Of a stretch of 33,695 nucleotides of DNA, positions 1 to 33,695 are shown one piece after another. Numbering within the stretch: position 1 is the first letter of the stretch; each line of letters begins with the position of its first letter. Made by a program: the position numbers and the translations under genes. The stretch lies in assembly GCA_002699085.1 (NCBI GenBank), contig PAAR01000029.1:65249-98943 (forward strand), given 5' to 3'. This stretch comes from Micavibrio sp. (lineage in GTDB: Bacteria > Pseudomonadota > Alphaproteobacteria > Micavibrionales > UBA9664). The notes beneath the pieces were generated by a model. It ran no database searches and was not told the DNA's origin. It saw only the letters and a program-made list of their open reading frames with translations.

Positions 1-2144
1 AAGAGGCTGAAAAAGACTCGGCTGAAGACACAAACGACAAAGAAGAAACTGAAGCTGACTCTAAAAAATCAGCTAAAGGCAAAACTAAAAAGAAATCTAG
101 CAAAGCTGATAAATCAGATGATTCTGATGAAGTTGATGGCGATGAGAATGTAGCCGATGACAGTGACGAGTCCGATGAAAATTCAGAAGAAAACGCTGAG
201 AATGCTGATGAAAATTCAGATGGCGATGAAGCTAATAAAGATAACGATCAGAACAAAAATAATAAAGGCCGTTACAATAAAAACCGTTTCCGCGGTCGTC
301 GTGGTCGTCGTGGCGGTGGTAATAAACGCTATGCGGCCGCTGGTAACAGCAGTTCCGCTGTAGATACTGTTGGAGGCGATGATTTTGACGCTGACCCTAC
401 CGCTCTTTTATGGAAGAAGATGCGCCGTACCTATAAAATTCAAGAAGTTATAAAACGTGGGCAAGTTATGCTTGTACAGGTTCAAAAAGAGGAGCGTGGC
501 AATAAAGGTGCTGCTGTTACTTCTTATATTACGCTTCCTGGTCGTTACGGCGTTTTGATGCCTAATAGCCCTCGTGGCGGTGGCATTAGCCGTAAAATTA
601 ATTGGAGTGACCGCAAAAAGCTAAAAGACATCCTTAAAGATGTGAATATTCCAACGGGCATGTCTGTTATCCTAAGAACAGCAGCGGTTGAGCGTAACAA
701 AACTGAGATCAAACGTGACTTAGATTATCTCTACAAACTTTGGGATAGCATCCGTGAATTAACGCTGAATTCAAATGCACCAGCTTTAGTGTATGAAGAA
801 GGTGAATTAGTAAAACGGGCGATACGTGACCTTTATACACGTGATGTGGAAGAAGTAATCGTGGCAGGTGAACAGGCATTTAAAGACGCCAAAGAATTCA
901 TGAAAATGATGATTCCGTCTCACGCAAAACGTGTTCAGCTGTATACTGACACCGATATTCCATTGTTTACACGCTACCACGCTGAGAGCCAGCTCGATGA
1001 AATATATGACACACAAGTAAATCTAAAATCTGGCGGCTATCTTGTTATTCACCCGACAGAAGCACTTGTATCCATCGATGTGAACTCTGGCCGTTCGACA
1101 AAAGAACGTAATATTGAAGGCACTGCATTAAGAACCAATTTAGAAACAGCCGATGAAGTGGCGCGCCAACTTCGTCTGCGTGATTTAGGCGGTCTGATCG
1201 TTATCGACTTTATCGATATGGAAGATTACCGCAATAATCGTGAAGTCGAGCGCCGTTTAACCGAAGCATTATCAACGGATCGTGCCCGTGTCCAAGTAGG
1301 CCGTATTTCTAATTTCGGTTTGATGGAATTATCACGCCAACGTCTTCGTCCATCTTTAATGGAAACGCATTTTGAGACATGTCATTACTGTCAAGGTGCT
1401 GGGACGGTGCGCACTAAATCAACGGCCGCTTTACGTGTTATTCGTGCCGTTGAAGATGAGGCGATGAAGGGCCGCACCGAAGAGCTGCATGTTGAAGTGC
1501 CAACTGAAATTGGTATGTACATCCTTAATGAGAAACGTGACATTTTAAGTGCTATTGAAAGCCGTAATAATATAAAAATATTCATTCGTTTTAATGACAC
1601 ATTGGGTGTGTCCGATTTCACACTAGATCGTCAACGTAGCAAAACAAAATCAGGCGATGATAGCGATTCACAAGAGCCTAAGCATGATATCCAACAAGAT
1701 AATCAATCCAATCAGACTCAAGAGAATAATAAGGGTGATAACGACAAATCAGGCGATAAAAAAGCGGCTGACTCTTCAGAAGATCGTCCACATAAAAAGC
1801 GCCGTCGTAGATCTCGTAACAATAAACGTCAAGATGGTGATAACAATTCTGCTATACCTGCCGAAAAAGCAGACGAAAATAAAAATTCTTCAGAAACAAA
1901 GACAGAGTCTCCTGTTGAAAAATCGGTAGAAAAAGAAGAAAAGCCAGCGGCAAAGAAAGCACCTGCGAAGAAAAAAACATCTACAAAAGCAAAAAAAGCG
2001 CCATCAAATGATGATGCCCCTGCAACTGCAGATGACAAAGAAGATGCAAAAAAAAAGGCCGAAAATAAGAATGAATTTGAAGTCGTAAACCAGCCACCCG
2101 CAAAAAAGAAAAAGGGTTGGTGGAACAACATCTTGGAGTCCTAA
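1..2144 (+). CDS. rne: Ribonuclease E, 5'-truncated by window edge
   Basis: Endoribonuclease of the RNase E/G family, the core of mRNA decay and rRNA processing, membrane- or degradosome-associated. The frame is open from base 3, so the true start lies upstream; an ATG at 420 is internal. In order: a long acidic Glu/Asp/Ser/Lys-rich stretch (about 3-260), an Arg/Gly-rich patch (about 270-345), the rest of the S1 domain (YKIQEVIKRGQ, then GGGISRKI), the 5'-sensor/DNase-I-like catalytic region with Asp in IDVNSG (codon at 1077) and Asp in VIDFIDM (codon at 1205), and the Zn-link CHYC (1380-1391). The tail is low-complexity acidic/basic (about 1640-2100) and ends in KKGWWNNILES; a GWW end is usual in alphaproteobacterial RNase E. 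The acidic and RG-rich block sits inside the S1 domain, which is known for this lineage, though here it looks long. Identity is certain. Confidence 0.96.
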   Translation, partial: EAEKDSAEDTNDKEETEADSKKSAKGKTKKKSSKADKSDDSDEVDGDENVADDSDESDENSEENAENADENSDGDEANKDNDQNKNNKGRYNKNRFRGRRGRRGGGNKRYAAAGNSSSAVDTVGGDDFDADPTALLWKKMRRTYKIQEVIKRGQVMLVQVQKEERGNKGAAVTSYITLPGRYGVLMPNSPRGGGISRKINWSDRKKLKDILKDVNIPTGMSVILRTAAVERNKTEIKRDLDYLYKLWDSIRELTLNSNAPALVYEEGELVKRAIRDLYTRDVEEVIVAGEQAFKDAKEFMKMMIPSHAKRVQLYTDTDIPLFTRYHAESQLDEIYDTQVNLKSGGYLVIHPTEALVSIDVNSGRSTKERNIEGTALRTNLETADEVARQLRLRDLGGLIVIDFIDMEDYRNNREVERRLTEALSTDRARVQVGRISNFGLMELSRQRLRPSLMETHFETCHYCQGAGTVRTKSTAALRVIRAVEDEAMKGRTEELHVEVPTEIGMYILNEKRDILSAIESRNNIKIFIRFNDTLGVSDFTLDRQRSKTKSGDDSDSQEPKHDIQQDNQSNQTQENNKGDNDKSGDKKAADSSEDRPHKKRRRRSRNNKRQDGDNNSAIPAEKADENKNSSETKTESPVEKSVEKEEKPAAKKAPAKKKTSTKAKKAPSNDDAPATADDKEDAKKKAENKNEFEVVNQPPAKKKKGWWNNILES

Positions 2145-2146
2145 TA

Positions 2147-2833
2147 ATGAGTTCCCATCCAAAACTTATAATTTTTGACAATGATGGTGTCGTTGTTGAT
2201 AGTGAAGCCCTCATTAAAGAAGCCTTAAAATCTGCCATGGCAACTTACGGGGTTGAGCTCTCTATCAGCTGGGCTATCTCTAACTTGCAAGGACGCAAGC
2301 CACTCGACGTTTTTCAGACAATCATCAATCACTATAATGTGCCCTTTAATATTGAAGAAGCGATTGAAGTTTACATTGCGGAGGCTGCCAGACTATTTCA
2401 GCTTTCTCTCAAACCGATGGCGCATATAAAAACAGTGCTACAGAACCTTCAAGAAGCAAAAATAGCATTTTGTATTGCGACAGGTGGCGGACTACCACAA
2501 ACCTACAACAAAATGGCCCTGACTGGTCTTGAAGAATTTTTCCCAAAAGAGCATATTTTCTCCTCTTCGCAAGTAGAACACGGCAAACCCGCACCCGATC
2601 TCTTCCTGTTTGCTGCCCAAAATATGGGATTCAAACCTGAAGACTGCATCGTTATTGAAGATTCCCATCTAGGTATTCAAGGTGCAAAAGCCGCCAATAT
2701 GCGAGCGATTGGTTTTACAGGTGGCTCTCATGCTGCGCTTTTGGAAGATGACTATCCAGCACTACTCAAGAATGCGGGCGCAGAGGCTGTTATTGACGAC
2801 CATAGCAACCTTACTAAATTGTTGTTGCCGTGA
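2147..2833 (+). CDS. HAD-superfamily phosphatase (beta-phosphoglucomutase-like)
   Basis: A 228-residue hydrolase of the haloacid dehalogenase superfamily, expected to be a cytosolic Mg2+-dependent phosphatase or phosphomutase acting on a small phosphorylated metabolite. Motif I is DNDGVVVDSE (nucleophile Asp11, acid/base Asp13), motif II the Thr of ATGG (112), motif III the Lys of HGKPAPD (147), motif IV ED (171-172) in EDSHLGIQGAKAA. The helical cap between residues 15 and 90 fits the subfamily that includes PGMB, phosphoglycolate phosphatase and YieH/YqaB. The start at 2147 is chosen because a GGAG sits 8 bases upstream; longer starts run back into rne. It begins 2 bases after the rne stop and overlaps engB by 4 bases, so it is probably cotranscribed. 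The substrate cannot be assigned. Confidence 0.9.
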   Translation: MSSHPKLIIFDNDGVVVDSEALIKEALKSAMATYGVELSISWAISNLQGRKPLDVFQTIINHYNVPFNIEEAIEVYIAEAARLFQLSLKPMAHIKTVLQNLQEAKIAFCIATGGGLPQTYNKMALTGLEEFFPKEHIFSSSQVEHGKPAPDLFLFAAQNMGFKPEDCIVIEDSHLGIQGAKAANMRAIGFTGGSHAALLEDDYPALLKNAGAEAVIDDHSNLTKLLLP

Positions 2834-3477
2834 TACAAGATGAACAACTCAGCAAAGAAACAGTAGACACTGCACGCAAGCTTTTCGTTGGCGACTGTAC
2901 CTTTGTTATGGGGGTTCAAGAATTAGAACAGCTGCCAAAACCAACACTGCCCGAAATTGCTTTTGCGGGTCGGTCAAATGTTGGTAAATCTTCGCTGATT
3001 AATGCGCTGTTTAATCGTAAGGATATGGCTCGTACTTCAAACACCCCTGGCCGCACACAGCAACTCAATTTCTTTAATTTGGGCGACCAAATTATGATTG
3101 TTGATATGCCAGGTTACGGTTATGCCAAAGTTTCAAAAAAAGAACGTTTTGCATGGCAAGCCGTTTTAAAAGATTATTGCCGAGGGCGTACAAACTTACA
3201 GCGCACTTATTTGCTGGTTGATGGTCGACACGGCGTAAAAGACAGTGACATTGAAATGATGAAACTACTTGATGAGTCTGCCGCCCCTTACACGGTGGTT
3301 CTGACAAAAACCGATAAGGTGAAGCGCGAGGAATTAGAAAAACATACAGCTGAAATTGAGGTGATTCTAAAAAAACATGCCGCCGCCTTCCCAACCATTT
3401 TAAAAACAAGCTCTGAAAAGGGCTACGGTATAGAAGAACTGCGCACCGTAATTTATTGCGAAGCCACGACGTTATAA
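2830..3477 (+). CDS. engB: Ribosome biogenesis GTP-binding protein EngB/YsxC (YihA)
   Basis: Small TRAFAC GTPase needed for 50S subunit maturation and often essential. All G motifs are visible in the 215 residues: G1 GRSNVGKSS (47-55), G2 TPGRT (72-76), G3 DMPGYGYAK (92-100), G4 TKTD (159-162) and a G5-like SSEKG near the C-terminus. The PGYGYAKV signature after G3 is characteristic of this family. The start is GTG at 2830, overlapping the upstream stop in a GTGA; no in-frame ATG precedes G1, so translational coupling to the HAD gene is likely. The 3' end overlaps the convergent gene at 3453 by 25 bases. Confidence 0.95.
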   Translation: MIQDEQLSKETVDTARKLFVGDCTFVMGVQELEQLPKPTLPEIAFAGRSNVGKSSLINALFNRKDMARTSNTPGRTQQLNFFNLGDQIMIVDMPGYGYAKVSKKERFAWQAVLKDYCRGRTNLQRTYLLVDGRHGVKDSDIEMMKLLDESAAPYTVVLTKTDKVKREELEKHTAEIEVILKKHAAAFPTILKTSSEKGYGIEELRTVIYCEATTL

Positions 3478-4109
3478 AAAGCGTATGTAAAATCATTAAA
3501 TATACATGCGCTCATTAAACCTTCACAATTAGGACAGTTAGTATTTGTTAGGTCTACGGAACCTGCACTTTCAAAGACATTGGAATATTGAGGAGAGCTT
3601 GCTGCACCGCTGTTTATTACTTGTTCAGTCCCATTCAATATCAAATTTATTTTAGCGCAGATAGCGCCTGATATATCAAGAAAAGTATAAATAGAATCGT
3701 CACTCGCTGATGGTGTCCATCCAACATTTGAAGAAACGCGACCTTGCCAACCTCTCGTTCCACTTGGGCTGTCTGGATCAAACCAATTCGGATCACTCTC
3801 ATCAAACACACTAATCCCGCCCCCCGCTGGGTGAAAGACTTGATGCTGAGCGTTTGTGCCGTAACCCGCTTCACCAGGCTTGGTGAAATCAATATCCTCA
3901 ATTGTTGACCCCGTCATCAACATCTGCTGTATGGCTTGTGACACCTGACCTGCATGCGAAATAAGACGGTTGGCCATGAGTGTTGCTTTTTCATCACTTA
4001 AATTACTACCAGCCGTGCCTGTGTTACGACTAAGCGTATAAGAAAGTGCCGCAAAAAGAGCGATACCAAGCAAAACATATAATAAGGCGTTACCACGTTG
4101 TGATGTCAT
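3453..4109 (-). CDS. Prepilin-like single-pass membrane protein, unknown function
   Basis: A 218-residue protein with N-terminus MTSQRGNALLYVLLGIALFAAL, in which a short basic head is followed at once by one hydrophobic helix (about residues 8-27). This resembles type IV prepilin/pseudopilin N-termini, but the canonical G-F-[TS]-L-x-E peptidase motif is absent. The rest is polar and Gly/Ser/Asn-rich, suggesting an extracytoplasmic domain, with Cys at about 152 and a CPNC cluster followed by another Cys near the C-terminus, which could form disulfides. It is convergent with engB and overlaps it by 25 bases. I do not recognise the family. The membrane anchor is clear, the pilin relation is inference. 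Confidence 0.72.
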   Translation of the reverse strand: MTSQRGNALLYVLLGIALFAALSYTLSRNTGTAGSNLSDEKATLMANRLISHAGQVSQAIQQMLMTGSTIEDIDFTKPGEAGYGTNAQHQVFHPAGGGISVFDESDPNWFDPDSPSGTRGWQGRVSSNVGWTPSASDDSIYTFLDISGAICAKINLILNGTEQVINSGAASSPQYSNVFESAGSVDLTNTNCPNCEGLMSACIFNDFTYAFYNVVASQ

Positions 4110-4155
4110 TTTTCCATTTTATCAGATTTTTCTAAACAAAACACTACGTTGTTAG

Positions 4156-4231
4156 CCCCTCACCCTGCTACGCTTTCCCTCTCCCCATGGGAAAGGGAGG
4201 GGACCCAGTGTTAGCTGGGGAGGGTGAGGGG
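4156..4231. repeat. GC-rich palindromic extragenic repeat
   Basis: Outer arms CCCCTCACCCT (4156-4166) and AGGGTGAGGGG (4221-4231) are perfect inverted repeats. Between them, CTTTCCCTCTCCCC and GGGAAAGGGAGGGG form nested complementary tracts around an NcoI-like CCATGG. The unit is far more GC-rich than its surroundings and lies in a 180-base intergenic gap. It resembles the mobile palindromic repeats scattered between genes in many proteobacterial genomes. As RNA it would fold on either strand. There is no T-run, so it is not a classic terminator. Confidence 0.8.
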
Positions 4232-4289
4232 TTCTGCGCTTGCATTTTATACAGGAAAAAACGTATTCTTGAGTTACAAAGGATAAAAA

Positions 4290-5558
4290 ATGGATATTTC
4301 ACTCGATTATATAAGTTTTGCCCTCGGGGCTGGGACAGCTTTACTGCTTTTTGCCTATTGGATCATTAAAGGCATCACTGCCAAGAACCAAGACAAAGAG
4401 ATCGCTACGCTACAAACACGCCTAGAGATTGAACAACAAACAATCTCTACCGCTCGTGAAGAGCTTTCCAACCAATTTAAAGTTCTGTCTCAAGAAGCAC
4501 TGTCACAATCATCAGAAAGTTTTTTAAAACTTGCTCAAGAAAAACTAAAGCAATCACAGAATGATTCAGCGCATGATTTGAATAAACGCCAAACCGCTAT
4601 CGATGAAATGGTTAAACCAATTAAAGAGCATCTTAAAAAATTAGAGGAATCTCTTAATACCGTTAAAGGCACAGACCAATCTTTGATGGAGCAAATCCAA
4701 CATTTACAAAAAACCACCTCACGTATTGACGGGGCCTTGCGTAATCCACGCCACCAAGGCGAATGGGGTGAAAAGGTTTTAGAGGTTATTTTAGAACATT
4801 CAGGCTTAATGAAGGGTGTCCATTTTGAAACACAAAAAACACTTGAGATTGATGGACAAAAATTGCGGCCCGATGCGATCATCACCTTAGGCGATGGTTT
4901 AAAAATTATTGTCGATGCGAAAGCCCCTATCCATGATTTCTCTAGCGCATTAAGTGATGTTGACGATGAAACACAATATAAAGAAATAACCCAAGCCCTT
5001 GCTCGCCAATTACGCCACCATGTCCAAGAGTTAAAGAAACGTTCTTATTGGGAGGGCATTGAAAATGTCGATTTCACTGTGCTGTTCTTACCATCTGAAC
5101 ATGTTTTCTCCGCAGCTATTCAAGCTGATCCAGCTCTTATTGATTATGCCGCCGAGCATAAAATTATTATTGTCTCTCCAACACTAATGATTTCACTACT
5201 TAAAGTCGTCAACTTCTCTTGGCGTCAGGTTGAGTTGGCTGAAAATGCTGCCAAAATATCTGTAGCAGGGGCAGAGCTTCATAAGCGCCTGTCAAAATTC
5301 ACTGAATATCTTGCTAAAATGGGGCGTGGACTTAATCAAGCGCTGAATAGCTATGATGAAGCAATCGGTTCTTTTGAGGCACGTGTGCTACCACAAGCCA
5401 AAGCCATGGAAGATCTACATATTACATCACAATCTGATACAGGCATTGAAGCGTTACCAAAAATTGGTAAAACCGTGCGAAATGTCACAAAACTTGCAGA
5501 AAATGATATAACAGAAGATAGTACGCTGATTGAATTACAGGATAAACAACGTAAATAA
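4290..5558 (+). CDS. rmuC: DNA recombination protein RmuC (backbone copy)
   Basis: A 422-residue RmuC-family protein: an N-terminal transmembrane helix (about residues 8-27), a long heptad-rich coiled coil (about 30-145), then the RmuC core with a restriction-endonuclease-like fold. Core features are LRNPRHQGEWGE, the KIIVDAKAP strand whose Asp-x-Lys matches the predicted nuclease motif, and FLPSEHVFSAA. RmuC limits DNA inversion at short inverted repeats; its biochemical activity is poorly defined. AAAGGA lies about 6 bases before the ATG. def follows 5 bases later, so rmuC-def is one transcript, a usual alphaproteobacterial arrangement. A second, divergent RmuC starts at 33,379. Confidence 0.93.
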   Translation: MDISLDYISFALGAGTALLLFAYWIIKGITAKNQDKEIATLQTRLEIEQQTISTAREELSNQFKVLSQEALSQSSESFLKLAQEKLKQSQNDSAHDLNKRQTAIDEMVKPIKEHLKKLEESLNTVKGTDQSLMEQIQHLQKTTSRIDGALRNPRHQGEWGEKVLEVILEHSGLMKGVHFETQKTLEIDGQKLRPDAIITLGDGLKIIVDAKAPIHDFSSALSDVDDETQYKEITQALARQLRHHVQELKKRSYWEGIENVDFTVLFLPSEHVFSAAIQADPALIDYAAEHKIIIVSPTLMISLLKVVNFSWRQVELAENAAKISVAGAELHKRLSKFTEYLAKMGRGLNQALNSYDEAIGSFEARVLPQAKAMEDLHITSQSDTGIEALPKIGKTVRNVTKLAENDITEDSTLIELQDKQRK

Positions 5559-5563
5559 ATACT

Positions 5564-6157
5564 ATGAATAAGACATACCCGATTATATATGTGCCAAATG
5601 CTGTCTTAAAAACAGTGTCGTCACCTATTGAACACTTGACCAGCGATATCCAAACACAAATGGATACAATGCTTGCCACCATGCGCGCCGAAAAAGGTAT
5701 CGGATTGGCCGCAAATCAAGTGAATATCACCAACCGTGTTTTGGTCATGGATGTGCCAGAAGGCTGCTGGGAATATCAAGGCGAAGATAAAGATGGCGTG
5801 TTACAAATTGGTTCTGCACACCGTGGCAATGATGAAGAACTCGCCTCACAACCACTGCTTATGGCCAACCCTGAAATTATTAAGCAATCAGAGCAACGTT
5901 CGGTTTACTTGGAAGGCTGCCTATCGCTGCCTAACCAATTTGCCGATGTCGAACGCCCAGCCCATGTGACGGTGAAATATATTGATCGTGATGGTAAAGA
6001 ACAAACCAAAGAATTTTCAGGTCTAGATTCACATTGCGTACAGCATGAAATTGACCATCTGAATGGCGTTCTATTCATTGATTACTTATCAAAGCTAAAG
6101 CGTGACACATTATTACGTAAGTTAGATAAATATAAACGAGCCCATAGTCTTCTTTAG
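5564..6157 (+). CDS. def: Peptide deformylase
   Basis: Removes the N-formyl group from nascent polypeptides; cytosolic metalloenzyme, usually Fe2+. The three family motifs are present: motif 1 GIGLAANQ (45-52), motif 2 EGCLSLP (117-123, metal ligand Cys119) and motif 3 HEIDH (161-165, ligands His161 and His165, catalytic Glu162). At 197 residues it is longer than typical forms because of an insertion of about 20 residues (about 66-92) between motifs 1 and 2. It follows rmuC by 5 bases. fmt, its functional partner that adds the formyl group, is 400 bases downstream, separated by a cold-shock gene. Confidence 0.95.
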   Translation: MNKTYPIIYVPNAVLKTVSSPIEHLTSDIQTQMDTMLATMRAEKGIGLAANQVNITNRVLVMDVPEGCWEYQGEDKDGVLQIGSAHRGNDEELASQPLLMANPEIIKQSEQRSVYLEGCLSLPNQFADVERPAHVTVKYIDRDGKEQTKEFSGLDSHCVQHEIDHLNGVLFIDYLSKLKRDTLLRKLDKYKRAHSLL

Positions 6158-6182
6158 ACCTTCTTTAATTTATTTCTATAAT
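6154..6182 (+). promoter_or_regulatory. Predicted sigma70-type promoter of the cold-shock gene
   Basis: A perfect TATAAT (-10) at 6177-6182 lies 17 bases after TTAGAC (6154-6159, a weak -35 match). The -35 overlaps the def stop codon. Transcription would begin near 6189 and give a leader of about 130 bases before the cold-shock ATG, which fits the long leaders of cold-induced csp mRNAs. Confidence 0.6.
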
Positions 6183-6194
6183 ACTGAAGGCCTG

Positions 6195-6243
6195 TGGATA
6201 AATACTTGTATTATCCATACAACGTGGTATTAGTAATGGATAA
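6195..6243 (+). promoter_or_regulatory. Mutually exclusive hairpins in csp 5' leader
   Basis: TGGATAA occurs at 6195-6201 and again at 6237-6243, and between them lies one complementary TTATCCA (6211-6217). The middle copy can pair with the first (7 bp, 9-base loop) or with the second (8 bp, ATGGATAA with TTATCCAT), not both. This is the layout of an RNA switch. Placement in a cold-shock leader suggests temperature-dependent refolding, as known for E. coli cspA; that function is inference. Confidence 0.5.
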
Positions 6244-6260
6244 CTAGACGGCTCTTTCTC

Positions 6261-6299
6261 TTTTTTTAGGTGAAACGACGACAAGACCGCCTAAAAAAA
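6261..6299 (+). promoter_or_regulatory. Leader hairpin upstream of csp start
   Basis: TTTTTTTAGGTG (6261-6272) pairs with CGCCTAAAAAAA (6288-6299), 12 pairs with one G-U, around a 15-base loop. It ends 20 bases before the ATG, just ahead of the GAAAGGA ribosome-binding site. The mostly A-U stem would melt with modest heat. It has no downstream T-run, so it is not a terminator on this strand. Confidence 0.5.
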
Positions 6300-6319
6300 A
6301 CTTTGAAAGGACTACGACT

Positions 6320-6529
6320 ATGGCTGAAACAGGCACAGTAAAATGGTTTAACACAGAAAAAGGCTATGGCTTTATCGCTCCTGAAGATGGATCAAATGAC
6401 GTATTTGTTCACATTTCAGGTGTACAAGCAGCAGGTCTTACAACATTGAAAGAAGGCCAAAAAGTTTCTTTCGGTCGTTCGACTGAAAAAGGCAAAACAT
6501 TTGCCGTTGATCTTTCTGTTGTTGAATAA
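6320..6529 (+). CDS. Cold-shock domain protein (CspA family)
   Basis: A 69-residue single-OB-fold nucleic-acid-binding protein, the usual CspA length. RNP1 KGYGFI and RNP2 VFVHI are intact, along with the opening GTVKWFN and an aromatic-rich face. It is expected to act as a cytosolic RNA chaperone. Its GAAAGGA lies about 10 bases before the ATG. The gene has its own promoter and a structured leader, and sits between def and fmt. Which csp paralogue it is cannot be told from sequence alone. Confidence 0.95.
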
Positions 6530-6574
6530 GTAAGACTGTAGACGGCCAAGTGTGAACGCTTTATAAGTAAGCGT

Positions 6575-7510
6575 ATGACTGCACAACCGCTCAACATCAT
6601 ATTTATGGGAACGCCAGACTTTGCGGTTCCCGCATTAGAAAAAATTATAAACAGCAATCATCATGTGATTGCTGTTTTTTCACAGCCGCCCCGCCCTTCT
6701 GGCCGTGGTCAAAAACTAACCAAATCCCCTGTCCATCTTTGCGCTGAAGCATGTGATATTCCTGTCTTTACGCCTGAAAATTTCAAAAAAGATAATGACG
6801 CCGCTCGCAGCCATTTTAAATCACTAAATGCTGACATAGCTGTTGTTGCAGCCTATGGTCTTATTCTACCACAAGTCATTTTAGAGGCGCCTAAATATGG
6901 CTGTCTCAATATTCACGGCTCACTCCTGCCTAGATGGCGCGGAGCGGCCCCTATCCAACGTGCTATAGAAGCAGGTGACACTGAAACAGGCATTACCATC
7001 ATGCAGATGGAACGTGGCCTTGATACAGGGCCGATGATTTCTAAAAAAAAATGTCCGATCACTAAAGATACAACCGCTCAAAGCCTACATGACGCTCTGT
7101 CACAAATAGGCGCAGAGATGATCGTTGAAACACTTGATATACTTGCTCGAGACGGTGTTCTAAAAGCTGAAAAGCAAGATGATGCGCTTTCAACCTATGC
7201 CTCTATGCTCTCTAAGCAAGACGGTGAGATTGATTGGTCACGCCCCGCCGTCGAGCTTGATTGCCAAATCCGTGGGTTAAACCCGTGGCCAGGTACATGG
7301 ATAAAAACGGCTGAAGGCAAAACACTGAAAATTTTGGAAGCCGCTTTAACAGATCAACAAAGCAATAAACCTGCTGGCACATTCCTTGATAAGAAAGGTC
7401 ATATCGTCTGTGGTAATGGCACGGTGCTTCAACTACAAAGCGTCAAACCAGAAAACGCAAAAGCTATGGACTTCATCAGCGCCGTTAATGGCGGGCATAT
7501 AAATTTATAA
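6575..7510 (+). CDS. fmt: Methionyl-tRNA formyltransferase
   Basis: Transfers a formyl group from 10-formyl-tetrahydrofolate to initiator Met-tRNA in the cytosol. The 311-residue length is typical. The N-terminal formyltransferase fold has MGTPDFAVPAL (11-21), the folate-site stretch NIHGSLLPRWRGAAP (from residue 112), and Asn112, His114 and Asp150 aligning with the catalytic triad. The C-terminal OB-like tRNA domain runs from about 210 with RGLNPWPGTW. A 6-bp hairpin (ACGCTT/AAGCGT) sits directly before the ATG, and a strong terminator-like hairpin lies 75 bases inside the gene. It is convergent with the lipoprotein gene, with 4 bases between stops. Confidence 0.95.
   Translation: MTAQPLNIIFMGTPDFAVPALEKIINSNHHVIAVFSQPPRPSGRGQKLTKSPVHLCAEACDIPVFTPENFKKDNDAARSHFKSLNADIAVVAAYGLILPQVILEAPKYGCLNIHGSLLPRWRGAAPIQRAIEAGDTETGITIMQMERGLDTGPMISKKKCPITKDTTAQSLHDALSQIGAEMIVETLDILARDGVLKAEKQDDALSTYASMLSKQDGEIDWSRPAVELDCQIRGLNPWPGTWIKTAEGKTLKILEAALTDQQSNKPAGTFLDKKGHIVCGNGTVLQLQSVKPENAKAMDFISAVNGGHINL
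6650..6680 (+). terminator. Terminator-like hairpin inside fmt
   Basis: AACAGCAATCA (6650-6660) and TGATTGCTGTT (6666-6676) form a perfect 11-bp stem with a 5-base loop, and the run of T continues to 6680. This has the form of an intrinsic terminator, but it lies within the fmt coding sequence at codons 26-36. It could end cold-shock transcripts or attenuate fmt. Translation of fmt would be expected to disrupt it. Confidence 0.45.
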
Positions 7511-7514
7511 TATA

Positions 7515-8381
7515 TTAATATGGTGTCATCTCAGCGGTAATTTGGTGCGCATCAGTCTTATCATTCGGTGTAGTATCAACACCGACCGTGATAACCCCTG
7601 TCATTGCATCACGCATTAGAAACACAGCATAGCCACCTAATTCATTATTCCGCTCAACAGTCATGTCAAAATGAGCTGTTAAGTATCGTTTAGCTGCCGC
7701 CGATCCATATTCAGAAGATGTATTTTCAATCATTAGATTAACTGTATTTTCAAGATTATATCCGATATTTGATTTCCTTGCTGAAAGAGAAAGCGTTTTG
7801 CCTTCTCTTTGTATAGTAACATCCGTATCACCAGGATATGAATTACCGTATGCAGATGAGCTTGTATATGTCTCGTCTTCATAGCCATTTACCTCAATGC
7901 CATTTTTAGCGTCGTTACCCGATTGCTTTATTAAAATATCTTTTAATTCTAGTTTATTAAGCCTCAAAGAAGCCGCAGCAGAAAAAGAAACAGTTCGGTT
8001 GCTATTTTCTTTATTTGGCTCTTGAATTTCACCAGAGGCAGTAACTAAAAACATACCATCATATATAGATGGTGTTTCCACGCCCGAGTATTCAATATAC
8101 CCCGCCTTATCAAGAGCAGCAGTTAGGCCAACAACAGCCGCCGTAAAATTAGAAATATCCAAGGCTAATGCTTTTTGATTATAAGAAATAAAACCATTTT
8201 CATCACTACTCATGCTTCTGGCGATAACATTACCATAAGATTCAGCATAACGTTTATAAGAAGGTATAATAATTTCTCTGTCTCCTTCAAATGAACGTAC
8301 TGGTTCCTCAGAACCGCCATTAGAACAAGCAACCGTTGCTAAGACTAACGCTGATAAAGGTAGTAATGAATGAACACGCAT
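7515..8381 (-). CDS. Predicted lipoprotein, unknown function
   Basis: A 288-residue protein with a lipoprotein signal: a short basic start, hydrophobic core (about 5-17) and lipobox-like ATVAC with Cys19, followed by a Ser/Gly/Glu linker. The residue after Cys is Ser, not Asp, which favours outer-membrane sorting. The mature part is mixed alpha/beta with repeated polar strands and no recognised catalytic motif. The ATG at 8381 follows a GAGAAAAATAT stretch. It is monocistronic, convergent with fmt and divergent from truA, with a 112-base AT-rich gap that must hold both promoters. Confidence 0.75.
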   Translation of the reverse strand: MRVHSLLPLSALVLATVACSNGGSEEPVRSFEGDREIIIPSYKRYAESYGNVIARSMSSDENGFISYNQKALALDISNFTAAVVGLTAALDKAGYIEYSGVETPSIYDGMFLVTASGEIQEPNKENSNRTVSFSAAASLRLNKLELKDILIKQSGNDAKNGIEVNGYEDETYTSSSAYGNSYPGDTDVTIQREGKTLSLSARKSNIGYNLENTVNLMIENTSSEYGSAAAKRYLTAHFDMTVERNNELGGYAVFLMRDAMTGVITVGVDTTPNDKTDAHQITAEMTPY

Positions 8382-8464
8382 ATATTTTTCTCCAAATTTT
8401 TAGGTACTGTATATATCTTTTAATATTATGTCAATAAAATAACGCTATTTAAATACACTATGCT

Positions 8465-8487
8465 CTTTTAACTTTATTTGTTAAAAG
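8465..8487 (+). promoter_or_regulatory. Hairpin directly before truA
   Basis: CTTTTAAC (8465-8472) and GTTAAAAG (8480-8487) form a perfect 8-bp inverted repeat with a TTTATTT loop, ending 6 bases before the truA ATG. It leaves little room for a Shine-Dalgarno sequence and could control initiation or serve as a protein-binding site. Confidence 0.4.
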
Positions 8488-8493
8488 AAAGCC

Positions 8494-9267
8494 ATGCTTA
8501 AACGTTGGAAAATCACAGTAGAATATGACGGCCAAGCCTATCATGGTTGGCAAATTCAGGATAATGTCCCGACTATTCAACAAGCTATTCAAGAGGCACT
8601 TTTTAAATTTTGCCAGCAAAAAATCAATGTACAATGTGCAGGTCGTACAGATGCTGGGGTTCATGCCTATGGCCAAGTCGCCCATTTTGATCTCGATTAC
8701 GGCACAAGAGAGATGAGTGCCTTTGAAATCACCAAAGCCATCAATGCACATCTCATTCCTCAACCGATTGCTGTTCTAAAAGCTGAAATTGCCGATACGG
8801 AATTCCACGCAAGATATGGTGCCAAGAAAAAACAATATATGTATCGTGCCGTCGTTCGTTATCCGAGGCCTGTCCAAGATTTAGGCCGTGTATGGCATAT
8901 CAAGCGAAAAAAATTAAACCTAAAGACAATGCAAGAAGCGGCAAAGCATTTAATCGGTACACATGATTTCACAAGCTTCCGTGATAGTAATTGCCAAGCT
9001 AAAACGCCTATTAAACATATTGACCGGTTTGATATTGAAACAATTGAATATGATCCCTATGGCGGCACGGAATATCGTTTTATCATCGAAGGACCTGGCT
9101 TTTTACACCACCAAGTCCGTAACATGGTCGGTACATTGAGCCTTGTCGGTGAAGGAAAATGGACAGCTGAGCAGGTCAAAGAGGCTTTGGGAGCAAAAGA
9201 TCGTGCTGCTGGTGGACCCACAGCACCCGCTGATGGCCTTTACTTGATGTGGGTGAATTATGATTAA
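8494..9267 (+). CDS. truA: tRNA pseudouridine(38-40) synthase TruA
   Basis: Isomerises uridines 38-40 in the anticodon stem of many tRNAs. At 257 residues it has the family layout: KITVEYDGQAYHGWQ at the N-terminus, the catalytic Asp53 in GRTDAGVHAYGQ, and the second-half motif GPGFLHHQVRNMVGTL. It opens an operon: the next gene overlaps its end by 8 bases and the one after that overlaps again. Following fmt closely is common in alphaproteobacteria; here one lipoprotein gene intervenes on the other strand. Confidence 0.95.
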   Translation: MLKRWKITVEYDGQAYHGWQIQDNVPTIQQAIQEALFKFCQQKINVQCAGRTDAGVHAYGQVAHFDLDYGTREMSAFEITKAINAHLIPQPIAVLKAEIADTEFHARYGAKKKQYMYRAVVRYPRPVQDLGRVWHIKRKKLNLKTMQEAAKHLIGTHDFTSFRDSNCQAKTPIKHIDRFDIETIEYDPYGGTEYRFIIEGPGFLHHQVRNMVGTLSLVGEGKWTAEQVKEALGAKDRAAGGPTAPADGLYLMWVNYD

Positions 9268-10189
9268 GTTTGAGTTTATTGATCCAACAGCACAAAATTA
9301 TCACTTGCTCCTAAAACGCTGTCCTAAAAGTACATTATTGCAGAGCTATCCTTACGCTTACGCCATCCGCCAAACACAGAAGCTACAAACCAGATTAGCC
9401 ATCCTAAAAAAAGGTCAACAAGAGATTGGTTTTTTCAATATCCATGAAGCTAAAACGCTTTTTGGCTTATTACATGTTATAACGATTGATCGAGGCCCGT
9501 GCTGGTTTGAAAGCCAAGACACAAAAGAGAATATGCAAGACTTTGCGGCTGCTTTGCATCAATATGCGCCAAAACGTTTTGGACGTATGCGGCGTTTTAT
9601 GCCTGAAACAACGCTATCCATTAACCTAGCTAATTGGAAATACCGCTCTAAAGTACCTCATTATAAAACAATATGGCTCGATTTAACCCAGACAATAACG
9701 GCCTTGCGTAATCAATTAAACCGCAAATGGCGTAATCATCTTAACCAAGCAGAAAAGAAAAACCTTACTGTTGATGATACAATCACCGAGGAAACCATTC
9801 CCTGGTTCTTACAGGGCTATTTAAAAGATCGCATGGAAAAACATTATGCGGGGGCTGGATTACGTTTTTCTGCCCATCTGTTCACTAAAGCCCATGAGCA
9901 GGGCGATCTTGTTTTGTTAAAAGCGCTCCAAAAAAATAAACCTATTGCGGCGATTGCACTTATTAAACACGGGCAATGTGCCACATACCAGATTGGCTGG
10001 ACAACAACAGCAGGTCGTGCAACTAATGCACATCACTTTTTGTTGTGGCAAGCAATACAGCGATTGAAAAACCAAGGAATCTGTTATCTTGATCTAGGCG
10101 GTATAAACCCCGAGACCGCCATAGGCGTGACACAATTTAAGCGTAATATGGGTGCTGATGAGACTACGCTAATAGGACAATTTGGATGA
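9260..10189 (+). CDS. FemAB/GNAT-type aminoacyl- or acyltransferase
   Basis: A 309-residue cytosolic protein with the two-lobed GNAT fold of the FemX/FemAB and BioF2-like acetyltransferase families. Visible family signs are an opening with SYPYAYA, the basic stretch RNQLNRKWRNHLNQAEKK (about 152-169), and the C-terminal lobe with KPIAAIALIKHG, GRATNAHHFLLWQAI and YLDLGGINPE. Members add amino acids to peptidoglycan precursors or modify exopolysaccharide; alphaproteobacterial members are mostly uncharacterised. It overlaps truA by 8 bases and the DUF3108 gene by 4 (ATGA), so the three are translationally linked. The cell-wall role is a family-based guess. Confidence 0.75.
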   Translation: MIKFEFIDPTAQNYHLLLKRCPKSTLLQSYPYAYAIRQTQKLQTRLAILKKGQQEIGFFNIHEAKTLFGLLHVITIDRGPCWFESQDTKENMQDFAAALHQYAPKRFGRMRRFMPETTLSINLANWKYRSKVPHYKTIWLDLTQTITALRNQLNRKWRNHLNQAEKKNLTVDDTITEETIPWFLQGYLKDRMEKHYAGAGLRFSAHLFTKAHEQGDLVLLKALQKNKPIAAIALIKHGQCATYQIGWTTTAGRATNAHHFLLWQAIQRLKNQGICYLDLGGINPETAIGVTQFKRNMGADETTLIGQFG

Positions 10190-10971
10190 TACAAAAACTA
10201 TTTTACAGCCTCTGCTTTATAATATTAGCAACAACGGCTCATGCCGCAGATGCGAAAAAAGCGCAATTCCATTACAGCGTTTATGCTGGCGGTTTTTACG
10301 TGATGGATGCTGTCCTTGATCTGGATATTGAATCTAAAAACTACGATATCAATTTAACCGCCAAAACACATGGTGCGCTTAATAAACTCGTGCCATGGGA
10401 AGGTGATTTTACAACCGCCGGTTTAGTACAAAAAGAAAAGTTTCAACCATTAGAGCACACATCTTCTGCAATCTGGAAAGGTGACAAGGAAAGTAAGCAT
10501 TTCTTTTATAATAAAGATGGCAGCTTCAACCGTTTTGAAGAGTTCGAAAAAGGCACGACCACCCAGCATAAAATCGACAAAGAGGTGGCTAATCATTCCA
10601 TTGATATATTAACTGCCACTTTAGATATGATGGTGCAACAAGGTTGTGCAAATAACAATGCTGTCTTTGATGGCAAAAGGCGCTTCGATCTATCGTTTAA
10701 ATCAAAACGAGAAGACTATCAAATAGCCAATAAATATAACATTTATGAGGGACCTGTTGAGATATGTACAGTTGAAATAACACCAACTGGAGGCCGTTGG
10801 TCAGAAAAACCCCGTGGCTGGTTAAACATCCAAGAACAAGGCCGTCAAAAAGGCGCTCTACCTGAACTACACATGGCAAAGATCAGCCCTAATTTGCCTG
10901 CTATTCCTGTAAAAGCAAAGATCGTCACACAATACGGCACCTTTATGCTGCATTTGACCGATGCAAAGTAA
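10186..10971 (+). CDS. DUF3108-family periplasmic protein
   Basis: A 261-residue secreted protein. The signal peptide has a hydrophobic core at about 5-16 and an AHA-A cleavage site near residue 20. The mature part has the DUF3108 pattern: FHYSVYAGGFYVMDAVLDLDI, a barrel of alternating polar strands, and a closing RGWLNIQEQ and IPVKAKIVTQYGTF. The family is widespread in alphaproteobacteria and lacks an assigned reaction; a lipocalin-like, ligand-binding or envelope assembly role is often suggested. It starts in an ATGA overlap with the FemAB-like gene and ends 7 bases from the convergent cysS stop. Confidence 0.82.
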   Translation: MIQKLFYSLCFIILATTAHAADAKKAQFHYSVYAGGFYVMDAVLDLDIESKNYDINLTAKTHGALNKLVPWEGDFTTAGLVQKEKFQPLEHTSSAIWKGDKESKHFFYNKDGSFNRFEEFEKGTTTQHKIDKEVANHSIDILTATLDMMVQQGCANNNAVFDGKRRFDLSFKSKREDYQIANKYNIYEGPVEICTVEITPTGGRWSEKPRGWLNIQEQGRQKGALPELHMAKISPNLPAIPVKAKIVTQYGTFMLHLTDAK

Positions 10972-10978
10972 AAAGAGA

Positions 10979-12352
10979 CTATTCAACAGACCAAGATGTT
11001 CCGTCAGGGCTATCTTTAAGAACAATACCTTGGGCGGCCAGATCATCACGAATTTTATCTGATAGCGTAAAGTCCTTCTTATCCTTTGCCGACTGACGAG
11101 CGGCAATTTGCTCAAGAATATAGGCTTCATCAAGTGTTGTCTCTTTAGGTGCCAACCACTCTTCTGGATCATTATAGAATAGACCGAGCAATAAACCGCC
11201 ATTTACAAAAGCTGATAACCCTTCAATATCATCGGGGTCTTTCTCAATATCCTTTGCCAAAGCGTGCAGTTCTGCAATCGCCTTTGGTGTGTTTAAATCA
11301 TCATAAATAGCGTTTAAAAAATCATCGCTAAAGACGCCTGGCTGTACATTGGCATCCAATTGGCTAATAAGAATGCCGTAAAAACGATCCAATGTTTTCT
11401 TGGATTGCTCTACCTTATCTTTTGTCCAGTCTAATGGCTGGCGATAATGTGCCGATAACATAGCTAAACGAATAGCTTCACCTTCAACGCCTTGTTCTAA
11501 AAGGTCGTGTGTTAACGTGAAATTACCTAAAGATTTTGACATCTTCTCGCCTTCAACAGTCAAAAACCCATTATGAACCCAGAACTTCGCAAAGCTAGAC
11601 AAGTCATCAGGGTGGCCATGGGCGCAAACAGATTGCGCAATTTCATTCTCGTGGTGTGGGAATTTCAAATCAGCCCCACCCCCATGAATATCAAAAGGTA
11701 AACCAAGGTGCTGAGCCGACATCGCAGAACATTCAATATGCCAGCCAGGACGACCACGACCCCATGGGCTATCCCAGCCTGGTTGATCGTCGCTACTCGG
11801 CTTCCACAATACAAAATCCGCAGGGTCTTTTTTGAACGGTGCCACCTCGACACGTGCACCTGCAATCTGGTCATCACGTGAACGTCCCGACAAACCACCA
11901 TATTTCGGGAAAGCTGGCACATGGAATAAGACATGTCCTTCAGCTTCATACGCATAATTATCAGCGATAAGCGCTTCGATATAGGCAATCATATCATCAA
12001 CATGCTCTGTTGCTTTGGGTTGTATGTCTGGCTCTTCCACACCCAGTGCATCCAAATCTTCATTATAAATCTGCGTATATTTTTCTGTAATCTCCTTAAT
12101 CGGTACGCCTTGCTCTGCAGCAGCCTTCATAATTTTATCGTCAATATCAGTAATATTCGACACATAAGTCACATTCGGATAGAGACCGCTTAACACTGTC
12201 CGTAGTAAATCAAACACAACTGCCATACGAGCATTGCCGATATGCGCATAATCATAGACAGTGGGTCCGCAGGCATAGAGCCTGACATTATCTGGATCAA
12301 TAGGTACAAAATCTTCTTTTGTGCGGGTCAAGGAATTGTAAAGTTTTAACAT
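10979..12352 (-). CDS. cysS: Cysteinyl-tRNA synthetase
   Basis: Class I aminoacyl-tRNA synthetase charging tRNA-Cys. The 457 residues carry the HIGN signature (37-40), zinc/substrate ligands Cys28, Cys208, His233 and Glu237 (in WHIECS and FPHHENE), and KMSKS (270-274). The C-terminal helical anticodon-binding region is complete. It lies 8 bases downstream of the D,D-carboxypeptidase gene on the same strand, so the two are likely cotranscribed. It is convergent with the truA operon. Confidence 0.97.
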   Translation of the reverse strand: MLKLYNSLTRTKEDFVPIDPDNVRLYACGPTVYDYAHIGNARMAVVFDLLRTVLSGLYPNVTYVSNITDIDDKIMKAAAEQGVPIKEITEKYTQIYNEDLDALGVEEPDIQPKATEHVDDMIAYIEALIADNYAYEAEGHVLFHVPAFPKYGGLSGRSRDDQIAGARVEVAPFKKDPADFVLWKPSSDDQPGWDSPWGRGRPGWHIECSAMSAQHLGLPFDIHGGGADLKFPHHENEIAQSVCAHGHPDDLSSFAKFWVHNGFLTVEGEKMSKSLGNFTLTHDLLEQGVEGEAIRLAMLSAHYRQPLDWTKDKVEQSKKTLDRFYGILISQLDANVQPGVFSDDFLNAIYDDLNTPKAIAELHALAKDIEKDPDDIEGLSAFVNGGLLLGLFYNDPEEWLAPKETTLDEAYILEQIAARQSAKDKKDFTLSDKIRDDLAAQGIVLKDSPDGTSWSVE

Positions 12353-12360
12353 GATCTATC

Positions 12361-13728
12361 TTAGCGGTTATAATTTTCAGGGGAAATGACAATACATTCT
12401 TTTAGCATGGCACAGGCTTTGCGGGCTTCCGTTTCATCAAAACCACTTAAACGAGCACGAAAAACAATCGTTTCATCACCTGAACCCTGCGGTGTTTTCT
12501 GAGTTGGTAAAATACGGGCTTGTGCTTGTTTATAACCGTTATTAGCCAATAATTGACGGGCATTCTGAACCGCCCGATCTGAAATAAGACGTGAGTTAAA
12601 AGCACCCACTTGTACTGACCAACTTGGCTGACCCGCAGCCATCGCCCCTAGAGAGGCAATTTGCATATTTTCTGCGGGCGTATCAATATCCAATTTATCT
12701 GGATCAAAACGTCCAATCCCATCCATTTGTTTTACTTTATGAGTATGAACAGCAGCTGCAATCAGGCCTGTCTCATATCGATTAGCTTTTGGTTCTTCAT
12801 AATCACCTTCGCCCAAAATAAGGGCTGGATTCTTGGCGATATCAGCCGCACTAGCAATATTTTGGTTTAAATATGGTTTCATTGATGGTTTCGGGGCAGG
12901 TTTCTGGCTCGCTATACGTGCTGTCTTTATCTTACCAAAACTAGCATTTAAAAGTGCTTCCATATGCGCATCACGAGATCGTGCTGTCTGACCACCAAAA
13001 ACAACGCCTATTAAACGACGATTATTTTGTACGGCAGATGCCACCAAATTAAATCCAGAAGCAGCAATATAGCCTGTTTTAAGACCATCCATGCCTTTAT
13101 AGCGTTGCATTAAATGATTATGATTACTATACGTATTGCCTCGATACCTAAAGGTAGACAATGAAAAGTATTGATAATCATTAGGATGAACTTTGATAAT
13201 ATAGCGCGCTAACTTTGCCATATCACGGGCGGTTGTTATCTGTTCACGGTGATGCAAACCTGAGGCATTTTTAAATGTTGTATTACGCATACCAATCTCA
13301 CGGGCGCGATTGGTCATCATACGAGCAAAATTACTTTCTGTCCCACCAATGGCTTCTGCCAAAGCCACCGCAACATCATTAGCCGATTTAGTGACCAATG
13401 CTTTGATGGCATCTTCTACACGAATAGACGAGCCTACAGGGATATTCAGCTTTGAGGGCACCATACTTGCCGCATGGCGTGACATAGTAATACGACTATT
13501 TTTTGAAAGTTTGCCACTATCGATCGCTTCAAAAGTGAGCATTAACGTCATAATTTTCGTCAAAGAGGCTGGATGTAATCGTTTATCGGCATATCGTGAA
13601 GAAATCAGTTGTCCTGAATCCGCATCTATTACAATAGAAGCGTAGCGGGGGTTTGCGTGTGCATAGCCCGATAAGCCGGCTACAAAAAATAGCGTCAAAA
13701 AAGCCTGTGTTAAAATAGACCGTATCAT
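12361..13728 (-). CDS. D-alanyl-D-alanine carboxypeptidase with SPOR domain (DacF/PBP5-like)
   Basis: Periplasmic peptidase trimming the terminal D-Ala of peptidoglycan stem peptides. Numbered from ATG 13728: signal peptide ending in GYAHA (about 25), active-site SLTK (55-58), SAN (115-117) and KTG (217-219), then a linker and a C-terminal SPOR domain (about 370-450, starting WSVQVGAFNSR) that binds denuded septal glycan. The class A carboxypeptidase plus SPOR fusion is typical of alphaproteobacteria. The start is uncertain: a TTG at 13764 has AGGAAA 7 bases upstream but adds 12 polar residues before the signal peptide, while ATG 13728 gives a normal signal peptide without a clear ribosome-binding site. 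It is divergent from the phasin gene. Confidence 0.92.
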   Translation of the reverse strand: MIRSILTQAFLTLFFVAGLSGYAHANPRYASIVIDADSGQLISSRYADKRLHPASLTKIMTLMLTFEAIDSGKLSKNSRITMSRHAASMVPSKLNIPVGSSIRVEDAIKALVTKSANDVAVALAEAIGGTESNFARMMTNRAREIGMRNTTFKNASGLHHREQITTARDMAKLARYIIKVHPNDYQYFSLSTFRYRGNTYSNHNHLMQRYKGMDGLKTGYIAASGFNLVASAVQNNRRLIGVVFGGQTARSRDAHMEALLNASFGKIKTARIASQKPAPKPSMKPYLNQNIASAADIAKNPALILGEGDYEEPKANRYETGLIAAAVHTHKVKQMDGIGRFDPDKLDIDTPAENMQIASLGAMAAGQPSWSVQVGAFNSRLISDRAVQNARQLLANNGYKQAQARILPTQKTPQGSGDETIVFRARLSGFDETEARKACAMLKECIVISPENYNR

Positions 13729-13818
13729 TCGATTCAGTATGGAGAGATCATTACTTAAAAGCAACGTTGTTTCCTACTTTTACATAGATTTTGTCTTTTA
13801 TTGCACCGCACAAAAAAC

Positions 13819-13847
13819 TTGACATCACTGCTTATGGGCATTATTTT
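13819..13847 (+). promoter_or_regulatory. Predicted strong sigma70 promoter of the phasin gene
   Basis: A consensus TTGACA (13819-13824), 17-base spacer and TATTTT (13842-13847). Transcription would start near 13854, leaving a leader of about 60 bases. A near-consensus promoter fits the high abundance of phasins. Confidence 0.7.
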
Positions 13848-13916
13848 AAAAATAATTATTGTGCAATGCCAAAAAAGCTTGGAAAATAGCTTAGAAAGAT
13901 TACAAGGAGTATGACC

Positions 13917-14588
13917 ATGGCTGATACATCAACAACGGCGCCGACCACCGAAGCTAAAATGGAAACGGCGACGACAGCGAATCAAAATACACAAAATCCA
14001 ACAGTGGCAGAAACAGCCTCCACTGCTGCAAAAGCGCCAGCCAAAAAGGCAACCGCTCAAACAAAAAAGGCTGTTAAAACTGCTAAAAAAACTAGGTCTA
14101 AAGCAAAAAAAGTAGCTAAAAAAGCAACCAAAGCGACCAAGAAATTAGTAAATAAAACGACTTCAACCATCGGAAAGGCGACAACTATGAGTACTAAAGC
14201 AACACAAAAACAATTTGATGATTTCACACAACAAGCACAAGAAGGCTTCGAGCAATTCTCTGCTTTTGGCAAAAACTTCTTTGAAGCATTGATTCAATCA
14301 ACAACAATTGCTTCTTCTGGCACGCAGGACCTTGTTAAAGAAAGCATGAGCGCTTCTCAGCAAGCAACTGAAGATGCAGTAAACGCTCTTAAACAAATGA
14401 TGACATGCCGTTCATTGAATGAACTAACTGAGAAGCAAAATGCATTTGCACAAGAAAGCATGAACTCATCTGTTAAAACAGCAACTGAAATGACAGAAAA
14501 GTATATTCAACTTTGCACAAAGGCAGCTGAACCAATCACAAAACAAGTGACTTCAACTGTTGAAAAAGCGCAAAAACGCGCTGCTTAA
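13917..14588 (+). CDS. Phasin-family protein with Lys/Ala-rich N-terminal tail
   Basis: A 223-residue granule-associated or stress-linked protein. Residues from about 85 to the end form the amphipathic, helical phasin domain (opening KQFDDFTQQAQEGFEQFSAFGK, split here only by length), rich in Gln, Ala and Thr. Residues 1-80 are low-complexity, with repeated AKKA/TKKA units like histone H1 tails, so DNA binding is possible. The start is set by AAGGAG at 13904-13909: it is 7 bases from ATG 13917 but only 1 base from ATG 13911. A strong promoter lies upstream and an intrinsic terminator downstream, so it is monocistronic. No PHA synthase is seen in the window. Confidence 0.85.
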   Translation: MADTSTTAPTTEAKMETATTANQNTQNPTVAETASTAAKAPAKKATAQTKKAVKTAKKTRSKAKKVAKKATKATKKLVNKTTSTIGKATTMSTKATQKQFDDFTQQAQEGFEQFSAFGKNFFEALIQSTTIASSGTQDLVKESMSASQQATEDAVNALKQMMTCRSLNELTEKQNAFAQESMNSSVKTATEMTEKYIQLCTKAAEPITKQVTSTVEKAQKRAA

Positions 14589-14610
14589 TAAAATTTCATT
14601 CTATATCAAT

Positions 14611-14639
14611 AAAAAGCCCTGATTTTTCAGGGCTTTTTT
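14611..14639 (+). terminator. Intrinsic terminator of the phasin gene
   Basis: AAAAAGCCCTGA pairs with TCAGGGCTTTTT around a short T loop, a 12-bp stem with a GC core followed by T residues. Its A-run/T-run symmetry lets it work in both directions. Confidence 0.9.
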
Positions 14640-14641
14640 CT

Positions 14642-14670
14642 TTGTCTACACCAAAAGAAATGGTTAGACT
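14642..14670 (+). promoter_or_regulatory. Possible promoter of the amidase gene
   Basis: TTGTCT (14642-14647), 17-base spacer, TAGACT (14665-14670). The -10 is weak. Only 6 bases separate it from the amidase ATG at 14677, so a transcript from here would be leaderless or nearly so, and no Shine-Dalgarno sequence is visible. Confidence 0.35.
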
Positions 14671-14676
14671 CATTAC

Positions 14677-15918
14677 ATGCCGAATCGACATATACTCTTT
14701 AAGACATTATTGACGGTACTTCTACTTATGCCGTTTTACGCTCAGGCAGAAATTTCCGTTGACGATTTACGTTTTGGCCTACACGGTGAGAAAAATAGAC
14801 TCGTTTTAGAGCTTTCAGAAGAAACGCCTTTTAAAGTGTTTACACTTTCCAGCCCTAATAGATTAGTAATTGATACGCCACGTTTTAAATGGCGACCATC
14901 TAAGATTGATAATATTAACGGCTCATACATTACAGGAATCCGCCAAGGTATATATCAATCGAATGCGTCACGTATCGTGCTAGATAGCGATCGGCCTCTG
15001 CAAATTTATAACGCCTACAGTCTAGCCGCCAGTAACGGTACAAAACCCCGTCTCGTGATTGATTATGGTCGTATCATAGACGCAAAAGATGCCGCCAAAA
15101 GTTTTGGGACATTTAACCCTGACAACAGCCTGCCCATAACAACCGTAAAAACGACGACAACCACAACAACTATTACCACCACACCAGTTCCAGCCAAAAC
15201 ACCCGTGCAGAAACTAAGAAAACCAATTATTATCATTGATCCTGGCCATGGAGGCGAAGACCCCGGGGCAATTGGTAAATCACATAGCCATAGCGTTCGT
15301 GAAAAAGACATCACAATTTCCTTGGCACGTCGTTTAAAAGACCGCTTAAATGCAACAGGTCGCTATGATGCACGAATGACACGCGATAATGATCGATTCA
15401 TCAAGCTCTATGATCGTGTTAAAATCGCCAGACGGCTAAGTGGAGACCTCTTCATATCCATACATGCCGATTCAATCGGGCGCTCAAACGTACACGGCGC
15501 ATCCATTTATACGCTTTCTGATACAGCCTCAGATGCTGAAACAGCCAAATTAGCCGCACGTGAGAACAAAGCCGATCTTATTGGTGGTATCGACCTAGGC
15601 ACAGAAGATAAAGAAGTCGCTGATATTCTCATCGATCTCGTACGCCGTGATACCATGAATCAATCAAAGTTTTTTGCTAATACAGTTGTTTCAAGCTTTA
15701 ATAGAAATGGCGTCACAACACTCGAAAGACCCCATAGGTATGCAGGCTTTGCGGTTCTAAAAGCCCCTGACATCCCTTCCGTTCTCATCGAATCTGGCTT
15801 TGTCTCTAATCCCAATGAAGCCGCCCTTTTATCACGTGCCGACTATCAGGATAAAATAGCCAAAGCTGTACAATTAGGAGTCGATGAATATTTTACAAAA
15901 CTGGCTTTATCCCAGTAA
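14677..15918 (+). CDS. N-acetylmuramoyl-L-alanine amidase (AmiC-like, AMIN + Amidase_3)
   Basis: Zinc amidase that cleaves the bond between MurNAc and L-Ala during daughter-cell separation. Domains over 413 residues: signal peptide (1-24, cleavage after AQA), AMIN domain (about 25-130) that targets septal peptidoglycan, a Thr-rich linker (about 155-175), then Amidase_3 (183-410). Zinc ligands His191 (in IDPGHGGEDPG), Glu209 and His263 (in ISIHADS) and catalytic Glu372 (in IESGFVSN) are present. Activity would be periplasmic and is probably controlled by an EnvC/NlpD-type activator not seen here. It follows the phasin terminator and appears to have its own promoter. Confidence 0.94.
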   Translation: MPNRHILFKTLLTVLLLMPFYAQAEISVDDLRFGLHGEKNRLVLELSEETPFKVFTLSSPNRLVIDTPRFKWRPSKIDNINGSYITGIRQGIYQSNASRIVLDSDRPLQIYNAYSLAASNGTKPRLVIDYGRIIDAKDAAKSFGTFNPDNSLPITTVKTTTTTTTITTTPVPAKTPVQKLRKPIIIIDPGHGGEDPGAIGKSHSHSVREKDITISLARRLKDRLNATGRYDARMTRDNDRFIKLYDRVKIARRLSGDLFISIHADSIGRSNVHGASIYTLSDTASDAETAKLAARENKADLIGGIDLGTEDKEVADILIDLVRRDTMNQSKFFANTVVSSFNRNGVTTLERPHRYAGFAVLKAPDIPSVLIESGFVSNPNEAALLSRADYQDKIAKAVQLGVDEYFTKLALSQ

Positions 15919-15957
15919 AAATAACGTGTTTCTGAATAGGATTTTTTAAAATTGCCC

Positions 15958-15985
15958 TTGTACCTAGACACAAATCGTGTATAAC
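15958..15985 (+). promoter_or_regulatory. Predicted promoter of the small lipoprotein
   Basis: TTGTAC (15958-15963), 16-base spacer, TATAAC (15980-15985). The start would be near 15992, giving a 40-base leader to the ATG at 16032, with AAGGAC as the ribosome-binding site. Confidence 0.55.
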
Positions 15986-16031
15986 GATAGGTGAGAAAAT
16001 GAATTTAACTTAAAACTCAAGGACAAAAACA

Positions 16032-16256
16032 ATGACAAAACTTTACAAACTACTTGCAGTATCTGCAGTAACACTAACACTTGCGGCTTGCCAGTCTTCT
16101 GGTTCGTTCACAGGTCTTTCAAGCATTTCTGACGAATGCCGTACAGCTGGTTCACAGTGCATGACATCTGACACAGTTGAAAACAACCGTGTTGTTGTTG
16201 ACCAAAACCGCACAAACAAAGCTAAACGCGTATTTGATTATTCACAAAAGAAATAA
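16032..16256 (+). CDS. Small lipoprotein, unknown function
   Basis: A 74-residue protein with a clear lipoprotein signal: MTKLYKLLAVSAVTLTLAAC, lipobox LAAC with Cys20, followed by Gln-Ser. The mature chain of about 55 residues has two more Cys (near 36 and 43), able to form a disulfide, and a basic C-terminus. AAGGAC lies about 8 bases upstream. It has its own promoter and terminator. Size and the basic tail fit small outer-membrane lipoproteins, but no family is recognised. Confidence 0.85.
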   Translation: MTKLYKLLAVSAVTLTLAACQSSGSFTGLSSISDECRTAGSQCMTSDTVENNRVVVDQNRTNKAKRVFDYSQKK

Positions 16257-16286
16257 TTGATTTAGCGTAAACGCTATAAGAGATCA

Positions 16287-16322
16287 AACCGCATAGGCAT
16301 TAATGTCTATGCGGTTTTTTTT
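16287..16322. terminator. Intrinsic terminator between the lipoprotein and msrA
   Basis: AACCGCATAG (16287-16296) and CTATGCGGTT (16307-16316) pair, extended inward by three more pairs including a G-U, and a T8 run follows. It ends the lipoprotein transcript and, since msrA is convergent, may also serve the other strand. Confidence 0.9.
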
Positions 16323-16341
16323 ATTGTAGCGGTGGTTTTAA

Positions 16342-16992
16342 TTATTCTTTACCGTCCCAAAGTTTTTCAATATAAGCATCACGCCCAGATCCTTTACGGT
16401 AGCGCTTATAATGTTCAGGGCTCTTTTGATAAAAATCCTGATGATATTCTTCGGCGGGCCAAAACGTTGTCGCTGGTTCAATGCTAACCGCTGTCTTCTT
16501 ACCATGCTTTTCTTCAATTTCAGCACGTTGCGCTTCTGCAATGACCTTTTCCGCATCATTTGAATAATAAATTACAGGTCTATACCCGGGACCACGATCA
16601 TAAAATTGCCCTTGACCATCAAAAGGATCAATATTACGGAAGTAGTAATGAACAATGCTATCAAAACCTATCTTTTTGGGATCATACCAAACTTGTACAG
16701 CTTCTACATGCGGTGTTTCACCAGAAGGCGCTTTGTAATAATCTTTATAAGTTGGGTTATCAAAGCTACCACCAGAATAACCAGAAATGGTCGCTTCAAT
16801 ACCATCCAAACGGTCAAGATCACTTTCTAGACACCAAAAACACCCGCCCGCTAAAATAGCAGTCTTTAAGTTACTTTTTTCTAAATTGCTTAGTCCATTC
16901 ATAATACGCTCCTGTTGTGCTTGGCTTTTCATGCCGTAGACAAAAAAGCTAAAAACAACCACGCTAACAATAATAAGAGAGATTAACTTCAT
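16342..16992 (-). CDS. msrA: Peptide-methionine (S)-S-oxide reductase, exported or membrane-anchored
   Basis: Reduces methionine S-sulfoxide in proteins. The catalytic Cys51 lies in GGCFWCLES, and the fold continues with GYSGG, the HVEAVQVWYDP stretch and the conserved YHQDFYQKSPEHY near the C-terminus. At 216 residues, it has about 40 extra at the N-terminus: a hydrophobic helix (about 3-20) followed by a Gln-rich segment, which suggests export to, or anchoring in, the envelope. A Met at 21 or 31 could give a cytosolic form. The resolving Cys usual in some MsrA C-termini is not visible. It is a single gene, convergent with the small lipoprotein. Confidence 0.93.
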   Translation of the reverse strand: MKLISLIIVSVVVFSFFVYGMKSQAQQERIMNGLSNLEKSNLKTAILAGGCFWCLESDLDRLDGIEATISGYSGGSFDNPTYKDYYKAPSGETPHVEAVQVWYDPKKIGFDSIVHYYFRNIDPFDGQGQFYDRGPGYRPVIYYSNDAEKVIAEAQRAEIEEKHGKKTAVSIEPATTFWPAEEYHQDFYQKSPEHYKRYRKGSGRDAYIEKLWDGKE

Positions 16993-17033
16993 ATGGATGT
17001 ATTCTCACAACAAGCCAATTTCGTTACAAAAAT

Positions 17034-17062
17034 AAAAAAGGGCACTGTTTCCAATGCCCTTT
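17034..17062 (-). terminator. Intrinsic terminator of rplKA
   Basis: On the minus strand, AAAGGGCA (ending at 17055) pairs with TGCCCTTT (17044-17037) around a 10-base loop, and the T-run continues to 17034. It lies 25 bases beyond the rplA stop. Confidence 0.9.
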
Positions 17063-17086
17063 CAAATTCTTTATAAAGAGTAACGT

Positions 17087-17794
17087 TTATGCAGCTGCTT
17101 TAGCTTCTTGCAAGCTATCAATACTGACACGTACACCTGGGCCCATAGTTGAGCTGATAGAGACACGCTTAACATATGTACCTTTCGCACCAGTTGGTTT
17201 GTTCTGCAAAATTGTATTGTAAAAAGCGACTAGATTTTCGTGAATTTTCTTTTCACCAAAGCTAACTTTACCAATACCAGCTTGCACGATACCTTCTTTT
17301 TCTGCGCGATATTCAATTGAACCAGCCTTAGCTTCCTCAACTGCTTTTTTAACATCAACAGTTACAGTACCCAGTTTAGGGTTAGGCATAAGACCTTTTG
17401 GTCCCAAAACCTGGCCAAGACGACCAACGATTGGCATCATATCTGGTGTTGCGATCACACGATCAAAGTTTGTGTTACCTTTTTGAATATCTTCCATCAG
17501 GTCTTCAGCACCGACGATATCTGCACCCGCTGCTTTTGCTTCATCTGCCTTAGCATCACGCGCAAATACAGCCACACGAGCCGATTTACCTGTACCATGT
17601 GGCAATGATGTCATACCACGCAATACTTGGTCTGATTGACGAATATCAATACCGAGGTTCAATGAAACTTCAACAGTTTCATCAAATTTAGACGTTGCAT
17701 TCGCAAGAACGATCTTTAACGCTTCTGCTAAAGTGTAATCTTGTTCTCTGTTAATTTTGCCCTCAAGAGCTTTTTGTTTTTTTGTTAAGGCCAT
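17087..17794 (-). CDS. rplA: 50S ribosomal protein L1
   Basis: Component of the L1 stalk that moves deacylated tRNA out of the E site. It is also the translational repressor of its own rplKA mRNA. The 235 residues match the family length, with signatures [27 protein letters not shown], and [15 protein letters not shown]. It lies 2 bases after rplK on the minus strand, and an intrinsic terminator follows. The likely L1 target is the leader at 18,261-18,291. Confidence 0.98.
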
Positions 17795-17796
17795 GA

Positions 17797-18228
17797 TTAT
17801 GCTCCCTCTACTTCGATACCCATTGAACGTGCAGTACCTTTAATAATTTCCATCGCTGCTTCAATGTCGTTTGCGTTTAGGTCTTCTTTTTTCGCTTCTG
17901 CAATTTCTTTCACTTGCTTCAACGTCACTTTACCGACTTTATCTTTGTTCGGTACACCAGAGCCTTTTTTAACATTGGCTGCTTTTTTCAAGTAGAACGA
18001 TGCTGGCGGTGTTTTTGTAATGAAGTCAAAAGAACGATCTTCATAAACTGTAATTACTACAGGCACCGGCATGCCTTTTTCCATGCTTTCTGTTTTTGCA
18101 TTAAATGCCTTACAGAAATCCATGATGTTAACGCCGTGTTGACCCAATGCTGGACCAATAGGAGGAGAAGGGTTGGCCGCTCCAGCTGCAACCTGCAGCT
18201 TAATATAGCCGTTTATTTTCTTTGCCAT
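17797..18228 (-). CDS. rplK: 50S ribosomal protein L11
   Basis: Binds 23S rRNA at the GTPase-associated centre. It has 143 residues starting [13 protein letters not shown], with the N-terminal [17 protein letters not shown] and the C-terminal rRNA-binding domain with KTPPAS and GTARSMGI. The start is ATG 18228 because AAAGGTGAG lies 4-10 bases before it; an in-frame ATG at 18243 would place that sequence inside the coding region. It is the first gene of rplKA, with its own promoter and a structured leader. Confidence 0.98.
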
Positions 18229-18260
18229 TTGCTCACCTTTCATATGTTTGTTGACAAGGC

Positions 18261-18291
18261 TTAGTGGTCCGGCTGTTTAGGCCTCCCACCA
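18261..18291 (-). promoter_or_regulatory. L1-binding site in the rplKA mRNA leader
   Basis: Read on the minus strand, TGGTGGGAGGC and GCCGGACCACTA pair around a CTAAACA loop, with the asymmetric GG/GA internal loop typical of the L1 ribosomal protein's mRNA target, a mimic of its 23S rRNA site. It lies 33 bases before the rplK ATG and immediately after the predicted transcription start, so autogenous control by L1 is expected. Confidence 0.8.
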
Positions 18292-18303
18292 AAAAGTAGG
18301 CGA

Positions 18304-18332
18304 TTTATAGCCTGTCAGTACGATGAATGCAA
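18304..18332 (-). promoter_or_regulatory. Predicted rplKA promoter
   Basis: On the minus strand, TTGCAT (18332-18327), 17-base spacer, TATAAA (18309-18304). Transcription would begin near 18,297, just before the L1-binding hairpin. It lies downstream of the inserted 101-residue gene, so rplKA does not need readthrough from nusG. Confidence 0.75.
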
Positions 18333-18361
18333 GTTTTTAATGTATTTAAAGAGTAAATTAA

Positions 18362-18667
18362 TTAGCGAAGTTTAAGAACTGGTGCTGCGAAATAATTTTT
18401 ATGAGCATTATAGCTCACAATGGCACGATCAATAACGCTCAAAGCCTTTTTATTATCTGGCTTTCTTTGTATAGCAAATCTAATCTCTTCTAAAGATTCA
18501 CAAGATATTCTAAATTCTTTGTCACTGCTTTGATGAAGCCTGATCTGTGCGACATATCCACCATCAATATAGCCAATCGCCATAAGATAGCTATTAGCAG
18601 CGTTAATAGCCTTAAAAAAGCTTTCAAACGCTAATTCTTCATCAGCTTTTTTATTTTGTACAAACAT
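18362..18667 (-). CDS. Hypothetical 101-residue protein between nusG and rplK
   Basis: A small cytosolic protein without signal or membrane helix. It is helical with a conserved-looking core: FESFFKAINAANSYLMAIGY (about 15-34), then IRFAIQRKPDN and VIDRAIVSYNAHKNY. AAGGAATT lies about 10 bases before the ATG, supporting expression. It sits between the nusG terminator (18,734-18,766) and the rplKA promoter, a spot where nusG and rplK are normally adjacent, so it is an added gene in an otherwise conserved cluster. No function can be assigned. Confidence 0.65.
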   Translation of the reverse strand: MFVQNKKADEELAFESFFKAINAANSYLMAIGYIDGGYVAQIRLHQSSDKEFRISCESLEEIRFAIQRKPDNKKALSVIDRAIVSYNAHKNYFAAPVLKLR

Positions 18668-18733
18668 ATTATTTTAATTCCTTAGTCACTTACCAATATA
18701 ATAACCTATATGACATAATGAAACTATGTCCAG

Positions 18734-18766
18734 AAAAAAACAGCCCACCTTGTGAATAAGCGGGCT
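18734..18766 (-). terminator. Intrinsic terminator of secE-nusG
   Basis: On the minus strand, AGCCCGCTT (18766-18758) pairs with AAGGTGGGCT (ending at 18742) with two G-U pairs, followed by GTTTTTTTC. It lies 34 bases after the nusG stop and separates nusG from the downstream small gene. Confidence 0.85.
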
Positions 18767-18799
18767 ATTTCAAAACTCATATCGTAATAAAAAAGGCGT

Positions 18800-19330
18800 T
18801 TAGACTTTTTCTACTTGGCTATAATCAAGCTCAACAGGGGTTGCACGACCAAAGATAGAAACAGTTACTTTCAGTTTCTGTTTGTCCTCATCCACTTCCT
18901 CAACATGACCAGCAAATGAAGCAAATGGGCCATCTGTTACTTTAACTTCTTCACCAATATCGAAAGAAACAGTTGAACGTGGGCGATCAACACCTTCTTG
19001 TACTTGCTGGATTAAGCGCTGTGCTTCGCTTTCTGTCATTGGAATTGGCTTTTTACCACCGCCCAAGAACCCAGTTACCTTTGGTACTGATTTAACTAAG
19101 TGCCAAACTGTGTCATTCATTTCTAATTGAACAAGTAAATAACCTGGGAAAAACTTACGCTCTACAGCAACACGCTTGCCCTTTTTCACTTCCATGACCT
19201 CTTCCTTAGGGATCATGATGTCGCCAATATACTCTTCAAGACCTTGTTTAGCGGCATTTGCATTAATTGCATCAGCAATTTTTTGCTCAAAGCCCGAATA
19301 AACATGTAGTACATACCATTTTTTAGCCAT
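18800..19330 (-). CDS. nusG: Transcription termination/antitermination factor NusG
   Basis: Binds RNA polymerase, links it to Rho or ribosomal S10, and affects pausing. The 176 residues comprise the NGN domain (opening WYVLHVYSGFEQKIADAI, then RKFFPGYLLVQ and VTGFLGG) and a C-terminal KOW domain (VKVTDGPFASFAGHVEEVDED). It lies 39 bases after secE on the minus strand and is followed by its own terminator. Confidence 0.98.
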   Translation of the reverse strand: MAKKWYVLHVYSGFEQKIADAINANAAKQGLEEYIGDIMIPKEEVMEVKKGKRVAVERKFFPGYLLVQLEMNDTVWHLVKSVPKVTGFLGGGKKPIPMTESEAQRLIQQVQEGVDRPRSTVSFDIGEEVKVTDGPFASFAGHVEEVDEDKQKLKVTVSIFGRATPVELDYSQVEKV

Positions 19331-19369
19331 TTTAGTTTCTCCTCAATAAATAACTTTAATTTAATTCTA

Positions 19370-19552
19370 TTACAGTCCTAAAATAAGCGAGACTAGCCAC
19401 GCAATAATTTGATCCGCAAAATATAAGAATAACGAAATAATAATTACCATCACCAAAACCATAATTGTTGAGATAATTGTCTCCTTACGCGTTGGCCACG
19501 TTACCTTTTTTGTCTCAGACTTAACTTCATTCAAAAATTTAATCGGTTTCAT
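19370..19552 (-). CDS. secE: Preprotein translocase subunit SecE
   Basis: The single-span short form of the SecYEG component, 60 residues. It has the amphipathic cytosolic helix (FLNEVKSETKKVTWPTRKE, residues 7-25, with the conserved VTWPT) and one transmembrane helix (about 30-55). AAAGGA lies about 6 bases before the ATG. secE-nusG is the standard pair; the tRNA-Trp gene commonly found upstream is not present here. Confidence 0.96.
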   Translation of the reverse strand: MKPIKFLNEVKSETKKVTWPTRKETIISTIMVLVMVIIISLFLYFADQIIAWLVSLILGL

Positions 19553-19555
19553 TTT

Positions 19556-19750
19556 TCAATCCTTTAATGCCTCTTCCTCGCCGTTTTTGAGGTGCAAGAT
19601 CGTAAGCTGATTTTTCAGATTTTGATCGGCACTTTGGGGGGAATAAAATATATCTACATCAGCTCTATACCAATTGCCAGTAAAAAATGACTTTCGATCT
19701 AAAAATAAAAATTGTCTCCCCCTACCAAACACCATAAAGTCATAAAACAT
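19556..19750 (-). CDS. Possible 64-residue ORF upstream of secE
   Basis: The frame runs from an ATG at 19750 to a TGA 4 bases before secE. Its last codons contain the secE ribosome-binding site, which would allow coupling. The product is basic and aromatic-rich at the start and acidic at the end (EEEALKD), with no signal, membrane helix or known motif. Its start codon overlaps that of the LysE-type gene on the other strand by 2 bases, which is awkward for promoters. It could equally be the untranslated secE leader. Confidence 0.3.
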   Translation of the reverse strand: MFYDFMVFGRGRQFLFLDRKSFFTGNWYRADVDIFYSPQSADQNLKNQLTILHLKNGEEEALKD

Positions 19751-20399
19751 GATTGATTTTCAAACACTTCTCATATTAGCAGCTATGATGGCGGGATTTT
19801 CATTAAAACCAGGACCAGGTATGCTCGCCTTTGCCTCACGGGCTATATCTGAACGTGGGATGATGGGTGTTGGCGCTTTTATGCTCGGCAATGCGCCTGT
19901 GAAAGCCCTTTTTCTTTTAATGGTTATTTTAGGCTATCACCGCTTAGGGGATCTACAAGTCTTCATCCTTATCATGATTAAAGCCATGGCGGCTGTTTAT
20001 CTCATTTGGCTTGGCATTAAAGGCTTACAAAAAGACATGGATAGTTTTGCCGATAAATTAAAGCCTAAAAAGGCCGAAGGGTTGAAAGATGATTTTTTAG
20101 CGGGCTTTGTTATCACTATCACAAATCCTTTTGATATTATTATCTTCGCATCTGTGTTGCCCACCTTACTTAACCTGAACACGATTGGTTTTGGTGATTT
20201 CTGGGCAATCTACGCAGCATTAATGATCGCCTATTTTGGCGTAGTACTAAGCTACACGATACCCCTTTCCTTTGGTCGTAAATTTTTATCTGAAAAAGGT
20301 CTAATCTGGCTAAACAGAATTTCTAATGCTGTTATGATCCTTATAGGCTTGATTATTGGTTTTTCTGCACTCTTTTCATCAACCCTTTTACCAGGATAA
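19749..20399 (+). CDS. LysE/RhtB-family amino-acid exporter (copy 1)
   Basis: A 216-residue inner-membrane protein with six hydrophobic segments. Family marks are the N-terminal SLKPGPGML (first loop) and YLIWLGIKGLQ at the end of the third helix, plus ITNPFDIIIFASVLP. Members export amino acids or related small metabolites by proton antiport; the substrate is not predictable. The ABC exporter gene follows 6 bases later. It resembles the second copy at 26,005 in size and key motifs, so they are paralogues. Confidence 0.88.
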   Translation: MIDFQTLLILAAMMAGFSLKPGPGMLAFASRAISERGMMGVGAFMLGNAPVKALFLLMVILGYHRLGDLQVFILIMIKAMAAVYLIWLGIKGLQKDMDSFADKLKPKKAEGLKDDFLAGFVITITNPFDIIIFASVLPTLLNLNTIGFGDFWAIYAALMIAYFGVVLSYTIPLSFGRKFLSEKGLIWLNRISNAVMILIGLIIGFSALFSSTLLPG

Positions 20400-20405
20400 T
20401 TAAAC

Positions 20406-22274
20406 ATGCCTATTTTAAAACATGGCGGCACCAGCAAAACCAAACATAGCAACCTACTCGATACTATTCGGCCAGGCGAGTTTCAAGCAGAACCCTTAAG
20501 GAATGTTAACAAGGGCAGCTTCTCTGTGTTCTTCCAGCTCATCGGGCAATTCAAAGCTCTGTTTGCGCTCGATATTATTACCTATACTGTTGCAACCATA
20601 TTAAATGGATTGATGCCTTTTCTTATTGCCAGCCTCATTGATAGCTTACAGATTGATTTTGATAATGGCAGTTTTAGCTTCAAAGGGGATGCCCAACAAA
20701 CACTAATTATTTTCTTAGCTACAGGCACTACAGCCGTTCTTCTATACCGAGTAAACGCTTATATCTTGGCTCTCTTTGAACCAAAATTCCGTGCAGCTTC
20801 ACGGGCTCGCCTGACTGATTATACTCTCTCTCGTTCAGTTGCCTTCCTCAGTGATAAATTTGCAGGACGCCTTGCCCATGCAATTAATGAAATCACTCGT
20901 GCCGCTCAGGCGATTGTTGACCATATACGCTGGTCGGTCATCGAGCCGTTCTTAACAGCACTGATCTTAATGGCCACGGCTATGACGGTACACCCTTACT
21001 TTTCTATTTTACTGCTTATTTGGTTAGTGTTTTTCATGGGCGGCATTACGGCTATGACATTAGGCTTACAAAAAATGGTGGAAGATGTCGCCGATAAGCG
21101 AGGCCATGGTAGCGCCATGATTACCGATACTGTTGTAAACTTTTTAACCGTGAAAATGTTTGCCTCCCGTAAATATGAAATGAAACTTTTATGTGACACA
21201 TTAGATGAAGAAGTAAAATCTGGTCGTAAATTCTTGCTCGCTGTTTTCAGAATTAAAGCCTATCAAGGTTTTCTTGAAATAGCACTTATCGCTGGTGCTG
21301 GTTATCTCGTCTGGTCTTTATGGCAGCAACAAGCGATTACCATCGGCCAAATCAGTCTAATTTTTAGCTCATGTATTATGATAATGGATTATCTATGGAG
21401 CTTTTCTAGCCAAATCATCACGTTTGCTGAAGATAAAGGGGGTTTCGACGAATCTTTGGAACAGATCAGGGAGGACCGTGATCGTAAAGCCATGGATCTT
21501 AATGAAGATTATATGCCTGAAAAAGGCGAGATCGTTTTTAATAACCTTTCCTTCTCATACAATGCCGATGCACCTCTTTTCAATGGTTTTCAGCTTCATA
21601 TTAAAGCTGGTGAGCGTGTAGGTATTGTCGGTGGCTCTGGGTCAGGCAAATCAACGCTCGTAAAACTCTTATTACGTTTTTATGATGTCGAAGACGAAGA
21701 GATCACGATTGACCGTCAAAATGTTAGTAAATTAGATTACTCCTCTGTACGACAAAACATTGCCGTTATACCGCAAGATGCCAGCTTATTTAATCGTTCG
21801 GTGCTGGAAAACATTCGCTATGGTCGCCTAGATGCAACAGATGAAGAAGTTTATGAAGCAGCTCGTATCGCCCAAGCCCATGAGTTTATTCTGAACCTTT
21901 CTGAAGGATATCAAACGATGCTCGGTGACCGTGGTACGAAACTTTCTGGCGGTCAACGTCAACGTATCGCCATTGCTCGTGCTGTGTTAAAACAAGCGCA
22001 AATACTGGTGCTTGATGAAGCAACTTCTGCGCTCGATACAGAATCTGAAATGCTTATTCAAAAAGCCCTACATGAAGTTATGGAAGGTCGCACCGTTGTT
22101 GCTATTGCCCATCGCTTATCAACTATTTCTGATATGGATCGTATTATCGTTCTTGATAAAGGAGAGATTGTTGAAGATGGCTCTCATCAGGAATTATTAA
22201 ACAAAAAAGGTCGTTACTACGAACTATGGAATATGCAATCAGGCGATAGTTCAGTGCTCTCAGATGAGAAATAG
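20406..22274 (+). CDS. ABC exporter, fused membrane and ATPase domains
   Basis: A 622-residue half-transporter expected to act as a homodimer in the inner membrane. The N-terminal six-helix ABC membrane domain spans about residues 35-340. The nucleotide-binding domain (about 375-610) has Walker A GGSGSGKS (409-416), signature LSGGQ (513-517), Walker B ending LDE (536-538) and the switch His569 in AHRLST. This organisation covers lipid A, drug and peptide exporters, and the substrate cannot be read from sequence. It starts 6 bases after the LysE-type gene, so the two may form an export operon. Confidence 0.92.
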   Translation: MPILKHGGTSKTKHSNLLDTIRPGEFQAEPLRNVNKGSFSVFFQLIGQFKALFALDIITYTVATILNGLMPFLIASLIDSLQIDFDNGSFSFKGDAQQTLIIFLATGTTAVLLYRVNAYILALFEPKFRAASRARLTDYTLSRSVAFLSDKFAGRLAHAINEITRAAQAIVDHIRWSVIEPFLTALILMATAMTVHPYFSILLLIWLVFFMGGITAMTLGLQKMVEDVADKRGHGSAMITDTVVNFLTVKMFASRKYEMKLLCDTLDEEVKSGRKFLLAVFRIKAYQGFLEIALIAGAGYLVWSLWQQQAITIGQISLIFSSCIMIMDYLWSFSSQIITFAEDKGGFDESLEQIREDRDRKAMDLNEDYMPEKGEIVFNNLSFSYNADAPLFNGFQLHIKAGERVGIVGGSGSGKSTLVKLLLRFYDVEDEEITIDRQNVSKLDYSSVRQNIAVIPQDASLFNRSVLENIRYGRLDATDEEVYEAARIAQAHEFILNLSEGYQTMLGDRGTKLSGGQRQRIAIARAVLKQAQILVLDEATSALDTESEMLIQKALHEVMEGRTVVAIAHRLSTISDMDRIIVLDKGEIVEDGSHQELLNKKGRYYELWNMQSGDSSVLSDEK

Positions 22275-22366
22275 ACTACAAAACCTTACTCTATGTCTTG
22301 CAACAACCGATATTTTAGGCATGATAAGGATATTCAGACAACAAACAAAACCTAATAGGACTTTTT

Positions 22367-23866
22367 ATGACCGATGCCCCTGTAAAAGATATGAAAGACA
22401 TCGTTGCCTTGTGCAAACGTCGTGGCTTTATTTTCCAAGCCTCTGAAATCTATGGCGGCATTAACGGTTTTTGGGATTACGGCCCATTGGGGACAGAATT
22501 AAAAAATAATCTGCGTGATGCATGGTGGCGTGACATGGTGCTATGCCCACCGATCGGCCCAGATGGCCAGCCCGTTGAGATCGTAGGCTTAGACAGTGCC
22601 ATTATTCAAAACCCGCAAGTATGGGTTGCTTCAGGCCATGTCGGCGGCTTCTCAGACCCTATGGTCGATTGCAAAGAAACCAAAAAGCGTTATAGGGCGG
22701 ATCACCTTAATGTCATCAAAGCATCAGATGCACAATGGGTTGCCGTCAATGAAGGTAATGAACAAGAGGAAGTTGAAAAGCGCTTTAAGAAACTTAACAT
22801 CAAATATGATGCAAGTTACGCAACAGTATCGCTTGTTGATGTTGACTTAAAAGACTATTCAAAAATCATTGGGCCAGATGCTAAAGAAGCTGGCTCTTTA
22901 ACAGAACCAAAAGCGTTTAACCTTCTGTTCGAAACAAAGATTGGGGCGGTGGCCTCAGAAGACAGTACCGCCTATTTGCGTGGTGAAACAGCGCAAGGTA
23001 TTTTTATCAATTATAAAAACATTTTGGATAGTGCGCGTGTTAAGGTACCTTTTGGTATAGCGCAAGTTGGTAAAGCATTCCGTAATGAGGTAAATCCAAG
23101 AAACTTTATTTTCCGCTCTCGTGAATTTGAACAAATGGAAATGGAATGGTTCTGTCCACCAGAAGATGCCCCGCAATGGTTTGAGTTCTGGAAAGAAGAG
23201 CGTCGAAAATGGTGGAAATCGGTTGGTCTATCCGACAATGATGTTATTTTCCGTGAGCATGATGCCGATGAACTTGTGTTCTATTCCAAAGGCACATTCG
23301 ACATTGAATACCGCTTCCCGTTCACGGCCCCTGGTTATGGAGAGCTTGAAGGCATTGCCTATCGTGGTAATTACGACCTGACACAGCATCAAGAACATTC
23401 GGGTACAAAGATGGAATATATCGATCCAATGGATAACAAAAACCGCTACATTCCACATGTTATTGAGCCTGCTGCCGGCCTAACCCGTGGCGTTCTAGCC
23501 ATACTGTGTGAGGCGTACACCGTTGATCCAAGCAGACCATCTGGTGTATATATGAACTTCACCCCTGCGATGGCGCCAAAAAAAGCGGCGATTTTACCGC
23601 TTACAGCTAAAGGAGAGCACCCTGAAATTGCGACAAAGCTTTATCTTGAGCTACGCCAACATTTTGCCATTGATCTGGATATCAAACAAAATATTGGTAA
23701 GCGTTATGCCCGCCAAGATGAGATTGGTACGCCTTATTGTTTTACTATTGATGATGAAACCGTTGAGAATGGCACAGTGACCGTGCGGGAACGCAACACG
23801 ATGGCACAAGAGCGCATCCATTTAGACAAAGTACTGGCGTTTTTGCAGGAAAAAATAAACGGTTAA
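22367..23866 (+). CDS. glyS: Glycyl-tRNA synthetase, single-chain dimeric type
   Basis: Class II synthetase of the alpha2 type shared with archaea, eukaryotes and some bacteria, not the heterotetrameric GlyQ/GlyS type. At 499 residues it shows FQASEIYGGINGFWDYGPLG at the N-terminus, RGETAQGIFINYKN, the motif-2 region FRNEVNPRN...REFEQMEMEWF, motif 3 near EPAAGLTRGVLAI, and a C-terminal anticodon-binding domain (from about 395). AGGA lies 7 bases before the ATG. It ends in a 4-base overlap with the convergent DUF218 gene. Many alphaproteobacteria use the tetrameric enzyme, so this choice is informative for placement. Confidence 0.95.
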   Translation: MTDAPVKDMKDIVALCKRRGFIFQASEIYGGINGFWDYGPLGTELKNNLRDAWWRDMVLCPPIGPDGQPVEIVGLDSAIIQNPQVWVASGHVGGFSDPMVDCKETKKRYRADHLNVIKASDAQWVAVNEGNEQEEVEKRFKKLNIKYDASYATVSLVDVDLKDYSKIIGPDAKEAGSLTEPKAFNLLFETKIGAVASEDSTAYLRGETAQGIFINYKNILDSARVKVPFGIAQVGKAFRNEVNPRNFIFRSREFEQMEMEWFCPPEDAPQWFEFWKEERRKWWKSVGLSDNDVIFREHDADELVFYSKGTFDIEYRFPFTAPGYGELEGIAYRGNYDLTQHQEHSGTKMEYIDPMDNKNRYIPHVIEPAAGLTRGVLAILCEAYTVDPSRPSGVYMNFTPAMAPKKAAILPLTAKGEHPEIATKLYLELRQHFAIDLDIKQNIGKRYARQDEIGTPYCFTIDDETVENGTVTVRERNTMAQERIHLDKVLAFLQEKING

Positions 23867-24594
23867 GCCGCAAGTCTAAGACGTTTTAAAAGGCGTTCTT
23901 CTTCTTGCATATAATTAGGTACAACAGCATGTTTACCGATATATGTCTTGGCTGCATTTGGGTCCATTTTTGTTGCTTCACTGCGAATAAGACTAGCAAT
24001 CATTTTGCCGAATAAATCTTTTGATTTATCCCAATTACGCCATGTTAAACCTAAGGCCTCAACACCTTCTGATACAAGATCAATTTTATCCAAATCAGCA
24101 TTATTACGTGCCGTACCCATTGCGCGGTATTCCATTGGTGCGGCCGTTAATAATTTAAGACATTGCACGCCAAGGGCTGAAATAAAACCCATTGAGTTCT
24201 TAATATTTTGCTCTGTATTGGTCGCTTTGTCTTCAATCGATATAACTTCTTTTGGAACGCCAGCCTTCACAAGAACTGCAGCCATATACTCGGCCTCTGT
24301 TTGGAGTGATAAGAAATCTTGAAATGTCTTTATTTTTGATAAGCGTGATGGCCATAAGGCTGCTGCAATCATCAATGTATCTTGAACAGTCTTCACAATA
24401 TTCCCACCGAAGATTTTAACACCGCCTGAAACAATAATGTGCTCAAATTCACCATTATGAAAGGCATTCGCTGCACGACGTGCAATTGAACCAGACATGA
24501 TGCCCGCACCAAAAACAAGAGCGGCATCTGCTTTGCACTGAAGCATTCTTACATTAAGAGTTTGAGTAATTTCTGTATCTGTCATTTTTGTCAT
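23863..24594 (-). CDS. DUF218/YdcF-family protein
   Basis: A 243-residue protein with the Rossmann-like DUF218 pattern: ALVFGAGI in the first strand, HIIVSGG in the second, TEAEYMAAVLVKAGVP, and EDKATNTEQNI. The family includes E. coli YdcF, which binds S-adenosylmethionine, and ElyC, linked to envelope polymer control. Unlike ElyC, no transmembrane helix precedes the domain here, so it is probably cytosolic. It may start at the second Met (residue 4). It is convergent with glyS, with a 4-base overlap. Confidence 0.85.
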   Translation of the reverse strand: MTKMTDTEITQTLNVRMLQCKADAALVFGAGIMSGSIARRAANAFHNGEFEHIIVSGGVKIFGGNIVKTVQDTLMIAAALWPSRLSKIKTFQDFLSLQTEAEYMAAVLVKAGVPKEVISIEDKATNTEQNIKNSMGFISALGVQCLKLLTAAPMEYRAMGTARNNADLDKIDLVSEGVEALGLTWRNWDKSKDLFGKMIASLIRSEATKMDPNAAKTYIGKHAVVPNYMQEEERLLKRLRLAA

Positions 24595-24653
24595 GCGGGT
24601 AAATTACTTATTATTTCCCATAATGTCAATAAAAAGAGGCTTGTTGTTAAAAA

Positions 24654-24683
24654 TTGACATATTCAAAAAAACTACTTTATAAC
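24654..24683 (+). promoter_or_regulatory. Predicted promoter giving a leaderless transcript
   Basis: A consensus TTGACA (24654-24659) is followed after 18 bases by TATAAC (24678-24683), or after 17 by TTATAA. The ATG at 24690 begins 6 bases after the -10, which is where transcription should start, and no Shine-Dalgarno sequence exists. The TTG of the -35 box is in frame with the gene but is better read as promoter than as a start codon. Confidence 0.65.
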
Positions 24684-24689
24684 CTATCT

Positions 24690-25553
24690 ATGATAAAAAG
24701 AGCGTCCGGATATAACTTAGAAGACTCAGTTGATACATTTCTAGAAGATGTGTCACAAGTTTTACTGCGTTATATACCCAGTGAAAAGGCAAAAACACGT
24801 GCTTTTTCAATGTTCAGAAATGCCGTAGCCAACAAAAATATTGCCAATATTGCTATGCTATTAATTTTAAATGAGGCAGAGCTTTTAGAAGTATCTTCGA
24901 AGGCTGGAGCCCATAGCAGTGCTCCTTTTTGGACTCTACTAGCGATTAATGATGTTCTCATGCAAAACGATCTAAGAATAGGCACATTAAGTCCGTTAAG
25001 AGATTTATTCGAGTTCCCCGCAAGGCAAGGCGTTAAGCTAAGTGGTAATTACTCTAGCGTATCGGGCTTCCCTTATCCTCAAGAAGTTAATGAGTTCATC
25101 TTATGGGCACAGAAGGTGCAATATAAACAAAGAGGTCACTCAAATTTAAGCCATCTAATAGACTCTCTTGATTCCGCAGATCGTTTAGCTGATGGAACAG
25201 CACTTAATTTTTCAATTATTCTTAAACAAGATTTTAGAAACGAATTATCTGATAAAGGCTTTAGCCAAGAAGCTGTAGACCTCATTGAATATGCGCTTGG
25301 GCTAAAGGTGCGCACGCTGGCTTATTCATGGCACCCAACTTGGCTTGAAAAGTCACCGTCCATAGCAAATCCGTATCTTGAAATTAGGCTAGGTGATGAA
25401 AGCCCTGCAGATGCTCAAAAATTCCTAGCACGTAAATACATTGAAAATAAGCGTATTGTTCAGCATCTGAGTTATAGTCTTCCGAATATTCTCGGTGATG
25501 TTATTACACGCAGTATGCCACGCACCACTCAGCACAAACTAATTTTAACGTAA
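24690..25553 (+). CDS. Hypothetical 287-residue cytosolic protein
   Basis: No signal peptide, transmembrane helix or known motif. It is largely helical: an N-terminal helical region (about 1-75, including RAFSMFRNAVANKNIANIAM), a middle loop rich in Ser/Gly/Pro, and a C-terminal helical region with a Trp/His-rich YSWHPTWLEKSP. The start at 24690 is chosen because a strong promoter ends 6 bases before it. It lies between a convergent DUF218 gene and an MliC-like lipoprotein gene (37 bases downstream). The function is unknown. Confidence 0.75.
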   Translation: MIKRASGYNLEDSVDTFLEDVSQVLLRYIPSEKAKTRAFSMFRNAVANKNIANIAMLLILNEAELLEVSSKAGAHSSAPFWTLLAINDVLMQNDLRIGTLSPLRDLFEFPARQGVKLSGNYSSVSGFPYPQEVNEFILWAQKVQYKQRGHSNLSHLIDSLDSADRLADGTALNFSIILKQDFRNELSDKGFSQEAVDLIEYALGLKVRTLAYSWHPTWLEKSPSIANPYLEIRLGDESPADAQKFLARKYIENKRIVQHLSYSLPNILGDVITRSMPRTTQHKLILT

Positions 25554-25590
25554 TATTAGAAAAGGCATGGTCTTTGCAGGTTGAATCTGT

Positions 25591-25995
25591 ATGGTAAAGA
25601 TCATTATGCCCAAACTTGTTGTTGCTATTCTTTTTCTATTATTTCTCTGTGCCTGTGCTGGACCTAAACCCTATAAGGATATCAAAACGAACAGTTATAA
25701 AGAATCAATCAGTGACGCCACACCTGTCATCGAAAAAAAAGGCAAGATTAGGCCGCAAGTTGATTATAAATGTGAAAATGGTAAAAATTTTAGCGTTTTT
25801 TTTGATAAGAAAGCACTGTACTTTATTATCTTTAAGAGTGGTGATGATACCCATGTTCTGCAACAAGTACGCAGTGGTTCAGGCGCACGTTATACAAGTT
25901 CTGAAGGGTATGAATATTGGACAAAGGGTAAAGAAGCACTTGTCAGCTTCGGGGATAACCATCAATATAGCTGCATGGAAACAAATAGTTATTAA
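25591..25995 (+). CDS. MliC-like lipoprotein (C-type lysozyme inhibitor family)
   Basis: A 134-residue lipoprotein. The signal peptide leads to a lipobox around FLCACAG (Cys at about 21-23, depending on start). A linker follows, then the compact MliC-like beta-barrel: VDYKCENGKNFSVFF, LQQVRSGSGARY, YEYWTKGKEALVSF and a final Cys in YSCMETN, with the two Cys likely bonded. In MliC, the SGSGARY-like loop inserts into the lysozyme active site. It would be periplasm-facing and protect peptidoglycan from host or predator lysozyme. ATG 25591 and ATG 25606 are both possible starts. Confidence 0.8.
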   Translation: MVKIIMPKLVVAILFLLFLCACAGPKPYKDIKTNSYKESISDATPVIEKKGKIRPQVDYKCENGKNFSVFFDKKALYFIIFKSGDDTHVLQQVRSGSGARYTSSEGYEYWTKGKEALVSFGDNHQYSCMETNSY

Positions 25996-26004
25996 GAAGC
26001 ATTA

Positions 26005-26658
26005 ATGGATTTTACAAATATTTATCAATTAGCCTTAGCCATTATTGTTTTGGCACTGAAGCCTGGACCAGGTATGGTTTTATTAGTTTTCCGCTCAATT
26101 AAAGATGGTTTCAAAGGCGGCTATATGGTGTCTTTGGGTTATATCACAGTAGAGATAATTTTTTTTCTAATCGTTATTTTTGCTTTTAAACAATTCCAAG
26201 CCTATCAAGATCTTATCACGATTATTCTAAAGTCTTTTGGTGCGACTTATTTAATTTATCTTGGCATTAAAGGTTTTCAAAAATCATCATTGGAAAATGA
26301 ATTTGCACAAACCGATAAGACACACAGCAATCTTTGGGAAAATTATAGTGCAGGCATTGTAATGGATTTAGGTAATCCTATTGTTATCCTTTTATACGCT
26401 GCGATTCTTCCAACTTTCCTTGATATGCAGAACTTTAAAGCAACTGACATCATAACAGGTCTTATTGTTATGGCATTAGCCAATAATTTTGTTCATATTT
26501 TTCTAGCGCTTAGTGGACAAAGTATTAAAAAATTACTCAATAAGCCCAAAACTTTCCGTACCATTAATGCCTGTGCCAATACCGCTTATATTATTTTAGG
26601 CCTAATTATAGGCTGGTCGGCAATGCCTGTCATTGACTGGCAAGCTTTATACTATTAA
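26005..26658 (+). CDS. LysE/RhtB-family amino-acid exporter (copy 2)
   Basis: A 217-residue six-helix inner-membrane protein. It shares with the gene at 19,749 the first-loop motif LKPGPGM, YLIYLGIKGFQKS after helix 3, and DLGNPIVILLYAAILPT. It starts 9 bases after the MliC-like stop and 12 bases before a tiny membrane-protein gene, so the three are probably cotranscribed. The substrate is unknown. The two copies are only moderately alike, so duplication is not recent. Confidence 0.87.
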   Translation: MDFTNIYQLALAIIVLALKPGPGMVLLVFRSIKDGFKGGYMVSLGYITVEIIFFLIVIFAFKQFQAYQDLITIILKSFGATYLIYLGIKGFQKSSLENEFAQTDKTHSNLWENYSAGIVMDLGNPIVILLYAAILPTFLDMQNFKATDIITGLIVMALANNFVHIFLALSGQSIKKLLNKPKTFRTINACANTAYIILGLIIGWSAMPVIDWQALYY

Positions 26659-26670
26659 GAACGATATGAC

Positions 26671-26865
26671 ATGAAACTCTTCTCAAAAACTGCTGCTTTT
26701 ATTAAACGCCGTCAAACATGGCTCAAAGAAAACAGCAAAAAAGCCTTTTGGATTTGGATTGCCTATCAAGCTATTAAAGGCACAATCACCATGACATTCA
26801 TCTGGGCACCACTGATTTACTTGTGGTTCTCCCATCATCATATTGTCAATTTTTTTAAAAATTAA
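26671..26865 (+). CDS. Small membrane protein, 64 residues
   Basis: A strongly basic amphipathic N-terminus (KLFSKTAAFIKRRQTWLKEN) is followed by one or two closely spaced hydrophobic stretches (about 24-52, Trp-rich), ending in His-His-His and a Lys. It lies 12 bases after the LysE-type gene with the same direction and may be an accessory subunit. Its stop overlaps by 4 bases the stop of a convergent 40-residue ORF. Confidence 0.65.
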   Translation: MKLFSKTAAFIKRRQTWLKENSKKAFWIWIAYQAIKGTITMTFIWAPLIYLWFSHHHIVNFFKN

Positions 26866-26984
26866 ACTCTCAGTGCTAATAAAGGATCTTTTGATTCAGA
26901 AACAATTGCTTTTCCCGCTTCCAAATTTTCTGAATTCACTGCTTTTATAAATGCTTGAGCTGCTTGAGCTGCTTTATCTACCAT
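26862..26984 (-). CDS. Putative 40-residue protein with strong ribosome-binding site
   Basis: On the minus strand an ATG at 26984 is preceded, 5 bases away, by a near-perfect AGGAGAG. The product starts MVDKAAQAAQAFIKAVNSEN and continues as an Ala/Lys/Glu-rich helix ending in LLALRV. It has an AAQAAQA tandem and no membrane segment. It lies 50 bases downstream of the 27,035-27,760 gene on the same strand. The quality of the ribosome-binding site and clean codons argue for a real gene; no relative is recognised. Confidence 0.6.
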   Translation of the reverse strand: MVDKAAQAAQAFIKAVNSENLEAGKAIVSESKDPLLALRV

Positions 26985-27034
26985 TTCACTCTCCTAATTA
27001 TTCTTGATTATACCGAGAAATTCTTAATAAATGG

Positions 27035-27760
27035 TTAGGGCTTATCTGGTTTTTGCGGTGGGGTTATAACAGCCCTAATCGACGGAACCCCTTTTATATC
27101 GTCAAAAGATATATTCTGCTCGGGATCAGAAACCCTAATAGAAACAGGATAACACTCAGAGGGTGGAAACCCTGTACGTAGTTCTATCCCTCTTGTACTG
27201 ATTGCCGCTAAAGCTGATCTCTCTCCACTGACAAATCCTGTTGTTCTTTTTGCAACACGGATAGGGTCAAACACCAATAGATATCCGCCTTTTCTTGAAT
27301 AATTTACTCCCTTCGACACAGTAATTTCCATACCCTCAAGACCTGCCAAACTCCCCGACAAAAGAACTAACCTAGCTCTATTATATGGCGATTGCGGTTC
27401 ATCCGGCCTTGCATTATGCAAAATGTGTGGCAGCCTCTTTAATTGCGCTAAATCATCTACATTAATAATAAACTCATGCTCTGGAATGATTTCATCATCA
27501 TGGACAAAGAACACTGGCTTATCGGTTTTTTTACGGATCATAGACAGTAAAGATCGAATAGAACCCAGATTATCTGCTTCTAAATGTAATGCATTTTCTT
27601 CAAAAACTAGTTTTTGAGGCTTTTTCGCTTGCTCATAACTATCTTGAAAACGTCTAACCGATTTATGCGTAAGACGAATATAAACAGGTCTTTCGGGGTC
27701 TGCTGTCAGTGCCCCAATAATCTGTTCTTCTGAAAACCCTTTTTTTGCGCTCTGTACCAC
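27035..27760 (-). CDS. Hypothetical protein, tandem paralogue A
   Basis: A 241-residue cytosolic protein of unknown family. It shares an ordered set of motifs with the next gene (27,794-28,558): VYIRLTHKSVRRFQDSYEQ, a strand-rich EKLVF-like stretch, HDDEIIPEHEFIINVDD, and LHNARPDEPQSPYNR. The C-terminal half diverges and is rich in beta-strand patterns (GVNYSRKGGYLLVFDP). No catalytic motif or signal is visible. It lies 33 bases after paralogue B, probably in one operon; its start falls near GAAGCGTGGT rather than a clear Shine-Dalgarno. Confidence 0.75.
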   Translation of the reverse strand: MVQSAKKGFSEEQIIGALTADPERPVYIRLTHKSVRRFQDSYEQAKKPQKLVFEENALHLEADNLGSIRSLLSMIRKKTDKPVFFVHDDEIIPEHEFIINVDDLAQLKRLPHILHNARPDEPQSPYNRARLVLLSGSLAGLEGMEITVSKGVNYSRKGGYLLVFDPIRVAKRTTGFVSGERSALAAISTRGIELRTGFPPSECYPVSIRVSDPEQNISFDDIKGVPSIRAVITPPQKPDKP

Positions 27761-27793
27761 GCTTCTTTATATCAAAGATACTTTAAAATATCC

Positions 27794-28558
27794 TTAAAGA
27801 AGACGAAGCTGGCCAGGCACGTTCATTTGCTTTGTGCGTGTGGGCTTCGTTAAGATGTTTTCGGGCGTAAAGTCTTTTATCTCTACTGATACAGGCGTTT
27901 CTAGTGCCGGCATTTCACCTTGGAATCCTCTGCGACAGGCTAAATAATCGGCACGATTATACCCAACAGCTACTAATGCCGTAGCCGTATCTTTTATAGA
28001 CGTTGCAGGCATAAATTTAAAACGGCAAATAACATCTCTTTCTTCGCCCCTATTTGATACTTCAGCTATGGCAATTGTTTCATCATTCAGTTGCTCAAAA
28101 TTATTTGAGACTAAGATAAAAAGACGTTTGCGGCGCAAATCTTTCTTTGTTCTGTTTTTAGGGGCATATGGTTGGTCAAGCCTCATTGTCGGGCGAGCTT
28201 TATCCAAAACTGCCATCATGCGCTCTAAAGCCGCAGGATCATCAGCATTAATAATAAAATCATCTTCATCAATAATTTCATTATCGTGAATAATCTTTAC
28301 CGTTGATAAACGTGTTTCACGAATAAGCCGGCGTAAAGTTACAAGACGATCAAATTTTTCTACTGTAAAAAGTAATTTTTCACCCCTAATAGCTCTTTCA
28401 ACACGCGGTATTTTATATTTAATCTGAGTTGCCCAATCATTAAAACTTCGCGCAGAAGGCATATCTAGGCGAATATAAATCACTGCTTCTGGCTTCGACA
28501 AAAGCATTTTTCTGACACGCACTTGCGATGTTGTGTGTTCAAATTGTTTTACGATCAT
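27794..28558 (-). CDS. Hypothetical protein, tandem paralogue B
   Basis: A 254-residue cytosolic protein related to its downstream neighbour. The shared N-terminal half has VIYIRLDMPSARSFNDWATQ, LRRLIRETRLSTVKIIHDNE, IIDEDDFIINADDPAALERM and LDKARPTMRLDQPY. The rest has a basic turn (KKDLRRKRLF) followed by strands. The common half (about 120 residues) may be one fold used twice in the pair. It lies upstream of paralogue A and 36 bases after the Smr gene on the minus strand, so Smr-B-A may be cotranscribed. Function unknown. Confidence 0.75.
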   Translation of the reverse strand: MIVKQFEHTTSQVRVRKMLLSKPEAVIYIRLDMPSARSFNDWATQIKYKIPRVERAIRGEKLLFTVEKFDRLVTLRRLIRETRLSTVKIIHDNEIIDEDDFIINADDPAALERMMAVLDKARPTMRLDQPYAPKNRTKKDLRRKRLFILVSNNFEQLNDETIAIAEVSNRGEERDVICRFKFMPATSIKDTATALVAVGYNRADYLACRRGFQGEMPALETPVSVEIKDFTPENILTKPTRTKQMNVPGQLRLL

Positions 28559-28594
28559 GGCTTTATATACATATTATTATGGTAAAAATCAAGT

Positions 28595-29137
28595 TTATCG
28601 ACGCCTCAACAGAACATAATAAGCGCCCGCCCCACCATCTTTGGGCTGGGCTTGGGCTATCTTCAAAACATATGAGCTAAGATCGGATAAATTAAGCCAT
28701 TCTGGTAGGTTTTGCCGCAAGACACCTTGTAATCTTTCACCCTTACCTGTAATCACCAAAACCATGCGCCGTCCTCTATGAGCATGTGAGGGAATAAATC
28801 GTCTCAACGCATCTAAAGCTTTTTCTTGCCCCATACCATGTAAGTCCAATACCGCCTCAATAGGTAATTTTCCACGTATCAGCCTTTGGTAAAGAGCACG
28901 GTCAATATCCGAGCTATCCTGAATATTCGTCTGTGTAGGTGTCATTTTAGTGGCTATTTTTGTAAGCGCTTTAAAACTCTTAGAGGATTGTTTTTTAGAT
29001 GATTGAGGCGCAGCAGATTCTTTAGACACACCTTTAGACTCTTCTTTCGGCGAGGCTTTCTGATTAAATAAATTATTCTCAATGGCCTTCAAGCCTTGAG
29101 TTATATGCCCCCAGAGTTTATGATCCTCATCATCCAT
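28595..29137 (-). CDS. Smr-domain protein
   Basis: A 180-residue protein. Residues 1-85 are a low-complexity, Ser/Lys/Glu-rich region. The C-terminal Smr domain (about 95-178) has LDLHGMGQEKALDALRRF with the conserved LDLHG, the VITGKGERLQGVLRQ loop (TGKG), and GGAGAYYVLLRRR. Smr domains of MutS2 and small stand-alone forms are nucleases or RNA/DNA-binding modules. Stand-alone forms in proteobacteria have roles in RNA cleavage at stalled ribosomes in other species; whether this one does is unknown. It is divergent from the DUF481 gene with a 29-base gap. Confidence 0.88.
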   Translation of the reverse strand: MDDEDHKLWGHITQGLKAIENNLFNQKASPKEESKGVSKESAAPQSSKKQSSKSFKALTKIATKMTPTQTNIQDSSDIDRALYQRLIRGKLPIEAVLDLHGMGQEKALDALRRFIPSHAHRGRRMVLVITGKGERLQGVLRQNLPEWLNLSDLSSYVLKIAQAQPKDGGAGAYYVLLRRR

Positions 29138-29166
29138 CCACTAACTGTAATAAGGCTTAAACAATA

Positions 29167-29793
29167 ATGAAACATCTATCTTTTCTTCTCGTGCTTTTTG
29201 CGTTCACTTTACCAGCACAAGCTGAAACAATTACCTTTACCAATGGCGATCGTCTAAGTGGGACGGTCGTTGGCAATACAATGTCAGGCATTCGTTTCCA
29301 AACAAATTTTGGTCAGGAAGTCTTTATTCCTTACGAACAAATTGCCGATAACACGCAAGTCATCAGCACCACACCTCAGACACAACAAACAGCCAATGCC
29401 CAACCCGTTGAGAAAGAGATAGCGTCTATTGAACCAGCGGCTGGTCCAGAAACAGGTGTAAAATGGTCTGGATCGGTTAATCTTGGTGGTAATTTACAGG
29501 ATGGTAATACCCAAAGAAACGCCCTCACCCTTGACTCTGAGGCAACCGCTCGTCGTAAAGATGACCGGTTTAAAGTTAGTTTTGATTACAATATGGCCGA
29601 AGAGGGCGGCACACAAACAGAAGATGAAATTACCTTAGAAGGTGTCTATGACTACTTCTTTAATCCTAAGTGGTTTGCCAACTCAAACCTTAAATTTCAA
29701 CGAGATAAAATCAGCAATATAGATTTACGTTCTGAATTTGGGCTGGGTCTTGGCCATCAAGTCTATGAAACGGATGATCTAAATTTACAATAA
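29167..29793 (+). pseudogene. DUF481/YdiY-family outer-membrane protein, truncated at a sequence junction
   Basis: A 208-residue reading frame, shorter than the usual 300-plus. It has a signal peptide (cleavage after PAQA, about 19), then an SH3-like strand set (ITFTNGDRLSGTVVG... VFIPYEQI, about 22-60), a Thr/Gln-rich linker, and the first half of a DUF481 beta-barrel beginning VKWSGSVNLGGNLQDGNTQR (about 98). The barrel strands end at VYETDDLNLQ with an abrupt stop, where the rest (another 100-plus residues) should continue. The cut coincides with a change in base composition. The remaining barrel is probably absent, so the protein is likely non-functional. Confidence 0.8.
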
Positions 29794-31213
29794 TTGTTCT
29801 TGTATCGTCTTCATATTTCGCTCTGTAATCTGAACTTCCTAGATGATCAAAAGATATATTAAAACCTCCTCCAGATTTTCTCTTTTTAGATTTTTTTTCA
29901 GATCCTTTAGTCTTTGTTTCTTCATCGGTTTTTTCTAACACACCACCTTCCTTTCCTCTCCCATCTCCTTCACCTCCTTCACCATCTCCTCTACCTTCAT
30001 GAATTCCTGCATTTCCGTCTCCTTCAACAAGATTTGTGTTGAAATCTTTTCCAACTACAATTTTTGCCTCTCCTAACGCTGGAAGATCCTGATCTTTTTC
30101 ATCTATAGTTCCCTTGGCTTTTGCTGCTCTTTTTTGAAAATCTAGCTCTTGTTCTTTAAAATCACTATTAAAAAAATCCTTCATTTTTTCAGCTTCCTTT
30201 TGAAGAGCCTCTTCTTTTTCTTTATCTCTTTTGGCATTAGCTTCCTTTTCAAGTCTCTTTCTAACTTTATCAACTTCTATAAGAACAAATTCTTGAAATT
30301 TTTTTGCAAGCTCGTTATCAAGATTTAATTCCTCTCTTCTGCTGCTATCAAAAATAGGTGGATCTTGATCCTCATCTATTAGTTTATCACACGAACATTC
30401 TCCAAAAATGAATTCATTATATCTTGCTGAAGGATTATTTATGAAGGCTTTATAAATTCCCTTAGCAAAAACTTTTATACCTCGTTCATCAGCATTTAAT
30501 TTTTTACTTGCAATCTTTATTGATAATTTTGCATCACCTATAATATTTTTTAAATCCCCTTCAGTTTTGACTATTATCTCTTCACTAAAAGGAATTTCCT
30601 TCTTTTCAATTTCTTCTTCTTGTAAAAAAAGTTTTATTTTATGTTTGTATACTGTTTCTGTAAGAGTTTTTGATTGTAAAAATTCTTTAATACTATTAAT
30701 TTTAATTGGTCTTTTTAATCTAAAATCTAGAATGTCTACTATAGTTCCACTTTTTTCAGCTGTATCTTCATTTTCCTTTATCCATCGAGCTTTTACAACT
30801 TTTTCAGATATCTTAGCATCACAATCTGATCTCCTTATTTCAAACTCAGTTAATTTATTATCTCTTACAGTTCTGACTCTCAAAATTTTTCCAATACCAA
30901 GTGCTGCAACTTTTCCAGTTCCATACTCTCCTCTTCCAAAATCGCCCTTTGCTCTTTCTTGATTCTCCTGTCCTAAAACTAGAAACCTTTCATTTATTTC
31001 TTTTACATTCATACCTCTTGAATTATCTTTAATTCTTATTGATTTATTTTCTTGATCCACAAATATCTCAACTGTTGGGTCATGATCTGTGTATTGCCAA
31101 CTATTTTTAACGTATTCTCCAACTGCTTTTCCTTCATTAGAAAATCTTTTTGTTTCCTCTAATAACATTCTGCCTGCATGCACTGTCATTCCAGATTTAA
31201 GCTTAATTGTCAT
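29711..31213 (-). CDS. GHKL-type ATPase (HSP90/MORC-like) of a candidate defence operon, probably C-truncated
   Basis: A 500-residue protein whose first half is a GHKL ATPase domain. N-box EYVKN (33-37), DNSRGM (63-68), and lid GRGEYGTGK (93-101) are present; this set fits HSP90, MutL, MORC and histidine-kinase ATPases. A Lys/Glu coiled-coil (about 320-380) and a Gly/Glu/Asp-rich linker (about 400-450) follow, then a short C-terminal domain reaching RTIIVNLDHP. The last 27 residues (29,714-29,794) read back through the DUF481 gene, so the native C-terminus is probably lost. The start is ATG 31213, with AGGAGGTGAT just before it; a longer in-frame start at 31243 lies inside the upstream gene. 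It overlaps the winged-helix gene by 11 bases, so it is coupled. Confidence 0.78.
   Translation of the reverse strand: MTIKLKSGMTVHAGRMLLEETKRFSNEGKAVGEYVKNSWQYTDHDPTVEIFVDQENKSIRIKDNSRGMNVKEINERFLVLGQENQERAKGDFGRGEYGTGKVAALGIGKILRVRTVRDNKLTEFEIRRSDCDAKISEKVVKARWIKENEDTAEKSGTIVDILDFRLKRPIKINSIKEFLQSKTLTETVYKHKIKLFLQEEEIEKKEIPFSEEIIVKTEGDLKNIIGDAKLSIKIASKKLNADERGIKVFAKGIYKAFINNPSARYNEFIFGECSCDKLIDEDQDPPIFDSSRREELNLDNELAKKFQEFVLIEVDKVRKRLEKEANAKRDKEKEEALQKEAEKMKDFFNSDFKEQELDFQKRAAKAKGTIDEKDQDLPALGEAKIVVGKDFNTNLVEGDGNAGIHEGRGDGEGGEGDGRGKEGGVLEKTDEETKTKGSEKKSKKRKSGGGFNISFDHLGSSDYRAKYEDDTRTIIVNLDHPFHRLDGQDPAQIQNVNLYC
29768..29793. other. Double-truncation junction between backbone and AT-rich segment
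   Basis: On the plus strand the DUF481 reading frame looks native up to about 29,790; on the minus strand the ATPase frame looks native down to about 29,768. Both lose their normal C-terminal continuation, and composition and codon choice change here. An overlap of about 20 bases that fits both genes is compatible with a microhomology-mediated deletion, an island boundary, or a short-overlap assembly chimera. Confidence 0.6.
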
Positions 31214-31793
31214 TATCACCTCCTGTAGTTTGACTTTCTGCAACTTGATCTATAATTTTTTTAAATTTTTTGTCAGAAACAAATAAATTCTTTATTTTCT
31301 GAATTTTTTCATCTTTTTGATTATTTTTCATATAATCATTAAGTCTAAAAAAGTCGTTATATTCCCTTGATGAAATTTGTGATATCTTATTCTCTAAAGC
31401 TTTTTTGTAGGCCTTCGAAGATTGTAGTCTTATTTTTGTGTTATCAAAAATTTCTTTTGAAACTGGAATTCTTATTTTACTTTGATCAAAACTCTTAACT
31501 TTACTTATATTTTTTTTTGCAAATTGGATACCTTCCTCAGTGAGTAAATAGCTATCAGTATTCTTTTCTTTGGCCATCTGGCGGATGTAACCTTTTTTTC
31601 TTGCATTTGATAGTGCATCCCAAGTGTTGCTATCGCTAATCATATTAGGGTCAGTTTTCCATCTAAAACGTCCATGGGCTATTTCATCAGCTTTTTTAGC
31701 AATAGTTTCTATATCAAATGTACCAATTCCAGATCCGAGTATATAAACTGCTATAGTAACTATCTCTTGATTTGAAAATTTATTATTTTTCAT
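31203..31793 (-). CDS. Winged-helix-like protein, partner of the GHKL ATPase
   Basis: A 196-residue cytosolic protein. The N-terminal half reads as a winged-helix type domain: NQEIVTIAVYILGSG, then TFDIETIAKKADEIAHGRFRW, a helix with WDALSNARKKGYI and a wing ending YLLTEEGIQFAKK. In my recollection this pattern (DxExIAxKAxELAxGRFxW followed by LTxxG) recurs in uncharacterised proteins next to ATP-binding genes, which I cannot verify here. The C-terminal half is a Lys-rich helical region (about 115-185). Its last codons contain the ATPase ribosome-binding site. It lies 1 base after the 80-residue gene. Sequence-specific DNA binding is plausible. Confidence 0.75.
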   Translation of the reverse strand: MKNNKFSNQEIVTIAVYILGSGIGTFDIETIAKKADEIAHGRFRWKTDPNMISDSNTWDALSNARKKGYIRQMAKEKNTDSYLLTEEGIQFAKKNISKVKSFDQSKIRIPVSKEIFDNTKIRLQSSKAYKKALENKISQISSREYNDFFRLNDYMKNNQKDEKIQKIKNLFVSDKKFKKIIDQVAESQTTGGDNDN

Positions 31794-31794
31794 T

Positions 31795-32037
31795 TTATTT
31801 AAAAAAGATATCGTTATTTCTATTTCTTTTATTTTTTGCTCTATTGAAGCTGTTCTTAACTTCTCTAATAGCCTCGTCTAATTTCTTAAATATTAAGTTT
31901 TTTTCTTTTTCTTCGTATCCGTAGTATCTTTGATTTGCTATATTATTTAATAGTTTAATTGATTTTACAGCATTGGATAATCTTCTGTTTCCATGTTTTA
32001 AAAAGTTATCTCTTTTTTGTTTATCTGTTAAAGCCAT
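31795..32037 (-). CDS. Small helical protein, first gene of the three-gene operon
   Basis: An 80-residue, very basic protein: FLKHGNRRLSNAVKSIKLLNNIANQRYYGYEE then a second helix with IFKKLDEAIREVKNSFNRAK. The pattern NxRxxNAxKxIxLxxNxxN-x-xYxY resembles a family of small uncharacterised proteins, recalled but not searched. The ATG at 32037 lies 6 bases from a predicted -10, with no Shine-Dalgarno sequence. One base separates it from the winged-helix-like gene, so the three genes are one transcription unit. Function unknown. Confidence 0.7.
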   Translation of the reverse strand: MALTDKQKRDNFLKHGNRRLSNAVKSIKLLNNIANQRYYGYEEKEKNLIFKKLDEAIREVKNSFNRAKNKRNRNNDIFFK

Positions 32038-32043
32038 ACATGT

Positions 32044-32071
32044 AAAATAATCATTTAATTGAAGAAGTCAA
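32044..32071 (-). promoter_or_regulatory. Predicted promoter of the three-gene operon, possibly leaderless
   Basis: On the minus strand TTGACT (32071-32066), 16-base spacer, TATTTT (32049-32044). The -10 ends 6 bases before the ATG at 32037, which leaves almost no leader. Confidence 0.45.
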
Positions 32072-32119
32072 GTGGTTTTTTAAATACTATTTAAAATGAC
32101 AATTAATGTGAGAATTCAT

Positions 32120-32149
32120 TTGACACACTAGTAAACATTATGCTAATAA
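32120..32149 (+). promoter_or_regulatory. Predicted divergent promoter
   Basis: A consensus TTGACA (32120-32125) followed after 18 bases by TAATAA (32144-32149). It points toward the small genes from 32,299, and the start would be near 32,156, beside the inverted repeat at 32,158. Confidence 0.45.
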
Positions 32150-32157
32150 GCATTAAA

Positions 32158-32210
32158 TTTATTAATTGTTAGTTTATGAGTGGTTTCATCAATTAATAAA
32201 ATAATAACTG
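32158..32210. promoter_or_regulatory. Perfect 11-bp inverted repeat in the divergent control region
   Basis: TTTATTAATTG (32158-32168) and CAATTAATAAA (32200-32210) are exact inverted repeats separated by 31 bases, about three helix turns. Position just downstream of the predicted plus-strand promoter suggests an operator for a dimeric or looping repressor. The winged-helix-like protein encoded by the neighbouring operon is a candidate ligand. Such AT-rich repeats can arise by chance in this DNA. Confidence 0.4.
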
Positions 32211-32250
32211 GCATTCTTTGTCTTTCTTTCTGGTCAGTTATTTAGCACAC

Positions 32251-32280
32251 GCCTTGGTGGTATTCCTTTCCCACCAAGGC
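32251..32280 (+). promoter_or_regulatory. GC-rich hairpin upstream of the small-gene run
   Basis: GCCTTGGTGG (32251-32260) and CCACCAAGGC (32271-32280) form a perfect 10-bp stem with a TATTCCTTTC loop, standing out in very AT-rich DNA. It is followed by A-rich sequence rather than T, so it is not a standard terminator on the plus strand; on the minus strand no T-run follows either. It lies about 20 bases before the first small gene and could be a leader structure. Confidence 0.55.
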
Positions 32281-32298
32281 TTAAAAAAGAAAAAGAAT

Positions 32299-32589
32299 AT
32301 GGAAGTATATGATATGAAAACTTTAGAAACTGATATTTTAGAGCTTAATGATAATATCGATCAAAGCGAATTATCTTCTCAAGCAATAAATAGATACATA
32401 GAGATTTCAACGCATTACATAAATATGGAAAAAATTCAAAAAGCTAGAAAAATATTAATTTCAATAGGTTTTACCAAAAAAAGTGTAGAAAAATATATTA
32501 TACGAACAATTCAGGATGCAGAAATACACATATCTGAAGACTTTAAACTATTGATGAAGGGAAAAGTTTCAAAAAGATATTTAAATTAA
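32299..32589 (+). CDS. Hypothetical 96-residue helical protein
   Basis: An acidic then basic, all-helical, AT-rich gene product with no signal or membrane segment: it opens MEVYDMKTLETDILELNDN, then a long helix with YINMEKIQKARKILISIGF and VEKYIIRTIQDAEIHI. The pattern hints at a small cytosolic dimer or DNA-associated protein, but nothing is recognised. The start could instead be ATG 32314, which has GGAAG 8 bases upstream. It is the first of a plus-strand run of tiny genes divergent from the three-gene operon. Confidence 0.55.
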   Translation: MEVYDMKTLETDILELNDNIDQSELSSQAINRYIEISTHYINMEKIQKARKILISIGFTKKSVEKYIIRTIQDAEIHISEDFKLLMKGKVSKRYLN

Positions 32590-32601
32590 TGAATAAAAAA
32601 A

Positions 32602-32700
32602 ATGTTTAGTTTTATATGGCAATTTTTAAGTGGAATGATTTTATTTGTTATATTGGTTTTTGGATTGTTTTATTTAACAAAAATATTTTTAGGATTTTAG
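32602..32700 (+). CDS. Putative 32-residue membrane peptide
   Basis: ATG 32602 to TAG 32700 encodes a peptide starting MFSFIWQFLSGMILFVIL and ending in a short Lys-containing tail, that is, one hydrophobic helix almost from end to end. Small toxic or accessory membrane peptides look like this, but AT-rich DNA also yields such ORFs by chance and there is no good ribosome-binding site. It lies 18 bases before the tRNA-like gene. Confidence 0.35.
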   Translation: MFSFIWQFLSGMILFVILVFGLFYLTKIFLGF

Positions 32701-32717
32701 TCATGAAAATTCGATAT

Positions 32718-32802
32718 GCTCAAATGGCGAAACAGTTAGACGCGACAAGTAAAACTTGTTTCACTACGGTGAGTACCAGTGCAAATCTGGTTTTGGGCAC
32801 CA
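32718..32802 (+). tRNA. tRNA-Leu-like gene (type II) with a shortened anticodon loop
   Basis: An 85-base cloverleaf with encoded CCA. Acceptor GCTCAAA/TTTGGGC (one G-U), discriminator A, D-stem GCG/CGC, long variable arm TCAC/GTGA, T-stem ACCAG/CTGGT. The long arm, the A73 discriminator and the D-arm point to leucine. The anticodon stem ACAAG/CTTGT encloses only TAAAA; a normal Leu(UAA) loop has seven bases such as TTTAAAA, so two are missing. If the inner G-C pair is opened, a seven-base loop GTAAAAC reads anticodon AAA (codon UUU). The T-loop is TGCAAAT (base 55 is G, not T), and base 19 is T, not G, so elbow contacts are weakened. It may be a degenerate, element-borne or specialised tRNA. 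Confidence 0.7.
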
Positions 32803-32821
32803 TAGATGACTATATCTTGTG

Positions 32822-32842
32822 GGAAGGGATAGTTCCCCTTCC
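32822..32842 (+). promoter_or_regulatory. Hairpin and sequestered ribosome-binding site before the 97-residue gene
   Basis: GGAAGGG (32822-32828) pairs with CCCTTCC (32836-32842) around ATAGTTC. Directly after it, AAAAGGAGCTTTT (32847-32859) is itself a 5-bp mini-hairpin with the Shine-Dalgarno core in its loop and stem, ending at the ATG 32860. The pair could tune translation of the gene. No T-run follows the first stem. Confidence 0.5.
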
Positions 32843-32859
32843 TGCAAAAAGGAGCTTTT

Positions 32860-33153
32860 ATGAATAATTTTTTTAAAGAAAAATTAAAAAATAGATTGAT
32901 GTATTGTTTAAATTGGAAAAAAGATACAGAACTATATCTAAAATATAAAAATCTTACAGATACTGTAAATAGAAAATATTACGAAAAAAAACCTATATTA
33001 AAACTTTTTTTAAATATTTATTTTCTACCAATAAATGTGCTAAAATTTTTGCATCTTTTAAGAATTTCAAGAGATTTAGAAAAGAACAACATAGAGATAA
33101 GTTACATATATAATCAACTAGATAAAGAAGAAAACAATTATGAAAAAGAATAA
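32860..33153 (+). CDS. Hypothetical 97-residue basic protein
   Basis: A Lys/Asn/Tyr-rich protein with a strong AGGAG ribosome-binding site 6 bases from the ATG. It has a hydrophobic central stretch (about 45-65, KLFLNIYFLPINVLKFLHLL) that could be a membrane-interacting helix, flanked by basic and then acidic regions ending in EENNYEKE. It overlaps the next gene by 14 bases, so the two are coupled. Composition is typical of the AT-rich segment. No family recognised. Confidence 0.6.
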   Translation: MNNFFKEKLKNRLMYCLNWKKDTELYLKYKNLTDTVNRKYYEKKPILKLFLNIYFLPINVLKFLHLLRISRDLEKNNIEISYIYNQLDKEENNYEKE

Positions 33154-33346
33154 CATTATCATTTTTTCTAAACATTTTATAAAAAAAAGAATAATTGAAG
33201 AGGGAAGAACATATATAAATGAATTAGTTGGAGAATGTTGTGAGTGTAGTGGGGAAGGTTTTATTTATGAAAGTGATATAGAGATAGTTTGTATCTGTTG
33301 TGATGGAACTGGTGTAATCTACTATGATAAGAAAAAATTAAATTGA
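33140..33346 (+). CDS. Zinc-finger mini-protein with DnaJ-like CxxCxGxG motifs
   Basis: A 68-residue protein. The first 30 residues are basic and helical (KKNNIIIFSKHFIKKRIIEE). Then come two Cys motifs, CCECSGEGFIY and CICCDGTGVIYYD, spaced by about 16 residues, each matching the CxxCxGxG repeat of the DnaJ zinc domain and expected to bind one zinc as a pair. Isolated DnaJ-type zinc fingers of this size occur in phage and mobile-element genes. It overlaps the 97-residue gene, and a stop at 33346 precedes the RmuC start by 32 bases. Role unknown. Confidence 0.65.
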   Translation: MKKNNIIIFSKHFIKKRIIEEGRTYINELVGECCECSGEGFIYESDIEIVCICCDGTGVIYYDKKKLN

Positions 33347-33378
33347 AATATAAAAATAGGAGTATAACGTAGAGAATC

Positions 33379-33695
33379 ATGGATATAATAATAGTAGGAT
33401 TAATAGTAACTGTTTTATTGGTAAATATAGCTTTATTTTTAAAGTTCAAAAGCAAACCTGATGTGGAGGATAATAAAGATCAAGAAGTCCTTAAAATTAA
33501 GGACGACATTAATAGTCTTAAAAATTCATTAGGTGATTCATTCAATAGTATGAGTAAAGAAGTCGCTAAAGATATGACAGTAGCCTTAACTAAAGTGGAT
33601 GAAAAAGTTGGAAACTTTAATCAACAAGTACAATTACTAAATCAAAGCCAAGAGGGTATTACCAAAATTTTAGCAGGAGTTAAAAAATATGGAAC
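33379..33695 (+). CDS. RmuC-family protein, second copy, 3'-truncated by window edge
   Basis: A frame open to the window end (105 codons). It begins MDIIIVGLIVTVLLVNIALF, one transmembrane helix, then a Lys/Glu/Asp coiled-coil region with KEVAKDMTVALTKVDEKVGNF and NQQVQLLNQSQEGITKIL. The last residues GVKKYG occupy the place of the RmuC-core entry (compare LRNPRHQGEWGE in copy 1). That layout and wording fit the RmuC family. It differs markedly from copy 1 in sequence and composition, so it is not a recent duplicate; it belongs to the AT-rich segment. The core nuclease-like domain lies outside the window. Confidence 0.72.
   Translation, partial: MDIIIVGLIVTVLLVNIALFLKFKSKPDVEDNKDQEVLKIKDDINSLKNSLGDSFNSMSKEVAKDMTVALTKVDEKVGNFNQQVQLLNQSQEGITKILAGVKKYG

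What the first reader, a model, noticed from the sequence alone, without database searches (positions are those of the whole stretch)
29711..32037. Candidate undescribed three-gene system: small helical protein, winged-helix-like protein and GHKL ATPase
Seen: three minus-strand genes with 1-base spacing and an 11-base overlap carrying the ribosome-binding site, so stoichiometric expression is expected. The ATPase has the complete N-box/DxxGM/GxGxxG set, and a possible leaderless promoter heads the operon. GHKL ATPases joined to DNA-binding partners occur in MORC-like and bacterial defence settings. I cannot match the trio to a named anti-phage system. A defence or mobile-element maintenance role is inference from the foreign composition and the surrounding small genes.
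Basis: partly seen in the sequence, partly recalled or inferred. Interest (0 to 1): 0.7.

Follow-up and report, generated by a model that had tools for sequence, protein, structure and literature searches.

The report
MORC-fold ATPase cassette on stray SAR11 DNA
The three genes are a real, widely shared gene set built around a DNA-clamp-type ATPase, probably a defence cassette, but this copy is cut off at one end and sits on SAR11 (Pelagibacteraceae) DNA that was most likely glued onto the wrong contig during genome assembly.

Summary
The trio is real, with the stated spacings, but the copy is incomplete and out of place. Window 29784-33695 (28% GC, contig end) is Pelagibacteraceae chromosome: the trio is 78% DNA-identical to a SAR11 single cell, and the flanking tRNA/rmuC pieces are 82-94% identical to SAR11 genomes. 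It joins a broken host DUF481 gene at a 21-bp string that is 19/21 identical in the SAR11 ATPase gene. The other DUF481 half starts contig C5 exactly there, so an assembly chimera is by far the likeliest cause. The ATPase lacks about 75 C-terminal residues; its last 20-25 are host antisense.

The system itself is genuine. Among 35 ATPase loci with upstream DNA, nearly all picked by an ATPase motif alone and spread over about 8 phyla, 33 carry the winged-helix gene directly upstream. Most also carry a third protein with alpha-CTD and sigma region 4 domains; the small protein is accessory. The ATPase model best matches eukaryotic MORC (Z 20) but lacks the MORC signature Arg. No conserved component has a recognisable nuclease. 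I found it in neither PADLOC 2.0 nor the papers searched. Laterally mobile invader defence is likely (about 0.6) and untested; a nuclease-free ATP-gated clamp is the favoured mechanism.

The parts
29784..33695 (.). Low-GC (0.282) contig tail of Pelagibacteraceae (SAR11) origin; the host part is 0.407 GC
29772..29792 (.). Junction string GGATGATCTAAATTTACAATA, continuous with both the host DUF481 reading frame and the ATPase reading frame (19 of 21 identical in SAR11 L083)
29167..29792 (+). Host DUF481 gene, 5' half only; the 3' half begins at base 1 of contig G000:C5
29785..31213 (-). GHKL + S5 (MORC-fold) ATPase, truncated at its 3' end by the junction
29711..29771 (-). Chimeric ORF tail: antisense of the host DUF481 gene, not part of the ATPase
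31203..31793 (-). Winged-helix protein (196 aa) with a C-terminal helical region; conserved partner of the ATPase
31795..32037 (-). Small helical protein (80 aa), conserved NxxNxxxYxY motif; accessory subunit found in a minority of loci
32718..32802 (+). tRNA-like gene (ARAGORN: Phe, anticodon aaa), conserved in SAR11 just upstream of rmuC; marks the chromosomal site
33379..33695 (+). SAR11 rmuC, 5' end only (contig end); the host has its own rmuC-like gene at 4290-5558

Best explanation
The low-GC contig end is a piece of SAR11 chromosome joined to the host contig by misassembly at a roughly 20-bp identical string. The trio on it is a truncated copy of a rare, laterally mobile, multi-phylum cassette: a MORC-fold (paraMORC-like) GHKL ATPase, a nearly constant winged-helix partner, usually a protein built from RNA-polymerase-type DNA-binding modules (alpha-CTD and sigma region 4), and sometimes a small helical protein. 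Favoured mechanism (inference): the sigma4/alpha-CTD and winged-helix proteins recognise invading or wrongly marked DNA, and the ATPase dimerises on ATP and closes as a clamp on it, blocking its use without cutting it. Shown here: provenance, conservation, gene linkage, domains and predicted fold. Not shown: DNA binding, ATP hydrolysis, protection against phage or plasmid.
For: Provenance: tail 78% identical over 2255 bp to SAR11 single cell AG-898-P19; rmuC and tRNA pieces up to 94% and 84% identical to SAR11 genomes, side by side in G1160; DUF481 right half at base 1 of C5; shared junction string. Conservation: an ATPase-only motif scan gave 45 contigs; with the window, 38 distinct loci hold a related ATPase; winged-helix gene directly upstream in 33 of 35 testable; sigma4/alpha-CTD family found in 30 loci before removing duplicates and including a few ordinary sigma factors, Sigma70_r4 in 23 of 24 and alpha-CTD in 15 of 24 members scanned. 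A complete operon, small-wH-ATPase-sigma, exists in a SAR11 genome (L125). Fold: ATPase residues 6-327 match MORC3 at Z 20.2; winged helix Z 10.2 to SSV1 F-93, about 9 to MarR proteins. Mobility: tree mixes phyla; 2 of 397 SAR11 genomes have it. Context: neighbours include LmuB, SoFic, Dsr1-like and type IIG/I R-M genes; the SAR11 tRNA/rmuC site holds DruA plus MzaB-like GHKL in G1160. PglW of type 2 BREX also couples an alpha-CTD module to winged helices (PMC12839542).
Against: No functional data. Many loci sit beside metabolic genes rather than in defence islands, and the defence-neighbour count has no background control. The SAR11 L083/window version has no detectable sigma4/alpha-CTD gene, so either it is dispensable or that version is degenerate. 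The absence of a nuclease rests on profile searches; the ATPase linker (about residues 369-448) is disordered in the model. The chimera verdict rests on contig geometry; reads were not available.
Confidence: 0.6

Rival explanations
1. Restriction accessory: the ATPase loops or bridges DNA for a nuclease supplied by a neighbouring or unlinked restriction system, as proposed for MORCs and paraMORCs by Iyer et al. 2008.
For: The closest named ATPase profiles are N-terminal regions of restriction enzymes (BbrUII/HgiDII E 9e-18; PADLOC REase_II); paraMORCs sit in R-M operons (PMC2292703); a few loci here have R-M genes nearby.
Against: No nuclease, helicase or methylase is conserved next to the cassette in the loci examined; the conserved partners are DNA-binding proteins.
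Confidence: 0.15
2. Regulatory pair: the GHKL protein acts as a kinase or switch on the winged-helix protein, which represses a nearby operon, like CapK/CapS.
For: GHKL protein plus winged-helix protein beside other genes is the CapK/CapS arrangement (PMC13373217); the winged-helix domain resembles MarR/PadR repressors.
Against: CapK/CapS depend on STAS domains; no STAS domain was detected in these proteins. The ATPase has the GHKL+S5 module of MORC/Hsp90-type clamps over 300 residues. The neighbouring genes vary while the cassette does not.
Confidence: 0.1
3. The tail is a true insertion of SAR11 DNA into the host's DUF481 gene (lateral transfer), not a chimera.
For: The sequence reads continuously across the junction in the deposited contig; the sister genome has an intact gene, which an insertion would also explain.
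Against: C5 begins at the junction itself with no foreign DNA, the contig ends 3.9 kb into the tail, the join lies in a 21-bp string of which 19 bases match the SAR11 ATPase gene, and the tail includes SAR11 chromosomal genes duplicating a host gene (rmuC).
Confidence: 0.06
4. Housekeeping or stress function: a chaperone-like or chromosome-maintenance ATPase with no role in defence.
For: The fold also matches Hsp90 at Z about 18; many loci lie among metabolic genes.
Against: Very patchy: no full-length homologue in 94 genomes sampled around the host other than the window itself nor in 398 of the phylum, 2 of 397 in SAR11, and a phylum-mixing tree; HtpG profile match only E 0.01.
Confidence: 0.09

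Closest known systems
paraMORC/MORC GHKL ATPases of prokaryotes (Iyer et al. 2008, PMC2292703)
   Same: N-terminal GHKL plus S5 module, patchy and laterally spread, near defence genes in some genomes; predicted fold closest to eukaryotic MORC
   Different: No conserved helicase, methylase or nuclease partner; the MORC-specific Arg of the S5 motif is absent; partners are winged-helix and sigma4/alpha-CTD proteins; has its own C-terminal domain with an IxxNLxHP strand
VcSduA (Shedu with GHKL domain, paraMORC3; PMC12137116)
   Same: GHKL ATPase with a clamp-like middle domain
   Different: VcSduA carries a DUF4263 PD-(D/E)xK nuclease in the same chain; none was found here
MZA system (PADLOC MzaA/MzaB)
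   Same: GHKL ATPase (MzaB, weak match, NF041932 E 8e-4) and a protein with a sigma4-like module (MzaA matched by 14 of 24 members, best E 1e-8)
   Different: MzaA similarity in the members examined is confined to the sigma4-like stretch; the neighbour scan showed no recurrent MzaC, MzaD or MzaE
PglW of type 2 BREX (PMC12839542)
   Same: alpha-CTD-like module followed by winged helices, interpreted by its authors as a DNA-binding and sensing part
   Different: PglW is a kinase with NERD nuclease and STAND-like domains in one large protein; no GHKL partner
CapK/CapS regulators (PMC13373217)
   Same: GHKL protein paired with a winged-helix protein
   Different: CapK/CapS have STAS domains and kinase-type GHKL; here GHKL+S5 of clamp type
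BbrUII/HgiDII restriction enzymes (NF050001)
   Same: homologous N-terminal ATPase region (E 9e-18)
   Different: far below the family cut-off (64 of 550 bits)

Membership tests
MORC (prokaryotic/eukaryotic) | GHKL ATPase domain with conserved ATP-binding motifs plus S5 domain | tested here: met
   HATPase_c_3 above cut-off; motif columns invariant; model aligns with MORC3 over 301 residues, Z 20.2
MORC (prokaryotic/eukaryotic) | GhXhhpXXRhl motif in the S5 domain (PMC2292703) | tested here: not met
   In 29 aligned members the Arg position is not conserved as Arg (window RGIKVFAKGIYKAF; others GVAVYSNGVW and similar)
paraMORC (1-5) | GHKL+S5 architecture without the MORC motif | tested here: met
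paraMORC (1-5) | placement within one of the five published families | not tested
   the published alignments were not available as sequences
paraMORC (1-5) | R-M helicase, methylase or nuclease genes in the operon | tested here: not met
   not conserved among the loci; R-M genes nearby only in single loci
Shedu (SduA) | DUF4263 nuclease domain | tested here: not met
   no such Pfam match in the window ATPase or the intact G231 homologue
MZA | MzaB-type ATPase at the family cut-off | tested here: not met
   NF041932 17.9 bits, cut-off 850
MZA | MzaC-MzaE partners | tested here: inconclusive
   neighbour scan lists only MzaA-type matches among the 25 families shown; 8-kb windows
HtpG / MutL housekeeping families | family profile match | tested here: not met
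   HtpG E 0.0096 at 14 of 371 bits; no MutL family listed
CapK/CapS | STAS domains in both proteins | tested here: not met
   no STAS match in ATPase or winged-helix protein
Anti-phage defence system | protection against phage or plasmid | not testable with these tools
   needs an experiment

The most novel reading that the evidence does not exclude
A nuclease-free bacterial immune system in which a MORC-fold ATP-gated DNA clamp is directed by modules of RNA-polymerase type (sigma region 4 and alpha-CTD) to silence the transcription of invading DNA: a bacterial counterpart of eukaryotic MORC silencing.
Probability: 0.25. Interest if true: 0.88.

Novelty: new variant of a known kind. Interest (0 to 1): 0.58.

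Why it matters
Prokaryotic MORC relatives have been tied to restriction systems since 2008, and VcSduA shows one with a built-in nuclease. A conserved cassette that pairs a MORC-fold ATPase with sigma4/alpha-CTD and winged-helix proteins, without a recognisable nuclease, would be a simple bacterial model for how MORC clamps silence DNA. Carriers with non-MAG genome records (Maritimibacter HTCC2654, Allopontixanthobacter confluentis, an Arthrobacter) make it testable. The provenance result is a warning: a 'foreign island' at a MAG contig end here is contamination by assembly.

Tried and rejected
Degenerate-peptide scans of viral and genome collections with the single ATPase or the two-row alignment found nothing; a hand-made DNA pattern for FGTGKxAAxGI in genome contigs succeeded, the same pattern in viral contigs gave none, and a 29-row alignment gave none in viral contigs. 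tblastn in phages: none and one weak rIIA-like match. Plasmids: only ATPase relatives; the four regions I opened (R. leguminosarum, S. agalactiae, Deinococcus, Agrobacterium) showed no cassette. Sequence search of PDB: no hit. G319 was dropped as an independent case because its contig is identical to that of G231. HEF_HK paraMORC two-component-like proteins (PMC8011034) considered: no HEF_HK match in the Pfam scans. Weak matches of the two smaller proteins (DUF6429, YtxC, MazG) were below cut-off and not used. A sigma4/alpha-CTD partner in G834 was sought: only matches with the extent and ORF size of RpoA-, RpoD- and RpoH-type proteins, in a partial single-cell genome. Paper searches with MZA names were swamped by unrelated text.

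Full report
What is in the sequence. The three minus-strand genes are there with the stated geometry: 31795-32037 (80 aa), 31203-31793 (196 aa, one base away) and an ATPase starting at 31213 (11-base overlap with an AGGAGG site). The ATPase matches HATPase_c_3 at E 8.6e-15. But the ORF as reported (to 29711) runs into antisense of a host gene.

Where the DNA comes from. The window is the end of contig C1 of a 1.89-Mb, 31-contig genome whose core genes and relatives look alphaproteobacterial; C1 ends at the window's last base. From 29784 on, GC falls from 0.407 to 0.282. The host DUF481 gene that starts at 29167 is broken there; the copy in the same-genus genome G001 is intact (L006). The missing 3' half is found at base 1 of contig C5. 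C5 begins AATTTACAATA-TATTTT, C1 reads GGATGATCTAAATTTACAATA-ATTGTT, and the SAR11 relative L083 reads GGATGATCTAAATTAACAATT at the same place in its ATPase gene. So host gene and ATPase gene are nearly identical over about 20 bases at exactly the join (19 of 21 even against this relative). A DNA search of 397 genomes around the SAR11 single cell showed that the tail is SAR11 chromosome: the trio 78% identical to G834, the tRNA piece and the rmuC-side piece next to each other in G1160 (84% and 71%), and the rmuC end up to 94% identical in other SAR11 genomes. The host already has its own rmuC-like gene at 4290-5558. I conclude that this is an assembly chimera (about 0.93); reads would settle it.

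What the genes are. An intact homologous operon in alphaproteobacterial MAG G231 shows the order small protein, winged-helix protein, ATPase, and a fourth gene with RNA_pol_A_CTD and Sigma70_r4 domains. All three window proteins align with their counterparts over nearly their full lengths (31%, 26%, 32% identity). The comparison shows that the window ATPase stops inside the conserved TRTIxxNLxHP strand and lacks the last about 75 residues.

How general it is. A DNA pattern for the ATPase motif FGTGKxAAxGI, blind to the other genes, found 45 contigs; 38 distinct loci, the window included, hold a related ATPase. Where upstream DNA is held (35 loci) the winged-helix gene lies directly upstream on the same strand in 33 (gaps there are measured between stop-to-stop frames). 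The sigma4/alpha-CTD gene is present in most loci with both flanks held, in three arrangements: downstream, upstream or divergent; 23 of 24 members match Sigma70_r4, 15 match the alpha-CTD, one matches HARE-HTH. The small protein was found in 10 of the scanned loci before removing duplicates, always where the sigma-type gene is downstream or was not found. Carriers include Alpha-, Gamma- and Deltaproteobacteria/Myxococcota, Acidobacteriota, Actinomycetota, Chloroflexota, Verrucomicrobiota, Bacteroidota, Bacillota and a Parcubacteria MAG; the tree mixes phyla. It is rare: besides the window, full-length homologues in 2 of 385 class genomes (one contig counted twice) and in 2 of 397 SAR11 genomes. 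One of these SAR11 genomes, G1190, has the whole four-gene operon (L125).

Fold. With a 29-row alignment the L083 ATPase model (pLDDT 75.7, linker 369-448 disordered) matches MORC3 and MORC2 best (Z 20.2 over about 300 residues, rmsd 4.2-4.5), then Hsp90/TRAP1 at about 18; the difference of about 2 units is modest. The window's winged-helix protein (pLDDT 89) has HHHEE topology and matches SSV1 F-93 (Z 10.2) and MarR proteins (about 9). The MORC-specific Arg in the S5 motif is not conserved, so it is MORC-like in fold but not a MORC by that criterion; it fits the loose paraMORC description (PMC2292703).

Function. Evidence for defence is contextual. In SAR11 genomes G1160 and G1076 the site upstream of the same tRNA and rmuC carries a different GHKL ATPase next to a DruA-type gene (DruA E 9e-107 and MzaB-like E 1e-12 in G1160; the G1076 genes are recognised by their close similarity to these), and in G988 yet another MzaB-like GHKL ATPase lies upstream of rmuC; so the site looks like a place where defence-type cassettes alternate. 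Among the relatives, LmuB, SoFic, a Dsr1-like protein and a type IIG/I restriction-methylation protein lie within 8 kb in L054, L081, L055 and L088, but many other neighbours are metabolic and I had no background rate. None of the conserved components shows a nuclease domain in Pfam or PADLOC. I therefore favour a non-cutting clamp: DNA recognised by sigma4/alpha-CTD and winged-helix modules, held or looped by an ATP-driven MORC-type dimer. Each step of that mechanism is inference. PglW in type 2 BREX is a precedent for an alpha-CTD module with winged helices in a defence protein (PMC12839542); VcSduA is a precedent for a GHKL clamp-type defence protein, there with a nuclease (PMC12137116).

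Known or new. No PADLOC 2.0 model covers the cassette (only partial-domain matches), and nine full-text searches found no description; the paper library lacks most subscription journals and preprints, and the PADLOC copy is from 2023, so a later description may exist. I rate it a new variant of a known kind (paraMORC-type ATPase systems), with a minority chance of something more novel.

Noticed in passing
window 32718-32802; L123:5571-5655; L124:4166-4250: A tRNA-like gene with a long variable arm that ARAGORN calls Phe with the odd anticodon AAA; conserved (82-84% over about 250 bp) just upstream of rmuC in SAR11 genomes. It may be a Leu-type tRNA with a shortened anticodon loop, or a pseudo-tRNA.
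   Followed up: partly
L123, L124, L126 (SAR11 G1160, G1076, G988), upstream of rmuC: The same chromosomal site carries different cassettes in different SAR11 genomes: GHKL ATPases of MzaB type, DruA (Druantia) and sigma-like or uncharacterised proteins. It looks like a SAR11 defence exchange site.
   Followed up: partly
L083:4431-4595: In SAR11 AG-898-P19 the trio abuts a 54-codon ORF that reads like the C-terminal end of ParB, next to holA, which suggests insertion into the 3' end of parB. The contig ends before the other side can be seen.
   Followed up: no
G000:C31:37438-39288 (L004:3439-5289): The host genome's own GHKL protein (616 aa) with a nuclease-like C-terminus lies between type I restriction genes and a cytosine methylase; by eye it resembles the paraMORC3/VcSduA kind.
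   Followed up: no
G231:C55 and G319:C596: Two different species bins hold an identical contig stretch; one of them (G319, 10% contamination) is probably cross-contaminated.
   Followed up: partly
window ATPase residues about 190-246: Weak matches of the S5-region stretch to DUF1374, AcrID1 and phrog_4902 (E 0.002-0.007); probably chance, but the three agree on the place.
   Followed up: no
phrog_6203 against window ATPase residues 20-351: A phage protein family of unknown function matches the ATPase at E 4e-21, so some phages carry a related GHKL protein.
   Followed up: no
L041 (Rhizobium leguminosarum pRlX5): A more distant ATPase with the same layout (GHKL, linker, C-terminal strand) but without the winged-helix gene upstream: possibly a sister family.
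   Followed up: partly
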